Shown: positions 1 to 64,000 of the stretch, one piece after another
How positions within the stretch are numbered: position 1 is the first letter of the stretch
Layout of the letters: each line of letters starts with the position of its first letter
From: Aureimonas sp. AU20
GTDB taxonomy: Bacteria; Pseudomonadota; Alphaproteobacteria; Rhizobiales; Rhizobiaceae
Direction of reading: 5' to 3'
Length of the DNA: 64,000 nucleotides
NCBI RefSeq assembly: GCF_001442755.1
Contig: NZ_CP006368.1
Span: forward strand, 372,001 to 436,000
Made by a program: the position numbers and the translations under genes
The notes under the pieces: model-generated
Told to the model about the DNA's origin: nothing
Databases searched by the model: none
The model's input: the letters and a program-made list of their open reading frames with translations, nothing else

Positions 1-357
1 ATGATCCTCGCCGCGCTCCAGGGCATTCCCAAGAGCCAGTACGAGGCGGCCTCGATCGACGGGGCGAGCGCCTGGCGCCAGTTCCGACACATCACGCTAC
101 CCGGCATCGCGCCGGTCCTGGCGACGGCGGGCCTTTTGCGCGTCATCTGGGTGGCGAACTCGATGGATGTCATCTTCGTCATGACGTCGGGCGGGCCGGG
201 CTATGCCACGACGACGCTGCCGCTCTACGCCTTCGTCAAGGCACGGCAGAATCTCGACTTCGGCTACGGCTCGTCGATCGCCGTCACCTTCACCCTGATC
301 CTGGGGTCCGCGGTCGCGATCTATATCGCCCGCACCATGCGCGAGGTCGAGCGATGA
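1..357 (+). CDS. Sugar ABC transporter permease, MalF type (5' partial)
   Basis: This is the C-terminal part of an inner-membrane permease subunit of a carbohydrate ABC importer. The visible 118 residues hold the EAA loop (EAASIDGASAWRQFRHITLP), which docks on the ATPase, followed by hydrophobic segments and the SGGPGYATTTLP motif typical of MalF/UgpA-type subunits. Family members are about 300 residues long with the EAA loop near residue 200. The ATG at base 1 is therefore an internal methionine and the gene begins before the window. The stop overlaps the next permease by 4 bp (ATGA), so the two are translationally coupled. The substrate cannot be read from the sequence. Confidence 0.93.
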   Translation: MILAALQGIPKSQYEAASIDGASAWRQFRHITLPGIAPVLATAGLLRVIWVANSMDVIFVMTSGGPGYATTTLPLYAFVKARQNLDFGYGSSIAVTFTLILGSAVAIYIARTMREVER

Positions 358-1187
358 ACCGCCAGAGCTTTCTGCGCCGTCTTCTCACGACGCATATTCC
401 CGTGGTGCTCGTCGTGCTCCTTGCGGTCGGCCCCTTCGCCTGGATGATCCTGACCTCGCTCACCCCCTCGGCGCGGATCGTCGCGCAAGGCGTCTCGCTC
501 GGGCCATCCGGCTGGAGCGCCGACAATTACGTCCGGCTCATGGGCCAGACCTCGTTTCTGGGCAATATGGGGCACAGCTTCATCGTCGCGCTCGGCACGG
601 TGGTGCTCGGCCTTCTGGTTTCGGTAACGGCTGCCTACGCCTTCTCGCGCTTCCGCTTTCCCGGGCGCAAGGCGCTGATGCTGCAGTTCCTTCTGGTCAA
701 CATGTTCCCGGTGGTGCTGCTGATCCTTCCGCTCTTCGTCATGATGCGGCGCCTCGGCATTCTCGACACGCATCTCGGTCTCATCATCGCCAACGCGACC
801 ACGGCCATTCCCTTCGCGGTCTGGATGCTGACGAGCTATGTCGGCGCCATCCCCAAGAGCCTCGACGAGGCGGCGATGATCGACGGCTGCTCGCGCCTCA
901 CCGCCATGCGCCGCGTCGTGCTGCCGCTGGCGCTACCGGGCATCATCTCCACCGGCATCTACATCTTCATCACCGCCTGGAACGAGTATCTCTACGCCCT
1001 GACGCTGGGCGGGCGAAACGTGCGCACCGTCACCGTCGCCATCCAGACCCTGATCGGCGAGTACCAGATCGAATGGGGCCTGCTCGCCGCCGGCGGCGTC
1101 GTCGGCGCCCTGCCGGTGACGATCCTCTTCCTGCTCGTCCAACGCCGGCTGGTCGGCGGCCTGACGCAAGGGGCGGTCAAGGGCTGA
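354..1187 (+). CDS. Sugar ABC transporter permease, MalG type
   Basis: This is the second membrane subunit of the same carbohydrate importer, 277 residues with about six transmembrane helices. It has an N-terminal helix at residues 13-33, a periplasmic loop, and the EAA loop EAAMIDGCSRLTAMRRVVLP around residues 177-196. The tail (LVGGLTQGAVKG) is characteristic of MalG/UgpE-like subunits. It overlaps the preceding permease by 4 bp. It is followed after 56 bp by an epimerase-like gene and an oxidoreductase, which suggests import and isomerisation/oxidation of an unusual sugar or polyol. No ATP-binding subunit lies downstream, so it must be upstream of the window or shared. Confidence 0.95.
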   Translation: MNRQSFLRRLLTTHIPVVLVVLLAVGPFAWMILTSLTPSARIVAQGVSLGPSGWSADNYVRLMGQTSFLGNMGHSFIVALGTVVLGLLVSVTAAYAFSRFRFPGRKALMLQFLLVNMFPVVLLILPLFVMMRRLGILDTHLGLIIANATTAIPFAVWMLTSYVGAIPKSLDEAAMIDGCSRLTAMRRVVLPLALPGIISTGIYIFITAWNEYLYALTLGGRNVRTVTVAIQTLIGEYQIEWGLLAAGGVVGALPVTILFLLVQRRLVGGLTQGAVKG

Positions 1188-1243
1188 CCGCAGCCTCCGG
1201 CCTGCCGTGCCTTTTCCAACTTCTCGAAGGAAAGACGCTTGTC

Positions 1244-2125
1244 ATGAACCCGGTCGGGTTGATCTCCATGCAATATGCCAGGCCCTTCACGGCCGAGCAT
1301 TTCCCACTCTTTGCCCGCATGAAGGCGCTGGGCTACGATTTCGTCGAGCTGCTGGTGCCCGAGCCCGGCGAGCTCGACGCCCGCGAAACGGCGAAGGCGC
1401 TGTCGGACGCAGGCCTGGGCGTAGTGCTCGCCGCGCGGGTCAATCTCCAGCGCAACCTCTCGTCCGCCGAACGGGACGCCCGCAAGGGCGGCGTCGACTA
1501 TCTCCGATACGCCGTGGACGTCGCGGCCGAGATGGGCGCCGAGATCGTCGGCGGTCCGCTGACCGGCAACCCCCTGGTCTTTGCCGGGCGCGCGCCGGCC
1601 CCGGTTGCGGAAGACGAGCGCCTCGCCCGCAAGGCGCGCTGCGTCGAGGGGCTGCAGGCGGCCGGCGCCCATGCGGCCGGGACGGGCGTGACGCTCGCCG
1701 TGGAGCCGCTGAACCGCTTCGAGAGCGACGTGCTCTGCACAACCAAACAGGCCATCGAACTGCTCGACGCCGTCGACCACCCCTCCGTCCAGCTCATGCT
1801 GGACACGTTCCACATGGCGATGGAGGAGGCGTCCATCGCCGAGGCCATCCTGCTCGGCGGCTCGCGGCTCAAGCATTTTCAGGCCAACGAGAACCATCGC
1901 GGCTTTCCCGGCACCGGCTCGGTGGATTGGGTCGCGGTCGGCCGCGCGCTGCACCAGATCGGCTATCGCGGTCCGGTGTCGCTGGAGCCCTTCCGGCGCG
2001 ACGACGACCGGTTCGGCGTGCCCTTCGCGCAGTGGCGCCCGCCGCACGAGGACGAGAGCGACCGCCTCGCCGCCAGCGCCGCCTTCATCAAGTCCCACCT
2101 CACCCTGACGGAATTCAGACGATGA
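1244..2125 (+). CDS. Sugar phosphate isomerase/epimerase family protein (tagatose/psicose 3-epimerase-like)
   Basis: A 293-residue AP-endonuclease-2-type TIM barrel. The metal-site signature of ketose 3-epimerases is visible in order: AVEPLNRFE (Glu), MLDTFHM (Asp), HFQANENHRGFPGTG (His) and SLEPF (Glu). These ligands bind Mn or Mg and the two glutamates move the proton at C3. The true start is the ATG at 1244, preceded by GAAGGAAA; the open frame extends further upstream only because of codon bias. The stop overlaps the next gene as ATGA, giving a coupled pair with the Gfo/Idh/MocA oxidoreductase, a common pairing in polyol and rare-sugar catabolism. The actual substrate is not determinable; a hydroxypyruvate isomerase-like role is the main alternative. 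Confidence 0.88.
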   Translation: MNPVGLISMQYARPFTAEHFPLFARMKALGYDFVELLVPEPGELDARETAKALSDAGLGVVLAARVNLQRNLSSAERDARKGGVDYLRYAVDVAAEMGAEIVGGPLTGNPLVFAGRAPAPVAEDERLARKARCVEGLQAAGAHAAGTGVTLAVEPLNRFESDVLCTTKQAIELLDAVDHPSVQLMLDTFHMAMEEASIAEAILLGGSRLKHFQANENHRGFPGTGSVDWVAVGRALHQIGYRGPVSLEPFRRDDDRFGVPFAQWRPPHEDESDRLAASAAFIKSHLTLTEFRR

Positions 2126-3117
2126 CACTTCGGATCGGTTGGATCGGCTGCGGAATCCACGCCACGCAGATGCTGTTGCCCCAGCTCCTGCGCCACGATG
2201 TCGAGATCGCCGCTCTTTGCGACATCGACAAGGACCGGCTGGCCCAGGCCGGTCGCCAGTTCGGCACGCGCACCTTGACCTCGGACGCCAATGAGCTGAT
2301 CGCAACCCCCGGCATCGACGCGGTCGGCATGGCGGTTGGCCCCGACCAGCATCTCGCCTTCGGCAAGGCGGCTTTGGAGCGCGGCCTGCCGGTCTTCATG
2401 GAAAAGCCCCCCTCCGGCTCGGCCGCCGGGGCGCGCGAGCTGGCGGAGGCTTCCCGCCGCTCCGGCAAGCCGCTGCTCGTCGGCTTCATGAAGCGCTATT
2501 CCGTCGGCAACAAGATCGCCCACAACGTCCTGAAGTCCGGGCGCTTCGGCGAAATTCTCGGCCTCACCGGCTACTACATGACGGCGCCGGGCTATTTCGC
2601 CGGCAATGTCGACTATACCGGCTTCCTGCTGCATCACTGCGTTCATTACATGGACCTCGTCTCGCATCTCGTTTCGCCGGTGACTCGCATCGCCGCGCGC
2701 AAGGTGGAGAAGACGCCGGGGCGCATCCTCTTCCATGTCGGCTTCGATTTCGAATGCGGCGCCATCGGTACGATCGTCATGGGCACGGCGCAGTCGCGCG
2801 GCACGCCGGTGGAGCGGATCGAGATCATGGGCGACCACCAGCGGCTGGAGGTCGAGGACGTGGTGGAGGTGCGCTGGCACCGCAACCCGCCCTTCAAGGT
2901 CGCCGACCCCGCTGCCACGCTGCTCGACGCCGAGGACACGCTCTGCTGGAAGCCCAATTTCACGGCCGCCGCGAACGAGGACTACAAGGGCTATTACGCG
3001 CTTTTGGCGGATGTCGTTCCCGCTCTCCAGGGCCAGGAAACGGCGGCCCCTACCATCCATGACGGGGTGATCGCCATGGAGCGGCTGGAAGAGATGCGTC
3101 GGCAACTCGACATCTGA
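2122..3117 (+). CDS. Gfo/Idh/MocA family oxidoreductase
   Basis: A 331-residue NAD(P)-dependent sugar or polyol dehydrogenase. The N-terminal Rossmann fold starts at GWIGCGIHATQMLLPQL (residues 6-22). The conserved lysine lies in FMEKPPSG (about residues 92-99), and the second half is the beta-sheet C-terminal domain with the HHCVHYMDLVSHL segment, where the family's catalytic histidine sits. It overlaps the epimerase-like gene by 4 bp and ends the first sugar operon, so it probably acts on the sugar imported by the upstream permeases. It could equally be an inositol- or glucoside-type dehydrogenase; nothing in the sequence separates these. Confidence 0.9.
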   Translation: MTLRIGWIGCGIHATQMLLPQLLRHDVEIAALCDIDKDRLAQAGRQFGTRTLTSDANELIATPGIDAVGMAVGPDQHLAFGKAALERGLPVFMEKPPSGSAAGARELAEASRRSGKPLLVGFMKRYSVGNKIAHNVLKSGRFGEILGLTGYYMTAPGYFAGNVDYTGFLLHHCVHYMDLVSHLVSPVTRIAARKVEKTPGRILFHVGFDFECGAIGTIVMGTAQSRGTPVERIEIMGDHQRLEVEDVVEVRWHRNPPFKVADPAATLLDAEDTLCWKPNFTAAANEDYKGYYALLADVVPALQGQETAAPTIHDGVIAMERLEEMRRQLDI

Positions 3118-3628
3118 ACGCACGAGGCGACGCCGTTTGGCTTCGATCCGGACGGACAGGGTTCGTCCGGGCGTCGGCGCGCCCGGTCGTCACTCTCGGC
3201 CGCTGACAGTGCTCGGCTTCGGTTGCCGAAACAACTCGAAGGTTGTTGTCGGTCATTCGCGCAATGCGCTGGCCAATTTCAAATCGCACGCGCCCTTCGG
3301 TTGACCGCATCACGCAGACCAATCGCCTGGACTTGTCGGCCCGCCGCGCATCCGCGACCGGTTCGACAGCCCGCCCGGCGAGCCCATCGCATCAGCACCC
3401 GCGAACGCACGGCAGTCGCGTTGGGGACGGCTGACGACCGGAATGCGTCTCAACCGCTTCTCGAACCCTCGATCATTCAACACACGCGAAAAGGCGTGAG
3501 CGCAAAAGCAGGACCCTATCTTGCTGATATAAAATCGATGTGATTTATTCGCGTGGAGCGCGGATCGAACCGTGCCGGCAAGGGCGGCTGAGAACCGTCT
3601 TTTCGAGGAAACACTGGAGATCCGATCG
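3118..3628. other. Long intergenic region before the second sugar ABC operon
   Basis: 511 bp without a convincing gene. The small open frames here have no start context, no homology I recognise and low-complexity composition. The left part has a terminator-like hairpin (3148-3170). The right end, around 3515-3545, is locally AT-rich (TTGCTGATATAAAATCGATG) and is the most likely promoter area for the substrate-binding gene, but I cannot place -35 and -10 boxes with confidence. The short inverted repeat ACAAC-N6-GTTGT near 3231-3246 could be an operator for the nearby ROK regulator; this is speculation. Confidence 0.5.
3148..3170 (+). terminator. Possible terminator hairpin after the first sugar operon
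   Basis: CCGGACG (3148-3154) and CGTCCGG (3164-3170) form a 7-bp perfect stem with a 9-nt loop, 30 bp after the oxidoreductase stop. There is no U-tract, so it may be only a stabilising 3' hairpin. Confidence 0.35.
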
Positions 3629-4924
3629 ATGCGCCTGCGTCTGGCTTCCGCGCTGCTGGCTTCGGCCGTCGCGCTCACCTCCCTTTCGGCCCAGGCCGAA
3701 AACCTCGTCGCGAAGGATCGGATCGGTCCCGCTGACGCGTCCAAATCCCTCACCCTGCGCCTGACGCAGGATGGCCCCAACAGCAACGACCCCGTCTGGG
3801 CCGACGGCTACAAGGCGCTGCTCGTCGACTTCATCGGCCGCCATCCTGGCTGGAAGATCAGTCTGGAGACGATGTCGGACAATATCGGGCAGGAGCAGGC
3901 CCGGATGCTGGAGCAGGTGAAGTCCGGCCACGGGCCGGACTGCGCGGCGGTGGATTCCTTCGTGCTGGCCCTGTTCAAGAGCGCCGACGTGCTGCAGCCT
4001 CTCGATAGCTATTTCAGCAAGGAGGATGTGGCCGACCTCTTCCCCTTCGTGCGCGAGGGCATCACGGGCAAGGACGGTCGGATCTATGCCTGGTGGTGGG
4101 ACACGGATCTGCGTGTTCTCTACCGCAACAAGGAGATCGTTCCCGACGCGCCGCAGACCTGGGACGATTTGAAGGCCGCCGCCCTCGCCTCCAAGGACCA
4201 GCGGCTGGAAGGCGTTCTCTTCAACGGCGGGCGCTGGGAAGGCACGACCTTCGACTGGCTGGCCAATTTCTGGTCGCAGGGCGGCAAGCTGGTGGACGAG
4301 GCCGGCAAGCCCGTCTTCGCTTCGGGCGAGAACCGCGACAAGTTCCTGAAGGCGGTGCGCTACTACAAGGATCTGGTGGACAGCGGTGCCGCGCCCAAGC
4401 GCGTCGCCACGATCAGCAATTACGACGAGTTCAACGCGGCGGCCGCTGCCGGCACCACGGCGCTCTTCGTCGGCGGCAATTGGCAGCTCGGCCAGCTCAA
4501 GAACACGATGGAGCCCGAGGAGTTCGCCAAGTGGACCTTCTCGGAACTGCCCGGCCCGACCGCCGACCAGCGCGCCACGGGAACCGGAGGCTGGACGATC
4601 GGCGCCTTCGCCAAGGACCCCGAGAAGGTCGCGCTCTGCGCGGCGATTGCCAAGGAGGTCTATTCCGGCCCCGGCAACGCTCTGCAGATGCAGCTGCCGA
4701 CGGCCAAGGCGCTCTACGACAAGTACGAGGTCTTCAAGACGCCTGAGAACCAGGCCTTCGCCAAGGCGCTGCAGCATGGGCAGGCGCGGCCCGGCGCCAC
4801 GATCTATCCCGAACTCTCCAACCAGATCCAGATCATGATGGGCGACGTCCTGTCCGGCACCAAGACGCCGGAAGCCGCGCTCGATGCCGCCGACGCGGCC
4901 GTGCAGGCGTCCTACGCCCGCTGA
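3629..4924 (+). CDS. Extracellular sugar-binding protein of an ABC transporter
   Basis: A 431-residue family 1 solute-binding protein (MalE/UgpB class) that captures a carbohydrate in the periplasm for the two permeases downstream. The chosen start is the ATG at 3629, because it opens a classical signal peptide: MRLRLAS, a hydrophobic core, then SLSAQAEN with probable cleavage after AQA near residue 24. GGAGA sits 8 nt upstream. The earlier in-frame ATG at 3572 would bury this signal. The mature part has the expected features of the family, including YKALLVDFIGRHPGW and GTGGWTIGAFAKDPEK. The downstream alpha-mannosidase suggests a mannose-containing oligosaccharide ligand, which is inference. 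Confidence 0.93.
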   Translation: MRLRLASALLASAVALTSLSAQAENLVAKDRIGPADASKSLTLRLTQDGPNSNDPVWADGYKALLVDFIGRHPGWKISLETMSDNIGQEQARMLEQVKSGHGPDCAAVDSFVLALFKSADVLQPLDSYFSKEDVADLFPFVREGITGKDGRIYAWWWDTDLRVLYRNKEIVPDAPQTWDDLKAAALASKDQRLEGVLFNGGRWEGTTFDWLANFWSQGGKLVDEAGKPVFASGENRDKFLKAVRYYKDLVDSGAAPKRVATISNYDEFNAAAAAGTTALFVGGNWQLGQLKNTMEPEEFAKWTFSELPGPTADQRATGTGGWTIGAFAKDPEKVALCAAIAKEVYSGPGNALQMQLPTAKALYDKYEVFKTPENQAFAKALQHGQARPGATIYPELSNQIQIMMGDVLSGTKTPEAALDAADAAVQASYAR

Positions 4925-5003
4925 TGGGTGAAGCGCGACGGGCGGCCGGGCAACGGGCCGCCCGCGTCCGGCGCCAAACGCCGCGCGTCGAGGGGAGGAG
5001 TTC

Positions 5004-5945
5004 ATGACCGCATCGCAAGCCCATGCCGACTTGGTGCCGCCGCGCCAAGCCAGGCGCCGACCGCGCCGACGTTTGGAGGACAGTCCCTTCGTCTGGCTCC
5101 TGCCGACGGCTGTGATGCTCGGCCTCTTCTACCTCTATCCCATCCTCGACGCGGTTCGCCTCGCCTTCACCAACGCCTCGCTGCTCGGCGGCGAGGTGCG
5201 CTATACGACCGGGACCATAACAGCCGTGCTCGGCCACGCGGCGCTGGGCGAGATCCTCGCCAACACCGCCGTCTTCACGCTTGCGAGCGTCGCCGGGCAG
5301 CAGGCTCTGGGGCTCGCCATCGCCCTCCTCGTGGTGCGGGGCGAGCGGCGGCGCCTGCCGGGCATGGTGCTTCTGCGCACGATCGTCCTCGTCGCCTGGG
5401 TCATTCCCGGCATCGCCAACGGCATCATCTGGCAGCTTCTGTTCAGCGAGGCGCCCTTCGGCGCGATCAACGGCGTCCTGCGGCTTCTGCATGTCGCGCC
5501 CGTTCCCTGGCTGTCGGACCCGACGCTCGCCATGGTTTCCTCGGTGGTCTCCAACATCTGGCGCGGCACGGCCTTCTCGATGATCGTCTTCTACGCCGCG
5601 CTGAAGGGCATCGACACGACGCTCTACGAGGCGGCTGATATGGACGGGGCGAGCACGAGCCAGACGTTCCGCCATGTCACGCTGCCGCTGCTGCGACCGG
5701 CCATTCTGGTCAATTCCATCCTCGTCACCATTCAGACGCTGAACGTCTTCGACGCCATCATCTCGCTGACGGGCGGCGGGCCGGGGCGGGCGACGGAGGT
5801 TCTGTCGCTCTTCACCTTCTTCGCCGTGTTCCGCAACTACGATCTCGGCGGCGCCAGCGTCCTGTCCATCCTGATGCTCGTGATCAGCCTCGTTCTCGCC
5901 GTGCTCTACGCAAGCTTCCTGCCGCGCGATGAGGACCGCGCATGA
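5004..5945 (+). CDS. Sugar ABC transporter permease, MalF type
   Basis: A 313-residue inner-membrane permease. After an Arg-rich cytoplasmic N-terminus (about residues 14-27) there are six predicted transmembrane helices, with the EAA loop EAADMDGASTSQTFRHVTLP near residues 211-230 and the TGGGPGRATEVLSLFTF motif of MalF-type subunits. A strong ribosome site (GAGGGGAGGAG) lies just before the ATG. It is 79 bp after the binding-protein gene and overlaps the next permease by 4 bp, so it belongs to the 3.6-9.8 kb operon. Confidence 0.95.
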   Translation: MTASQAHADLVPPRQARRRPRRRLEDSPFVWLLPTAVMLGLFYLYPILDAVRLAFTNASLLGGEVRYTTGTITAVLGHAALGEILANTAVFTLASVAGQQALGLAIALLVVRGERRRLPGMVLLRTIVLVAWVIPGIANGIIWQLLFSEAPFGAINGVLRLLHVAPVPWLSDPTLAMVSSVVSNIWRGTAFSMIVFYAALKGIDTTLYEAADMDGASTSQTFRHVTLPLLRPAILVNSILVTIQTLNVFDAIISLTGGGPGRATEVLSLFTFFAVFRNYDLGGASVLSILMLVISLVLAVLYASFLPRDEDRA

Positions 5946-6784
5946 GCGCCCGCCCCCGCCAAAGGCTCGCGGACGCCGCGACCTATGCCTTCGCGATCCT
6001 GATCGCCGCCTTCTTCCTGACGCCGCTTCTCTGGCTCCTGTCGCTTGCGCTGCGCACGCGCCAGGAAGTGTTCCTGGGCGCCAGCCGGTTCATCCCCAAG
6101 AACCCGACGCTCGCCAATTTCGAGCAGGTGCTGAGCGATCCGACTTTTCTTCTTTATCTCTGGAACGGGCTGAAGCTCTCGGCGCTGGGCGGGCTCGGCT
6201 GCCTCGTCGTCGCGGCGCCCGCGGCCTACGCCTTCTCGCGCTTCTGGTTCGCGGGCCGCTCGGGCCTGATGCTCGCGATCCTCGGCTTCCAGATGGTCTC
6301 GCCTCTGGTGATCCTGGTGCCGCTCTATCGCTACATGAACGCGCTCGGGCTGCTCAACAGCCATTTCGGCGTCACCATGGTCTATGTCGCGGTCGGCGTT
6401 CCCATGTGCACCTGGATGCTGAAGGGCGCGATCGACGCCATCCCGCGCGAGGTGGAGGAAGCCGCCCAGATCGATGGATGCGGCCGCTTCGGCATCTTCT
6501 GGCGCATTACGCTGCCGCTCGCAGCGCCCGGTCTCGCCTCGACCTTCATCCTCGTGATGATCCTCAACTGGTCGCAGTTTCTGATCCCCTTCCTGCTTCT
6601 GAACAAGGACGGGCAGCTGCCGATCGCCGTCGCGATCTTCAACTTCGCCGGCACGTCCAACGCCTCGACCACGCAGGTCCTGGCCGCCGCCTGTCTCGTG
6701 GCGGTCGTGCCCGCCATCCTCGCCTTCATCGCCCTCCAGCGCCTCGTCGTCGGCGCGCTCACCGCCGGTGCGGTGAAGGGCTGA
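5942..6784 (+). CDS. Sugar ABC transporter permease, MalG type
   Basis: A 280-residue partner permease with six predicted helices, EAA loop EAAQIDGCGRFGIFWRITLP near residues 178-197, and the C-terminal VVGALTAGAVKG typical of MalG-like subunits. It starts in an ATGA overlap with the MalF-type gene. Like the first transporter in this window, the operon has no ATP-binding subunit. It therefore likely borrows a multitask MsmK/UgpC-type ATPase encoded elsewhere, which is known for this family. Confidence 0.95.
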   Translation: MSARPRQRLADAATYAFAILIAAFFLTPLLWLLSLALRTRQEVFLGASRFIPKNPTLANFEQVLSDPTFLLYLWNGLKLSALGGLGCLVVAAPAAYAFSRFWFAGRSGLMLAILGFQMVSPLVILVPLYRYMNALGLLNSHFGVTMVYVAVGVPMCTWMLKGAIDAIPREVEEAAQIDGCGRFGIFWRITLPLAAPGLASTFILVMILNWSQFLIPFLLLNKDGQLPIAVAIFNFAGTSNASTTQVLAAACLVAVVPAILAFIALQRLVVGALTAGAVKG

Positions 6785-6804
6785 GTTTCCAAAAGGAGTT
6801 CCCC

Positions 6805-9800
6805 ATGTCGTTGACGCTTACGCAGCGGATCGACCGCCTCGACGTCCGCAGCCGCGAACTGCCCCATTGGCGCGAGCGCGCCAGCGTGCCGATCGAGCGC
6901 TGGACCTTCGACGGCGAGCCGCTCGCCCTCGGTGCCTTCTGGCCGCGCCGAGACGGCGTCTTCCGCTTCGCCGCCGAAGCCGAGGTGCCGGAGGGCTGGG
7001 CGCTGGAGGACACGCGCCTCCTTCTCGACCTCGGCGGCGAAAGCCTCGTCACGCTCAAGGGCGGGGCCGGCGAGAAGAGCTACGGGCTCGACCCATATCA
7101 CCGCGAGTTCGCGGTGCCGGGCCGGCGCTTCGCCATCGGCTCGGAAACGGTCGCGCGCCTCCCCTTCGGCGAGCCGGTGAAGGAGCCGCGCCTGACGGTG
7201 GCGCGCCTTGCCTGGATCGAGCCGGCGGTGCACGCCTTCCATCTTCTGCTGCGCCAGCTGGTCGAAACGGCGCGGCTTCTCGGCTCGCACGAGGCGGTGG
7301 CCCATCTCGTCGGCGCCGGCGAGGACGCGTTCGCGAGCCTGGACTGGCCGTCGGCCACGGCCGATTATGTCGCGCGCATGGGCGACTTCACGCAAGGGCG
7401 CGCCATCTGGGCGCTGCCGGCGCTGAAAGCCCAACCGGCCGGGCTCACCGACGCGCAGCGCACGAGCGTCGCCGCCGCCCATGATGGGCTGGCGGCTGCG
7501 CTACGCGCCCTCAAGGCGCGCTATCCCCAGCAGGGCCGGGTCGCTGTTACCGGCCACGCCCATATCGATCTCGCCTGGCTCTGGCCCTATGCCGAGACGC
7601 GGCGCAAGGCGCGGCGCACCTTCCACTCCATGCTGGGGCTGATGGAGGCGTTTCCGGACTTCGTCTTCAACCAGTCTACCGCTGCCTTCTACGCCCAGAT
7701 CGAAGAGGATGATCCCGCCTTGTTCGGGGCGATCCGTGAGGCGGTGAAGCGCGGCCAGTGGGAGACGATCGGCGGCATGTGGGTCGAACCCGACACCAAC
7801 ATGCCGACCGGCGAGAGTTTCGTTCGCCAGATTCTCTACGGCCAGCGCTATTTCGAGAAGACCTTCGGCGTGCGCCATCGGGTCTGCTGGCTGCCGGACT
7901 GTTTCGGCTTCTCGCCCGCCCTGCCCCAGCTCCTGCGCCAGGGCGGCATGGATTCCTTCTTCACCATCAAGGTCAACTGGTCGGAGACCAACCGATTCCC
8001 GCACGATCTCTTTTATTGGGAAGGGCTCGACGGCAGCCGTGTCCTCGCCCACACGTTCGACAATCCGCAGAACGGCTACAACGGCTCGGTGGAGCCGGCG
8101 GCGATCCTGCCGACCTGGGGCAATTTCCGCCGCAAGGACATCCACGACGAGACGCTTCTCGCCGTCGGCTGGGGCGATGGCGGCGGCGGCACCACGGCCG
8201 AGATGCTGGAGCGTCAGGCGCAGCTCGCGGATTTCCCAGTCGTGCCGGCGCTGCGCCCCGTTCGCGTCGAGGACTTCTTCGCCCGCATCCACGAGGAGGT
8301 GCCCGCCGAGACGCTGCCCGTCTGGTCCGGCGAGATCTATCTCGAACTCCACCGTGCCACGCTGACCTCGCAGAGCCACACCAAGCGCCTGCATCGCCAC
8401 GCCGAGCGCGCGCTGATCACTGCCGAAACGGTCGCCTCGCTCGCCGCGCTCCTGGGCGCGGACGTGCCGGAAAGCCTGGAGCCCGTCTGGCGTACGGTTC
8501 TCAAAAACGAGTTCCACGATATTCTGCCCGGCTCCGGCATTCGCGAAATCTACGAGGATTCCGAGCGCGAACTGACGGAAGCCTTGGCTTCGGCCGAGGC
8601 CGCCGGACGCGCCGGTCTCGCCGCGCTCACAAGCCAGTTGCCTAAGGGCGAGATTGCGGAGGCTCTGGTGCTGGTCAATCCCGACCTGCACGAGCGCGGG
8701 GTGCGCGCCGAGATCGACGGCGCGCCGCTCACGATCGACACCGCTTTGCCGGCGCTGGGTGTCCTCGTTCTCGACCGGGCCGCCGTTGCGGCGCCCGCCG
8801 GCCTTTCGGTCTCCGCGACGCATCTGGAAAACCGCTTCGTGCGGGTCGAGATCGCGGCGGACGGCACGCTGGCCAGCCTGTTCGACAAGCGGACCGGGCG
8901 CGAGGCGCTGGCCGGGCGCGGCAACCAGCTCTGGGTCTATCCCATGGACAAGCCGCGCGACTGGGACGCGTGGGACCTCGAGAACGACTATCGCCGGGGC
9001 GGCATCGAACTGACGGCGGTGGATGCGATCGAAATCGTGGAAAGCGGGCCGCATCGCGCCACGATCCGCGTCGAGCGACGCTTCCGCGACTCCACGATCA
9101 CGCAGACGCTGCGCCTTTGGGCCAACTCGCCGCGCCTCGAAATCCGCACCGATCTCGACTGGCACGACCGCCGCGTCCTCCTGCGCACCGAGACGCCGGT
9201 GGACGTTCGCAGCGATTTCGCGACCTTCGAATGCGCCTTCGGCGTGGTGCGCCGCGCCACGCATGACAACACGTCCTGGGACGAGGCGAAGTTCGAGGTG
9301 CCGGCCCATCGCTTCGCCGACCTGTCGGAGCCGGGCTTCGGCGTCGCGCTTCTCAACGATGCCAAGTATGGCCACAGCGTGAAGGGCAATGTGCTCGGCC
9401 TCAGCCTCGTGCGCTCGCCGATCTATCCCGACCCGCTGGCCGACGAAGGGGCGCAAAGCTTCACCTACGCGCTTCTGCCCCATGCCGGCGACTGGCGCGA
9501 AGGCGGCGTGCGAGAGGAAGCACTGGACCTCAATCAGCCCGTGCTCGCCACGCTGGCGAGTGGCCTTGCCGCCGGCCTCCACCGGCCGCTGGCGGCGACG
9601 GGCGTCCCCGCCGCGCTGGCCGGCCTCAAGCCGGCGGAGGACGGCAACGGCCTCGTCGCCCGCGTCTACGAGCCAGCCGGCGCGCGCGGCGGCTTCGCGC
9701 TCGACCCCGCCCGGGGCTGGGCGGTGGCGGAGGATGTGGATCTCCTGGAGGAGCCAGTCTCGCGCCCCGCCGGGCCGGACCTCAAACCCTTCGAGGTGCG

Positions 9801-9825
9801 GAGCTGGCGCCTGACGCGGGTGTAG
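6805..9825 (+). CDS. Alpha-mannosidase, glycoside hydrolase family 38
   Basis: A 1006-residue zinc-dependent retaining alpha-mannosidase that removes terminal alpha-mannose, presumably from imported oligosaccharides in the cytoplasm (no signal peptide). The start is the ATG at 6805 behind AAAAGGAG; the much longer open frame upstream lies over the permease and is spurious. Zinc ligands are visible in GHAHIDLAWLW (His253, Asp255). The catalytic nucleophile is Asp365 in WLPDCFGFSPALPQ, and the late zinc histidine is His571 in FHDILPGSGI. The C-terminal third is the beta-sandwich region. Length fits bacterial GH38 enzymes (about 1000 aa). It is the last gene of the ABC operon, 20 bp after the permease, and is followed by a hairpin. 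Confidence 0.96.
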   Translation: MSLTLTQRIDRLDVRSRELPHWRERASVPIERWTFDGEPLALGAFWPRRDGVFRFAAEAEVPEGWALEDTRLLLDLGGESLVTLKGGAGEKSYGLDPYHREFAVPGRRFAIGSETVARLPFGEPVKEPRLTVARLAWIEPAVHAFHLLLRQLVETARLLGSHEAVAHLVGAGEDAFASLDWPSATADYVARMGDFTQGRAIWALPALKAQPAGLTDAQRTSVAAAHDGLAAALRALKARYPQQGRVAVTGHAHIDLAWLWPYAETRRKARRTFHSMLGLMEAFPDFVFNQSTAAFYAQIEEDDPALFGAIREAVKRGQWETIGGMWVEPDTNMPTGESFVRQILYGQRYFEKTFGVRHRVCWLPDCFGFSPALPQLLRQGGMDSFFTIKVNWSETNRFPHDLFYWEGLDGSRVLAHTFDNPQNGYNGSVEPAAILPTWGNFRRKDIHDETLLAVGWGDGGGGTTAEMLERQAQLADFPVVPALRPVRVEDFFARIHEEVPAETLPVWSGEIYLELHRATLTSQSHTKRLHRHAERALITAETVASLAALLGADVPESLEPVWRTVLKNEFHDILPGSGIREIYEDSERELTEALASAEAAGRAGLAALTSQLPKGEIAEALVLVNPDLHERGVRAEIDGAPLTIDTALPALGVLVLDRAAVAAPAGLSVSATHLENRFVRVEIAADGTLASLFDKRTGREALAGRGNQLWVYPMDKPRDWDAWDLENDYRRGGIELTAVDAIEIVESGPHRATIRVERRFRDSTITQTLRLWANSPRLEIRTDLDWHDRRVLLRTETPVDVRSDFATFECAFGVVRRATHDNTSWDEAKFEVPAHRFADLSEPGFGVALLNDAKYGHSVKGNVLGLSLVRSPIYPDPLADEGAQSFTYALLPHAGDWREGGVREEALDLNQPVLATLASGLAAGLHRPLAATGVPAALAGLKPAEDGNGLVARVYEPAGARGGFALDPARGWAVAEDVDLLEEPVSRPAGPDLKPFEVRSWRLTRV

Positions 9826-9829
9826 GTCA

Positions 9830-9868
9830 TAGGCCCCGCGCTCGGGCCGCAAGCGAGCGATGGGCCTA
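9830..9868 (+). terminator. Two-part hairpin after the alpha-mannosidase
   Basis: TAGGCCC (9830-9836) pairs with GGGCCTA (9862-9868). Inside it CGCTCG (9839-9844) pairs with CGAGCG (9854-9859), separated from the outer stem by a 2x2 internal loop. It starts 5 bp after the stop codon, as an operon-end hairpin would. No U-tract follows, so intrinsic termination is uncertain. Confidence 0.5.
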
Positions 9869-10086
9869 GTGGAAGGCCGGCTACGGGAGAAGGGTTTGAC
9901 AAAGCCCGCCCTCGCCGGCCTTCATGCGAACGGAGCGGTGCCCCTTCTCAGGCGCTGCCATGTGTCCGGCCGGCACGTGGCGCACTCGAGGCGAGCCGCG
10001 CTTTGCCGATCCAAGGCTGGACGTGAGGCTTGGAGCATGACGACCTCGATAAGGTCGGCTGGCTGACGAGTTGTTGCGGACGGGAC

Positions 10087-11304
10087 ATGACATCCACTTC
10101 TTCGCCGGGCGATCTGGCCGGCTCCAATTCCGGCCTCGCCGCGAGCCACAATCAGGCGGTCGTGCTGCGCACCATCCGCTGGAACCAGCCGATCTCGCGC
10201 ACCGAACTCGCGCAGCGTTGCGGGCTCAGCAAGCAGGCGGTGGCGCGCATTACGGAAAAGCTGATCGACGACGGGCTCGTGATGGAGGCGCGCCGGCGCT
10301 ACGGCCTGCGCGGCCAGCCGGCGATCGAGCTGGAGATCGACCCGCAGGGCTGCTCGGCGGTCGGCATCGGGCTGGGGCGCGACCATCTCACCATCGTCGC
10401 GGTGGACGCGCTCGGCCGGGTGCAGGACCGGGTTCATCGCGAGGCGCGCTATCTCCTGCCGGACGCCTTCTTCGCCGAAGTGCGCGAGGCGCTCAAAAGC
10501 TTTCGCCGCCGCCGCGCCATCGACGAGAGCCGCCTGTGCGGCATCGGCGTCGCCTTTCCCGATTGGCTTGGGCGCATTCCCTTCATCGGCATGCCCGAGC
10601 GCTATGCCTTGTGGGAGGCGACCGACATCCGCGCGGGTCTCGCCGAGATCACCGACCGGCCGATCTTCATCGACAACGACGCGACCGTGGCGGCGATCGG
10701 CGAGACGAACTACGGGCTCGGCGCGGAAATCCGCAGCTTCTTCTACATCTTCATCGGCGCCGGGCTCGGCGGCGGCGTGGTGCTGGACGGCGCGGCCTAT
10801 CACGGCGCGGGCGGGATCGCGGGCGAGATCGGCTGGCTTCCCGTCGCGCCGGACGGCGGCGAAGGGCCGGTGCGCCCGCTCGGCGAGGTCGTGTCGCTTT
10901 TCCTGCTCTACGAGTTCCTGAAGTCCCACGGCTTCCATGTGGACGAGCCGCAGCAATTGCTGGCACTGGACGAGCGCGGCCGCGCCCTGGTGGCGGAATG
11001 GCTGCGCCGCGCCGCGCGCCCCCTGGCGGAGGCCGCGATCGACATCGGCCTGACGCTCGACCCTGACGCGGTGGTGATCGGCGGCCGCCTCCCGGTGACG
11101 CTGATGGACCGCCTGATCCAACATGTTCACGAGGCGCTGGCCGAGGACCCGCGCCCGTCACCTCATGTCTACCGCGCCGCCGGCTCGGAGGATGCCGCAG
11201 CGCTCGGCGCCGCAGCCATGCCGCTCGCTCACGCGCTCAGGCTGGAATCAGCAGACCCCGCCCAGCTGACGCGCTCGCCGCTGCGCGGCCGGGCGCTGTT
11301 ATAG
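10087..11304 (+). CDS. ROK family transcriptional regulator
   Basis: A 405-residue NagC/Mlc/XylR-like repressor. Residues 19-60 are a winged helix (ISRTELAQRCGLSKQAVARI), followed by a sugar-kinase-like ROK domain with FIDNDATVAAIGE and the phosphate loop FIGAGLGGGVVLDG. The start is the ATG at 10087; a TTG at 10030 is in frame but adds an unrelated tail. Unlike many ROK proteins, the segment after GGIAGEIGW has no CxCGxxGC zinc-binding cysteines. It lies just after the mannosidase and probably controls that operon in response to the sugar; that link is positional inference. Confidence 0.92.
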   Translation: MTSTSSPGDLAGSNSGLAASHNQAVVLRTIRWNQPISRTELAQRCGLSKQAVARITEKLIDDGLVMEARRRYGLRGQPAIELEIDPQGCSAVGIGLGRDHLTIVAVDALGRVQDRVHREARYLLPDAFFAEVREALKSFRRRRAIDESRLCGIGVAFPDWLGRIPFIGMPERYALWEATDIRAGLAEITDRPIFIDNDATVAAIGETNYGLGAEIRSFFYIFIGAGLGGGVVLDGAAYHGAGGIAGEIGWLPVAPDGGEGPVRPLGEVVSLFLLYEFLKSHGFHVDEPQQLLALDERGRALVAEWLRRAARPLAEAAIDIGLTLDPDAVVIGGRLPVTLMDRLIQHVHEALAEDPRPSPHVYRAAGSEDAAALGAAAMPLAHALRLESADPAQLTRSPLRGRALL

Positions 11305-11519
11305 AGCGCCCAACAAAACCTAACGGGGTCGGCTACCCGAAGTCCTTTCACCGCACATGCTTGGCCCCGCGCCCTCGCGTCGATCGCGCTTCGTTCCTCC
11401 GCGCCGGCGAAAATCCCTCGACCATCCTCCACCCGGAATTTTTTCCAGGCATTGCGAATAGGCGGAGCGCCTGACGGCCTCGCGAGAACGTGGCCTCGAC
11501 TGTGCCCCGACCGAAATCT

Positions 11520-12563
11520 TCAAAGCTGCTCCAGCTTGTCGATCGGCAGCGGCTCCGCCATCGGATTCAAGGGCGTGAACCCCGAGAAATAGCCCTTCAG
11601 CTTGGTCGAACCGCGTAGAAAAGCTTCGATTTCCTCCGGCGCCATGTAGCGATCGCCGAACCAGGGATAGGTCTCGGCGCTGAAGCAGGTGTCCAGCCAT
11701 TCCACCACGGCCCGGTGCCGCGCGGTCTTCACCATTTCGGGGTGAACCGCGAGCCAGAGGTCCACCGGGATGCGGAGGCCGAGATCCAGGGGAACCAGAT
11801 CGCCGCCGATGGCCGCGGCGTAGTTCGGCAGCATGCCGATGCCGGCACCCTTGGCGATCGCCCAGTAGTGGGCGCTGGCGAAGTTCGTCCGAAGCGCCAC
11901 GATCCGCTCCGCGATCTCCGGCGTGTAGATCCGGTCCAGCCCGTAGCCCGTGAACTGGTCCATCTCCTGTTCGATGATGCGGTGGTCGGCCAGTTCCGCC
12001 AGCGTCGTCGGCAGCCCGTGCCGCTCGGCATAGGCGCGCCCGGCGAACAGCGTCATGTGAACGCAGCCGATCTTGTGCTTCACCACGTCGAATGCCGTCG
12101 GCTCGGCCGTCTGGATCGAGATGTCGGCCTCCAGCCGCAGGACGTCCACCGCCTGCAGCGCGCATTGCAACGTCACCTGAATGTCCCGCCCCGGCCCGGC
12201 CAGAAAGTCCACCAGCTGCGGCACGATCCAGAACGTGCCGATCCCCTCCGTCACGGCGAGGCGCACCGGGCCCTTCATCGTGTCGGAGGCGGACTGCGCG
12301 ACGCGCATCAGGTCCATCATCGAGCGCTCCACCAGCCGCGCGGCGCTCACCACCCGCCTCCCCTCCACGGTCAGCTTGGCGCCGTCGACATGGCGGTTGA
12401 ACACGGGAAAGCCGAACTGGTCCTCCAGCCGGTCGACGATGCCGCGCAGCGTGTTGACGCTGCGTCCCAGATCCTGGGCCGCCTGTCGGAAGCTCTGGCG
12501 ATCGGCCACGGCGAGGATGACCTTCACCCCGTCCCAGTCCACGCTCTGCAGTAGGTGTTCCAT
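11520..12563 (-). CDS. LysR family transcriptional regulator
   Basis: A 347-residue LysR protein. The N-terminal winged helix is at about residues 8-66 (AVADRQSFRQAAQDLGRSVN, then RGIVDRLEDQFGFPVFNR). An effector-binding periplasmic-binding-protein-like domain starts near GPVRLAVTEGIG (residue 97). It is longer than the usual 300 residues because of a C-terminal extension rich in Phe and Pro. It is transcribed divergently from the GNAT acetyltransferase with 89 bp between, the classic LysR arrangement, so it likely controls that gene and itself. The effector is unknown. Confidence 0.93.
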   Translation of the reverse strand: MEHLLQSVDWDGVKVILAVADRQSFRQAAQDLGRSVNTLRGIVDRLEDQFGFPVFNRHVDGAKLTVEGRRVVSAARLVERSMMDLMRVAQSASDTMKGPVRLAVTEGIGTFWIVPQLVDFLAGPGRDIQVTLQCALQAVDVLRLEADISIQTAEPTAFDVVKHKIGCVHMTLFAGRAYAERHGLPTTLAELADHRIIEQEMDQFTGYGLDRIYTPEIAERIVALRTNFASAHYWAIAKGAGIGMLPNYAAAIGGDLVPLDLGLRIPVDLWLAVHPEMVKTARHRAVVEWLDTCFSAETYPWFGDRYMAPEEIEAFLRGSTKLKGYFSGFTPLNPMAEPLPIDKLEQL

Positions 12564-12652
12564 ATGGCGAACGCCCCGTCGTCAGCTTTGCTGCATCGGC
12601 GGCGCCGACAGTTGAGTAACCATCCTCTCCACAATCTATCGGAGAGAACAAG

Positions 12653-13294
12653 ATGAGTTCTTCGCCCTTCCCCACCGCTTCTCCCGACTTGTCCCCCTCC
12701 GATGCCGCGCCCCGGCGCGCCCGGCGGTACGAAAAAGGGCTCGACGCCAACGGAACGGGCCTCGTGGTCGTCCACGGCATGGACGATTTCGTGAAGATGG
12801 CCGTGGTGCGCGCCGCCGTCTACATGGGCGAGAAGGCCTTCGCCTACGACCAGCAGTTCGACGGCAACGATTTTGCCGCCACCCATCTTCTCGCCAGCGT
12901 TCGCGGCGAGCCCGCTGGCTGCATCCGCATCCGCTTCTTCGGCGACTTCGCCAAGATGGAGCGTCTGGCGGTGCGGCGCGAGTTCCGCAATTCCCGCATC
13001 TCCTTCGAGCTGGTGCGCGCGGCGGTCGATCTGTGCCGGGCCAAGGGCTACCGCAAGCTCTATGGCCATGCCAGCGAGGAATATCTGAGCTTCTGGCTGC
13101 ATTTCGGCTTCAAGGTTCGCGACAACGGCGCGCCGTTCGAGCTGGCCAGTTGGCCGCTGGTGGAGATGGTCGAGGACATCGAGCCCTTCGATGACGCCGT
13201 GTGCATCGGCGACGATCCGGTGCGCACGATCCGGCCCGAAGGGCTGTGGAACCAGCCCTGCGCTCTCGAGCGCCCCAGCACCCTGGCAGGCTGA
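12653..13294 (+). CDS. GNAT family N-acetyltransferase
   Basis: A 213-residue acyl-CoA-dependent acyltransferase. The GNAT fold is recognisable from AGCIRIRFFGDFAKMERLAVRR (beta4 and pyrophosphate loop, about residues 84-105), then SFELVRAAVDLCRAKGYRKLYG and the FWLHFGFKV segment, which matches the conserved 'xFYxxxGF' end of the fold. GGAGAG lies 6-11 nt before the ATG. The gene is divergent from the LysR gene and closely followed by two small unknown genes (3-bp gap, then a GTGA overlap), so all three are probably one transcript. The acceptor substrate is unknown; autoinducer synthases share this fold, but none of their signature residues stand out. Confidence 0.85.
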   Translation: MSSSPFPTASPDLSPSDAAPRRARRYEKGLDANGTGLVVVHGMDDFVKMAVVRAAVYMGEKAFAYDQQFDGNDFAATHLLASVRGEPAGCIRIRFFGDFAKMERLAVRREFRNSRISFELVRAAVDLCRAKGYRKLYGHASEEYLSFWLHFGFKVRDNGAPFELASWPLVEMVEDIEPFDDAVCIGDDPVRTIRPEGLWNQPCALERPSTLAG

Positions 13295-13297
13295 TCC

Positions 13298-13561
13298 ATG
13301 GACGCGGAGGAAGAGCGCAGGCTGACCGAGTTGGCGCGAGGCCTGACGCGCGACCGGGAGCTGGCGAGCGGCCTGTCCCTGCCTTTCGTCACCCGCCTTC
13401 TCGATCTCGCGCTCCTGGAACTGGCCATGGTCTGGCACGGAAAGGAGCGCGGGCCGGGCTCGTCAGCCAAGGGCCAGGGCCCGCTCGAGGATTTCCTTCA
13501 GCTCAAGCTCCGCGTCGCCCTTCTGGAGCGAGACGCCGGAGCGCATTACCGAAGATCGTGA
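13298..13561 (+). CDS. Small conserved-looking protein of unknown function (87 aa)
   Basis: Predicted soluble, helix-rich protein with many Leu, Glu and Arg residues (LTELARGLTRDRELASG, then LLDLALLELAMVWHGKERG). I recognise no family. The start 3 bp after the GNAT stop and the GTGA overlap with the next gene support real translation. The amphipathic helices suggest a protein-protein partner, perhaps of the acetyltransferase or of the next protein. Confidence 0.65.
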   Translation: MDAEEERRLTELARGLTRDRELASGLSLPFVTRLLDLALLELAMVWHGKERGPGSSAKGQGPLEDFLQLKLRVALLERDAGAHYRRS

Positions 13562-13923
13562 GGCAAGCCATCTTGGACATTCCCCATTCCACCGGCAAGA
13601 CATGGGACCTCGCCGACGCCTCGTTCTCCGAGCCGAGCGAGCAGCAGTTCCTCGCCGCCTATCTCGCCGACCTGCTGCCGGCGGCCGCGCGGCATTCCGA
13701 CGACGCGGTATCGCTTCTGAAGCGCGCGGTGGAAGCGCTCGATCCGCTGGTCGATCTGCCGGATATCACCTTCGGACGCCAGGCCCGGCACGGCGCCTCG
13801 CCCGTCGCGGCGCTCGCCTTCGCCGTCCGGGACCTGACGCCCGGCACGGGACCCCATCTCTGGGTCTCGATGGCCATCGAGATCCTGAAGGGGCATCGTC
13901 TGGAGGCGCTTGGCACGAGTTGA
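13558..13923 (+). CDS. Small protein of unknown function (121 aa)
   Basis: It starts with GTG at 13558 overlapping the previous stop (GTGA); a TTG at 13573 is an alternative. The sequence is soluble and acidic at the front (WDLADASFSEPSEQQFLAAY), helical in the middle, and ends with LWVSMAIEILKGHRLEALG. No family recognised. It closes the probable GNAT operon and faces the XRE gene on the other strand, 27 bp away. Confidence 0.65.
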   Translation: MRQAILDIPHSTGKTWDLADASFSEPSEQQFLAAYLADLLPAAARHSDDAVSLLKRAVEALDPLVDLPDITFGRQARHGASPVAALAFAVRDLTPGTGPHLWVSMAIEILKGHRLEALGTS

Positions 13924-13950
13924 GCGCCGATCCGGCGACGGTCGGCCAGA

Positions 13951-14322
13951 TCAGCTTTTGACGGATGTCAGCGCGTCCACCAGATCGGAAATCGACCGAC
14001 GCAGATGTGGGTCGAGTAGGCCGATCTTCTGGGCGATCACCAGCGAGGAAAGATCGGCCGTTTGGGCGCCCGATCCTGCGTCTGTTTCCTCATCCGGAAA
14101 GAAGTCGCTGATTCGCACGTTGAGGACGCGCGCAATGCGCGCCAGCATTGAGGCCGAGACGCGATTCGTGCCGCTCTCGTATTTCTGCACCTGCTGGTAG
14201 GTGACGCCGACCTTCGACGCCAGCATGTCCAGCGACATCCGACGCGCCTTGCGAAGTGCGCGCACTTGCCGCCCGACGCTCACGTCGATGCTGTCGGGTT
14301 GCTCCTTGGGCACGCCCACCAT
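13951..14322 (-). CDS. XRE family regulator, PraR/PhrR-like
   Basis: A 123-residue cytoplasmic DNA-binding protein. A single helix-turn-helix occupies residues 16-70 (VGRQVRALRKARRMSLDMLA, then KVGVTYQQVQKYESGTNRVS). The strings QKYESGTNRVSASML and ARVLNVRISDFF closely match the PraR/PhrR group, which in rhizobia acts on quorum sensing, biofilm and stress genes. The C-terminal helix (HLRRSISDLVDALTSV) resembles the family's dimerising tail. It is a single gene; its target here is unknown. Confidence 0.88.
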   Translation of the reverse strand: MVGVPKEQPDSIDVSVGRQVRALRKARRMSLDMLASKVGVTYQQVQKYESGTNRVSASMLARIARVLNVRISDFFPDEETDAGSGAQTADLSSLVIAQKIGLLDPHLRRSISDLVDALTSVKS

Positions 14323-14563
14323 ATGATATTCCCACGCTCGGTCCGCAGGCAGCTATAGGCGCACGCGCACAAACGCTCAAGGCCGACCGGTCTCTTGAGG
14401 TAAACACCGGCACGCCCACGAGACTTCGGATTCTCACCCGTCCCCAAACCGTGATGCCCGTACGGCCAAACGGTCGCAGAAGCCGACAAATATACCCTAT
14501 CTCTTGTCGTTTTCCGGCAGCCCGGCGAAGCGCCGTGCCGCTTGCCTGATCGCTGGGTTCGCG

Positions 14564-14580
14564 CCTCGTCCTGCACGAGG
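14564..14580 (-). terminator. Short hairpin after the GH5 gene
   Basis: CCTCGT (14564-14569) and ACGAGG (14575-14580) form a 6-bp stem with a 5-nt loop, 16 bp beyond the GH5 stop on the minus strand. There is no U-tract. Weak candidate for the end of the polysaccharide operon. Confidence 0.3.
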
Positions 14581-14596
14581 GCCATCGTCCGCCGAA

Positions 14597-15871
14597 TCAG
14601 TTGGGCATCTTCAGGCCGAGCGCCGCCGTAATGGCCGGGTCGAGCGCGCGCGTCGTGTCGTCCATCACCCCCATTCCGTCGAAGAGATTCCAGAAGGCCC
14701 AGGGAAAGTCATGCGCTTCGGCGCTTTCGCGGACATCCCTGACATAGCGGGCGCGGTCCGGCGCGGCGGCGGCGGTGTAGTGCGCGTCCGTGCGCAGGGC
14801 GCCGAACTCGCCGAGCATCACTTGGCCGGGCGGGATGGCGTGTCGCCGCGCCCAACTGGCCGCCATATCGAGATAATGGTCGATATAGGGACGGCCCGGA
14901 TCGGCCTCGAAATACTGCCGGAGAAGCCGGACCGTCTCCTCGTAGGCGGCCTCCGCCTCGACCCTGGGGCGGGTCGTATCCTGCGCCATGCGGGCGCGCA
15001 CCGCCCGCAGCGTTGCGTCGAGCGAGCCTTCGCGCGCTGGCCAGGGCACGGCGTTGAGCGCGCGGTAGACCGGCTCACGCATCCAGGGCGCGCCCTGATG
15101 GCTGAACAGATAGGGCTCGTAGAAGTGAAAGGTGAAAAGCACCGGCCCTTGCGCCAGGAGCGGGGCGGGGTCGAGCGTTTCGAGCCCCATGATCATGCCG
15201 CCGCAGGCGCCGGTCGCCACCAGCGTCAGATCCCTCGCCTGCCCCCGCGCCGCCTCGAACAGGCGCCGCTGCATCCCCTGCCAAGCTTCGGCTCCGCAGG
15301 CCTGGGGCGGTTCGTTGACGGGCTCGAGCGCGACGCGCTGCGGGTCGAAGCTGGCGAGCCGATGCGCCACTTCGCCCGCGAAGGCGACATAGGCGGAAAA
15401 CCCTGGCGCATCCGGCCCCGCGATCAGCCGGTCCTGGTTCCAGTAATGGGTCGCGCCGTTGACCTGAAGGTTGACGACGAGCTTCAGACCGCAATCGAGC
15501 GTCAGCGCGACCGCGTCCGCCAACATGTCCAGAAGCGCGCTTCGCTCAATGGGCGTGCCGGCGAGAAAGGGGCCGGGATCGACCGGCAGGCGAAGGAAGT
15601 CCAACCCCGCTGCGCGCAGGCGCAGGAGATCGGCACGGGTCGGCACCGGCCGCCCAGTCTGGAAGGGCGGCGAGCCGTAGTCCGTGCGCGGCGCGGGATA
15701 TTCGCGCGTCAGCGAGAACCAAGGAAAGGCGTTGACGCCGCGCGAGAGCGTGAGCGGCTGGGGTCTTCGATTTGCCTCGGCCGCCGCCGGGGCGCCTGCC
15801 AGAAGGGCAGCGGAGGCCGCGAGCCCGCCTTGCAGGACGCGGCGGCGGGTCGGGCGCGGGTTCACCGCCAA
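14597..15871 (-). CDS. Glycoside hydrolase family 5 (cellulase-like), Tat-exported
   Basis: A 424-residue exported endoglycanase-like hydrolase. The N-terminus has a twin-arginine-type signal (RRRVLQGG followed by an Ala/Leu core, cleavage near APAAAEA at residues 27-33). GH5 catalytic residues are visible: acid/base Glu187 in LEPVNEPP and nucleophile Glu355 in VMLGEFGAL, with NLQVNGATHYW and FHFYEP also matching the barrel. The start is TTG at 15871 or GTG at 15865; neither has a clear ribosome site. It is the last gene of the minus-strand polysaccharide arm, 7 bp after the glycosyltransferase. It probably trims or recycles the polymer made by the locus. Confidence 0.88.
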   Translation of the reverse strand: MAVNPRPTRRRVLQGGLAASAALLAGAPAAAEANRRPQPLTLSRGVNAFPWFSLTREYPAPRTDYGSPPFQTGRPVPTRADLLRLRAAGLDFLRLPVDPGPFLAGTPIERSALLDMLADAVALTLDCGLKLVVNLQVNGATHYWNQDRLIAGPDAPGFSAYVAFAGEVAHRLASFDPQRVALEPVNEPPQACGAEAWQGMQRRLFEAARGQARDLTLVATGACGGMIMGLETLDPAPLLAQGPVLFTFHFYEPYLFSHQGAPWMREPVYRALNAVPWPAREGSLDATLRAVRARMAQDTTRPRVEAEAAYEETVRLLRQYFEADPGRPYIDHYLDMAASWARRHAIPPGQVMLGEFGALRTDAHYTAAAAPDRARYVRDVRESAEAHDFPWAFWNLFDGMGVMDDTTRALDPAITAALGLKMPN

Positions 15872-15878
15872 ACCCGGA

Positions 15879-17036
15879 TCATGTCAGGACGCCCAGCGGC
15901 TGGGACGCTGCGGGATAGCCCGAAAAGCTCGCGAACTCCCGCTCGTAGGCCGAGAGAATATCGTCGAGGCGGAAGGCCGAACGGGCGCGCTCGCGCGCGG
16001 CTGTCCGGGCGCGGGCCACCAGGGCGTCGTCGGCGAGCACGGCCTCGATCGCCGCTTCGCAGCCACCCCGATCGCTGAAATAGGTGGCGGCCTCTCCGGC
16101 GGTCCAGCGGTTGAAGACGTTGTCATGGGCGATGCAGGCGTTACCCGCCGCCAGCGACTCCACAAGGGAAGGGTTCGTGCCGCCGACCGTGTGCCCGTGG
16201 ACATAGGCCCGCGCATGGTAGCGCAGCGCGGCGACGACCGCGCCGTCATAGATCGCGCCGGGGAAGACCACTTCGTCGCTCGCAGCCTTCAGCAGGCGGT
16301 CGTGATAGGCAAGACCGCGCTGCAAGGTGCCGAGAACCACGAGCTTGGCGCCGCGCCGTCGGCGCGAGAAGGCCTCGACGATGGTGTGGATGTTGTTGTC
16401 GGGCTCGATCCGGGCGATCGAGACGAGATAGGTGCCGGGCACCAAAGCCAGATCACGCACCGGCCCTTCCGGCTGCGGCGGCACCTCGTTTGCGCCATAG
16501 GCGATGGTCGCGATATGCCGGCGCGGGCGCCGGGTGGCCAGATGATCCGCGATCGCCGGGTGGTCGGCGATCAGGCGATGGGACGACCAAGCCGCGATCC
16601 ATTCGTTGACCCAGAACCAGGCCTTGATGGCCGGCCCCCACTTGGCCCGCCGCCATTCCATCCCGTCCATATTGGTCAGGACCGTCTTGCCGCGAAGGCG
16701 CAGATAGGGAAGGAACAGTCCGCTATTGTAACCGAGAACGAGACAGAGGCCCTCCTCCGCGCCCGCGTGGCGCACGGATTTCCAGTCGAATTCGAGGGTC
16801 GATTTCGGGCCGGTCGAGGCGATCTGGATGTGAACCAGCTCCACCCCGCGCCAGATGTCGGTTCTCAAGCCCTCGGTCACCTCGGAGACGTCGTGCTGAC
16901 AATAGACCACGACCCTCCATCCCCTCGCCACGAGAAAGAGCGAAAGCTGTTCGGCGAAGGTCTCGAACCCACCGTGGGCTGCGGGCACCCCTCGGGTGCC
17001 CAGAATGCGCAGAATGGGGCTCATTTCGTCCGGCAT
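15879..17036 (-). CDS. Glycosyltransferase with DUF1972 N-domain (rhamnosyltransferase-like)
   Basis: A 385-residue GT-B glycosyltransferase. The N-terminal half is the DUF1972 domain, recognised by LGTRGVPAAHGGFETFAEQL (about residues 12-31) and NMDGMEWRRAKWG. The C-terminal half is a GT1/GT4-type donor domain with YLVSIARIEPDNN and HTVGGTNPSLVESLAAGNA, where the Glu contacts the nucleotide sugar. Related enzymes add rhamnose or similar sugars to growing polysaccharides. It acts on the cytoplasmic face. Start ATG 17036 has AAGG 6 nt upstream. Confidence 0.9.
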   Translation of the reverse strand: MPDEMSPILRILGTRGVPAAHGGFETFAEQLSLFLVARGWRVVVYCQHDVSEVTEGLRTDIWRGVELVHIQIASTGPKSTLEFDWKSVRHAGAEEGLCLVLGYNSGLFLPYLRLRGKTVLTNMDGMEWRRAKWGPAIKAWFWVNEWIAAWSSHRLIADHPAIADHLATRRPRRHIATIAYGANEVPPQPEGPVRDLALVPGTYLVSIARIEPDNNIHTIVEAFSRRRRGAKLVVLGTLQRGLAYHDRLLKAASDEVVFPGAIYDGAVVAALRYHARAYVHGHTVGGTNPSLVESLAAGNACIAHDNVFNRWTAGEAATYFSDRGGCEAAIEAVLADDALVARARTAARERARSAFRLDDILSAYEREFASFSGYPAASQPLGVLT

Positions 17037-17209
17037 GAGGGCCTTGCTTTCTGTGGTCCCGATTTCGTCTGGCGGAAGGTTCGTCTGGTGGAAGGGTTGA
17101 AGGGGGAGCGTTCACGAAACGGGCCGAGCGCGATTGGGCATCGCGCTCCACTTTATCGGCTTGATCGTTCGCCGCAACGCTCGCGTGTGAGAGTGCGAGC
17201 GAGATCCAT

Positions 17210-18403
17210 CTAACCGTGCGCCGGCGCAGGCCGAAGCGCCAGCAGCGAGCGGCGGACCAGCTGGTTGCGCCCGCGCCGCAGCCGCCAGACCATGCTCTCC
17301 CCGACGCTCACCTGCCGGGCGTACCAGCTGACGCGCATGCCGACCCGGTCGGTTTCCACCTTCACCGGGTCGCGGTAATAGCTGCCGATCTTGTCGACGC
17401 CCATGCCTGGCGTCGCGAACCAGGCGGGGATGTGGACGTTGCACAGGCGCTCCACGTCGGTCATCACGCGGCTGATGCCGACGCCCGGCACGGGGCAGGT
17501 CGTGCAGAACGCATCTCCCACCAAGACGAGGCCCGGCTGCTTGTAGCCCTCGCTGACGCTGAGATCGACCGGCCGCACCGAGACGGGACCGGCCAGCTCG
17601 AAACCTCCGCAAAGGCTCTCGATTTCGGGCATGAGTTCGCGGAGCATCGCCTGCGGCTCCGCGCGGAAGCGCTTCACGAACGGGTCCGACATGTCGCGAT
17701 AGGTGAAGAAATTCGCCCGCATCGTGTCGCCGATCGGGAAGAAGGTGAGGTAGGCGTAGCGCTCCTCGAACCGCTTGCTGTAGTAGTTCAGCGTGCCGAA
17801 GCCGTAATCCTTGGCCTGCCCCGCCAGATCGAAGCCGAAGGCCAGCGAATGGCCCCGCGAGGTGACGGTCCGTTTGACGCCCGCCATGCGCCGCACGGCT
17901 TCTCCCAGCCCGGTCGAGATGACGACGAGCCGCGCGTCGATCTCGGTTCCATCGGCCAGTCGCAGCCGCCGCCCTTCGGCCAGGGGCTCGATCTCCGTGA
18001 CCTTGCCCGTGACGCAGAGCACTTCCTTCGGCACGGCGCGACGCAGCGTGTTGACGAGCTGGGCATAGGAAAAGCCGAATTCGGGAATGTCCTTGCGGGC
18101 ATAGAGCCGCCCCAGCCGGTAGACCTGATTGTCGAGCATCGGCGTCAGGGCGGGCCGGGCGATCCCGTCGAGACCCAGCTTCTCGAACAGGGCGAGATGG
18201 AGGAGGCCCATCTTCTCCGCCCGAAACTCCTCGGGATGCTCGGCATTCGCGTCCACCAGGACGACCTTATACCCAAGCGCCGCTAGGCGCAGCGCACTCG
18301 CCGTTCCCGCCAGCCCCGCGCCGATGATCGCCACATCCACCAACGCGCGCGCCCCCGCCGGTCCGGGGCGATCGAGAGGTTCGAGGGAGTGCGGAGAGGA
18401 CAT
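17210..18403 (-). CDS. FAD-dependent oxidoreductase in a polysaccharide locus
   Basis: A 397-residue flavoprotein. The FAD-binding Rossmann motif is DVAIIGAGLAGTASALRLAA at about residues 23-42, with the acidic residue in VVLVDAN. A second FAD contact is the GLVLVGDAF motif about two thirds along, here continuing unusually as CTTCPVPGVGISR. The fold is that of group A monooxygenases and geranylgeranyl-reductase-like enzymes. Start is ATG 18403; the TTG further upstream runs into the GINT1-like gene. Its position between glycosyltransferase-type genes suggests it oxidises a lipid- or sugar-linked intermediate, but the substrate is unknown. Confidence 0.82.
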   Translation of the reverse strand: MSSPHSLEPLDRPGPAGARALVDVAIIGAGLAGTASALRLAALGYKVVLVDANAEHPEEFRAEKMGLLHLALFEKLGLDGIARPALTPMLDNQVYRLGRLYARKDIPEFGFSYAQLVNTLRRAVPKEVLCVTGKVTEIEPLAEGRRLRLADGTEIDARLVVISTGLGEAVRRMAGVKRTVTSRGHSLAFGFDLAGQAKDYGFGTLNYYSKRFEERYAYLTFFPIGDTMRANFFTYRDMSDPFVKRFRAEPQAMLRELMPEIESLCGGFELAGPVSVRPVDLSVSEGYKQPGLVLVGDAFCTTCPVPGVGISRVMTDVERLCNVHIPAWFATPGMGVDKIGSYYRDPVKVETDRVGMRVSWYARQVSVGESMVWRLRRGRNQLVRRSLLALRPAPAHG

Positions 18404-18432
18404 GGGCTCGGGCTTTCGTGGGGCGGCCAAGA

Positions 18433-19911
18433 TCAGGACCAGCGCGGCGCGGTGCCGGACCCGTCGATGAATTCGAACGGGCCGGCGCGGTTCAGACTAT
18501 GCAGGCGACGGCCCGGCCAGCGCGGGCCGGGGGTGAGGATCGTCTCCACGGACTGCTCGAAGCCCTGCCCGTCGAGGCGGAGAACCTTGGCAAGCCCGAG
18601 TGCCGCACCATAGCCGCGACGGCAATCCTGCACCGGGCGCCACAGCGTGCCGTCCCGCCAGACCATGCGCCCGGCGGGCCGGGCCGAGGCGATGTCGACG
18701 AGAACGGGATTGGCGGGATGGGCCGTCCAGGGGCCGCGAAAATCCGGCGCCGACCAGAGATGAAGCGCGTCCGAGAAGGCGCCGCCCCCGTCGCGCACGG
18801 TCGCGAACAGCCAGAAGGCGCCGTCCTTCTCCGCCAAGGTCGCGTCGCTCGCCGAGAGGCCGGACACGAGCACGGCTTCGCGCACCCATCCCCCTGGAAA
18901 GGCGGTGGCGCGAAACAGCTCGATCGTTCCACGCTGGTTGGTCTCGGGGATCATCCACATCTGCCCCTCGCGCTCGAAGACGAAGGGATAGGACAGGTGA
19001 CAGTCCTGCTCCATGACCGGCACGGGCGTACCGAGCGGCCCATCGGGGCCGAACGCCACGGCGGAGATCAGCCCCTTGCCGAGCGCGTGGACGTAATCCT
19101 CCACGAAGAGCGTGAGGCCGCCCGCCGTCTCGATCGGAAACGGATCGGCATAGAAGCGCTTCCCGTCGTCCGGCAGATCGGTCCATCCGGTCTCGGGATG
19201 GGCCTTGAGATCGAACAGGTCACCGCCCTCGATCCGCCGCCAGCCGACGCGCCAATGGGGCGTGCGATAGCAGAGCCGATAGATGCGCCGAAGCACCGCG
19301 CTTGCCGCCGTTCGCAGGGCGCGTTGCGCCAGCGGGCGCCCGGCACCCACGATCGCTCGCGGCGCCTCGTCGGGCAGGCGCGGCAGCGCGCCCGGCCCGC
19401 CTTTTTCCACGCAGGCGACGATTAAGGTGACCGTGCGGGCCAAAACGTCCTCGAACGTGGCGAGCGCGACGCCGGGATATTCCGTGCCGAGGCGTCCTTG
19501 AGCGAGCGAACGCCCGTCCTCGATCAACTCGGCCAGAATGGTCTCGTCGGCGAGGATGGCCGAAAGGAGCCCAATCTCGCCGGCGGCGCCGTTGAAGGCC
19601 AGCCGCCAAAGGCGCGAACCCTCGGGCGCCGCTCCGCCCCAAAGGTCGATGTCGAGATCGGGCGGCGTCGGCTCGGGTGCGGGGAAAACCGGCCGCTCCG
19701 CCGGGCCGAGGCGCGCCGACAGGCGCGGCGCGGGCAGGCCATGCACCACGGATTCCAGCCGGAACAGGGCTTCGATGCCATCCGGCGCGCGAGAGGGAGC
19801 ATCGGAAAGGGCCAGCCGAACGGTGCAGGACGGCAAGGCTGCGAGACGCTCCAGCAGCAGGACATGCCACCGGCGGAGGTCGGTCTCGTTCACATGCACG
19901 ACGATCCGCAC
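18433..19911 (-). CDS. GINT1-like beta-propeller glycan enzyme
   Basis: A 492-residue protein. About residues 215-490 read as a GH43/DUF377-like five-bladed propeller: KRFYADPFPIE, CHLSYPFVFEREGQMWMIPE, SDATLAEKDGAFWLFATV and RMVWRDGTLWRPVQDC. This region resembles the N-terminal propeller domain of plant glucosamine inositolphosphorylceramide transferase 1, as annotated in many bacterial polysaccharide loci. The first 200 residues (VVHVNETDLRRWHVLLLERL) resemble a formyltransferase-like module. The start is GTG 19911 with GAGGAGTGA upstream. It may transfer or modify a sugar on the repeat unit; biochemical activity in bacteria is not something I can assert. Confidence 0.72.
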   Translation of the reverse strand: MRIVVHVNETDLRRWHVLLLERLAALPSCTVRLALSDAPSRAPDGIEALFRLESVVHGLPAPRLSARLGPAERPVFPAPEPTPPDLDIDLWGGAAPEGSRLWRLAFNGAAGEIGLLSAILADETILAELIEDGRSLAQGRLGTEYPGVALATFEDVLARTVTLIVACVEKGGPGALPRLPDEAPRAIVGAGRPLAQRALRTAASAVLRRIYRLCYRTPHWRVGWRRIEGGDLFDLKAHPETGWTDLPDDGKRFYADPFPIETAGGLTLFVEDYVHALGKGLISAVAFGPDGPLGTPVPVMEQDCHLSYPFVFEREGQMWMIPETNQRGTIELFRATAFPGGWVREAVLVSGLSASDATLAEKDGAFWLFATVRDGGGAFSDALHLWSAPDFRGPWTAHPANPVLVDIASARPAGRMVWRDGTLWRPVQDCRRGYGAALGLAKVLRLDGQGFEQSVETILTPGPRWPGRRLHSLNRAGPFEFIDGSGTAPRWS

Positions 19912-20077
19912 GCGGCGTCACTCCTCTATGTCCGACAAGTGGTGGGTTTCCCGAACGGAGCCTCCGGTCCCGGCACCACGCGGCCCCACACCGAACGCTA
20001 GAGAAAACGGGTTAAAGGATCGCCTTTTGCTTCGTTCAGCTTGCAGATACTTCACCCCTTTTCCTGCGTGGGGCCCG

Positions 20078-21436
20078 TCACCGTCCGCTGCCGCCTGACG
20101 GATCGTAGGTGCGGCTGGCATAGGCGGCGGCCGGTCGCGCAGGCCCACGGGTTCCGGGTGGATGACGTGGAGGCGACGCGGGGCGACCCGACTCCGGCGA
20201 TTGCGCGCTCGAACTTGAGCGGTAGAGGCAAAGCAGGATCACGGCGAACTTCGCCATCAGCGTCGTCTTCGAGGCGAGGCTTTCGGAGGCGTTGACGAGG
20301 ATCAGCCATGCGATCATCGGCAGCCAGCTTCCCGCCCGGCCGCGCGCCAGCTCCATCATGAACAGCGTGAAGCCGATCAGCATGAGGAGCATGAACAGAG
20401 CGCCCTGGTAGAGCATCATGCGGATGATCGGGTTCTCGATACCCCATTCCAGGCCGGAAATGCGCCTGACGCTTTCCAGAAGCTCGACATCGGGCCCCAG
20501 CAGAAGATCGGGCAGTGAGAAATGGTCGAACAGGCCGAACATCTCGACGCGCGCATTCGCGCTGCCGCCGTCCGACACGAAGCGCCCGGCCAGTTCGTCG
20601 AAGAAACCTCCGGTCGCCAGAACGGCCAGCGCGACGGGGGCGAGCGAGGCGGCGAACAGCAGCCCGGCGGCGGCCACCAGATGCACGCGCCGGCGGCGGA
20701 TCGCGGCAAGGCTGCGCCAGGAGCCGTAGCAGAGGCCGAGCGCCACGACGATGACGATCGCCGTGCGCCCCCCGAACGCCACCAGCGCCGCGAGCTGAAG
20801 CAGGATCAGCCCAAGGCGCAGCGGCGCCGAGAGCTGCCGCGATCCGCTCATGAGCGCCAGAACGTAGCAGGCCGTCAACGTCGCGTTGGCCAGCGGGTGG
20901 CCCTGGAGGGCGGAAGATCGAAGGTCCGTCGGGAAGGTCTCGCCATCGAAGCGATAGGGAAAGACCAGGATCTTGGTGGCGAACTCGAAGAGCGCCAGCA
21001 GCGCGTTCACCGTCATCACGCCGTGGACCAGCGCCTCGATCCCCCTTCGCAGGGGCTCGTCGGTTTCCGCCAGAATTAGAACGAGCAGCCCCGCGCCCAG
21101 GAACGTATCGACGAGACCGGCCATGTTCGGCCGTCCGCGCAGGACGACGGAGACGAGCGCCCCGATCGAGATCAGCACCATGAGAAGAGTCGCCGGCCTT
21201 CGCCCGCCCACGAAGGCGAGATAGCCGATCGGATTGCCGAAGGCGCAGGCGCGCCAGACCAGAAGCAGGATCGTGAGATAGGTCGCGGGATGCAGCTTGG
21301 TCAGCGCGCTCCCCATCAGCCCGTCGTAATTGTACCCGGCATACCAAAGAAGGCCGCCCGACAGGCTGAAAAGCGCCAGGACGGTGCCGAGAATGCCGAC
21401 GCGCGACACGCGGTCGAGGCGCGGCACGCCGGCCAT
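20078..21436 (-). CDS. Polysaccharide polymerase, VpsF/Wzy-like
   Basis: A 452-residue integral membrane protein with about ten to twelve predicted helices, beginning at VGILGTVLALFSLSGGLLWY. It has the topology of O-antigen/exopolysaccharide polymerases, with a large periplasmic loop in the second half (FDELAGRFVSDGGSANAR, then VEMFGLFDHFSLPDLLLG). Such proteins join repeat units on the periplasmic side. The tail after residue 400 is Ser/Pro/Arg-rich and probably cytoplasmic. The chosen ATG is 21436; TTG at 21490 is also in frame. Co-directional with the Wzz-like gene 64 bp upstream, which supports a Wzx/Wzy pathway. Confidence 0.8.
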   Translation of the reverse strand: MAGVPRLDRVSRVGILGTVLALFSLSGGLLWYAGYNYDGLMGSALTKLHPATYLTILLLVWRACAFGNPIGYLAFVGGRRPATLLMVLISIGALVSVVLRGRPNMAGLVDTFLGAGLLVLILAETDEPLRRGIEALVHGVMTVNALLALFEFATKILVFPYRFDGETFPTDLRSSALQGHPLANATLTACYVLALMSGSRQLSAPLRLGLILLQLAALVAFGGRTAIVIVVALGLCYGSWRSLAAIRRRRVHLVAAAGLLFAASLAPVALAVLATGGFFDELAGRFVSDGGSANARVEMFGLFDHFSLPDLLLGPDVELLESVRRISGLEWGIENPIIRMMLYQGALFMLLMLIGFTLFMMELARGRAGSWLPMIAWLILVNASESLASKTTLMAKFAVILLCLYRSSSSAQSPESGRPASPPRHPPGTRGPARPAAAYASRTYDPSGGSGR

Positions 21437-21500
21437 CGTACCCGCCCGGGGGGCCGCGTGTCTGTCGCTGACGAGGGAGGAGCCGCGCAAGGCCCGGCGC

Positions 21501-23600
21501 TCAGCGGCCGGGGCCGACGAGCAGCGCGCCGGTCAAGCTCCGACCCATCACGCCGGCGGCCGTCGCCTGCGCACGGATCGCCTCGATCGGCGTCGCCCGC
21601 AGCCGGGCGACGAGCAGGATGTCCCCCGCTGTGGCGACGAGCGCCGCCGCGCGTAGATTGGCGGTGAGGTCACCCGCATCCACCACGACGAGATCGAAAC
21701 TGTCGGCCGCGTCGGCCCAGAGCCGTTCGGTGAAGCGCAGCGCGTCCCGCTCCTTCAGGACCGCGCGGTCGCCGCCCATGGCCATGTAGCGGATCGTGTC
21801 GCCGTAGCAGTCCTGAACGGCGTTCGACAGGCGGGTTTCGCCCGACAGGACGTCGATCAGGCCGGCGGGCGCCTGCGCGCGGCTGTGCAGGAGATCGGCG
21901 TCGATCATCAGGACACGGTCCCCGCGCGAGGCGGCAGCGGCGGCGAGTTCCGTCGCGACATGCGTGCGCGCCACCGCGTCGCCCGCCGCCGAGCAGAGCA
22001 GCACGACGGCCACGGGCGAGCGGCCATCGCGGCGCGCGCCGGACAGGCGGCGCAGGACGAGGCCGAGCAGGCCCGCGAGGTTTCGCGCCCCGCGCCCGGA
22101 GCGATGCGAGCGACGGCTCCGGGCGAGCGAGCCCGGCAGAACGGCGAGCACCGGCGCCCCGGCCGCGCCGCGCACCTGCCGCTCCGACAGGGCCGTGGGC
22201 GAGGCGTATTCCACCACCAGCGCAAGCGCGGCGCCAAGGCCGAGCCCGCCGAAGAACCCTGCGACCGCGAGAAGCGGCGTCGCCGGTCCCTTCCTGTCGA
22301 CCGGGACGATCGCCCGACTGATGACGCGCGAATTGGTGCTGTCGATATTGGCCTGCTCGCGCACCTCCTGGCTGCGCTTGAGATAGTTGGCGTAAATCTC
22401 GCGCACCGCCTCGCGGTCCCGCTCCAGCTCGCGCAGCCGCACCTGGACCTGATCGGTCACCCGCGTCTGGCCTTCCAACGCCGTCTGGCGGGACTCCAGC
22501 TCCTTTTCGGCTGCCACCGCCCAGTCGTAGTCGGCCGAGGCGGAGGTGGCGATCCGGTCGAGCTCGGTCTTGATCTGCCGTTCGAGGCCCACCTTCTGCG
22601 CGCGGGCCGACTGCAGCGCGGGGTGGCGCGCTCCGAACTGGATGGTCATGTCGGAGATCTTCTGGTCCAGCGCGGCTTCCCGGTCCCGCAGGCTGGAGAT
22701 GACGGTGGATCGAAGGACCTCGGCGGTGGAATCCAGCGCCTTGCCCGAAGCCCGTACGGCCTGGATCTGCTCCACCCGCGCCTTCTGATAGGCGGTCAGG
22801 TTTCGCGCGTTGGCGAGCTGCGTGTTGATGTTGGTCAGCGCCTGATCCGATACGAGCACGCCGCCGCTCATGAGGAGATTGTTTTCCGAGCGGTAGCGCT
22901 CCACCGCGTCTTCCGCCTCCTGCACGGCGCGGCGCTGCTCGGCAAGGCGCGAGGTCAGGGCGTCGGCCGCCCGGCGCGAGGACTGGGCGCGGGCCTCGCT
23001 CTGATCGGCGAGGTAGGAATCCGCGACGAGATTGGCGAGCCTCGCGGCCTCGGCCGGTTGCTCGGCCGTCACCGTCACGTCGATCACCAGAACCTTGTCG
23101 GCGCGCTTGACCGACAGATTGCGGCGCAGCCTGTCCAGCACCCGCGCCGTCGCCTCGTCCGCGCTCGGCTCGGCCGCCGGCGCGCGGCCGAGAAGGCGGG
23201 ATTTGAGGCGCGTCAGAAGGCCCGGCCGGTTGAAGGCGGGGTCCTCGGTGAGCTTGCCCGCCTCGATCGCGCGCAGCAGCACCGAGTTGGACTGCACCAC
23301 TGCGACCTGACTTTCCACCTGCGTGATGCCGCCATCGGGCGAGATTTCGCTGGGGTTGATGGCGTTGCTGACGATCTGTTGGTCGCGCGGGTCGATGATG
23401 ATCTCGGCGGTCGCGCTGTAGAGCGGCGGCGCCGCGAGGCCGTAGACGAGCGCCAGCAACGCTAGAAGCAGCGCCGTCCCGAGGATCAGGGCCCGGCGAT
23501 GGACGAGGATCCCCTTCAACTCGCCGAGTTCCACGGTGGATTCGTCGTGGTCGGGTGGGCCTTCCCTATCGTTACCAGAAAGTTGAGCCCAGCCGCCCAT
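21501..23600 (-). CDS. Wzz/ExoP-type polysaccharide co-polymerase with degenerate kinase domain
   Basis: A 699-residue inner-membrane protein. Wzz domain: first helix at residues 37-57, periplasmic coiled coils (EQRRAVQEAEDAVERY and later), GNVR/tether region, second helix near residues 445-470. The C-terminal part (about 480-699) aligns with BY-kinases: DRVLMIDADLLHS is the Walker A' and SFDLVVVDAGDL the Walker B. The expected Walker A (GEGKST) is instead CSAAGDAVARTHVA and has no lysine, and there is no Tyr cluster at the C-terminus. It likely controls chain length and export but not by classical autophosphorylation. Start ATG 23600 has GGGTGG upstream. Confidence 0.88.
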   Translation of the reverse strand: MGGWAQLSGNDREGPPDHDESTVELGELKGILVHRRALILGTALLLALLALVYGLAAPPLYSATAEIIIDPRDQQIVSNAINPSEISPDGGITQVESQVAVVQSNSVLLRAIEAGKLTEDPAFNRPGLLTRLKSRLLGRAPAAEPSADEATARVLDRLRRNLSVKRADKVLVIDVTVTAEQPAEAARLANLVADSYLADQSEARAQSSRRAADALTSRLAEQRRAVQEAEDAVERYRSENNLLMSGGVLVSDQALTNINTQLANARNLTAYQKARVEQIQAVRASGKALDSTAEVLRSTVISSLRDREAALDQKISDMTIQFGARHPALQSARAQKVGLERQIKTELDRIATSASADYDWAVAAEKELESRQTALEGQTRVTDQVQVRLRELERDREAVREIYANYLKRSQEVREQANIDSTNSRVISRAIVPVDRKGPATPLLAVAGFFGGLGLGAALALVVEYASPTALSERQVRGAAGAPVLAVLPGSLARSRRSHRSGRGARNLAGLLGLVLRRLSGARRDGRSPVAVVLLCSAAGDAVARTHVATELAAAAASRGDRVLMIDADLLHSRAQAPAGLIDVLSGETRLSNAVQDCYGDTIRYMAMGGDRAVLKERDALRFTERLWADAADSFDLVVVDAGDLTANLRAAALVATAGDILLVARLRATPIEAIRAQATAAGVMGRSLTGALLVGPGR

Positions 23601-23767
23601 GATCCACCCGCGCCGTTCACACAATCTGCACTGGTCACACTTACAGTCCGAATGGCTAAAATTCTGACACTCGTTGTCTTCCGACGTTAAATCTTGGCTT
23701 CCGGCTCGGGCAAGCGACGGTGGACAAGCGCCAGGCACAGGATCGCCGGGCGCGGGGGCAAAGGGCC

Positions 23768-24928
23768 ATGCGGCTTTCCTGCATTCATCAAGGCTACGAG
23801 CTCTACGGGTCCGACCGGAGCTTCATCGAGAGCGCGCGCGCCATCCGCGCCGCCTTCCCCGAGGCGGAAATCGAAATCGTCATCCCGCGCGAAGGCCCCC
23901 TGGCCGAGGCGCTGCGGGCCGATGGCCTGTTCCCCACGATCGAGCCGCTCTGGGTCCTGCGTCGCCATTCCCTCGCCCGGCTTGTGGTCACGGCCGCCAT
24001 CGACCTGCCGCTCGCGCTGTGGCGCGCCTTCCGGCGGATGCGGCGCGCGGACCTCGTCTATGTCAACACGGCCGTCGTGTTCGACCACACGCTGGTCGCC
24101 CGCCTGTTCCGCGCCAAGACGATCATTCATGTCCACGAGATTCCCGAAGGCGGCGCGCTGCGGGTCCTGCGCGCGCTTCTGCGCTGGAGCCGCGCGGAGA
24201 TCGTGTTCAACTCGCAGGCGACGAAACGCACCTATCCCGGCCTCGCCGGCCAGCGCAGCCATGTCATCTACAACGGTGTGGCGCTCGAGGCCGAGCCGCA
24301 GCCGGTGAAGGCCGTGGCGGGCGGCCCGCTTCACATTCTCATGCTCGGCCGCATCAATCGCATCAAGGGCCAGGAGGTGCTGCTCGACGCGCTCGCCCTC
24401 CTGCCGCCCGCCTCGCGCGAGCGCTTGTCGGTGCGCATCGTCGGCAGTGCCTTCGAAACGCGCGAGCCCGAGATCGAGCTGGAACGGCGCATCGCGGCGG
24501 CCGGGCTCGGTCCCGTGGTTCGGCTTCTCCCCTTCCAGCCCGATCCGGCCGAGCATTTCCGCTGGGCCGATATCGTCGTCGTGCCCTCGCGCCTGCCGGA
24601 ATCGCTCGGCCGCGTGGCGATCGAGGCGCAGGCCTATGGCCGGCCCCCCATCGTCTCCGACATCGGGGGCCTCGGCGAAGTGGTGGAGGACGGGCGCACC
24701 GGCTGGCTCGTGCCACCAGGAAATGCCGCCGCGCTCGCCGCGCGCATCGAAGCGATACTTGCCGATCCAGCACTGCTCGCCGGCTTCGCCGAGGCCGGGC
24801 GCGCGCGGTTCGAACGCCTCTTCTCGCAGTCGACGGCCGCCGACGCGCTGACGGGGGTGCTGCGCGCCAATCTCGCGCGTAGCAACAGGCCAGCCCCGCG
24901 CACGGGGCGGGAGCGGAGCGCGTCATGA
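23768..24928 (+). CDS. Glycosyltransferase family 4
   Basis: A 386-residue GT-B enzyme of the exopolysaccharide pathway. The N-domain starts at MRLSCIHQGYELYGSDRSF. The donor domain carries LHILMLGRINRIKGQEVLLDAL and the E-x7-E motif in LPESLGRVAIEAQAYG. The start is ATG 23768 after CAAAGGG; a GTG at 23720 is also in frame. It begins the plus-strand arm, divergent from the Wzz-like gene across a 167-bp gap that must carry promoters for both arms. It overlaps the flippase by 4 bp. Confidence 0.92.
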   Translation: MRLSCIHQGYELYGSDRSFIESARAIRAAFPEAEIEIVIPREGPLAEALRADGLFPTIEPLWVLRRHSLARLVVTAAIDLPLALWRAFRRMRRADLVYVNTAVVFDHTLVARLFRAKTIIHVHEIPEGGALRVLRALLRWSRAEIVFNSQATKRTYPGLAGQRSHVIYNGVALEAEPQPVKAVAGGPLHILMLGRINRIKGQEVLLDALALLPPASRERLSVRIVGSAFETREPEIELERRIAAAGLGPVVRLLPFQPDPAEHFRWADIVVVPSRLPESLGRVAIEAQAYGRPPIVSDIGGLGEVVEDGRTGWLVPPGNAAALAARIEAILADPALLAGFAEAGRARFERLFSQSTAADALTGVLRANLARSNRPAPRTGRERSAS

Positions 24929-26196
24929 GGCGCGCTCTTCCTCTTCTTCGCCGGCTTCTGGTGATGGTCGGCGGCGAGGCGATGCAGAGCGCCTTCCATT
25001 TCGCGCTGAACATCCTGTTGATGCACCGCCTGTCGGCCGAGAACTACGGTCTTTTCGCGCTTGCCATGGTCATCAGCGGTGTGGCGATCAGCTATGTCCG
25101 CTCGCTCACCGCCGTTCCCGCCAGCATCTGGATCGGGCGGCAGAACGGGCGCCATCGCGCCCATGCCTATGATGTCAGCTTCGCGTCGGGCGCCTTCGTC
25201 CTGTCGGTCGGCATCAGCCTCCTGACCGTTCTCCTGATGGTCGCATGGAAGGCCACGGAGATCCTGTCGGTCGGCGTGTTCGTTCTCTTCTGGTCGTTCC
25301 GCAGCCATCTGCGCACCAGCAACTTCGCCTTGGGTCGGCCGGGTTTGGTGGCGCTCAGCGATCTCGGCTTCACGCTTTCCAGCGTCGCGGCGATCGCCCT
25401 CGTGATCTGGCGCGGGGGCGACCTGCTGCACGAGACCTTTCTGGCGATGGCGGCCACCAACGCGCTCGGCGTCGCGGTCATGCTCTTCGGTATGCGGCGG
25501 CCGATCCGCTTCACGCTGCGCGCCAGCATGCGCAGGCGCTGGCTCGGCCTATGGCGCTCCGTGCGCTGGTCGGCCGTGAGCGCGACGACCACGACCCTGC
25601 AGGGGCAGGCCATGGCGCTTCTGGTGGCGAGCTTCGCGGGCCCCGCCGCCTACGCCCCCATTGCGGCGGTGCTGGTCTTCTTCACACCGCTGCGCATCGT
25701 GGCGACCGCCATTGCCAACATGGTGCAGCCCGAGATCGCGCGGCTCGTCGGGCGGGACGACGCGGCGATCCGGCGGCTGATGGGGCTGTGGACGCTCGGC
25801 CTCGGGCTCGTCGGCCTCTGCTATGGCGCGTTCGTCCTCGCAGCCCTCCCCTACCTGAAATCCGACGTGCTCGCCGGGACCGACGGCTGGCTCATCGGCC
25901 TGTTTTCCTGGGCGATCTTCTTCACCATGATGCTCTACGTCATGCCCCGCATCACCCTGGAAGCCTTCGGCGATTTTGGCACCGTCGCCACGACGACAGG
26001 TGTCGCCGCCTTGTTCGGTGTCGGCGCCATCGTGCTCCTCCTGTTTCTGGCGCCGCCGGACTGGGTTCTGGCCGGAGCGGCTGCCTCGGAAGTCCTGGTT
26101 GCGATCCTGTCCTGGGTCGCGATCGGCCGGCGGCTCGCGCCGCGCGAGGCTGGCTCGCTGAGTCCTCGCCTTTTCTCGGGGCGATCGAATGGATAA
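24925..26196 (+). CDS. Wzx-like polysaccharide flippase (MATE/MVF superfamily)
   Basis: A 423-residue protein with about twelve predicted transmembrane helices, starting with GGEAMQSAFHFALNILLMHR and SAENYGLFALAMVISGVAIS, typical of PST/Wzx transporters. It would flip undecaprenyl-linked repeat units across the inner membrane for the polymerase. It starts within an ATGA overlap with the GT4 gene and overlaps the next gene by 8 bp, so the three are one operon. Confidence 0.88.
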   Translation: MRRALPLLRRLLVMVGGEAMQSAFHFALNILLMHRLSAENYGLFALAMVISGVAISYVRSLTAVPASIWIGRQNGRHRAHAYDVSFASGAFVLSVGISLLTVLLMVAWKATEILSVGVFVLFWSFRSHLRTSNFALGRPGLVALSDLGFTLSSVAAIALVIWRGGDLLHETFLAMAATNALGVAVMLFGMRRPIRFTLRASMRRRWLGLWRSVRWSAVSATTTTLQGQAMALLVASFAGPAAYAPIAAVLVFFTPLRIVATAIANMVQPEIARLVGRDDAAIRRLMGLWTLGLGLVGLCYGAFVLAALPYLKSDVLAGTDGWLIGLFSWAIFFTMMLYVMPRITLEAFGDFGTVATTTGVAALFGVGAIVLLLFLAPPDWVLAGAAASEVLVAILSWVAIGRRLAPREAGSLSPRLFSGRSNG

Positions 26197-27403
26197 GCCC
26201 GTCTGCGAGCCTCGCGCCTCGCTCCGTCCCCGCGCGCGCCTGCATGAGGGTCTGGAGTCCGTGCGCGATCTCTGGCTCGCATTCGAGACGCAAGGCGCCT
26301 GCAACGCCCATCAGCGCTATGGCTGGATGGCACTCGTCGTTGAGCGCCTGCTCTCGTTGGAGCGCGCCGAGGTCCTTGTCGTGGAACTCGATGACGAGGC
26401 GACCGGCGAGCCGATCCTGCTTCTGCCGCTGGCGCGCCGCCGCAAGGCGGGGCTGGTCGAGATCGTTCCCTTGAGCGCGGGGGTCTGCGACTACACCGCG
26501 CCCATCCTCGCCCGGCCCGTGGTGTATACGCCGGAGGAGGCGTTCCGCATCTGGCAGGCGATCCGCGCCGTGCTGCCGCGCGCCGACCGGATTCGCCTAG
26601 ATTCCATCCCGCATGAAATCCGGCCCGGACTACCGAACCCGCTGGCTCTCCTCGATTTCGTGGAGCCGTCGGCGCTTTCGGTGTCCGGCGTCGCTCTTGC
26701 GGGGCCGGAGGAGACGCTTCTGGAGCGCACCTTCCGGCCGTCCTTCGTCAAGCAGATCCGCAAAACGGGCCGGCGGCTGGAGCGGATGGGCGAGGTCGCC
26801 TTCATGGAAGCCAAGACCACGGCCGAGGTGGAGGAGATGATGGAGGCGCTCCTACGCCTTCGTCTCGACCGGTTCCGCAAGCTCGGCCGCTTCGACATCC
26901 TGGCCAGCCTGCCCTATTCCGACTTCTATCTCGAAGCGGCGCGGCAGGGCTTGGCGGGGGGCGCGGCGCGGGTTCTCGGCCTCAAGCTCGACGGCGATTG
27001 GCTGTCTCTTCTTCTCGTGCTGCGCGATCGCACGGTCGCTCACGGCATCCTGATCGCCATCGACGAGGAGCGCGCGAACAACACCGCGCCCGGCCTGTTC
27101 GCGATCACGCAGGCTGTCCTCCACGCCTGCCGCGAGGGCGTGACCTATTTCGACTTCTCCGTTGGCGCCCAGGGTTACAAGCAGAGCATGGGCACGGAAG
27201 GCCGTCCGCTTTATCGGCTGGAAGAGACCCACTCGCTTCGCGGCCGTGCAATGGCCCTGGCCGATCGAGGCCTCGAGGAGCTTCGAGCGCGGCTGAAGCG
27301 GCAGGATGCGCTCTATGCCCGCCTGCGTGCGGCACGCGGCAAGCTTCGCCGTTTGGCCCATCGCCTGAAGCGCGGCGTTGGAAGCAGTGGCGACGAAGCA
27401 TAG
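26189..27403 (+). CDS. CelD/BcsL-like GNAT acyltransferase
   Basis: A 404-residue protein with the two-GNAT-domain layout of the CelD/BcsL (FemAB-like) family often found in exopolysaccharide and cellulose loci. Recognisable segments are FRPSFVKQIRKTGRRLERMG, RLRLDRFRKLGRFD, and near the end FDFSVGAQGYKQSMGTEG, where the FDFxxGxxxYK motif is the family hallmark. It likely acylates a sugar of the repeat unit. The C-terminal 50 residues are strongly basic. It is the last gene of the plus-strand arm. Confidence 0.87.
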   Translation: MDKPVCEPRASLRPRARLHEGLESVRDLWLAFETQGACNAHQRYGWMALVVERLLSLERAEVLVVELDDEATGEPILLLPLARRRKAGLVEIVPLSAGVCDYTAPILARPVVYTPEEAFRIWQAIRAVLPRADRIRLDSIPHEIRPGLPNPLALLDFVEPSALSVSGVALAGPEETLLERTFRPSFVKQIRKTGRRLERMGEVAFMEAKTTAEVEEMMEALLRLRLDRFRKLGRFDILASLPYSDFYLEAARQGLAGGAARVLGLKLDGDWLSLLLVLRDRTVAHGILIAIDEERANNTAPGLFAITQAVLHACREGVTYFDFSVGAQGYKQSMGTEGRPLYRLEETHSLRGRAMALADRGLEELRARLKRQDALYARLRAARGKLRRLAHRLKRGVGSSGDEA

Positions 27404-27535
27404 CTCCGAGGTGAAGCGAGCGATGCGCCGCTCTCGCCCCTTTCGACGACAATCCGAAAGCATCGCTGGGGCCAAATCGGTCGCGGGCGACCGGATCGCA
27501 CGCCTGATTGACCCGCGCCGGCATTCTTGGCAGGG

Positions 27536-28393
27536 ATGACCTCCCTTCGACAGACCATGAGCCCGTGCATGAGCGACGTGTCCTCGATCCATCCCCTATC
27601 CCGCGAACGACACAAGGGGATCGGCTGGCGGCGGTTCGGGGATTATCGCTTCGCCGCCGGCGTCAGCTTCGCGCCCCTGGCCGACGCCGAACTCGCCAAG
27701 GCCGTGCTCCATCTGCCGCTCGGCTTCGTGCATCAGGACGGGCGCTGGCAGTTCGTGGCGCTGCTCGGCCTTCTGCCGGGGCGCAATCTCTTCGTGGCGC
27801 CGGACGGGCGCTGGCTGGCGGGCTACGTTCCCGCGCATCTGCGCTCGTATCCGTTCCGCATAGGCCGGGCCGAGGGCAGCGCGGACGCCGTGTTCTGCGT
27901 GGACGAAAGCAGCGGGCTGCTGGTGCAGGGCGGCGGCGAGGCGCTATTCGATCCATCGGGCGAGCTCAGCCAAGCTGCCGGCGGCGTCTGGTCCTTCATG
28001 CTGGAGGTCGCCAAGGGCGAGGCCCGCCTGTCGGCCGCCTGCGATCGGCTGGCGGAAGCCGGGCTCATCGAGGCCTGGCCCCTGTCGGTGCGGGACGGCG
28101 AGGCGACGAAACAGGTCGACGGCCTGTTCCGCATCAACGAGGCGCGGCTGAACGAGTTGGACGACGCGGCTTTCACAGCCGTGCGCCGCACCGGCGCCCT
28201 CCCCGTCGCCTATGCGCAGATGTTCTCCATGGGCCATTTCGAGAAGCTCGGCGAACTTACCGAGGCCCATGCGCAGGTCGCCGCTTCGGCCGAAGCCGCC
28301 CATGCCGCGCGGCGCGCGAGCGAATCCCGCGAAGGCCCGAATTTCACCCTCGGCAACAATCTCGACATCGATTGGTCCAAGGTCACGCTCTGA
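27536..28393 (+). CDS. SapC family protein
   Basis: A 285-residue protein. The SapC domain core is clear: HLPLGFVHQDGRWQFVALLG, then LPGRNLFVAPDGRWLAGYVP and HLRSYPFRIG (about residues 60-112). The family is named after sapC of the Campylobacter fetus S-layer locus; no biochemical role is established. There is no signal peptide or membrane helix. Start is uncertain among ATGs at 27536, 27557 and 27569; CAGGG precedes the first. It stands alone between the polysaccharide arm and the ScfR-like gene, and is the first of three SapC-like genes in this window. Confidence 0.85.
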   Translation: MTSLRQTMSPCMSDVSSIHPLSRERHKGIGWRRFGDYRFAAGVSFAPLADAELAKAVLHLPLGFVHQDGRWQFVALLGLLPGRNLFVAPDGRWLAGYVPAHLRSYPFRIGRAEGSADAVFCVDESSGLLVQGGGEALFDPSGELSQAAGGVWSFMLEVAKGEARLSAACDRLAEAGLIEAWPLSVRDGEATKQVDGLFRINEARLNELDDAAFTAVRRTGALPVAYAQMFSMGHFEKLGELTEAHAQVAASAEAAHAARRASESREGPNFTLGNNLDIDWSKVTL

Positions 28394-28400
28394 ACTCAGC

Positions 28401-29831
28401 CTACTGAAAGTCGAAGGCGGAGACGCCGCGCGCCATCTCGTCCAGCCCTAGCGGGCGGGTCAGCGGCGGCTCGGCCCGCGCGATGCAGGCGACGCGCTCG
28501 CAGGAGCGGCAGGCGGGGCCGATCGGAACGCCCGCCGTCTCGCCACCGGCGGCCGACGCTGGCAGGCGGTCGGCATAGACAATCTCGCTGCGCCGCTCGA
28601 ACTCGCAGCCGAGCAGGAGCGCTGTGCGCCTCGGCCGTTCGTCGAAACCGGCGGCCAGCCCCTCCAATGTCCTTGCCAGGGTGAGAAAGCGCGCGCCGTC
28701 GGGCATCTCGACCGCTTCGAACAGGATTTCTCCCGGCCGCGCGAAGGCGGCATAGGAGACGAGCTTGGGACAGGCCCCGCCGAAGCGCAGAAGCGGAAAG
28801 CCCGCCGCGCCTAAGCGGCGCAGCCGGTGGCCGGCATGGTCGATCTCCAGGAGAAAGAAGGGCACCCCCGCCTCGCCCGGCCGCGCCAGCGTCGTCAGGC
28901 GCTCGGCCGCCTGCCCGAAGGACACGCGAAAGCGCGCGGCGAGCACGGCGATGTCGTAGCGCGCGCTCGCCGCCGCGCGCGCGAAGGCGCTGTAGGGCAT
29001 GGCGAGCGCATGGGCGGCGTAGCGGCCGATCTCGAACCGCGCGAGCCGCCGCGCCTCGTCGCTGGATAGGGCAAGATCGGCGATCTCCGCTGTGATGGCC
29101 TTGTCCATGCGCAGCAGCGCCGCCTCCAGCGCCACTTCGTGCAACTGGTCGAAGGGCGACAGTCGCTCCGACAGGAAGAGCCGCTGCGAATGGCGGTCGT
29201 AGCGCCGGCGCCAGACCGGCATGGCGGAGGCCGGTAGAACGCGCACGGCGATCCCATGCTCGGCGCGCAGCCAGGTCTTCAACGCGGCGAGAAGATCCTC
29301 CGATGGCCCCAGCGCGCGCGCGAACTCCTCCGCCTCCGCCTCGATCGCCGCGAAGTGATGGGGCCGGCGCTCCAGCGTCTCGCGCATTTCGTCGGCCGGC
29401 AGACGCGCGCCGGCCAGAAGCGAGGCCCGCCCCTCACGCGCCAGCAGTTCGCCGAGATCGGACAGGCGCTCGGCTTGTTCGCGATAGGCCTGGTGCAGCT
29501 TGAGGATGGCCCGCGCGGCATTGGGCGCGGACGCCGCCAGATCGGCGATCTCGCCTTCGCCCGCCAACTCGCCCGAGATCAGCGGATCGGCGAAGGCCTG
29601 GCGCAGGGCCGGCAGGAGGCCGCCTTCCTCTCCGAACTCCTCGGCCTCGATCCGGTAGACCGAAGAGAGCTTCAGGAGAAGCTGCACGGTGAGCGGGCGC
29701 TGGTTGCGCTCGATCAGATTGAGATAGGAGGGCGAGATGCCGAGCTCGCTCGCCATGGCCGTCTGGCTCAGGGCCTTGGACAGGCGAAGGCGGCGGATGC
29801 GTGGCCCCGCGAAGATCTTCTGCTCGGCCAT
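28401..29831 (-). CDS. ScfR/RamB-like short-chain fatty acyl regulator (XRE + IrrE-like)
   Basis: A 476-residue regulator. The N-terminal XRE helix-turn-helix is at residues 9-65 (LSQTAMASELGISPSYLNLI). A middle ImmA/IrrE-like domain follows, in which the HEXXH zinc motif is degenerate (LHEVALEAAL). The C-terminal DUF2083-type domain ends with a Cys pattern, CRSCERVACIA. Known relatives (RamB, MccR/ScfR types) sense short-chain acyl-CoAs and control glyoxylate or methylcitrate cycle genes. It is divergent from aceA, so it most likely regulates isocitrate lyase and itself. Confidence 0.9.
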   Translation of the reverse strand: MAEQKIFAGPRIRRLRLSKALSQTAMASELGISPSYLNLIERNQRPLTVQLLLKLSSVYRIEAEEFGEEGGLLPALRQAFADPLISGELAGEGEIADLAASAPNAARAILKLHQAYREQAERLSDLGELLAREGRASLLAGARLPADEMRETLERRPHHFAAIEAEAEEFARALGPSEDLLAALKTWLRAEHGIAVRVLPASAMPVWRRRYDRHSQRLFLSERLSPFDQLHEVALEAALLRMDKAITAEIADLALSSDEARRLARFEIGRYAAHALAMPYSAFARAAASARYDIAVLAARFRVSFGQAAERLTTLARPGEAGVPFFLLEIDHAGHRLRRLGAAGFPLLRFGGACPKLVSYAAFARPGEILFEAVEMPDGARFLTLARTLEGLAAGFDERPRRTALLLGCEFERRSEIVYADRLPASAAGGETAGVPIGPACRSCERVACIARAEPPLTRPLGLDEMARGVSAFDFQ

Positions 29832-29842
29832 CCGTCACAATC

Positions 29843-29875
29843 CTTGACCAATCCACCGAGAGAAAGTTGGTCAAG
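29843..29875. promoter_or_regulatory. Inverted repeat between the ScfR-like gene and aceA, with TTTGACA repeats
   Basis: CTTGACCAA (29843-29851) and TTGGTCAAG (29867-29875) are perfect 9-bp inverted arms 15 bp apart, starting 12 bp upstream of the regulator's start codon. TTTGACA then recurs at 29878-29884, 29886-29892 and 29973-29979. The palindrome is a likely operator of the divergent ScfR-like protein, and some TTGACA copies may be -35 boxes for aceA. This is inference from position and symmetry. Confidence 0.6.
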
Positions 29876-30038
29876 ATTTTGACAGTTTGACAAGGCAGGC
29901 TGGTCACAGCTGGTACAGGTTTGCCCGATTATTCCCTGCTAAAGGTCGGTTTCGTTCGACCCGCAGCGCGATTTTGACAAAACTCAACCCATCGGCGCCT
30001 GACGAAGGTCAGTTGCCAGAAGCGATCGGGAGAGTGTC

Positions 30039-31331
<1,293 letters not shown>

Positions 31332-31367
31332 TACAGCCCTCTCGATTTCCAAGAACGGAGCGACATC

Positions 31368-31655
31368 ATGTTCATTCTGCACGGCACCGACGATCGCACG
31401 CCGGCCATCGCTGTCGAGACCAGCCGCCCGCGCACCCGCGTCCGCGAGCGGGCCGAGGAACAGGCCACCGCGCTGACCGAGGCGCAGCAAGCCTCGATCC
31501 GCACGCTCGCCAACGAGTTGCATCGCCTCAACCACGCCGTCATGGAGGCGGTCGAGGCCGGCGTCAGCGTCGAGTTCGTCCGCGCCTCGCGCCACCACGG
31601 CGGGGACGGAACGTTCGGCGACCTGATGACCCCGCGCATCACCAGCGCCGGTTGA
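31368..31655 (+). CDS. Small protein downstream of aceA (95 aa), unknown function
   Basis: Soluble protein starting MFILHGTDDRTPAIAVE, then an Arg/Glu-rich helical stretch (RVRERAEEQATALTEAQQAS) and NELHRLNHAVMEAVEAGVSV. It begins 36 bp after aceA and is followed by a strong hairpin, so it is very probably co-transcribed with aceA. I recognise no family. A regulatory or chaperone-like partner of the glyoxylate shunt is possible but unsupported. Confidence 0.75.
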   Translation: MFILHGTDDRTPAIAVETSRPRTRVRERAEEQATALTEAQQASIRTLANELHRLNHAVMEAVEAGVSVEFVRASRHHGGDGTFGDLMTPRITSAG

Positions 31656-31678
31656 CCCTCGCCTGGCCACATTATCGC

Positions 31679-31709
31679 AAGGGCCGCGCCTCGATGGGGC
31701 GCGGCCCTT
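31679..31709 (+). terminator. Strong hairpin ending the aceA transcript
   Basis: AAGGGCCGCGCC (31679-31690) and GGCGCGGCCCTT (31698-31709) form a perfect 12-bp GC-rich stem with a 7-nt loop, 23 bp after the small gene's stop. The U-tract is absent (GCCTCGTTG follows), common for GC-rich alphaproteobacterial terminators. Confidence 0.7.
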
Positions 31710-31888
31710 GCCTCGTTGCCCAAGCGGGCCGCCGGGAGAGCCTAGCGAGCGCGCTGCGCAGGCTCGATCCACACGCCGGGGGTGAAGGTTGAGCGCGCCG
31801 CTCTAGTTCTGGCCCGTCGGCCGCCATGTGTCGGCGCGTAAGGGGCGCGTTTCCGCATCGGGCGCGGCTCGTCAGTTCGGGAGGAATG

Positions 31889-33331
31889 ATGCTGAAAACC
31901 GAAGAACGGAGTGTCGGCTCTGCCGCCGACCTGTTCCCCACCCGCATCCACGGTCGGCCCGAAATCCGCGAACTGCCGCCCGCGCCCGCCGACACGAGGC
32001 GCCTGATCGGCCCCGGCATCGTCGCCGCCGGCGTCGGGCTCTCGTCGGGCGAGTTCATTCTCTATCCCTATATCGCAAGCCAGGTCGGCATGGCCTTCGT
32101 CTGGGCCGCCCTGCTCGGCGTCATGACGCAGTTCTTCCTGAACATGGAGATCGAGCGCTACACGTTGGCGACCGGCGAAACCGTGCTCACCGGCTTCAGC
32201 CGGTTCTGGCGCCATTGGGGTCTCGTCTTCGCCGTTCTCGCCTATTTCGCCAATCTCTGGCCGGGCTGGGCGACGAGCTCGGCGACGCTTCTGTCCTATA
32301 TCGTCGGCGGCGAGCCGCGCTGGATCGCCATCGCGCTTCTGGTCGTGATCGGGCTGATCCTGACGCTCGCGCCCGTGGTCTACGTGATGCTGGAGCGGCT
32401 GCAGATGGTGAAGATCGCCGCGGTCGGCGTCCTCATCCTCATCGCCGGCTTCTTCGTCATCACCGCCGAGGATTGGGCCGCGCTACCGCAGATCGTGACC
32501 ACCGCCACGATCCCGTCGAAGGAACTCGGCTTCGCGCTGCTTCTGGGTGCGCTTGCGTTTGCGGGCGCGGGCGGCGGCCAGAATCTCTGCCAGTCCAACT
32601 GGATTCGCGACAAGGGCTTCGGCATGGGCTCCTACGTGCCGCGCATCACCAGCCCCGTCACCGGGCAGCCGGAGGCGGCGCCCTCCACCGGCTTCGTCTT
32701 TGAGCCGACACCGGAGAACATGGCGCGGTGGAACCGCTGGTGGCGCTTCGCCAACTGGGAGCAGATGCTGACCTTCGTGCTGATCACCTTCATCACGATC
32801 ACCTTCACCTCGCTTCTCGCCTATTCCACGGTCTACGGGGAGCAGGGCCTCGCCAATTCGGTGGCTTTCGTGCAGCGCGAGGGGCAGGTTCTGGCCGAGC
32901 GCGTCGGCGGCTGGTTCGGCGCCCTGTTCTGGTTCATCGGCGCCTTCTCGCTGTTCGGCGCGGCAACCGGCATCGTCGACTATACCAGCCGTCTGGCGGC
33001 CGACGTCCTGCGCACCTCCTACCTCAAGAACGCCAATGAGAGCCGACTTTATTTCTGGCTGGTCTGGGGCCTCGTCCTGGTCGGCATCGTGGTGCTCTTG
33101 GGCGGCCTGACGCAGCCTTTGGTGCTCCTCGTCATCTCGGCCTGCGTCGGCGGACTGATGATGTTCCTCTACGCCTTCCTCCTGATTGTCCTGAACCGCA
33201 AGGTGCTGGTGCCCGAGATCCGGCCTGGCGCCTTCCGCGTCTCAATGCTCGTCTGGGCCTTCCTCCTGTTCGGCGGCCTGTCGATCCTGACGATCCTTCA
33301 GCAGCTGCCCAAGCTCTGGGGCGCGAGCTGA
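31889..33331 (+). CDS. Nramp-like transporter lacking canonical metal-site motifs
   Basis: A 480-residue membrane protein with about eleven predicted helices and the overall layout of the Nramp/APC superfamily. The first helix reads GPGIVAAGVGLSSGEFILYP, so the DPGN metal ligands of true Nramp proteins are replaced. The helix-6 region reads ALAFAGAGGGQNLCQSNW, without the MPH motif. It is therefore probably a distant Nramp-related transporter with a different substrate. Two ATGs (31886, 31889) follow GGGAGG; 31889 gives the better spacing. It is a single gene, convergent with DUF1203 across a hairpin. Confidence 0.8.
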   Translation: MLKTEERSVGSAADLFPTRIHGRPEIRELPPAPADTRRLIGPGIVAAGVGLSSGEFILYPYIASQVGMAFVWAALLGVMTQFFLNMEIERYTLATGETVLTGFSRFWRHWGLVFAVLAYFANLWPGWATSSATLLSYIVGGEPRWIAIALLVVIGLILTLAPVVYVMLERLQMVKIAAVGVLILIAGFFVITAEDWAALPQIVTTATIPSKELGFALLLGALAFAGAGGGQNLCQSNWIRDKGFGMGSYVPRITSPVTGQPEAAPSTGFVFEPTPENMARWNRWWRFANWEQMLTFVLITFITITFTSLLAYSTVYGEQGLANSVAFVQREGQVLAERVGGWFGALFWFIGAFSLFGAATGIVDYTSRLAADVLRTSYLKNANESRLYFWLVWGLVLVGIVVLLGGLTQPLVLLVISACVGGLMMFLYAFLLIVLNRKVLVPEIRPGAFRVSMLVWAFLLFGGLSILTILQQLPKLWGAS

Positions 33332-33339
33332 CGAGACCT

Positions 33340-33366
33340 GCCGGCCCGCCTCCGTGGCGGGCCGGC
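33340..33366. terminator. Bidirectional hairpin between convergent genes
   Basis: GCCGGCCCGCC (33340-33350) and GGCGGGCCGGC (33356-33366) make an 11-bp perfect stem with a 5-nt loop, located 8 bp past the transporter stop and 17 bp before the DUF1203 stop on the other strand. It can serve both transcripts. Confidence 0.7.
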
Positions 33367-33383
33367 CCCCTCGCCGGGCGCTG

Positions 33384-33851
33384 TCAGGCGCGGTCGATCC
33401 GGCCGGAGAAGCAGCCCTGCTTGGCGTTGTGGACATGGATGGTGGCGATGGACGGATTGGCGAAGAGACGCGAGATGACGGTCTCGATCCCCGCGCCATC
33501 CACCACATCGGCATCCAGCAGAAGGCCCCCCTCGTCGAAGCCTCGAAGCGAAAGGAGCCGCCGGCGCATCACCTCCGGCACCTCGCCGATCGCGTCGTAA
33601 CGCTCGCTCGCGCCTTCCCAGATGAAGATCGCGTGGCTCGCGCGATAGGGCGTCGCCTCGGGCATCGAGACATGGTTCACCAAGAGGACGGTTTCCCCCT
33701 TCGGAACCTCGCGAAGCGTGATCCGATCGGGATAGCCGGGATGATCGTCCACGACCATCCGGAGGACGTTTTGAGTCCTCAGTTCCGTCTCGCTCAGCCC
33801 GAAGAGAGGGCGAAACGGTTCGGGCGAAAGTCCGGTGATGCGAAAGCTCAT
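33384..33851 (-). CDS. DUF1203 domain-containing protein
   Basis: A 155-residue soluble protein recognised as DUF1203 from MSFRITGLSPEPFRPLFGLS, the GYPDRITLREVPKGETVLLV segment, YRASHAIFIWEGA, and the C-terminal IATIHVHNAKQGCFSGRI. Function is unknown for the family. The start is ATG 33851 with AAGGGA upstream; the long upstream open frame is spurious. Single gene. Confidence 0.85.
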   Translation of the reverse strand: MSFRITGLSPEPFRPLFGLSETELRTQNVLRMVVDDHPGYPDRITLREVPKGETVLLVNHVSMPEATPYRASHAIFIWEGASERYDAIGEVPEVMRRRLLSLRGFDEGGLLLDADVVDGAGIETVISRLFANPSIATIHVHNAKQGCFSGRIDRA

Positions 33852-34115
33852 GTCGGCGATTCCCTTCTGTCTTCGACGCCGATCTGGCCGAGTCCGGGGT
33901 CCTCCAGCCACCCGTTTTCCCGCAGGACGCCCGTCGATATCGGGTGCGCGGCATGACGTTGCGCGTTCGGCGCCGTGCCGCGTTGCATGGCTTGGGGTCA
34001 CCCCTCGGCCGGACCCTTCGGAGACATCCAAGAATTTACAGGACGTGTCCCGTCCGTTAGGTGCGGGGCCGAGAATGCCGGTCGCAGCCTACCCGGTCAA
34101 AACAAGGACACCGAT

Positions 34116-34814
34116 ATGAAGACCCTCGTCGTCTGCTCAGGCGGACTCGATTCCGTTTCGCTTGCGCAAAAATATGCCGGCGAAGGCGATCTCGCCGCGC
34201 TTGTCACCTTCGACTACGGTCAAAGGCACAAGCGCGAGATCGACTTCGCGCGCGAGGCCGCGACGCGCCTCGCCGTGCCTTTTCACCTCCTCGACATCGG
34301 CCCGATCGGCGCCGTGCTTAGCGGCTCCGCGCTCACCAGCGACGTCGCCGTGCCGGACGGCCACTATGCCGAGGAAACGATGAAGGCGACCGTCGTTCCC
34401 AACCGCAACGCCATCCTCCTCACCATCGCCTTCGGCTTGGCGGCCGCCCAGAATCTCGACGCCGTGGCCGTCGCGGTGCATGGGGGCGACCATTTCATCT
34501 ATCCCGACTGCCGCCCCGACTTCATCGACGCCTTCCGGCACATGCAGGCCAAGGCCCTCGAGGGCTACGCTTCGGTGGACCTGCTGGCGCCCTTCGTCCA
34601 CCGGACCAAGGCCGACATCGTGCGCGAGGGTGCGCGCTACGGAACGCCGTTCGAGCGCACATGGTCCTGCTACAAGGGCGGCGAGGTGCATTGCGGGCGC
34701 TGCGGCACCTGTGTCGAGCGCCGGGAGGCCTTCCACTTGGCGGGTGTCGAGGACCCGACCCGCTACGAGGACCCCGATTTCTGGCAAGCAGCTGTCGCAT
34801 CGAGGGCGGGCTGA
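34116..34814 (+). CDS. queC: 7-cyano-7-deazaguanine (preQ0) synthase
   Basis: A 232-residue ATP-dependent enzyme converting 7-carboxy-7-deazaguanine to preQ0 for queuosine tRNA modification. The PP-loop SGGLDS is at residues 8-13, with [11 protein letters not shown] next. Zinc is bound by the four-Cys pattern in [19 protein letters not shown] near the C-terminus. Its stop overlaps the queD start (TGATG). I looked upstream for a preQ1 riboswitch and saw none. The operon lacks queF and folE. Confidence 0.97.
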
Positions 34815-35170
34815 TGTACCGGATCACCAAGCGGTTCGACTTCTCGGCCTCGCATCAGCTGACCGGCCTGCCGGACGATCACCCCTGCGCCCGGCTGCAC
34901 GGGCACAATTACATCGTGGAGATCGAGCTGTCGGCCGAGGCGCTGAACGCGCATGGCTTCGTGCGCGACTATCGCGACCTGTCCGAACTCAAGCGCTATA
35001 TCGACGAGCGTTTCGACCATCGCCATCTCAATGCCGTGCTCGGCCACGACCATGTGACGGCGGAGACGCTGGCGCGGCATTTCTTCGAATGGTGCCGGGT
35101 GCGCTTTCCCGAGGTCTCGGCGGCGCGGGTGAGCGAGACGCCCAAGACCTGGGCGGAGTATCGCCCGTGA
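34814..35170 (+). CDS. queD: 6-carboxy-5,6,7,8-tetrahydropterin synthase
   Basis: A 118-residue zinc enzyme of the PTPS/QueD family, second step of preQ0 synthesis from GTP. Zinc histidines are His14 (SASHQL), His29 and His31 (LHGHNY); the catalytic Cys25 is in [17 protein letters not shown] and the late ETPKTWAEY are also conserved. It overlaps queC by one base and queE by four (GTGA), so the three proteins are coupled. Confidence 0.96.
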
Positions 35171-35895
35171 GCGGCGAGGCTCCCATCCGCATCAGCGAGA
35201 TCTTCGGCCCGACCATCCAGGGCGAAGGCGTGCTGATCGGCGAGCCGACCGTGTTCGTGCGCTCGGGCGGCTGTGATTATCGCTGCGTCTGGTGCGACAC
35301 GCTGCATGCCGTGGATGCCAGCTTTCGCGACGAATGGCGCCCGCTCTCTCCGGAGGCGATCTGGCAGGAGGTCGAGCGGCTGTCGGGCGGGCGGCCCCTC
35401 ACCGTCTCGCTGTCGGGCGGCAATCCCGCGATCCAGCCCTTCGGCCCCTTGATCGCGCGGGGCCGAGCGGCGGGCTACGGCTTCGCTTTGGAAACGCAGG
35501 GCTCGGTCGCGCGGGACTGGTTTGCCGAGCTGGAAACGCTGGTGCTCAGCCCCAAGCCCCCGTCGAGCGGCATGGCGACGGACTGGTCGGCGCTGGACGC
35601 CTGCCTCGCGGCAGCAGGCGCCAAGCCGCGCGTGGTGCTGAAATTCGTCGTCTTCGACGAGGCCGACTATGCCTTCGCGAAGGCGGCGGCGGCGCGCCAC
35701 CCCGCGCTTCCCGTCTTCCTTCAGCCGGGCAATCCCGTGGAGGCGGCGCGATCGGGCAGCGAAAGCGCCGATCTCCCCGCCATGATGGACCGCATGCGTT
35801 GGCTGGTGGAGCAGACACTCGCCGAAGGCTGGTTCGCGCCGCGCATCCTGCCGCAGCTTCATGCGCTGATCTGGGGGCACCGGAAGGGCGTCTGA
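35167..35895 (+). CDS. queE: 7-carboxy-7-deazaguanine synthase, radical SAM
   Basis: A 242-residue radical SAM enzyme performing the ring contraction to CDG. The 4Fe-4S cysteines are Cys36, Cys40 and Cys43 ([10 protein letters not shown]), the CxxxCxxC form. The N-terminal [12 protein letters not shown] and [12 protein letters not shown] are family signatures, and the [12 protein letters not shown] segment is conserved. It starts with GTG overlapping the queD stop. Last gene of queCDE; convergent with an MDR gene. Confidence 0.96.
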
Positions 35896-35937
35896 CCCCT
35901 CCGATGCCCCCGCCAGACGTGGGGCTCAGGCTTCGTC

Positions 35938-36960
35938 CTAGCCGAGGCGCACGACGAGCTTGCCGAAGTTCTCGCCTTCGAGAAGACCCATGAAGGCCTT
36001 CGGCGCGTTCTCCAGCCCATCCACGACATCCTCGCGAAACTGGATCTTCCCGCCTCGAACCCAGGGCTCCATCTCGGCCAGGAATTCGGAGTAGTCCGGC
36101 CCGTAATGGTCGCTGATGATGAAGCCTTCCATGCGGATGCGCTTCTTGAGAAGAGTCGCCATGAGGAGGCCCAGGCGGTCCGGCCCATCCGGTAGTCCGT
36201 TCGCGTTGTAGCCCGAGATCAGGCCGCAGATCGGCACGCGGGCATGGACGTTCAGAAGCGGGAGAACGGCGTCGAACACCGCGCCGCCGACATTCTCGAA
36301 ATAAACGTCGATGCCCTTGGGAACGGCGGCCTTCAGCTGCTCGGCGAAATCGCCCGCGCGCCGGTCGATGCAGGCGTCGAAGCCGAGCGTCTCCGTTACG
36401 TAGCGGCACTTCTCGGCCCCGCCCGCGATGCCGACAACTTCAGCGCCGCGCTGCTTGGCCACCTGGCCGACCACCGAGCCGACGGCGCCGCTGGCGGCGG
36501 CCACCACCACGGTCTCGCCCGCCTTGGGCTGGCCGATCTTGGTGAGGCCCCACCAGCCCGTGAAGCCCGGCATGCCGAGGACGCCGAGCGCGGTGGAGGG
36601 GTTCTGCAGGTCGGCGGGGAGCTTGCGCAGTTCCTTGGCGGGAAGCACCGCGCGCTCCTGCCAGCCGCCGAAGCCGAGAACGAGATCGCCCGCGGAATAG
36701 TCGGGATGGCGCGAGGTTTCGACTCGCCCGACCGTTGCGCCGCCCAGCGCCTCGCCGACCTTGAAGGGCTCGGCATAGGAAGGCGCGTCGCTCATCCGCC
36801 CGCGCATATAGGGATCGAGCGACAGAAAGAGGTTGCGCACTTCGACCTGCCCCTCGCTCGGCTCGCCCAGCGCCGCCTCCTCCAGGCGGAAATTCTCCGG
36901 TGTCGGCGCGCCTTTGGGGCGGGAAGCGAGGGCGATGCGGCGGGTAACACGGCTAGCCAT
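35938..36960 (-). CDS. NADP-dependent MDR oxidoreductase (CurA/leukotriene-dehydrogenase-like)
   Basis: A 340-residue zinc-free medium-chain reductase that typically reduces enones with NADPH. Visible are FLSLDPYMRGRMSD, LGMPGFTGWWGL, the dinucleotide motif AAASGAVGSVVGQVAKQRGA (about residues 151-170), and YFENVGGAVFDAVLPLLN. No structural or catalytic zinc cysteines are present, as expected of this subgroup. Start ATG 36960 has AGAGAAGG upstream. Single gene. Confidence 0.92.
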   Translation of the reverse strand: MASRVTRRIALASRPKGAPTPENFRLEEAALGEPSEGQVEVRNLFLSLDPYMRGRMSDAPSYAEPFKVGEALGGATVGRVETSRHPDYSAGDLVLGFGGWQERAVLPAKELRKLPADLQNPSTALGVLGMPGFTGWWGLTKIGQPKAGETVVVAAASGAVGSVVGQVAKQRGAEVVGIAGGAEKCRYVTETLGFDACIDRRAGDFAEQLKAAVPKGIDVYFENVGGAVFDAVLPLLNVHARVPICGLISGYNANGLPDGPDRLGLLMATLLKKRIRMEGFIISDHYGPDYSEFLAEMEPWVRGGKIQFREDVVDGLENAPKAFMGLLEGENFGKLVVRLG

Positions 36961-37053
36961 GGACAAACCTTCTCTTGTTGTCGGAAGGCTCATGTAGGCG
37001 CGAACACGTTTTTTTCACCCCGAGGCCGCAGACCGGCGCCCGGCCGAGCCACC

Positions 37054-38589
37054 TCAAGCAGAGAGAAGCTGGCGCCTTTCGACCGGTGCTTCGACACGGG
37101 TGGTCGTACGGATCAGATCCGCCTTGGCCAGCGGGCGACCCAAGAGATAGCCCTGGAAGGTCGCGCAGCCAGCGGCGCGCGACAGCTCGAACTCCTCCTC
37201 CGTTTCCACGCCTTCCGCGACCACGCTGAGGCGCAGGGCGCGCGCCACTTCCATGACGGCCGAAACGAAGATGCGCGAAACCGGATCGTCCGGCAGGCGG
37301 GAGACATAGGAACGGTCGATCTTCACCATGTCCACGGGCAGGCTCTGCAGATAGTTGAAGGTGCAGTGGCCGGTTCCGAAATCGTCGAGCGCGATCCTGA
37401 CGCCCATGGCGCGCAAAGCCTGGATGCGGCCGAGCACTTCGGGGATCGAAAGGAGCGAGACGTTCTCGGTGATCTCCAGAACGAGCTGGTTGGGCGCGGC
37501 GCCGGTTTCCTTCAGCACGTCCCTCACCACGCCCAGAAGATCGTTGCGCCGCATCTGAGCGGGCGAGATGTTGACGGTGACGAACCGGCCCGGCAGGTCT
37601 TCGAGATCGAGGCAGGCGCGGCGCAGCACCCATTCGCCCAGCATGTCGATCAGCGTGCTTTCCTCGGCAACGGGAATGAATTCGGCGGGCGGGATCATGC
37701 CACGAACCGGGTGCTTCCAGCGCACCAGCGCCTCGACGCCCAGGATCGTCTGATCGGCGTCGGTGATCGGCTGGTAATGAAGGTCCAGCTCGTCCAGCAT
37801 GATCGCGGCCCGCAGATCGCGTTCGATCATCCGGCGGTTGCGCTTCACGCTCAGCATGTCGGGGTCGAAGACCGTGGCCCGCCCGCGCCCGCGCCGCTTG
37901 CTTTCGTAGAGGGCAAGATCGGCGAGGAGGATCATCTCCTCGAAGAAGGACGTGTGCTTGGGCGCGGTGACGAGGCCGATCGAGGCGCTGAGATTGAGCT
38001 GTCGGGTGGCCGCGAAGGTCGGCGCCTTCAGAGCGACCAGAAACTCGTCCATCAGCGCGAGGCCGCGCACCTCGTCGCAACGAGGCAGGAGCACGGCGAA
38101 CTCGTCCCCGCCCAGGCGCCCGATCGAGGCGCCGGGTAAGGTGCGCCGCGCGACCTCAACCAGATGCGTCAGCGCGAAGTCGCCGACATTGTGGCCGAAG
38201 CTGTCGTTCAGCGACTTGAAGTGATCGACGTCGAGAAGCGCCAGCGAGCAGGGTTCGCCCTGTGCGCTGGGGCGCGTGGCGGTCTTCAGCGTTTCCATGA
38301 AGATGCGCCGCGTCATCGCGCCCGTCAGCGGATCGGCCTGGAGCAGGGCCACCTGGCGCGCCGCCTCGACTTCCGCTGCCACCACTTCCCGCCCGAGGCG
38401 ATGGCGCATCCACAGGAGAAGCAGGACCGACAACGCGACGAGACAGAAGCTGGCGAAGAACACGGCGATCGGCTCGAAATCCGGAAACAGGAACCAGGTC
38501 ACCATGCCAGCGAGCGACAGGGCCTGAAGCACCAGCAACAAACGGTACTGCCTGATCTTGATACGGGGTGTCGCCTGAAACGGGTCCAT
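37054..38589 (-). CDS. GGDEF-EAL cyclic-di-GMP protein
   Basis: A 511-residue inner-membrane protein: two N-terminal helices (about residues 17-36 and 40-60), a GGDEF domain with intact GRLGGDEFAVLL (GGDEF at 160-164) and an EAL domain starting GVEALVRWKHP (EAL at 286-288). The EAL side keeps NISPAQ, EITEN, DDFGTG, KIDRSYV, AEGVE and QGYLLGRP, so phosphodiesterase activity is plausible. No RxxD inhibitory site precedes GGDEF. It may tune the polysaccharide loci of the window through c-di-GMP; that is inference. Confidence 0.94.
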   Translation of the reverse strand: MDPFQATPRIKIRQYRLLLVLQALSLAGMVTWFLFPDFEPIAVFFASFCLVALSVLLLLWMRHRLGREVVAAEVEAARQVALLQADPLTGAMTRRIFMETLKTATRPSAQGEPCSLALLDVDHFKSLNDSFGHNVGDFALTHLVEVARRTLPGASIGRLGGDEFAVLLPRCDEVRGLALMDEFLVALKAPTFAATRQLNLSASIGLVTAPKHTSFFEEMILLADLALYESKRRGRGRATVFDPDMLSVKRNRRMIERDLRAAIMLDELDLHYQPITDADQTILGVEALVRWKHPVRGMIPPAEFIPVAEESTLIDMLGEWVLRRACLDLEDLPGRFVTVNISPAQMRRNDLLGVVRDVLKETGAAPNQLVLEITENVSLLSIPEVLGRIQALRAMGVRIALDDFGTGHCTFNYLQSLPVDMVKIDRSYVSRLPDDPVSRIFVSAVMEVARALRLSVVAEGVETEEEFELSRAAGCATFQGYLLGRPLAKADLIRTTTRVEAPVERRQLLSA

Positions 38590-38781
38590 GAGTCGCGGTC
38601 TCCTGCCGGTCCGCTCGTCTTAGAAAAAGCCTTTGCACAGGACGTTAAGCCCGGAGCCGTCTCAGCCGCCGGATGGCGAATTTCGCAAAAAATTCATACG
38701 TTTCAACCCTGGCGCGCCGGGGGCAATAATCTCGCGCTTCATTTGCGAAGGCGGCGATGTTGCTTGGATGCGTAGGCGGCG

Positions 38782-39837
38782 TCAGGGCCTGAAGAGATGG
38801 GCGGCGCCCCGAACCTCGACGCTCACGAACTCGCCCGCGCGCGGGGCCAGCGCGCCGGACACGGGAACCCGCAAGGAGACCCCCTCGCCCGCCGCGCCCG
38901 ACAGGTCGAGCCCGACCTGACAGACCGGCCCGCCGAACTCGACATCGGTCACCCGCGCCCGCATCCCGTCGGCCCCCTCGCCAGCCTGCCCCAGCAGAAG
39001 CTGCTCGGGGCGCAGGAGGAGCCTCGCGCTGCCGCCGGCGGTGCCGCTCTCGTTCGTTCGCACGCGCCCCAGCGCGCAGTGCGCCCAGCCATCGGCTTCC
39101 AGAACGGCGTCGAGCAGGATCGCGGGGCCTAGAAAGGCGGCGGTGGCGGCATCATTCGGCTGGAGATAGAGCGCGCGGGGCTCGCCGACCTGCTGCAGGC
39201 GGCCGTCGCGCAGGACGGCGAGCTGATGGGCGAAGGTCAGCGCTTCGCCCTGGTCGTGCGTCACCAGAATGGCGGCGATGCCTTGCGCCTCCAAGACCTC
39301 AGCTACCTTCCGGCGCAGCGAGTCGCGAAGCCCGGCGTCGAGCGCCGAGAAGGGCTCGTCGAGCAGCATGAGCTTTGGCCGCCGGGCCAGCGCGCGGGCC
39401 AGCGCCACACGCTGCTGCTGCCCGCCAGAGAGCTCGTGCGGCCTGCGATGGCGCAGCGACCGGTCGAGTTCCACCAGATCCATCAGCGCCAGGATGCGCT
39501 CGGCCCGGTCCTTCAAGCGCTTGTCCATGCCGAAGCCGATATTGGCGGCAAGGTCGAGATGGGGAAACAAGGCGCCGTCCTGCGAGACGAGGCCGATCGG
39601 GCGCTGGTGCGGATGAAGCGCGCGGCCGGGCTCGGCGAGGACCAGATCGCCCAGTGTGATGCGGCCGGCATCGGGCGCCTCGAAACCCGCGATCAGGCGA
39701 AGGAGCGTCGACTTGCCCGAGCCGGACGGGCCGACCACGGCCGTGCGGCTGGCGGGCGCGACGGCGAGATCGATGCCGTCCACGGCCCGCACGGAGCCGA
39801 ACAAGCGGGACACCCCATCAAGGCGCAGAAGGGTCAT
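38782..39837 (-). CDS. fbpC: Ferric iron ABC transporter ATP-binding protein
   Basis: A 351-residue ATPase. Walker [10 protein letters not shown] is at residues 36-44, followed by the Q-loop, signature [15 protein letters not shown] and Walker [13 protein letters not shown]; the C-terminal 120 residues are a TOBE-like regulatory domain. Together with the two-domain permease and the FbpA-like binding protein this defines an FbpABC-type importer. The start is ATG 39837, overlapping the permease stop by 4 bp. Third gene of the minus-strand iron operon. Confidence 0.9.
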
Positions 39838-41435
39838 CGCGCTCTTGCCTTGTCGGCCCGCACGGCCACGAGCACCGTCAAAGGCAGGGAGATCAGAACC
39901 ATGAGAAGCGCATAGGGCGCGGCGGCGACATAGTCGATCTCGCTGGTCAGCGTCCAAAAGCGCGTCGCCAGCGTTTCCGTGCCGTTGGGCGCCAAAAGCA
40001 GCGTTCCGGTGAGCTCGGTCGCGATGCCGAGCCCCGCTAGCGCCATGCTGGCGGCAAGGCCGGGCGCGGCAAGCCGCAGCGTCACTTCTAAGATTGCCCG
40101 GCCGGGAGTTCGGCCGAGCGCCTGGGCTGCCTCCTCAAGCTGCACCGGCGCCTGCGCGAGGCTCGGGCGCACGGCGACCAGCGCACGCGGCAGGAACATC
40201 AAGGCATAGGCGACAAGCAGCGTGAAGGCGGTCTGGTAGAGCGGCAGCGCGACGCGCACGGTGACGGCCACCAGCGTCAGCGCGATCACCACGCCGGGGA
40301 TCGAGGCGACAGAGTAATGCGCCGCCTCCATGGCGCGTACCAGCCGGCCCGGCGCGCGCAGCGAGAGCCAGGCCACGGGAAGCGCGGCGAGCGTGGCGAG
40401 ACAGCCGCCGGCCAGCGCCAGCAGGAGCGTGGTGCCGAAGGCCGCGCCGATCTCGCCCATCGGCCAGGCACTCCATCCCCCATAGGACAGCCAACGCGCC
40501 AGGGTGAGGATGGGCACGCCGAGCGACAGGGCGGCGACCAGCGCCAGCCCCAGGACGCAAAGCGGCATGAAGGCGCCGAGCCGCGCACTTTTGGGCGCCC
40601 TCGCCGCGCCCGAGCCGACCTTGGCGTATCGTTCGCTGCCGCGAAACGCCCGCTCGCACAGGACGAGCCCCAGGCAGAGCAGCATGAGGACGCCGGCCAG
40701 CATGTTGGCCGCCGGCCCGTCGAACGAGGTCTGGAACTGGTCGACGATCGCGGTGGTGAATGTGTCGAACCGGATCATGACGTAGAGGCCGTATTCGGCG
40801 AGAAGATGCAGGGCGACGAGAAGGCTGCCGCCGCAGATCGCCAGCCGCAATTGCGGCAGCACGACACGCCAGAGGATGCGCGCCGGCGACAGGCCGCTTG
40901 CCGCCGCCGCTTCCTCCAGCGCCGGGTCGAGCCGGCGAAGCTGCGCGGCGACGGGCAGGTAGAGAAGGGGGAAATAGGCCAGCACCGAGAGGAGCGTCGC
41001 CGCCGGCAGACCCTCAAGGCCCGGGAACAGCGAAATCCAGCTATAGCTCTGCACGAAGGCGGGCACGGCCAGCGGCGCGGCGGCTAGCCAGGCCCAGAAG
41101 CGGGCGCCCGGCAGATCGGTGCGTTCCGTCGCCCAGGCCATGGCGAGGGCGAGGGCGATCGAGGGCGGCAGCGCGCAGACGACGAGGCCGAGCGTGTTGA
41201 GCAGGAGCTGGCCGACGCGCGGGCGAAACACCAGCGTGGCGATCGTCTCCCATCCGGTCTGTACGCTGACCCAGAGAATAAAGCCGAGCGGCAGCAGCGC
41301 CAGCGCCGACACGAGGCCGGCGGCGGCGAGCAGCGCGGGGCGTCCGCCCGTGCGATAGCGCGCGAGGCCGCTCCACCCGTCGGCGCGGGAGCGCAGCTCG
41401 GGCGCCGCGCTTGCGGACGGAGCGGACAGGGTCAT
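39834..41435 (-). CDS. fbpB: Ferric iron ABC transporter permease (fused two-domain)
   Basis: A 533-residue permease with about twelve predicted helices, built as two homologous halves. Each half carries an EAA-type loop: [20 protein letters not shown] and, near the C-terminus, [20 protein letters not shown]. This duplication is characteristic of FbpB/ThiP-type permeases. It overlaps the ATPase gene by 4 bp and lies 16 bp after the binding-protein gene. Confidence 0.93.
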
Positions 41436-41451
41436 GCGAGGCGCGCCCGGC

Positions 41452-42462
41452 TCAGAGGAGCCCGGCCTCCGTCATGAGCTTCACCACGGCGCGGTTGTCG
41501 AGCTCGTCCGGCGTCACCTTCGGCGCGTCGAGATCGGCCAGCGGCACGAGGGCGGGGTTGGATGCGGCGCCCTTGCCCACGGCATATTCGAAGGAATTGC
41601 CGGTCTTCAGGATTTCCTGCCCCTTGGGACCGGCAACCCATTTCACGAAGGCCTCGGCATCCGCCTTGTGCTGGCTGGAGGCCAGAACGCCCGCGCCGGA
41701 GATGCTGACGAAGGCGCCGGGGTCCTTGTGACGGAAATAGTGCAGGCCGATATTGCCGGAATTCTCGCCGGTCTTCGCCTGATCGCCGAAATAGTAATAG
41801 TGATAGATGACGGCGCCCTCAGTCTCGCCGGCGTTCACCGCCTTCATGGCGACGCTGTTGCCTTTGTAGAACTTGGCGTTCTCATGCATCGCTTTCAGCC
41901 AATCCAGCGTCGCGGCTTCGCCCTTCAGCTGCAGCATGGCGGCGACGATGGCCTGAAAATCTGCGCCCGTCGGCGAGGCGGCCCAGCGACCCTTCCATTC
42001 CGGCTTGGCGAGATCGACGATAGAGGCCGGCAGCGCGCCGTCCTTCAGCTTGGTCTTGTCGTAGGCGAAAACGGTCGAGCGCGCGGCGACGCCGATCCAG
42101 TGCCCGCTGGCCGGCTGGAACTCGGCAGGGACCTCGGCGCGCGTCTCGGCACCGAGCGGCGCGAAGAGACCGGCCTTGTCGACCAGCGCCATGGCGGGCG
42201 AATTCTCGGTGACGAAGACGTCCGCCGGGGAGGCCGCGCCTTCCTGCACGATCTGGTTGCCCAGTTCCGTGTCGCTTCCCTTGCGCAGGGTGACGGGGAT
42301 GCCGGTGTCCTTGGTGAAGCCTTCGGCCCAGGCCTTGGTCAGGCTTTCGTGCTGGGCGTTGTAGACGGTGATTCCCTCACCCGCCGCGAAGGCGGCAGTG
42401 GAGCCGGCGAGAAGGCCGATCAAAGCGGAAAGGAAGCCGAGCCGGCCATTGGTCCGAGACAT
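41452..42462 (-). CDS. fbpA: Periplasmic ferric-iron-binding protein
   Basis: A 336-residue binding protein with a signal peptide (hydrophobic residues 9-22, cleavage near AAFAAG at 23-28). The class III/FbpA markers are YNAQHES near the mature N-terminus and YHYYYFGD at residues 220-227, whose adjacent tyrosines bind Fe3+. It is the first gene of the operon and is preceded by a TGA-N9-TCA palindrome, consistent with iron control by RirA. An sRNA-like element lies upstream on the same strand. Confidence 0.93.
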
Positions 42463-42519
42463 GCGTACACCCCGTTTGGGACCCGCCGCTCGATGGCGGC
42501 GTCAAGGGCTGTTCTGTTC

Positions 42520-42542
42520 AAGTTGAGTTGATCAGTCAACTT
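42520..42542. promoter_or_regulatory. Iron-responsive operator (TGA-N9-TCA) upstream of fbpA
   Basis: AAGTTGA (42520-42526) and TCAACTT (42536-42542) are perfect 7-bp inverted arms with a 9-bp spacer, so the core is TGA-N9-TCA, the RirA-box consensus of Rhizobiales. On the minus strand the outer arm supplies TTGACT, a fair -35, with a poor -10 (CAGAAC) 17 bp on. RirA bound here would block the fbp operon when iron is plentiful. Confidence 0.72.
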
Positions 42543-42585
42543 ATGTTTTCAATTTTTCCTGCCATTCAGGAAAGCGAACGGCCAT

Positions 42586-42620
42586 AAAAAAACGCCCGCT
42601 GGGGGAGGACCAGCGGGCGT
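42586..42620 (-). terminator. Rho-independent terminator of the sRNA
   Basis: ACGCCCGCTGG (42592-42602) and CCAGCGGGCGT (42610-42620) form a perfect 11-bp stem. On the minus strand the stem is followed by a run of seven T (A at 42586-42592 on the plus strand, the last also in the stem). It points away from any annotated upstream minus-strand gene and stops before fbpA, so it must end a short independent transcript. Confidence 0.9.
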
Positions 42621-42700
42621 CATGGGTGGCCTTCGGTGGGAGGAACCGTCGGCACGTCGCCTCAGCCGATGGGAGGAAAGGCTGCAGCGAAACTCACAAG
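42586..42700 (-). ncRNA. Probable anti-Shine-Dalgarno sRNA, three CCUCCC-loop hairpins (cuckoo/alpha-r14-like)
   Basis: Read on the minus strand, three hairpins follow in a row. Hairpin 1 (42684-42663) has stem CAGCC/GGCUG and loop UUUCCUCCCAUC. Hairpin 2 (42653-42629) has GCC/GGC and CGG/CCG stems around a 2x2 internal loop, with loop UUCCUCCCA. Hairpin 3 (42620-42592) has an 11-bp stem and loop UCCUCCC, followed by seven U residues. Every loop displays CCUCCC, able to pair with GGAGG ribosome sites. This matches the rhizobial cuckoo/alpha-r14 (NfeR1-type) sRNA design as I remember it. The 5' end is approximate; CTAAAT near 42705 is a possible -10 element. Confidence 0.78.
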
Positions 42701-42962
42701 TCCGAATTTAGGTTCCTCGCCCGCGAAGCGCCAGAGTGCGCTTTGCATGGCAGCCCTGCTTTTGTTGCAGAGCACAAAAGAGGGATGGCTCCGTGTCCAC
42801 CGAGAGTGGCCATGGCGCAATGTTCCAGGCCGAGCCTGTATCCTTCTGGACACGAAATTGGATCGAAACTGGCCTCGTCGAGGATTTGCCGGCTAAGGGA
42901 TTGCGCTGCGATATGACATTTGCATGAATGCGGCCGACGCTTTTCCAGTGGGAGTTGTGGAG

Positions 42963-43709
42963 ATGACGGTGGTGACGGTGGGGTCGTTTCGCAGCGGGGG
43001 CACGACGACCCTGGCCCTAACTCTGGCCTCCGCCGTCGAACGTTTGGGAACCGAGGTCCTTCTTGTGGACGCCGCGCGCCGGCCCGACCTGTCGCACTGG
43101 TCGGAGCGGCCGGGCTGCCCGAAGGGGATCGGCGTCGTTCGCGTCACCAAGCCGTCGCAGCTGGAAGACGTGGTTCATCTCGGACGTCGCTCACGCCGCT
43201 TCGTGGTGATCGACGCGGGCGTGTGCGACGGCATGCTGGCCGAGGCTGCGGCCGTGTCCACGATGGCCATCATTCCCGTGCGCTTTTCGCCCCTGTCGGC
43301 CAGCGCGGCGGCCGAAACCGAGGCGATGCTGCGCGAAGCCCCCACGGAGCGCCAGCCCCGCCGACGCGCCCTGGTCGCAACCGGCATCACGTCGATTCCC
43401 AGTCGCATCGCCCGGCGGGTCGAGCGGGATCTTGCCAGCTGCCGAAGCTTCCGCCTGCCGGCGGGTCTCGGCCTGCGCGCTGCCTTCGAGGCGCCCTTCC
43501 TGGCTGGGGGAACGATCTACAATCTCACCGACGACGACGCGCCGGGTCTTTCCAGCGCGCGCCAGGATGCCGCCGCCGTTTTGTCGGAACTCGAAATGTT
43601 CGGCCTTCGGCGCCCGGAAAAGCGCGACGACGCGCGCAAGCGCACCCTCCCCTCGGAGTGGCTGCGCCCGCAGCACGCAGCGTCGGCCGGGGTCTACCAG
43701 TTCGCCTGA
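42963..43709 (+). CDS. ParA/MinD-like ATPase-fold protein with degenerate P-loop
   Basis: A 248-residue protein with the SIMIBI ParA fold: MTVVTVGSFRSGGTTTLALT at the N-terminus, LVDAARRPDLSHW where ParA has the Walker A' Asp, and RRFVVIDAGVCDG as Walker B. The deviant Walker A KGGxGKT is here FRSGGTTT, lacking both lysines, so ATP hydrolysis is doubtful. The chosen start is ATG 42963 after GGGAG and GTGGAG; an ATG at 42924 is also in frame but has no ribosome site. It is a single gene with no parB or plasmid genes nearby, so replicon partitioning is unlikely. Confidence 0.78.
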   Translation: MTVVTVGSFRSGGTTTLALTLASAVERLGTEVLLVDAARRPDLSHWSERPGCPKGIGVVRVTKPSQLEDVVHLGRRSRRFVVIDAGVCDGMLAEAAAVSTMAIIPVRFSPLSASAAAETEAMLREAPTERQPRRRALVATGITSIPSRIARRVERDLASCRSFRLPAGLGLRAAFEAPFLAGGTIYNLTDDDAPGLSSARQDAAAVLSELEMFGLRRPEKRDDARKRTLPSEWLRPQHAASAGVYQFA

Positions 43710-43853
43710 ACTCGGGGCGCGTTCGGCGTTTCGAACAGATCAGGGCACCGCGCCACCACGCGAGCCGAATTCGCAAATCCTGTCTGGTGAGGATTTGGAA
43801 CAGAATGCGGGACGCCGCCTCTGTGGCTCGAAGATGGGCTGAAAAGAGGCGAA

Positions 43854-43872
43854 AGAGGCCGGCGCGGCCTCT
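43854..43872. terminator. Hairpin between convergent ParA-like and marR genes
   Basis: AGAGGCCG (43854-43861) and CGGCCTCT (43865-43872) form an 8-bp stem with a 3-nt loop, 24 bp before the MarR stop on the minus strand. Likely bidirectional; no U-tract. Confidence 0.5.
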
Positions 43873-43895
43873 CCAGAGCGGCTCGGCGTTCGCCG

Positions 43896-44375
43896 TCAGC
43901 GGAGGCGCGACAGGCGGCCGGACACGAGGCGCTCGATGTCCCAAAGCGCAGCGGTCAGAACCTGCAGGTCCGGCTGCGGCAGGGTGCGGCCGAGATCGCC
44001 GTTCACGTCCGCCCAGATGCGATGGACCTCCGAGCGCATGCGCTCGCCTTCCTCCGTCAGCCGCACGCAGGTACGGCGCATGTCGGCCTCGTCGGCCTGA
44101 CGCTGGCACCAGCCGCGCCGCTCGAGGATGTCCAGCATTTTCGAGACGGTGGACGGGCGTACGGTCAGATCCTGCGCCACGCCGCAGACGCTACGCGGCT
44201 CGGTTCGATCCAGGGCGTCGAGCAGCTGATCCTGCCCGGCCACGACGCCGATCTCTGCGAGGCGAATGGCGACGAGCTGGCGCGTGGCTTTGGAAATGGC
44301 AATTAGAGGTTGGACAAGGTCGCTCTCATCCGTCTTGCGGCTCGTGGCGGGGTTAGGCGGGGCAGTGGACCGCAT
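43896..44375 (-). CDS. MarR family transcriptional regulator
   Basis: A 159-residue winged-helix dimeric repressor. The DNA-binding core is at about residues 50-110, with CGVAQDLTVRPSTVSKMLDI as the recognition helix region and ADMRRTCVRLTEEGERM as the wing. AGGAGGAAG gives a very strong ribosome site. A palindrome overlaps its promoter, suggesting autoregulation. No clear target gene adjoins it; the divergent neighbour 354 bp away is the YhaO-like nuclease. Confidence 0.92.
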   Translation of the reverse strand: MRSTAPPNPATSRKTDESDLVQPLIAISKATRQLVAIRLAEIGVVAGQDQLLDALDRTEPRSVCGVAQDLTVRPSTVSKMLDILERRGWCQRQADEADMRRTCVRLTEEGERMRSEVHRIWADVNGDLGRTLPQPDLQVLTAALWDIERLVSGRLSRLR

Positions 44376-44729
44376 GATGGCTTCCTCCTAATTATATAAG
44401 TCGCTTATAATATATGGAGCCAACCAAATATGTCTAACAGGTATGATAAGTTCGACGGAATAAAATCAGTCGCTGGAACAAACATTACGGGTGCGAAACA
44501 GTTTTTTACGCGATTGTTTTTTGCGCTATGAAACGGGAGCTGATGGGAGAAGCAAGCCCTGTCGAGGCGTGATGATTATTCGAATAATGGAAGCGAAAGG
44601 GAAGCCTTGGACCCCAGTCGTCCATGCGGCATTTGCCTCGTTTCGTTGCGTCAGCTTCGGTTGCAGGAAGTGGTGGACGCCGCGCCTCTGCCGCGTGTCA
44701 GGCGCAAGGCGGCGTGATAGACACGAGCC
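44376..44729. other. AT-rich intergenic region between marR and the YhaO-like gene
   Basis: 354 bp without a convincing gene; a possible 109-codon frame inside it runs into the next gene and has no ribosome site. It is far more AT-rich than the rest of the window, especially 44391-44590. It holds the MarR palindrome (44395-44409), two similar T-tracts (GTTTTTTACGC and GTTTTTTGCGC near 44500-44525), and a perfect 14-bp palindrome ATTATTCGAATAAT (44575-44588). It could bind nucleoid proteins or carry a short RNA; nothing more is visible. Confidence 0.55.
44395..44409. promoter_or_regulatory. Palindromic operator candidate at the marR promoter
   Basis: TATAAG-TCG-CTTATA is a 15-bp palindrome located 20-34 bp upstream of the MarR start codon and overlapping TATAAT-like -10 sequences on both strands. 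MarR proteins usually bind 16-20 bp AT-rich palindromes at their own promoter, so this is probably the autoregulatory site. Confidence 0.62.
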
Positions 44730-45995
44730 ATGGCCTTTCGCTTCGTCCACACCGCCGATCTCCATCTTGACTCGCCCCTTCGCTCCCTTTCCTTGCGTGA
44801 TCCCGATCTGGCCGAACTGATCGGCGATGCCTCCCGCCGGGCCTTGTCGGCGATCGTCGATCTCTGCCTGGAAGAACAGGTGGACGCGCTCGTGATCGCC
44901 GGCGATCTCTATGACGGCGAGCAGACCTCCATGAAGACGGCGCGCTTCCTGGCGCGCGAGATGGAACGGCTCCATGCCGGCGGCGTGCGCGTCTTCAAGA
45001 TTCGCGGCAATCACGACGCGATGTCGCGCATCACCGCCGAACTCGTCCTGCCGCCCAATGTCCATGTGTTCGGCGGACGGGCCGAGATCGTGCGCATTCC
45101 CAAGGGGGCGCTCGAAGTCGCCGTGCATGGGGTCAGCTTCGCCAAGCCGCAGGCGCCCGAAAGCCTTCTGCCGAAATTCAAGCCGGCCTTGCCGGACACG
45201 GCCAATATCGGCCTCCTCCATACCAGTCTCGCCGGCGCGCCGGGGCACGACGTCTATGCGCCGACCTCGGTCCCCGAGCTTCAGGCGACGCGCTTTTCCT
45301 ACTGGGCGCTCGGCCATGTGCACGGCCGCACGGCCTATGGCGATGCCGGCGGGCGTGTCGTCATGCCGGGCATGCCGCAGGGGCGGGATGTCAACGAAGG
45401 CGGGCCGAAGGGCGTAACGCTCGTCACCATCCGCGACGATCGCACGGTCGAGATCGAGGAGCGCGTGACCTCGCTTGCCGAGTTCGCCCGCGTGTCCGTG
45501 GATCTGTCCGGCGTCGAGGACTGGCGCGAGGCGATCGAGCGCATCGGCCGGGCGCTGGAAGACGCGCGCGCCCCGGCCCGCTCCGCCGTTCTGGTGGCTC
45601 GCCTGCATCTCAAGGGTCGCACCCCGCTCGCCTTTCGTCTGCGGCGTGACGGCGATCTCCTCCATGCCGAAGCCTCGGCCCGGGCCGAGCGGGTCGGCCG
45701 GACCTTCGTGGAGAAGATCGCGGTGGAGACCGAGCCGCCGGGCAATGAGCGGGAGGCGGCGGGGCCGCTGGCCGAGCTGGGCCGGCTGATGCGCGAGGAT
45801 GTCGCGAAAGCCCATGGCACGCGGGAGGCCGTGCGGGCGCTGGCCGAGAAGCTGCGCGACGAGCTGCCGAGCGATGCGCGCGATTTCGCGGGACGCACCG
45901 AAGCGGAGTTCGAAGCCTTTCTGGACAAGCTCATGGTGGAGGCCGGCGAGGACATGCTGGCCCGGCTCAGCCTCGGCGCGGAGGAGGACGCCTGA
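44730..45995 (+). CDS. Metallophosphoesterase, YhaO/SbcD-like nuclease
   Basis: A 421-residue Mre11/SbcD-type calcineurin-like phosphoesterase. Metal-binding motifs in order: HTADLHLD (residues 7-14), GDLYDG, RGNHD, LLHTSLAG, and GHVHG. The C-terminal part is helical and acidic and should contact the ATPase partner. It overlaps the YhaN-like gene by one base (TGATG). Such pairs process DNA ends in repair; phage-defence roles are known for some SMC-like relatives but nothing here requires that. Confidence 0.92.
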   Translation: MAFRFVHTADLHLDSPLRSLSLRDPDLAELIGDASRRALSAIVDLCLEEQVDALVIAGDLYDGEQTSMKTARFLAREMERLHAGGVRVFKIRGNHDAMSRITAELVLPPNVHVFGGRAEIVRIPKGALEVAVHGVSFAKPQAPESLLPKFKPALPDTANIGLLHTSLAGAPGHDVYAPTSVPELQATRFSYWALGHVHGRTAYGDAGGRVVMPGMPQGRDVNEGGPKGVTLVTIRDDRTVEIEERVTSLAEFARVSVDLSGVEDWREAIERIGRALEDARAPARSAVLVARLHLKGRTPLAFRLRRDGDLLHAEASARAERVGRTFVEKIAVETEPPGNEREAAGPLAELGRLMREDVAKAHGTREAVRALAEKLRDELPSDARDFAGRTEAEFEAFLDKLMVEAGEDMLARLSLGAEEDA

Positions 45996-48900
45996 TGCGC
46001 CTTCGCCGCCTCGATCTCACGCGCTACGGCCGCTTCACCGACAATCGGCTCGATTTCGGCCCATCGACGCCCGGCGCGCCGGATTTCCACATCGTCTACG
46101 GATTGAACGAGGCGGGCAAATCGACCTCGCTTTCCGGCTTTCTCGACCTTCTCTTCGGTATCGAGCAGAAGTCGCGCTACGATTTTTTGCATCCCTATTC
46201 CGCGATGGAAGTCGGCGCGCTGTTGGAGATCGACGGGGCCGAGCGCCATTTGATCCGCCGCAAGCAGCGCACGGGCTCGCTCACCGACGGCGCCGGCCAG
46301 GGCGTAAACGAGGCCCTGCTCGCCGGCGCGTTGGGCGGCCTGTCGCGCGAAAGCTACCGCGCCATGTTCTCGCTGGACGACGAGACGCTGGAGGCCGGCG
46401 GCGAGGCCATTCTGCAGAGCCGGGGCGATCTCGGCGAGCTTCTCTTCTCCGCCAGCGCGGGCCTTGCCGGCATCAGCGCGGCACTGGTTCGCGCGCAGGA
46501 CGAGGCCGACGCGATCCACCGCAAGCAGGCGCGCTCCACCGCGATCTATGCCCTTCGCCAGCGCATCGAGGCGCTGGACACCAAGCGCAACGAGATCGAT
46601 ACGGCCGCCTCGCGGCACAATGCGCTGGCCGGCGAGCTTGCGAAGGCAAGCGAGAGCTACGAAGCGGTGATTTCCGAACTCGGTGGCTTGCGTCGTCGCT
46701 GGCGCGAGATCGAGGCCGCGTTGCGGGCGCTGCCCCGGCTGCGCGACCATGCCGCGCTGGCCGAGGCGCTGGAAACGGAGGGCGCCGCGCCCCGGCCGCC
46801 CGCCTCCTGGCGCGACAGCTTTCCCAAGCTCCTGGCGGAAAGCGCGCGGGTGGACGCAGCGCTTCGCAGGATCGAGAGCGACCGGGCGCGGATCGAGACC
46901 GAGCGGGCCGCCAGCCAGCCGGAACCCGCCCTTCTCTCGCTTCAGCCTCGCTGGCGCGCGCTGGAAGGCGACCGCGCCCGAGCCCTGACCGCCGAGGACG
47001 ATCTGCCCCGGCGTCGGCGCGAGCTCGACGCGGCGGCGGCGCATCTCCGCGAAACGCTGGCCCTCCTCGGCGCGCCCGAGGGAACGGCCCCGGCGGCGCT
47101 CGTCCTGCCCGCGCCGGTGCTGGGTTCGCTTCGCGAGCGGATCGACGCGCGGCTGGCGCTGGAACAAAAGCTGGAAGCCGCCTTGGGCGAGGAGGCGGAG
47201 GCTGCGCATCGGCTGGAGACCGCCGAGACCGGCCGTGCCACGGGCGAGGCCGAAGGCTTCGACGCCTCGGCTCTGGCCGTGCTCGACACCGCCCGCGCGC
47301 TGGCCCGGCGCAGCGACGCGGCGGGGCGGCTCGCCCATTGGCGCGGCGAGGCGGCCAAGCGCCGTCAGGCCCTCGCCGCCCGGCTCGATGCGCTTCGACC
47401 CTGGTCCGGGGAAGCCTCGCAGCTGCGCGCCCTGCATCTGCCCGACAGCGACCGGCTCGCCGGTTGGCGGGCGCGCCTCGGGGAAACCGAACGCCGCGAG
47501 GCGGAGGCGCTGAACCGGCTGCGCGAGGCCGAGACGGAGGCGCGGCTGTCCGCGACCCGGCTCGGCGCGATGGAAAAAAGCGCCGGGGCGATCGACGACG
47601 CCCATGCCGAACGTCTGCGGGGCGAGCGTGACGCGGCCTGGGCGGCGCATCGCGGGAGTTTGAGCGAGGCCACCGCCGAGCGCTTCGAGACCCTGTTGAA
47701 GGCGGATGATGGGCTGTCGCAGCGCCGCCTTGCCCAGGCGCGCGAACTCGGGGAGTTGCGCCAGCTCGGCGCAGCGCTCGCCACCGCCGAGACCGCCGCC
47801 GAGCGCTGGCGCGAACTGGCCGACGAGGCCGGGCGCGACCGCGTGCGGATCGCAGCCGAGATCGCGAGCGCCCTGCCGTCCGCCCTGCGCGGGGAGGAGG
47901 GCGATGGCGTCGCTCTTCTATCGCGGCTCGACGCGTTTTCGCGCCGCCGAGCGGACGCGCTGGACGCCTTCTCCGCCCTGGACGAAGCCGAGACGGCGCA
48001 GGAGGAGGCGGAAGCCGAGGCCGTGCGACTGCGCGAGGGCTTGTGCGAGGCGCTGAGCGCGCTGGGCCGCGAGCCTGCCGGCGGGGATCTGGCTCTGTTG
48101 AGCGATGCCGCCGACGCGGTTCTGACCGAGGCGACGGAAGCGGGCGCGCGGCGCGCGGCCGCCACCCGCGACCTGGAAGGGCGGCGGCTCGATCTGGAGC
48201 GGCGGCGGCGCGACGCGGAAGGCGCCCGCCGCTTGGCCGAGGAATGGGCGGCAAGTTGGCGGCGTCTCTTGAGCGACAGCGGCTTGGCCTCCCAGTTCGG
48301 ACCTCGCTTCGCCCCGGCGAAGGCGGGCGACGAGTTGGGCTTTGCCGCGCTCGGCCCGCTGGTCGGTGCGGTGCGCGAGATGCTGCCGGTTTTGGCCGAG
48401 CTTCCGGTCCGCCTGCGTGCGGTGGCCGATCTGCAGCACCGGGTCGAGACCATGGAGGAGAACCGCCGCCACTTCGCCGAGGCGCTGGACGGCCTGATCT
48501 CCGCCTCCGGCCTCGCGCTGGACGAGGCCGCCCTCGCCGCCCGGGCGGAGCGCTTGGCCGGCGAAATCGAGACGGCGGAGCGCCGGGCGCAGGCGCTGCG
48601 CCATTTCGATGGCGAGTTGGAGCGCCTTTCCTCAGAACACGCCGATCTGCGGGAGGCGCAGGCGCGGCTCGCCGCCGAGGGCGAGGCGATGATCTCCGCC
48701 TTCGACGTCGAGACCCTAGCCGAGGTCGGTCCCTGCTTGGAGGCGGCCGCTGAACGCGCCCGTCGCGAAGCGCGTCTTCAGGATTGGGAGCGCGACATCC
48801 TCGCCGATCTCGGCGTCGCCTCGCTTGAAGAGGCGCGCGCGCATCTGGCGGAGGCCGACGAAGAGACGCTGGAGGCCGAGCGCGGAGCGCTGGACGCGCG

Positions 48901-49528
48901 CCTGAAGGACCTCGAAGCCCGACGCGAGACGCTGTTTCGCGCCAAGAGCGATGCGGCCGACGCGCTGGAGCGGATCGGCGGGGACGACGCCGTGGCGCGT
49001 CTGATGGGCGAGCGGCGGGTGGCGATCCTCGAAATGGAAGAGTTGGCGACGCGCGCGCTGCGCCTCCGGGCGGGCGCGCTGATCGCCGGCGATGCGCTAC
49101 GCCTCTACCGCGACCGGCACCGCTCCGCCATGATGGACCGCGCCTCGCAGGCTTTCAGCACCATGACGCGGGGCGACTATGCCGGCCTCGCCACGCAGGC
49201 CGAGAAGGACCGGGAAACGCTGATCGGGCTGACGCGCGCGGGCGGCTCGCGCCTTGCCATGGACATGTCCAAGGGCACCCGCTTCCAGCTTTATCTCGCG
49301 CTGCGCCTGGCCGGCTACGAGGAGTTCGCCAGAGCCCGCGCGCCGGTTCCCTTCCTCGCCGACGACATCATGGAGACCTTCGACGAGCCGCGCTCGGAAG
49401 AGGTGCTGCGGCTTCTGGCGGCGCTGTCGCGCCACGGGCAGGTGATCTACCTCACCCATCACCGGCACCTCTGCGACCTCGCCCGAACGGTGGAGCCGAG
49501 CGTGAGGCTGCACGAGATCGCCAATTAG
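45995..49528 (+). CDS. YhaN/Rad50-like AAA ATPase
   Basis: A 1177-residue SMC-like ATPase partner of the nuclease. Walker A GLNEAGKS is at residues 36-43. Long Ala/Arg/Glu-rich coiled coils fill residues 170-1050. The C-terminal ATPase half has GTRFQLYLALRLAGYEEFAR (signature region) and VPFLADDIMETFDEPR (Walker B). The family name comes from YhaN of Bacillus. Unlike Rad50, there is no obvious CxxC zinc hook. The stop overlaps the convergent regulator's stop by 4 bp (TTAG). Confidence 0.92.
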   Translation: MRLRRLDLTRYGRFTDNRLDFGPSTPGAPDFHIVYGLNEAGKSTSLSGFLDLLFGIEQKSRYDFLHPYSAMEVGALLEIDGAERHLIRRKQRTGSLTDGAGQGVNEALLAGALGGLSRESYRAMFSLDDETLEAGGEAILQSRGDLGELLFSASAGLAGISAALVRAQDEADAIHRKQARSTAIYALRQRIEALDTKRNEIDTAASRHNALAGELAKASESYEAVISELGGLRRRWREIEAALRALPRLRDHAALAEALETEGAAPRPPASWRDSFPKLLAESARVDAALRRIESDRARIETERAASQPEPALLSLQPRWRALEGDRARALTAEDDLPRRRRELDAAAAHLRETLALLGAPEGTAPAALVLPAPVLGSLRERIDARLALEQKLEAALGEEAEAAHRLETAETGRATGEAEGFDASALAVLDTARALARRSDAAGRLAHWRGEAAKRRQALAARLDALRPWSGEASQLRALHLPDSDRLAGWRARLGETERREAEALNRLREAETEARLSATRLGAMEKSAGAIDDAHAERLRGERDAAWAAHRGSLSEATAERFETLLKADDGLSQRRLAQARELGELRQLGAALATAETAAERWRELADEAGRDRVRIAAEIASALPSALRGEEGDGVALLSRLDAFSRRRADALDAFSALDEAETAQEEAEAEAVRLREGLCEALSALGREPAGGDLALLSDAADAVLTEATEAGARRAAATRDLEGRRLDLERRRRDAEGARRLAEEWAASWRRLLSDSGLASQFGPRFAPAKAGDELGFAALGPLVGAVREMLPVLAELPVRLRAVADLQHRVETMEENRRHFAEALDGLISASGLALDEAALAARAERLAGEIETAERRAQALRHFDGELERLSSEHADLREAQARLAAEGEAMISAFDVETLAEVGPCLEAAAERARREARLQDWERDILADLGVASLEEARAHLAEADEETLEAERGALDARLKDLEARRETLFRAKSDAADALERIGGDDAVARLMGERRVAILEMEELATRALRLRAGALIAGDALRLYRDRHRSAMMDRASQAFSTMTRGDYAGLATQAEKDRETLIGLTRAGGSRLAMDMSKGTRFQLYLALRLAGYEEFARARAPVPFLADDIMETFDEPRSEEVLRLLAALSRHGQVIYLTHHRHLCDLARTVEPSVRLHEIAN

Positions 49529-50073
49529 AACGTCGGCGGCGTGCAGGCGCTGACGACCTCGCACGGGTTCGGACCGACGCAACGGAAGCGATGTGGGCGC
49601 CGGCTTTCGAAATAATAGGCGTCGCCGGGGCCGAGAATGCGGCGCTCGTCGTCCACCGTCACCTCCAGCCGGCCCGACAGGACGATGCCGCCCTCCTCGC
49701 CCTCGTGGACGAGCGGCACCTTTCCCGTGTCGGCGCCGGGCTGGTAGCACTCCTTCAGGATCTGCAGCGAGCGGCCGAACAGGCTCTCACCCACCTGCCG
49801 ATAGGAGATCGGCCCCTTGCCGATCTCCACCAGTTCCTCCGCCTGATAGAAGGCCTGCTTCGGCCGCTCCGGCTCGAAGGCGAAGAACTCGGCCAGACCG
49901 ATCGGGATGCCGTCGAGAATGCGCTTCAACGCGCCGACCGATGGATTCGTGGCGTTCGCCTCGATCAGCGAGACGGTGGAATTGGTGACGCCCGCCCGCT
50001 TGGCGAGCTGGCGCTGCGAAAGGCCATGCGCCAAGCGCAGGTGCCGCAGCCGCCCGCCGATATCGTCCGTCAT
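49525..50073 (-). CDS. XRE-cupin regulator, PuuR-like
   Basis: A 182-residue regulator with an N-terminal helix-turn-helix (LRLAHGLSQRQLAKRAGVTN at residues 13-32) and a C-terminal cupin (about 110-175; GIVLSGRLEVTVDDERRILG, then GDAYYFESRRPHRFRC). PuuR-type proteins repress polyamine or omega-amino-acid catabolism. Start is ATG 50073 with AGAGGAA upstream; the ATG at 50100 lies inside the operator and has no ribosome site. Divergent from the aminotransferase, which is its probable target. Confidence 0.92.
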   Translation of the reverse strand: MTDDIGGRLRHLRLAHGLSQRQLAKRAGVTNSTVSLIEANATNPSVGALKRILDGIPIGLAEFFAFEPERPKQAFYQAEELVEIGKGPISYRQVGESLFGRSLQILKECYQPGADTGKVPLVHEGEEGGIVLSGRLEVTVDDERRILGPGDAYYFESRRPHRFRCVGPNPCEVVSACTPPTF

Positions 50074-50088
50074 GCCGCGCGTTCCTCT

Positions 50089-50106
50089 TGTTCGATTCAT
50101 CGAACA
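50089..50106. promoter_or_regulatory. Perfect palindrome between the PuuR-like and aminotransferase genes
   Basis: TGTTCGAT-TC-ATCGAACA is a perfect 8-bp inverted repeat with a 2-bp spacer, 16 bp upstream of the regulator's start codon and 108 bp upstream of the aminotransferase start. Position and symmetry make it the likely operator of the XRE-cupin protein. Confidence 0.72.
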
Positions 50107-50213
50107 CTGGCGCAGTCGACCATGTCAAATCAAGGGGTTGGGGTGAGCGAGAAAAGGACTTGTTCGCGCCCGGGATCGGCCCATTCTGGCGCGACCCTGT
50201 CCGGAGACGCGTC

Positions 50214-51554
50214 ATGACCATTCACACCCGCCCCAACACGCCCTCGCTCGACAGTTTCTGGATGCCGTTTACGGCCAACCGGCAGTTCAAGCAGGCGCCG
50301 CGTCTCCTCGTCTCGGCCGAGGGCATGCGCTACACCGATATGGAGGGCCGCCCGGTGCTGGACGGCACGGCAGGCCTCTGGTGCGTCAATGCGGGCCATG
50401 GCCGCAAGCGCATCGCCAGCGCGGTGGAGCGCCAGCTTCTGACGCTGGACTATGCTCCGACCTTTCAGATGGGCCATCCCATCGCCTTCGAATTCGCCGA
50501 GCGGCTGGCCGCTATGGCGCCGGGGCCGCAGGGCGGCAAGCTCGACCGCATCTTCTTCACCGGCTCGGGCTCGGAATCGGTCGACACCGCGTTGAAGATC
50601 GCGATCGCCTACCAGCGCGCCATCGGCCAGGGCACGCGCACGCGCCTGATCGGCCGCGAGCGCGGCTATCACGGCGTCGGCTTCGGTGGCATCACGGTGG
50701 GCGGCCTCGTCAACAATCGCCGCGTCTTCCCGCTCCTGCCAGGTGCCGACCATCTGCGCCACACGCATGATCTGGCGCGAAACGCCTTCACCAAGGACGG
50801 GCTGCCCGAACACGGCGCCGATCTCGCCGACGATCTGGAGCGGCTTGTGGCTCTGCACGGGGCGGAGACGATCGCGGCCTGCATCGTGGAGCCGGTGGCG
50901 GGCTCGACCGGCGTCCTCCTGCCGCCCAAGAACTATCTCGAACGGCTGCGCGCGATCTGCGACCGGCACGGCATTCTTCTCATTTTCGACGAGGTCATCA
51001 CGGGCTTCGGGCGGCTGGGCAGCCCGTTCGCGACCGATCATTTCGGCGTGGTGCCCGATCTCGTGACCACCGCCAAGGGCCTCACCAACGGCGTCATCCC
51101 GATGGGCGCGGTGTTCGCCAGCCGCAAGCTGCACGATGCGCTGATGCAGGGGCCGGAAGGCGCGATCGAGCTGTTCCACGGCTACACCTATTCCGGCCAC
51201 CCCGCCGCCTGCGCGGCGGGCCTCGCGACGATGGAGATCTACGAGGAGGAAGGCCTTCTGACCCGCGCCGCCGACCTGGCCGGCACCTGGTCCGACACGA
51301 TCCACGGGCTTCGCGGCCTGCCCCATGTCATCGACATCCGCACGATCGGCCTCGTCGCCGGCATCGAGCTTCAGCCGCGCGAAGGCGCGCCGGGAGCGCG
51401 GGCTTACGAGGTCTTCGTGGAATGCCTGAAGCGCGGGCTTCTGATCCGCGTCACCGGCGACATCATTGCCCTGTCCCCGCCGCTGATCGTGCAGGCGGAG
51501 GAGATCGCCGAAATGGCCGACACGCTCGGCGCCGTGATCCGCGCCACGGGCTGA
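50214..51554 (+). CDS. Omega-amino acid:pyruvate aminotransferase (class III, PLP)
   Basis: A 446-residue class III aminotransferase. The PLP lysine is Lys288 in TTAKGLTNG; the cofactor Asp is in IFDEVITGFGR (residues 257-267); GSGSESVDTALKIA binds phosphate, and DGTAGLWCVNAGHGR is typical of beta-alanine/omega-amino-acid:pyruvate enzymes. Start ATG 50214 follows CCGGAGA. With the PuuR-like regulator it probably degrades polyamine-derived or beta-amino acids. Exact donor unknown. Confidence 0.93.
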   Translation: MTIHTRPNTPSLDSFWMPFTANRQFKQAPRLLVSAEGMRYTDMEGRPVLDGTAGLWCVNAGHGRKRIASAVERQLLTLDYAPTFQMGHPIAFEFAERLAAMAPGPQGGKLDRIFFTGSGSESVDTALKIAIAYQRAIGQGTRTRLIGRERGYHGVGFGGITVGGLVNNRRVFPLLPGADHLRHTHDLARNAFTKDGLPEHGADLADDLERLVALHGAETIAACIVEPVAGSTGVLLPPKNYLERLRAICDRHGILLIFDEVITGFGRLGSPFATDHFGVVPDLVTTAKGLTNGVIPMGAVFASRKLHDALMQGPEGAIELFHGYTYSGHPAACAAGLATMEIYEEEGLLTRAADLAGTWSDTIHGLRGLPHVIDIRTIGLVAGIELQPREGAPGARAYEVFVECLKRGLLIRVTGDIIALSPPLIVQAEEIAEMADTLGAVIRATG

Positions 51555-51595
51555 CCGACTTTCGGACGGCGGGGCCTGCCCTCGCAGTCCGCCCG

Positions 51596-52687
51596 TCAGG
51601 TCCAATACAGGATGCGGCCGGTCGGCAGCTTGGCGGCGAGTTCGCTGGTGAAGAAGCCGCGCAGGGCCGCCATGGTCGGGGCGTCGTAGACCTGCTTCAC
51701 CGCGCCGAAGCGCGTGCGTTTTTCGCGACGGTCCTGTCCGCTCATGTCGAGATCGGAGCCGGGATACCAGCTTTGTAGAACCGCCTTCGAGCCCGGCGTG
51801 TAGCGATGGGTGATGAGTTCCACCGTCAGATCGGCCGTCTCGGGCGCGTCGCCCAGCACAGCGGCGATGTCGCCGATCAAGGTGCCATAGGCCTCGCGCC
51901 AGCCCTCGGCGGCGATGATTGGCGCGATCGTGAGGCCGATGGGATAGCCGGCGTCTGCCATTCGGCGCAGCGCCAGAAGCCGCTCGCCGACCTTGGCCGT
52001 GCCGCCCTCGAACCGCCCGAAAGCCGCGGGGTTCAGCGAGGCGCGCATGCGAGTGCGGCCGCGATGGTCGAGCTCCAGCAGCGGCTCGACCCCGGCGAAC
52101 TTGGTGGTGAAGCGCAGTTGCACGTCCGCGTCCCACTTTCCGAAGCGGGTGATGAGCGTCGAGAGCGAGCCTGTCACCGGTTCGATCGCCAGCGGATCGG
52201 TGTAGCAGGAGGCCTCGAAGGTCGTCCCCTCGCCTGCCCGCGCGTCGCTTCGCGAGGTCACCATGCCCTGGCCGAGATAGCGCGGCAGGGCGGCGGAGAT
52301 GTCGTCGAGATTGGCATAGACGCGGGTGATCGGCGGCCCTTTCAACGAGCCGGCGAGATAGCAGTAGCTGCAGTGGGCCGGGCAGCCTTCGGCAAGGTCC
52401 ACCCGCCAGTCGGCACTCGGCGCGATCGGCTGGAGCTTCAGCTTGGAGGGCGGGGCGACCACGACCGCGAGGGTCGACTTGGCGGCGGCGTAGCCGCGTT
52501 TGGGATCGGCGGCGCGGTCCAGCGGCAGGCGATCCGTGGCGAGGCGCTCGACGGCAAGGCCGAGACCTTCAGCCCGCTCGGCGATCGCCCGGCCATGCGC
52601 GTGCGCCAGCGCAGAGGCGGTGACCAGGACTCGGCGGGGAAGCCAGAGGCCTTTTGGCCGGGAAGCGGATCGGGGATCGTGCAGCAT
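51596..52687 (-). CDS. Spore photoproduct lyase family radical SAM protein
   Basis: A 363-residue radical SAM protein. The cluster cysteines are Cys102, Cys106 and Cys109 (GCPAHCSYCYLAG). EASCYTDPLAIEPVTGSL and RMRASLNPAAFGRFEGGTAK are conserved in the SPL-like family of non-sporulating bacteria. True SPL repairs the spore photoproduct thymine dimer; in alphaproteobacteria the substrate of this branch is unproven. Start is ATG 52687 with GAGG upstream, rather than the GTG at 52765. Single gene convergent with the aminotransferase. Confidence 0.87.
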   Translation of the reverse strand: MLHDPRSASRPKGLWLPRRVLVTASALAHAHGRAIAERAEGLGLAVERLATDRLPLDRAADPKRGYAAAKSTLAVVVAPPSKLKLQPIAPSADWRVDLAEGCPAHCSYCYLAGSLKGPPITRVYANLDDISAALPRYLGQGMVTSRSDARAGEGTTFEASCYTDPLAIEPVTGSLSTLITRFGKWDADVQLRFTTKFAGVEPLLELDHRGRTRMRASLNPAAFGRFEGGTAKVGERLLALRRMADAGYPIGLTIAPIIAAEGWREAYGTLIGDIAAVLGDAPETADLTVELITHRYTPGSKAVLQSWYPGSDLDMSGQDRREKRTRFGAVKQVYDAPTMAALRGFFTSELAAKLPTGRILYWT

Positions 52688-52825
52688 GTCGGTCAACCTC
52701 GGAAGGTCCGGCCCGTTCGCCCAGTGAGACAAAGCCGCGCGGACCCGGCCCGGCGCGCTCTCCACCCAAACGAAAGCGGCCCGGATGGGGAAACCCGCCG
52801 GACCGCTTCGATGGTTCGTGTGATC

Positions 52826-52847
52826 GGCGGCGGGACTGGCCGCCGCC
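52826..52847 (-). terminator. Hairpin after the Mn catalase gene
   Basis: GGCGGCGG (52826-52833) and CCGCCGCC (52840-52847) form an 8-bp stem with a 6-nt loop, 18 bp past the catalase stop on the minus strand. There is no U-tract. Confidence 0.5.
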
Positions 52848-52865
52848 TGTCTCAGAGGCCGAAAA

Positions 52866-53792
52866 TCAGCGCGATGCCTTATAGAGCTTCTGCGCGATCT
52901 CGAACATTTCTTCCGGCGCGTAGTCCGGCGTGAAGGCCGAAGGCACGCCGGTCAGCTGGTGAATCTTGCCGCCCTCGGGATGGCCGTCGACCACTTCGAG
53001 TTCGCCCTGCGGATCGTCGGGCAGGGCGACCTCGCCATTGCCCCAGATGCCCGCCATTTCCTTGTAGTCGTTGGGGCTGAACGTATAGAGCCGGCGATGC
53101 GAGCCTTCGTCCAGATACTTCTGGCATTCCGGGATCTTGCTGAGCGGAATGTTCGGCGTCGGCAGAAAATCCTTGATCTTGACGCCGGTGATCTTCTCCA
53201 GCGCCAGGGCGTAGGCATGTGCGTGGACGGAGCCGCGCACCAGAAGATAGCCGCAGACCTCGCGGCCTGTCGGATCGGTCAAGGTCTCGTAGACCCGCAG
53301 CTTGTGCAACCGCGCGCCGCATTCCAGGTGGAAATTGTGGAGAAGATCGACCACGACATTGCCGGTTGTCGTGACGAAGTCGTTGTTCCATGAAATGCCG
53401 TTGGAATTGACCGGCATCGCACCGCCGCCGGCCGACAGGAAGGCGGCCGCGTTGCGCATGTCCTTCATGTCAACGAAGGGCGCGCCCGAGATGTCGCCGC
53501 CGTCGCCCTTGTCGCCGTTGGGCTTGTCCGGCCCGTTGGCGAGCATGGCGACGCCGTTCGATACCAGTTCGACATGGCCGAGCTCTTCGGCCGTAATGGA
53601 TGCGACCAAACTGTAGAACGGTCGCAGCTTGTCCTTGGAGCGGAAGTTGAAGCTCTGGAACATGTAGTTCCCGAGCGTGGACATCTCGCCATATTTGCCG
53701 CCGAGCAGTTCCTGAAGCGCGGCGGCGGCATTCGGGTCGGCCCGTTTCGGGGCGGGTAGCTCAGCCTGAAGCTGATCGACACGCATGAACAT
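52866..53792 (-). CDS. Manganese catalase
   Basis: A 308-residue dimanganese catalase that disproportionates hydrogen peroxide. Predicted ligands by position match the family: Glu36 (KYGEMSTLGNY), Glu70 and His73 (TAEELGHVE), Glu157 (HLECGARLHK) and His190 (RGSVHAHAYALALE). It has no signal peptide and is probably cytoplasmic. The start is ATG 53792 with GGAGAG upstream; the ATG two codons on is an alternative. It forms a single-gene unit, possibly stress-induced, but no clear regulator site was seen upstream. Confidence 0.95.
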   Translation of the reverse strand: MFMRVDQLQAELPAPKRADPNAAAALQELLGGKYGEMSTLGNYMFQSFNFRSKDKLRPFYSLVASITAEELGHVELVSNGVAMLANGPDKPNGDKGDGGDISGAPFVDMKDMRNAAAFLSAGGGAMPVNSNGISWNNDFVTTTGNVVVDLLHNFHLECGARLHKLRVYETLTDPTGREVCGYLLVRGSVHAHAYALALEKITGVKIKDFLPTPNIPLSKIPECQKYLDEGSHRRLYTFSPNDYKEMAGIWGNGEVALPDDPQGELEVVDGHPEGGKIHQLTGVPSAFTPDYAPEEMFEIAQKLYKASR

Positions 53793-53915
53793 GATGGCAC
53801 TCTCCGTTGGTCACAGGTCCAACGGAAGCTTATCCCGGGTGTTCCGCTCCAAACGTCATAGTCGCTTACGGTGTTCGTAGGGGGGACGCGACTTTGCCTT
53901 CGCCCGGCCGCCGTC

Positions 53916-55235
53916 TCACCGCTCGCGCAGGGATTCCTCCAGATTTTCGAGAACCGGCGCGATGAGATATTGCAGCACGGTGCGCCCCTTGGTCGGAATG
54001 ATCACCGCCGCCTCCATGCCCGCGACGAGCTTCTCGCGAATGTCGGGGGGAATGCTGTCGCCGTCGATCGCCACTTCGATCGAGTAATAGGCGGGAACCT
54101 GCGGATTGGCGTCGACGATCGCGTCGCGCGAGACGTAGCGCAGCGTTCCGGTCAGCTTTTCGCGCCGATATTTCATCAAGGCGTTGAGATGGATCTCGAC
54201 CGCCATGCCCTCGCGGATGCGGTCGATGTCGGCCGGCAGGACCTTGGCCTTGAGGCTGAGATCGTCGGACTGGGGCACCACGTCGAGCAGCGGTTCGCCC
54301 GGCCGCACCACGCCGCCCACGGTGAAGACGCGCATCTGCTGCACCGTGCCGGTGACGGGCGAGCGGATGTCGGTGCGCGACATCTGATCCAGCGCGATCT
54401 GGCGCTCCTGCCGGAACTGCGCGATCTGCTTGCCCGTCTCGACCAGGGCGTTGGCGGCCTCCTGCCGGTAGTCCTTGCGCAGGGATTCCCGGCGAAGGGC
54501 GATCTCGGCGATCTTGTCCTTGGCCTTCTGAACGTCGTTGCGCGCCTTCTTGATGGAGCCTTCCAGAAGGCCCTTCTGGCGCTCCAGCGCGGTGACGCGG
54601 CTGACGGCGACGAGGCCCTTCTCGAAGAGGTGGCGCAGGCCCGTCAGTTCCTGCACGAGGCTGGCGATTTGGTCGTTGGCGGTCTGCGTGTCGAGCCGGG
54701 CCTGTTCAATCTCGTTGCGGACCTGCTTTTCCTGCACGTCGAGAAGCTCCAGCCCGCCGTTCAGCACCTGACGGCGGCTTTCGAACTCGCGGTGATTGTC
54801 GTCGATCGCGGTGGAGTCGGAGCCGCGCAGAAGCGAGGTCGCTTCCTCGGGAATGACCATGTAGTCCTTGAGGTCGCGCTGCGCGATCTGACGCGCTTCG
54901 GTGGCCAGCGCGTTGGCGAGGCCCTTGGCCGCCGCCGTCGCGGTGGCCTGCGTGCGCGTCAGCTCCAGCCGGATCAAGGTCTGGCCGGCTTCCACCAGAT
55001 CGCCGTCCCGCACGAGGATTTCCGAGACGATGCCGCCCTCGAAATGCTGGACGGTCTTGCGATAGGACTCCACCGAGAAGGCGCCGCTGACGACCACGGC
55101 CGCGTTGATATGGGCAAAGGCGGCCCAGCCGCCGCAGACGCCGACGCCCAGCGCCAGGATGATGTAGCCGGTGCGGATCGCCGCGCGCCAGTCCGTGTTG
55201 GGTTTGGGCGCCCCGAGGGCGAGATCGACGCTCAC
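53916..55235 (-). CDS. Type I secretion periplasmic adaptor, HlyD family
   Basis: A 439-residue membrane-fusion protein. One N-terminal helix (about residues 25-45), a lipoyl-like half motif (VSEILVRDGDLVEAGQTLIR), long coiled-coil hairpins in the middle, then the second lipoyl half (DIRSPVTGTVQQMRVFTVGG), DVVPQSDDLSLKAKV and a C-terminal beta-barrel. This is the PrtE/LipC/HlyD layout linking the ABC protein to TolC. It overlaps the ABC gene by 4 bp. No TolC and no RTX substrate gene are seen nearby. Confidence 0.94.
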   Translation of the reverse strand: MSVDLALGAPKPNTDWRAAIRTGYIILALGVGVCGGWAAFAHINAAVVVSGAFSVESYRKTVQHFEGGIVSEILVRDGDLVEAGQTLIRLELTRTQATATAAAKGLANALATEARQIAQRDLKDYMVIPEEATSLLRGSDSTAIDDNHREFESRRQVLNGGLELLDVQEKQVRNEIEQARLDTQTANDQIASLVQELTGLRHLFEKGLVAVSRVTALERQKGLLEGSIKKARNDVQKAKDKIAEIALRRESLRKDYRQEAANALVETGKQIAQFRQERQIALDQMSRTDIRSPVTGTVQQMRVFTVGGVVRPGEPLLDVVPQSDDLSLKAKVLPADIDRIREGMAVEIHLNALMKYRREKLTGTLRYVSRDAIVDANPQVPAYYSIEVAIDGDSIPPDIREKLVAGMEAAVIIPTKGRTVLQYLIAPVLENLEESLRER

Positions 55236-56962
55236 AGCCGCGCGACCCTCGGCTCGGGCTGCAGCACCAGCGGCGGCGGCGTGCCGCGCAGGCGCGGCAG
55301 GCGGCTGAAGATCTGCTCGCGCCCGCCCATGGCCTGGACCGTGCCTTCGTTCAGAACAAGAAGATCGTCGCAGAAGGCCAGGAGGCTGACGCGGTGCGAG
55401 ACGACGATCACCGCCGCCCCGTCGTCGCGCATCGCCTGCATGGTGCGGCCCAGCACCTGCTCGGCCGGCGCGTCGAGATTGGAATTGGGCTCGTCCAGAA
55501 CGAGAAGGCGCGGCCGCCCGTAGACGGCGCGGGCCAGCGCCACGCGCTGGCGCTGGCCGCCCGACAGCGTGTGCCCGCCGGCGCCCAGCCGCGTGGAATA
55601 GCCATCCGGCAGGCCGCGGATGATGTCGTGAATGCCGGCCAGTTCCACCGCGTCGAGGATCTTCTCGCTGGTGGAGGCGGGGTCGAAGCGGGCGATGTTC
55701 TCCGCGATCGTGCCGGGCAGGAATTCCACGTCCTGCGGGATATAGCCGATATGGCGGCCGAGATCGTCCTCGTTCCAGTGCTGGAGGTCCTGCTCACCGA
55801 ACACGACCGTGCCCCGGCGCACCTTCCAGATGCCGACGAGCATCCGCCCGAGGCAGGACTTGCCCGCCCCGCTCGGACCGACGACGCCGAGGATGCGGCC
55901 GGGATGCAGGGTGAAGGACACGTCGTTGATGATCGGCTTGTCGGTGCTCGGCGGCCCGCCGACGATGCGCGAGACGGTGAGCGGCCCGCTGGGCGGGGGA
56001 AGTTGCACATGCTGGCGCTCGGCGCCCACGGTACGCAGAAGGCTGTCGAGCCGCTTGGCGGCGAGCCAGAAGGACTGGATCGAGCTCCAGTTGTTGATGA
56101 TGTACTGCAGCGGCCCCTGGGCGCGCATCATCATCATTAGAACGACGAACAGGATGCCGATATGGATCTGGTTCGCCAGAAACAGGAAGCCGCCGACCCC
56201 GTAGACGATGATCATCTGGCCGTTCTGCACGATGCGCGGCACGAGGCCGAGGCGCGAGGCGCGAGACTGCGCGGCCGCGCGCCAGCCGACACCCTCGCTG
56301 TGCAGGTCGTACCAGCGGTTGGTGACGGTCGGCAGCATTCCCATGACGCGCACCGTCTCAGCGTTGCGCGACACGGCGAGGCCGAACTCGTTGGCTTCGT
56401 TGTCGAGCCGCTGCGCGGCCTTTAGATGGCCGGCGACGAGATAGTGCGTGGAAACGGAGACGAAGGCCGAGAAGCCGAGAAGGCCGAGCGTCAGAAAGCC
56501 GAACGCCGCGCTCATCGAGAACATGACGATGACGAAGAGCGGCGACCAGAAGGCGTCGATCAGGGCCGAGAGCGATGGGCCGCAGAGGAAGCGCCGCGTG
56601 GTCTGGAGATCGGCCAGCGCCTGCGCGGGCGAACCCGTGCCGAGCCGCCGCTCGCGGTTGAAGGCGTCGAAGCAGATGCGCGTCAGCTTCTGGTCGATCA
56701 CCGTTCCCATGCGCTCCAGCACCTGCGAGCGCACGACTTCGAGCAGCGTGTAGGTGACCGTCACCACCACGGCGAGAAGGATGAGCGTAACGAGGGTGGA
56801 GGCGTTCCGGCTCGAACCCACGCGCTCCATGATGCTCATGGGGATGAAGGACATGCCCATGAACAGGAACGGAAAGAAGAAGCCGAAGGCCAGCAGCACG
56901 AGATAACCGTAGGAGAACTCGCGCAGGATGCCGAGCAGCGGCGAGGTGGAGGCGACGCTCAT
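55232..56962 (-). CDS. Type I secretion ABC transporter, PrtD-like
   Basis: A 576-residue exporter: N-terminal six-helix membrane domain (about 15-310) and a C-terminal ATPase with GVVGPSGAGKSCLGRML (Walker A), IGYIPQDVEFLPGTIAENIA (Q-loop), [17 protein letters not shown] (signature) and LLVLDEPNSNLD (Walker B). There is no peptidase-like N-terminal extension, which fits the PrtD/LipB subgroup exporting proteases, lipases and S-layer proteins. It lies 251 bp after the glycan locus on the same strand. Confidence 0.94.
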   Translation of the reverse strand: MSVASTSPLLGILREFSYGYLVLLAFGFFFPFLFMGMSFIPMSIMERVGSSRNASTLVTLILLAVVVTVTYTLLEVVRSQVLERMGTVIDQKLTRICFDAFNRERRLGTGSPAQALADLQTTRRFLCGPSLSALIDAFWSPLFVIVMFSMSAAFGFLTLGLLGFSAFVSVSTHYLVAGHLKAAQRLDNEANEFGLAVSRNAETVRVMGMLPTVTNRWYDLHSEGVGWRAAAQSRASRLGLVPRIVQNGQMIIVYGVGGFLFLANQIHIGILFVVLMMMMRAQGPLQYIINNWSSIQSFWLAAKRLDSLLRTVGAERQHVQLPPPSGPLTVSRIVGGPPSTDKPIINDVSFTLHPGRILGVVGPSGAGKSCLGRMLVGIWKVRRGTVVFGEQDLQHWNEDDLGRHIGYIPQDVEFLPGTIAENIARFDPASTSEKILDAVELAGIHDIIRGLPDGYSTRLGAGGHTLSGGQRQRVALARAVYGRPRLLVLDEPNSNLDAPAEQVLGRTMQAMRDDGAAVIVVSHRVSLLAFCDDLLVLNEGTVQAMGGREQIFSRLPRLRGTPPPLVLQPEPRVARL

Positions 56963-57213
56963 GGCGCGACGCTCATGGCCGGTGCATCCGGGCGGGGGCG
57001 GCGGGCGTGCGGACAGGACTGGGCGTCAAGCTCCGACCCTTTCCCGCCTTGCTGCCGCCGGGTGCGCATGGACCGGCTCCCCCTCCTGTCGCGGCCCGTT
57101 CGCCGCGAAATTCCTGTCGCCTTTTCCGAACGGAAGAAGGTCTAGCTTACCATCGCAGAAGAGTCTGAAAGGCAGCTTAAGCGCCCCGTCGCTCCCGCGA
57201 GGCGTGGGCGTCC

Positions 57214-58347
57214 TCACATGCGCGAGGGAACGCCGTTCTTTTCGATGAAGGCCTTCATCCGGTCGTAGCGCTCGGAAAAGAGCGATTGGAACCGGTCGAA
57301 GCGCCAGGGAGCGAAGGCGTCCTTCAACGTCTGTCGCTCGAACTCCTCGGGCGTATAGATCGGCAGGTCGAACGTCTCCGCCAGCTCGCGCGAGCGCGTG
57401 TCGTAGGAGAACAGGACGCCCGGCACGCCGACCGCGACCGCCGGTAGAACGGCGTGGACGCGGTAGCCGAGCGCGGCGTCGAACTGCGTGGCGTAGAGGT
57501 CGTAGTCGTCCGGCGCGCCGACGTAATAGAGGCGGCGCTCGTAGAGATCGCGCAGCACCCGGCCCGTGGTCTCGTCGAACCAGCCTTCCGCCACGAGCTT
57601 GGCGGTCGCCGCCTCCATGTGCTTGGGCACCTTGAAGAAGAAGGCCTTCTCCTCCGGCTCGCCATGGCAGGAAAGGAAGAGGTCGGAGGCCAGCGCCAGC
57701 TTGGCGATCATGCGCTTCTGCGTCGCCTGGAAGGCGGCGGGATCGACCGCGTAGGTCGAGCCGACCTCGCGCCGCAGGCTGAAGGTGACGCGCTTGGGCC
57801 CGTCGCTCGCATGTTTGAGCGCCATGGTTCGGTCGAGGCCACGGAAGATCGACGGGCAGCCGACGATTTCCAGATTGTGGATGCCGTTGCGATGCAGCGT
57901 CTCGGCGCTGTAGGCGCCGCGAACGCCGATCGACGGCGTGCGATCGGCGATCGCCTGCCAGACGCGCCGCCCCTCGGTCGGCAGGATGATCGGGCGCTCC
58001 CGCTCCGCCTGCGCGCCGACGCCGATGCACAGAACCGGCAGGTTCAGCGCCTCGATCCAGGCGAGGAAGTGGCCCCAGTCCATATCCTCGTGGATATAGT
58101 TGGAGCCGCGCAGGAGGATGAAGTCGCAATTGGTCTTCAGCCGGTGCAACTCGGCATCGGTGACCGGCTCGTCGATATTGAGGAGATGGCCCTCGCTATA
58201 GTCCACCACCCGCAAGGTCGAATCGTAGACGCAAATATCGCCGGTGTTGTAATATTTCTCCAACGTGTCCTGAAAAGGAACGTCGAACCAGACAGCCTTG
58301 TGGTTGTTCAACCTGCGTCCGGAATACTTCACAAGGGCTGCGCGCAT
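57214..58347 (-). CDS. Polysaccharide pyruvyl transferase family protein
   Basis: A 377-residue protein of the PS_pyruv_trans family, whose members add pyruvate ketals to sugars using PEP. Conserved features include NTGDICVYDSTLR, CDFILLRGSNYIHEDMDWGH, LPVLCIGVGAQAERERP, IGVRGAYSAETLHRNGI and the late GYRVHAVLPAVAVGVPGVLF, where the RVHA/H motif is typical. Start ATG 58347 has AAGGTG upstream. It is the last gene of the right-hand glycan locus. Some relatives carry other functions, so the donor is not certain. Confidence 0.87.
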   Translation of the reverse strand: MRAALVKYSGRRLNNHKAVWFDVPFQDTLEKYYNTGDICVYDSTLRVVDYSEGHLLNIDEPVTDAELHRLKTNCDFILLRGSNYIHEDMDWGHFLAWIEALNLPVLCIGVGAQAERERPIILPTEGRRVWQAIADRTPSIGVRGAYSAETLHRNGIHNLEIVGCPSIFRGLDRTMALKHASDGPKRVTFSLRREVGSTYAVDPAAFQATQKRMIAKLALASDLFLSCHGEPEEKAFFFKVPKHMEAATAKLVAEGWFDETTGRVLRDLYERRLYYVGAPDDYDLYATQFDAALGYRVHAVLPAVAVGVPGVLFSYDTRSRELAETFDLPIYTPEEFERQTLKDAFAPWRFDRFQSLFSERYDRMKAFIEKNGVPSRM

Positions 58348-58427
58348 GTCGTTCACCTTGGGACGCCGGTCCCGTCAAGAATTCGATCGATGATGCCGAA
58401 GAGAGATTAAGTTTTTATCGAACCCGC

Positions 58428-59699
58428 TCAGCCGAGCGGCCAGACGCCGGGTTGAGGACGATCTGTCGCGCCGCCGGTGGGCCGGGGCGAGGCGCCCGTC
58501 ACCAGCCGTTCCATCCGGGGCAGGCTGACGCGCCGGAGATCGAAGCGGCGGCGGATCGTCTCGCGCGCCCGGCGGCCCATTTCGGCATGGCGCTCGGGCG
58601 CGCGCAGCACCCGCAGCAGCGCCTCGGCCAGCGCGTCTGGCGAATGGAACGGTACGAGAATTCCGTTCTGCCCGTCGATCACCTCGCGCACGGGCGGCGT
58701 GTCTGAGGCGACCAGGACGCAGCCCGTCGCCATGGCCTCCAGGCAAGACCAGGACAGCACGAACGGATAGGTGAGATAGGCGTGGACGCGCGACACGCGC
58801 AGAACGTCGAGATAGTCCTCGTAGGGCAGATGGCCGAGGAAGTGGACGCGCTTGAGATCGAGGCCGCCGGACACCTCGTCCAGGAAGATCTGGTGCCAGG
58901 TCTTTCCCGAAGGCGCGCGCTGGCCGTAGGACACGCCGAATCCGCCGACGATCACCACCCGCGCCTTGGGCCGTTCCGCGAGAACGCGCGGCAGGGCGCG
59001 CATGAAGACGTGATAGCCGCGCAGGGGCTCCAGATTGCGGTTCACGAAGGTGATGACCTCGTCGTCCCGCGACAGGAGCGTGCCGTCCTCCAGCCGGCAG
59101 CGCGCCTCCGGCCGGGGGCGCACATGGTCTGTGTCGATGCCCTCGTGTGCTACGGCGATGGAGGAGCCGAGCGCGGGCGGAAAGGTCGAACGCTGCCATT
59201 CGGTCGGCGTGATGGCGAGATCGGCCTCGGCTAGCGCCAGGAGAGTCATGGCGTTGCGCGCGCGCAGCGACACCGCACCGTCGAGGCCGAGGGCGGGAAA
59301 TTCGGGGTCGAAGTTCACGTCGGACTGTTCGGTCCGGTAGAAATATTCGCAATAGACCACGAGGCGCGCGCCCGGAAACACCGCGCGCAGCGGCAGCGCC
59401 TCGCCCCAGCCGCTGTGGACCACCACGAGATCGGGCGAAAAGCCTTCCGACATCAGCATGGCCGCGACATAGAGAACCTGCTCGGCGCGGCGCGTTTCGA
59501 GATCGAAACGGCGCGCGAAGGGATGGGTCGCGCCGACATCGGCCATCTGCAGGGAGTAGCGATGCAGCGTCACGCCGCGCACCGGCCGCGCGCCGTCGGC
59601 GCCGATCGCCCGCACTTCGTTGGCGGGGTCGGCGGCCAGATGTTCGGCGAGGTGGCGGAACTGGGCCGGGAAGTTGTTGTGGACGAAGAGGATCTTCAT
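58428..59699 (-). CDS. Glycosyltransferase family 4
   Basis: A 423-residue GT-B enzyme. The N-domain begins MKILFVHNNFPAQFRHLAEH, a pattern of the glyco_trans_4_3 group. The donor domain contains VITFVNRNLEPLRGYHVFMR, VHFLGHLPYEDYLDVLRVSR and LSWSCLEAMATGCVLVASDT. It overlaps the methyltransferase by 4 bp, so it is part of the same operon. The sugar transferred is unknown. Confidence 0.92.
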   Translation of the reverse strand: MKILFVHNNFPAQFRHLAEHLAADPANEVRAIGADGARPVRGVTLHRYSLQMADVGATHPFARRFDLETRRAEQVLYVAAMLMSEGFSPDLVVVHSGWGEALPLRAVFPGARLVVYCEYFYRTEQSDVNFDPEFPALGLDGAVSLRARNAMTLLALAEADLAITPTEWQRSTFPPALGSSIAVAHEGIDTDHVRPRPEARCRLEDGTLLSRDDEVITFVNRNLEPLRGYHVFMRALPRVLAERPKARVVIVGGFGVSYGQRAPSGKTWHQIFLDEVSGGLDLKRVHFLGHLPYEDYLDVLRVSRVHAYLTYPFVLSWSCLEAMATGCVLVASDTPPVREVIDGQNGILVPFHSPDALAEALLRVLRAPERHAEMGRRARETIRRRFDLRRVSLPRMERLVTGASPRPTGGATDRPQPGVWPLG

Positions 59700-60382
59700 G
59701 AAGCGGCGGCGCGCGCGTCGCCGCTGCTTCCGCCCTCGCCCTCGCCCTCGCCTTCCGGGCCGAGCAGTTCAACTTGCTCGGTACGGCCGAAATCGCCGCG
59801 CAGCTGATCCAGCCGGCAGCCGGGCTTGAGGCACAGCGCCCAGAGGGCGAACCGGCCACGCGACAGGCGCACCTCGGCAAAGCCGCTTTCCAGCACCAGC
59901 CGCGCGAGGCGCGACAGGGTGAAACCGGTGCGATGGGTCATGAAGCCGAAGCCCGCCTCGATCGAGGGCCCGTGCCCCCAGAGCATGTCGAGCGGCGTCA
60001 CCGGGCCGGCCGCCGAGGGATAGGCCACTTCGTCGATCCCATGCTCGACGATGAAGCGCGCGATTTCCTCGACATCGGGACAGGTGATCAGCGCGAAGCC
60101 ACGGGGGGCGAGGACGCGGGCGAACTCGCTCAAGGCGAGCGGCACCTCGTGCGAGGGAAGATGCTCCAGATTGTGCGAGGACCAGAGCGCGTCGAAGCTG
60201 GCATCGCCCACGGCATGGCGCATGTCCACCATGCTGGCCAGAATGTCGGGCTGCACCTTGGGCTCCACATCGAGCCGCACCTCGCGCCAATGCGGCCCGC
60301 GAAAGGCGGGGTGCAGCTTGCCGGGATGGGCCGGGCCGCTGCCGACATTGAGGACATGGCGGCGGATCAGAGCGGAGCTCAT
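59696..60382 (-). CDS. SAM-dependent methyltransferase
   Basis: A 228-residue class I methyltransferase. HVLNVGSGPAHPGKLHPAF (about residues 9-27) is a variant motif I, VRLDVEPKVQPDILASMVD carries the acidic motif II, and FDALWSSHNLEHLPSHE and RVLAPRGFALITCPD are motifs IV and V. The C-terminus ends with a Gly-Glu repeat (GEGEGEGG) encoded by a hexanucleotide tandem repeat. Overlaps neighbours on both sides by 4 bp. It probably methylates a glycan residue or lipid carrier of this locus. Confidence 0.88.
   Translation of the reverse strand: MSSALIRRHVLNVGSGPAHPGKLHPAFRGPHWREVRLDVEPKVQPDILASMVDMRHAVGDASFDALWSSHNLEHLPSHEVPLALSEFARVLAPRGFALITCPDVEEIARFIVEHGIDEVAYPSAAGPVTPLDMLWGHGPSIEAGFGFMTHRTGFTLSRLARLVLESGFAEVRLSRGRFALWALCLKPGCRLDQLRGDFGRTEQVELLGPEGEGEGEGGSSGDARAAAS
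59732..59752. repeat. Hexanucleotide tandem repeat (GCCCTC)3
   Basis: Three consecutive GCCCTC units plus a partial fourth, encoding the Gly-Glu tail of the methyltransferase. Unit length is a multiple of three, so slippage would change tail length but not frame. Confidence 0.8.
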
Positions 60383-61251
60383 GCCGCCGCTTCCTGTTCG
60401 AGCTCAGGGGCAAGTGGAGCAAACTCGGCGCCGAGCACGACGTCGCCGAGATCGAACAGGTCGCTTCCGTCGAGCGCGAAGTCCATCTCCTCCAGGCTCG
60501 CGAGCATGAAGTCGGCGGGATCGCTGGCGATGGCCACGGCCTTGGGCGGCGGCGCGCCGAGCGCGCGCGGCTCGGGCTTGGGAAGGCGCTCGGGCCGCAG
60601 GTGGCGGCGCGAGAACAGCATGGCGCCGGCGAGATCCAGCGGCAGGAAAGACTGGCGCGCGAGGCTCGCCACCACCGGGTTGCCCAGCGCGGCGAAGGCG
60701 CTGGCATCCACCGTCCAGTCGCCCCGGCTTGCACCGGCATCGTCCACGATCGGCACCAGCACGCCGGCGATGCGCAGGAGCTCCAGCGCCTGCGACAGGC
60801 GGGCGCGGCCCGAGCGCGTCATGTGCAGCGTGTTGCGGATCGCCATCATTTCCGGCCCGAGCTGGCCGGTGGCGAGATCGACCGAGATCGGCGCGCCCTG
60901 CGCCCCGAGCAGACCTGCGCCGGGCACGAGCACATCGATCTCGTCGATCGGCCGTTGCGCCTCGCGCTCCGCCAGCACGAAAGGATAGGTGCGAAGGGCG
61001 ATCGGCAGGTAGCCGAGGCGCCAGGCGCCGTCCGGCTCCATCGCTGGCCGAACGAGATCGGCCTCCGCGACCAGCGCACCCAGCACCGGCTCGCCGCCTT
61101 CGATGCGCACGACCAGCGGCAGGTGATGGGCGGTCAGGAGATATTCTGTGTCGTTGACCGCGACGAAGCCGGCCTCCAGCGCGAAGCGAAAGGCGCGCGG
61201 CGCGCTATAGCGCTGGCTCGCGAAGGCAAGAAGCGGAACCGCGCCCGTCAT
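60379..61251 (-). CDS. SapC-family-like protein (second copy)
   Basis: A 290-residue protein. The SapC core is recognisable: VAVNDTEYLLTAHHLPLVVR, GGEPVLGALVAE and WRLGYLPIALRTYPFVLAER (about residues 30-96). The last 110 residues are an added Asp/Glu/Pro-rich region (MLASLEEMDFALDGSDLFDL). There is no signal peptide or membrane helix. Overlaps the methyltransferase and the next SapC-like gene by 4 bp each. Role unknown; position in a glycan locus next to a type I exporter is suggestive. Confidence 0.75.
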   Translation of the reverse strand: MTGAVPLLAFASQRYSAPRAFRFALEAGFVAVNDTEYLLTAHHLPLVVRIEGGEPVLGALVAEADLVRPAMEPDGAWRLGYLPIALRTYPFVLAEREAQRPIDEIDVLVPGAGLLGAQGAPISVDLATGQLGPEMMAIRNTLHMTRSGRARLSQALELLRIAGVLVPIVDDAGASRGDWTVDASAFAALGNPVVASLARQSFLPLDLAGAMLFSRRHLRPERLPKPEPRALGAPPPKAVAIASDPADFMLASLEEMDFALDGSDLFDLGDVVLGAEFAPLAPELEQEAAA

Positions 61252-61976
61252 GCCGCCGCGCTCCGCGCCGAGGCCGCGCGCGCCTGCGCCAGAAGCGCGC
61301 CGGCGCGAAACAGGGACAGGCGGTGAAGCCCGAGCAGCCGGGCGGCCACCACGCCGAACTCCTCCATCACCGGCGCCAGGGCCGGCGTGTCGAAAACGCG
61401 CGGTGCGACCACGAGAAGATCGGTGATCTCGCAGCGGCGCCCGCCGCCGAGATCGAAGGCCAGCGTCCAGGGCTCGAGGAAGCCGCGCACCGCCAGCGAG
61501 AGCGAAAGGGCGCGCGTGCGCGCGAGATCGCGCTCGAAGATTTCCAGCGCGCGAAGGCGCAGTTCCGCGCCGCGCGAGAGCTTGCCCTCGGACGTGGCGA
61601 TCGGCGCGCCGGCGTCCGTCACCTCGTCGGCGCAGGCCGTGTCCAGCATCAGCCGCCGACCCGGCCGCCCGGCCTCCGCCGGGTCGGCGGGCAGGGTCAG
61701 CGGATAGGCCTGGAATATGAGCGGCAGCAGCGCCAGCGCGCGCTCGGTGCCCGGCGGGAAGCCGGTTCCATCCTCCATCAGCGTGCGCAGGACGACCAGT
61801 TCCGGGCCGCTCTCGCGCGCCTGCCAGATCAGCGGAAAGGTCGCGGCCAGCCGCTCGGCCTCCGCCGCCACGACCGGCACGACGCGCGACTGGCGCGGCA
61901 GCGGATAGGCGAAGGGCGAGAAGATGCGCGAGGCCATCAGCTCGGGCGACAGGGGGCGGGGCGCCTCGGCCAACAT
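61248..61976 (-). CDS. Divergent SapC-like protein (third copy)
   Basis: A 242-residue protein with the same order of motifs as SapC but weaker: FPLIWQARESGPELVVLRTL and ALALLPLIFQAYPLTLP (about residues 44-98), then a helical C-terminal half. The best start is ATG 61976; the long upstream frame is a shadow. It overlaps the second SapC-like gene by 4 bp, so the two may have arisen by tandem duplication and form a heteromer. Family assignment rests on motif likeness only. Confidence 0.6.
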   Translation of the reverse strand: MLAEAPRPLSPELMASRIFSPFAYPLPRQSRVVPVVAAEAERLAATFPLIWQARESGPELVVLRTLMEDGTGFPPGTERALALLPLIFQAYPLTLPADPAEAGRPGRRLMLDTACADEVTDAGAPIATSEGKLSRGAELRLRALEIFERDLARTRALSLSLAVRGFLEPWTLAFDLGGGRRCEITDLLVVAPRVFDTPALAPVMEEFGVVAARLLGLHRLSLFRAGALLAQARAASARSAAA

Positions 61977-61980
61977 GGCG

Positions 61981-62811
61981 CTAGACCTCCGGCCGGCAGG
62001 GCACGAAGGCGGTGAAGCGCTCGGCGCCGCCTCCGCGCGGCAGGCTGGGCGCGGTGTCGAGGTTGAGAAGCAGAAGCTCGCGATCGCCGAACCCATGCTC
62101 GATCGGGTTCGAGGCGGCCGGCGCGCCGGCATGCTGCGCGCCCTCCTCCACCGCCACGGTGCCGCGCCGCTCCGACCAGAGGCCGACCACGGGCGGCACG
62201 GCGGGAAAGGCCTCGCGCAGCTCGTCCCGCATGGCGGCGAAGCTATCGGCCCCGAGATCCTCGCGGATTTCGAGCGCCATGGGCTGGAGCAGATGGACCT
62301 CCAGGACCCCGGCCGCGACTATCGCCACCTCGTCGCAGCGCCGGCGCGGCTCCAGATGCGAGAGCGCGGGCGGCAGAAGCTGCGTGTGCGCGCCGATGAG
62401 GCCGAGGAGACGCAGCGCGTCGTATTGCGTCTGGTCTATCCACCCGCGCGACAGCATCCAGGACAGGGATTCCGGCTCGCGCCCCTGGCGGCGCCGGTCC
62501 GCCCCTTGCGCATCGCGCAACGCGAGGCAGGAGCGGCGCTGCTTGAGGAGAAAGGCGCTGCCTTCGAGGCGGATGTCGAGAAGACGCGTGTCGTGCCAGG
62601 GCTCCAGCGCCACGGGAATGCGAAAGCCGACAAACCCGTCGCCGACGCCGGCATCGGCCAGATCCTGCCGGAACAGCTCCACGATGCCGCCACCGACGCA
62701 GGTCTCGTCCACGAAGGCGAGGACGCGTGCCCCGCGCAGGGGCCATTGCGGACTGCTGACCCAGCCTTCCACGCGCGAGCGCGAGACGAAGTCGATATGC
62801 CCCTGGATCAT
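61981..62811 (-). CDS. Unknown protein with a small beta-rich N-terminal module
   Basis: A 276-residue protein. The first 75 residues (IDFVSRSRVEGWVSSPQWPL, VLAFVDETCVGGGIVELFRQ, DLADAGVGDGFVGFRIPVAL) match a module I remember from the ends of large bacterial glycosyltransferases and other surface-glycan proteins. The rest, with VGLWSERRGTVAVEEGAQHA and HGFGDRELLLLNLDTAPSLP, I do not recognise. ATGA overlap with the upstream glycosyltransferase and a 4-bp gap to the SapC-like gene place it in the operon. Possibly a carbohydrate-binding or modifying protein. Confidence 0.7.
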   Translation of the reverse strand: MIQGHIDFVSRSRVEGWVSSPQWPLRGARVLAFVDETCVGGGIVELFRQDLADAGVGDGFVGFRIPVALEPWHDTRLLDIRLEGSAFLLKQRRSCLALRDAQGADRRRQGREPESLSWMLSRGWIDQTQYDALRLLGLIGAHTQLLPPALSHLEPRRRCDEVAIVAAGVLEVHLLQPMALEIREDLGADSFAAMRDELREAFPAVPPVVGLWSERRGTVAVEEGAQHAGAPAASNPIEHGFGDRELLLLNLDTAPSLPRGGGAERFTAFVPCRPEV

Positions 62812-64000
62812 GGCGCGGCCACCATGCGGCTGGCCGCCATGGTGGCGAAGAAGGCGAGATAGCGCTCGGCCATGCCCGTGGCCGAGAGAACCGGCGGAAT
62901 GCCGGCCTTCAGCGTGGCGTGGTTGCGCGGATCGGCCCCGAGTTGGACCGCGCGCAGGAGATCGCTCGCGTCGCCCAGCCGGAAATGCAGGCCCGACACG
63001 CCGTTCGGCACCTTCTCGGCCATGCCGCCGATGCCGGTGCAGATCACGGGAAGACCGACGGAATAGGCCTCCTGAATCACGACGGGCGAGTTCTCCCACC
63101 ATTTGCTGGGGATCACGAGATAATCGCAATCGGCCATCAGCCGATGGACGGAGGCGTTGCTGTAGGCGCCGGCATAGGTCAGGAACGGGTAGGCCTTGAG
63201 CGCCGCTTCGAAGCGCTCGGTGAAGCTGGCGGACTGGCCCACCAGATTGCCGTGGATTCGAAAACGCACCTTGCGCGCCAGATCGGGGTCCTTGGCGATC
63301 AGCTCTGCCGCATCGAGAATGACGTCGACGCCCTTGAACGGCGTGATCTGGCCGAAGAAGCCGAAGACCCAGGCCCCCTCGCCCCGCTCGCCATGCCGCG
63401 CCTCGGGCGGCGCCAGGAGCCCGTTCTCGATCACCGTGGTGCGGTCCGCCGACAGGCCCCATTCGATGAAACGCTCGGCCAGGAAGCGGCTCGGCGAGAC
63501 GAAGCCGTCGAAAGCGCCGAACCCGTCCAGCATGGTTTCCTTGCGCATGGCGAAGCGGCTGCGGCTTTCGCCGGGAAAGCAGCTCGTGCAATCGTCCCAC
63601 CGCGCGCGCTCGCACAGGACCTGCGCGGGGCGCGTCACCATCTGTCCGTGATTGTGGCAGATCGCCAGGAATTCGTGGATCGTCAGGAAGTTGAGGACGC
63701 CCGGCAGCCGGCGCGAGGCGCGCAGCGTGTTGAGGCCGAGATTGTAGAAATGGTGGAAGTTGACGAGGCCGATCCGCTGCTCGCGCAGGATCGTCAGCAG
63801 CTGCTCCTCCTCGCCCGCCGGGGCGAGATGGTAGAAATGGTCGTAGCGCGCGGCGTCGCGGAACACGGCGAACTCGGTCTCGTGGCCGAGCGAGAGCTTC
63901 TGCCGGTCGGTCTCCGCGCAGGAGCCGATATAGATGGCGTCGACGCCGATCTCGCGCAGGCCCCGGTAGAGCGCATAGGCCGAGATTTCCGCCCCGCCCT
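62808..64000 (-). CDS. Glycosyltransferase family 4 (5' partial)
   Basis: This GT-B enzyme runs off the right edge. The frame stays open to base 64000 and the edge codons read GGAEISAYALYRGLREIG, the normal N-terminal acceptor loop of GT4 proteins, so the GTG at 63866 is internal. It shows ICHNHGQM, a CxxC-like segment CERARWDDCTSCFPGESR, then the donor domain WVFGFFGQITPFKGVDVILD and SKWWENSPVVIQEAYSVGLP, with the catalytic-site Glu residues. At least 397 residues are inside the window. It overlaps the unknown protein by 4 bp. Confidence 0.92.
   Translation of the reverse strand, partial: GGAEISAYALYRGLREIGVDAIYIGSCAETDRQKLSLGHETEFAVFRDAARYDHFYHLAPAGEEEQLLTILREQRIGLVNFHHFYNLGLNTLRASRRLPGVLNFLTIHEFLAICHNHGQMVTRPAQVLCERARWDDCTSCFPGESRSRFAMRKETMLDGFGAFDGFVSPSRFLAERFIEWGLSADRTTVIENGLLAPPEARHGERGEGAWVFGFFGQITPFKGVDVILDAAELIAKDPDLARKVRFRIHGNLVGQSASFTERFEAALKAYPFLTYAGAYSNASVHRLMADCDYLVIPSKWWENSPVVIQEAYSVGLPVICTGIGGMAEKVPNGVSGLHFRLGDASDLLRAVQLGADPRNHATLKAGIPPVLSATGMAERYLAFFATMAASRMVAAP

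Follow-up and report, generated by a model that had tools for sequence, protein, structure and literature searches.

A stand-alone alpha-r14-type small RNA gene with shortened loop motifs beside an iron-transport operon in Aureimonas sp. AU20

Three hairpins that follow one another within about 100 nt of the same strand, each exposing CCUCCC in its loop, raise the question of whether this stretch of DNA is a small RNA gene in its own right, to which family such a gene would belong and whether it has anything to do with the iron-transport genes next to it. The hairpins lie on the minus strand at about 42700-42586 of the window, the 64,000-nt stretch of the Aureimonas sp. AU20 genome analysed here, between a divergent gene (42924-43709) and a binding-protein gene (41452-42462). 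The genome that holds the window, called G000 below, comprises 5.21 Mb in 9 contigs; the contig with the window (C2) carries a repC gene.

Anatomy, fold and family of the RNA

The RNA gene, of alpha-r14 type by its match to the Rfam ar14 model and by its orthologues (L114, L115/L178), occupies 42586-42700 on the minus strand (about 114 nt), and the 5' end of the RNA probably lies at about 42699-42700. Hairpin 1 (42657-42690), hairpin 2 (42629-42653) and hairpin 3 (42592-42620), all on the minus strand, present CCUCCC at 42676-42671, 42643-42638 and 42608-42603, respectively. The stem of hairpin 3 can be drawn as a perfect 11 bp; a terminator scan counts 12 pairs and reports it as terminator-like, and a run of six U follows at 42591-42586. 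Sequence and fold thus bear out the original prediction, made from the letters alone, of three CCUCCC-loop hairpins in about 100 nt of minus strand, the third being a perfect 11-bp terminator stem with a U-run. Its description of short loops holding only CCUCCC fits loop 3 (UCCUCCC) but not loop 1 (12 nt) or loop 2 (7-9 nt).

Folded from 42700, the RNA reaches -49.8 kcal/mol (z -5.15; 0 of 200 shuffles equally stable), with all three CCUCCC motifs within hairpin loops. A longer piece gives z -5.47, but the sequence 5' of the likely start then mis-pairs with hairpin 2. Upstream on the minus strand no long gene enters the RNA, and a 63-aa GTG frame terminates within hairpin 1. The absence of a same-strand gene upstream, together with the full-length ar14 match described below, supports the predicted independent short RNA with its own terminator. 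The motif count itself is unremarkable: the 64-kb window has seven TCCTCCC, every one of them on the minus strand and three within 75 nt at the RNA gene, and this total is no enrichment over the shuffle mean of 11.5. Chance origin is excluded mainly because of the Rfam match and the conservation, not because of the number of motifs.

At the curated Rfam cut-offs, the 64-kb window returns zero matches. The covariance search that had been proposed as a check was therefore read with an E-value threshold in place of the curated cut-off, and the ar14 model (RF02344) matches 42695-42587 over its full length (model positions 1-123 of 123) with 54.8 bits and E 3e-9, a value that refers to a search of 601 bases. 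The full-length match thus holds, while the score stays 4 bits under the gathering score of 58.8. The orthologue in one related genome (G028) scores 59.4 bits, above the cut-off, and that in another (G027) 54.9 bits. Because the G028 orthologue passes, the window RNA is, on sequence homology, alpha-r14-type, although it is not a formal RF02344 hit. The cut-off evidently misses short-seed copies: in the window's own genome the ar14 model finds 16 matches at E<=1, nine of which reach E<=0.001, and one of the nine passes.

The predicted cuckoo/alpha-r14 (NfeR1) design is supported by this match and by loop cores that are invariant while the stems change. Like NfeR1 of Sinorhizobium meliloti (Smr14C2/SmelC397; length given as 115 nt in PMC8844928), the window copy has three consecutive hairpins with anti-Shine-Dalgarno (aSD) motifs in their loops, the last one a terminator, and about the same length; it is likewise a stand-alone gene that belongs to a set of several copies per genome, and it has a putative LsrB-type box 5' of a proposed CTATAT-like -10. 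The loops differ. NfeR1 is described as carrying the same aSD motif, CCUCCUCCC, in all of them (PMC10746234), whereas no loop of the window copy contains this 9-nt motif and each has the CCUCCC core only. The original prediction took such loops as the possible mark of a new subfamily at this locus, and this idea falls, as does that of a CCUCCC subfamily tied to the iron locus: 31 of the 64 three-hairpin copies found in the genus lack CCUCCUCCC in hairpins 1 and 2, 26 of these copies are linked to a DUF1127 gene, and the G028 orthologue passes the RF02344 cut-off although it too lacks the motif in both hairpins. AbcR1 and AbcR2 (alpha-r15) resemble the window RNA in having aSD seeds, reported to act on ABC-transporter mRNAs, and in the LsrB/VtlR control described for AbcR1, but differ in having two distinct aSD motifs; the Rfam search of the RNA interval reported no ar15 match.

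Conservation and arrangement of copies in the genus

Orthologues of the RNA are found at the same locus in G027 (81% identity over 194 nt, promoter included) and G028 (71%). The three sequences do not differ in their loops, and their stems show compensatory changes. The alignment of related genomes that the original prediction had called for shows invariant aSD cores and covarying stems. In 14 stand-alone copies, 91.4% of the cells of hairpins 1 and 3 are paired and 8 of 20 pairs have changed on both sides (23 cells); 0 of 500 shuffles reach this count, and sliding the partners gives 0-2 pairs. In 61 distinct copies the same hairpins are 88.0% paired, with 14 of 20 pairs changed on both sides (72 cells), 0 of 500 shuffles as high and partner slides of 2-7 pairs. 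The shuffles ignore relatedness, and the partner slides are the better control. Further pair types do not exceed the shuffles, 433 of 500 and 161 of 500 being as high in the 14- and 61-copy sets. Hairpin 2 is excluded from these counts because MAFFT misaligns it, and it is supported by the fold and by pairing judged by eye in G027 and G028. Loops lost while stems are kept, named beforehand as the outcome that would speak against the prediction, are not the pattern seen: in 59 of the 61 distinct relatives, the fold places all three CCUCCC cores within hairpin loops.

All 21 genomes examined in the genus have ar14 matches at E<=0.001, 81 in total and 1 to 10 per genome, with 10 in G028. Three hairpins are present in 64 copies, of which 49 lie behind a DUF1127 gene and 15, including the window copy, stand alone. 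This set consists of 61 copies with three intact motifs plus L160, L191 and L202, which have one degraded motif each and were admitted by hand; L160, L012 and L202 were also assigned by hand to the DUF1127 class, automatic frame finding having missed theirs. DUF1127 calls were confirmed with Pfam PF06568 in two examples and otherwise made by sequence pattern or eye. Of the other 17 hits, 16 are two-hairpin RNAs. The last one, L193, has a third loop that is degraded; neither a DUF1127 frame nor the strict promoter box (see below) was found with it, and its inclusion would raise the stand-alone copies to 16, 14 of them with the box.

The DUF1127-linked sister copies start 0-131 nt after the DUF1127 frame, and directly upstream of the window RNA there is no DUF1127 gene. 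A DUF1127 protein paired with a CcsR-like RNA is published as the CIN1 locus, and in Rhodobacter sphaeroides CcsR1-4 are reported to be cut by RNase E from the ccaF1 transcript, driven by RpoHI/HII (PMC10253847). CIN1 loci (CcaF1-CcsR1-4; DUF1127 with CcsR/cuckoo RNAs) share the loop motif with the window copy, which differs in its missing DUF1127 gene and in having a dyad and a -10 directly before the RNA.

Several individual hits deserve mention. From the E<=1 search of G000, L018, L022 and L023 are plain terminators by eye and were not counted. Nor was L024 (G000:C1:2177689-2177801), a weak two-hairpin element with CCUCCC in one loop, which lies at the 3' end of a binding-protein gene and is possibly a 3'UTR-derived RNA. 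L189 and L190 (G004:C5:7395-7509 and G004:C6:101619-101733) have identical RNA bodies in one genome, one standing alone with the exact VtlR motif and the other behind a DUF1127 gene, which suggests recent copying or gene conversion between the arrangements. In L026/L170 (G007:C1:2238889-2239131), two complete three-hairpin RNAs follow a single DUF1127 gene in tandem.

Proposed promoter elements and a candidate regulator

Upstream of the RNA, a 15-bp dyad, GCAGGGCTGCCATGC, lies on the minus strand at 42745-42759, about -60 to -46 of the probable start, and is proposed as an LsrB/VtlR operator. It is the single match in the 64-kb window, where 0.06 are expected. CTAAAT, the proposed -10 (42706-42711, minus strand), agrees with CTATAT at 5 of 6 positions and follows the dyad by 33 nt. 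The -35 is weak by eye, and an E. coli-type promoter scan upstream of the RNA, which uses the E. coli sigma-70 consensus, found nothing. Three published sites can be compared with this putative operator. The dyad has 12 of the 15 bases of the Brucella VtlR motif CAATGCAGCCATGCA (PMC12595884), which occurs exactly (15/15) upstream of the copy on G004:C5. On the opposite strand it has 6 of the 7 fixed bases of the VtlR/LsrB box GCAT-N3-TG-N3-T, described at -61 to -49 of PabcR1 (PMC7486931, PMC8844928). Overlapping it at 42756-42769 (minus strand), TGCA-N6-GCAG matches the NfeR1 LsrB site TGCA-N6-GCAT, as given in PMC10746234, at 7 of 8 bases and is retained in G027 and G028; the LsrB motif of NfeR1 is placed at -72 to -57/-60, versus about -60 to -46 for the window dyad. 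According to the VtlR/LsrB papers (PMC7486931, PMC8844928, PMC10746234, PMC12595884), VtlR controls both AbcR RNAs and DUF1127 genes, and a shared operator is therefore to be expected.

For the search in other promoters, the pattern GCANNNSWGCYATGC was drawn by eye from 12 of them, 10 belonging to stand-alone copies and two to two-hairpin RNAs. It matches 14 of the 15 stand-alone copies, a partly circular count in that 10 of these promoters defined the pattern, and 20 of the 49 DUF1127-linked three-hairpin copies; in G007 two tandem copies share one box, which enters the count twice. G000 has the pattern at 15 places (16 matches, as one place matches on either strand), versus 2 for the reversed pattern. 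CCTCCC follows within 300 nt at five of these places, and four of the five are recognised aSD RNAs, namely the window copy, L009, L017 and L020; the other 11 of the 15 places are not 5' of a recognised aSD RNA. At the fifth (G000:C1:3121160-3121174), CCTCCC lies 249 nt downstream. Two of the eight three-hairpin copies in G000 have the strict dyad (L009 and the window copy). None of the six DUF1127-linked copies outside the main contig (L011-L016, on contigs C2, C3, C4 and C6) has the strict dyad; in L013 a loose version accompanies a -10 of 4/6.

The spacing to the -10 is a separate matter, as the CTATAT-like hexamer at offset 33 played no part in drawing the pattern. At this offset, 35 of 44 dyads have at least 4/6 matches to CTATAT, and any other offset from 10 to 59 has at most 10. 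By class, the hexamer is present in 13 of 14 stand-alone copies, 19 of 20 DUF1127-linked copies and 3 of 10 two-hairpin RNAs, those in G000 having 1/6 and 2/6 matches. The distance from the dyad to hairpin 1 or the model start is 63-64 nt in 8 stand-alone copies and 107-110 nt in 6, yet the gap of 33 nt between dyad and -10 is the same in both groups, as a longer leader in the second group would lead one to expect. Thirty copies (29 DUF1127-linked and L195) lack the strict box; in 12 of them a looser form, GCA-N9-TGC, is accompanied at offset 33 by a -10 that matches at 4/6 positions or more, a raw count not set against shuffles. As far as our searches of the open-access literature show, a dyad and -10 at fixed spacing across the stand-alone and DUF1127-linked alpha-r14 genes of this genus is new. 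Judged by this comparison of promoters, the RNA seems to be driven by a design conserved with its sister copies and not by the neighbouring iron-transport genes.

The genome also has a candidate for the activator. The neighbourhood of trxB and lsrB is familiar from rhizobia, and in G000 the sole thioredoxin-reductase hit over the cut-off (trxB-type) adjoins a LysR gene for which all 21 genomes have homologues at E<=1e-100. This gene is called LsrB-like here by neighbourhood and family only; the solved structure nearest to its protein, 9hh1, is named just a LysR-family regulator. A related box and two CCTCCC motifs are found downstream of the LysR gene, an arrangement that resembles the position of AbcR1/2 next to lsrB in S. 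meliloti as reported in PMC8844928. Rfam confirmed no AbcR RNA at these motifs, and an AbcR identity of the two-hairpin RNAs is likewise unconfirmed.

Proposed function, a possible silent copy and the iron neighbours

We conclude that the interval contains a genuine gene of an already known type, whose seed motif is shortened and whose proposed promoter is clearly marked. Very probably, this stand-alone gene encodes a trans-acting sRNA of the alpha-r14/NfeR1 type, activated by an LsrB/VtlR-type regulator and using its loops as seeds on Shine-Dalgarno sequences. To the observed anatomy, homology, covariation, stand-alone arrangement, dyad at fixed spacing and presence of an LsrB-like gene, this reading adds transcription, activator binding and translational repression, which we infer. 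RNA polymerase would start at about 42699 from the CTATAT-like -10, a LysR-type activator of the LsrB/VtlR kind would aid initiation from the dyad at -60 to -46, and transcription would end at hairpin 3 to yield an RNA of about 114 nt. Its CCUCCC loops would pair with GGGAGG-like Shine-Dalgarno sequences of many mRNAs and so block ribosome entry, the three acting as interchangeable (redundant) seeds on start regions of mRNAs, those for transporters among them. The mechanism is proposed by analogy to what NfeR1 studies report (PMC10746234, PMC8844928, PMC7143759), and targets such as transporter mRNAs are likewise suggested by NfeR1.

Membership of a multicopy family also allows for a recent and possibly silent copy, the remnant of a DUF1127-RNA unit without its protein gene that would have ceased to act as a regulator. 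Of the 64 copies, 49 are DUF1127-linked; one of the six NfeR1 copies of S. meliloti is reported as detected by northern (PMC7143759); and, by eye, the upstream half of DUF1127-linked promoters is similar to that of the promoter of the window copy (TGC-N2-TGCA-N2-A). Against this, the same-locus orthologues in three species retain the loops, the dyad and the -10 while their stems compensate, which suggests selection on the RNA gene and makes an inactive remnant unlikely.

A broader idea, which we put forward tentatively as one possibility, keeps the active sRNA and joins the two arrangements: one LysR-type activator might drive the aSD RNAs of the genus from one invariable promoter layout, the dyad followed 33 nt on by the -10; the RNA might be transcribed by itself or be released by cleavage downstream of a DUF1127 gene, and the window gene might be a CIN1 unit that shed the protein gene and kept the promoter. 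If so, the RNA dose would no longer depend on the DUF1127 protein or on processing by RNase E, the loss of the strict box would have freed accessory copies for other control, and the shortened CCUCCC seed would shift the targets towards shorter Shine-Dalgarno matches. With Aureimonas added to the genera with alpha-r14 RNAs, stand-alone and DUF1127-linked copies can be compared cleanly under what is apparently one operator. This makes it testable which copies the cell really uses and whether LsrB/VtlR controls aSD RNAs and DUF1127 proteins as a unit.

The RNA adjoins an fbpABC-type operon on the minus strand (38782-42462; fbpA-type binding protein 41452-42462, permease 39834-41435, ATPase 38782-39957), and one could suppose an iron-linked RNA that works with this operon, either under the control of RirA or by acting on the fbpA mRNA. 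A TGA-N9-TCA of the RirA-box type is found on the minus strand at 42538-42524, after the terminator and before fbpA; it lies beyond the end of the RNA and would belong to fbpA, not to the RNA. The operon is not common to the relatives that have the RNA. Homologues of fbpA at E<=1e-100 are found in 2 of the 21 genomes (G000 and G011) and are absent from the other 19, including G027 and G028 with their orthologous RNA at the same locus. The gene order of G027 is SbcD/SbcC-like, MarR, ParA-like, RNA, GGDEF/EAL, and G028 has the same order as judged by frames. The window has the counterparts in this order too, with a divergent neighbour at 42924-43709 (plus strand; P-loop/ParA-like by eye, no Pfam family above cut-off) and a GGDEF/EAL gene at 37054-38589 (minus strand) that in both relatives directly follows the RNA; here the three-gene operon separates the two and interrupts the common order, and it was probably gained in G000 rather than lost in the relatives. 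A three-motif cluster is found in the 1.5 kb upstream of 0 of 80 fbpA relatives, and not upstream of the G011 fbpA. The fbpA mRNA as preferred target was rejected on duplex energies: in a crude test of seven window leaders, the RNA pairs with the fbpA leader at best at -13.9 kcal/mol, inside the range of random 61-mers (median -12.5, best quarter below -14.5), and the best leader is that of the SbcC-like gene (-17.7). Linkage with an iron gene is thus not conserved, the meaningful fbpA/RirA connection of the original prediction is not upheld, and we regard an iron-linked role as very improbable. Intrinsic terminators are common, and yet that the hairpins are the 5' leader or terminator of a neighbouring transcript with no separate RNA is hardly credible, given that no same-strand gene lies upstream, that the full-length ar14 match includes the terminator and that the gene's own promoter elements are conserved along with it.

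Two minor observations concern the neighbours. In G011 (L182, G011:C6, 195-1421 and 1823-2845) the operon is next to a phage-type integrase gene, the fbpA homologue being some 400 bp away from it, and for this reason fbpABC may travel as mobile cargo. A block of about 38 nt at about 42960-42906, where the divergent ParA-like gene starts, is identical in G027 by eye, while its surroundings differ.
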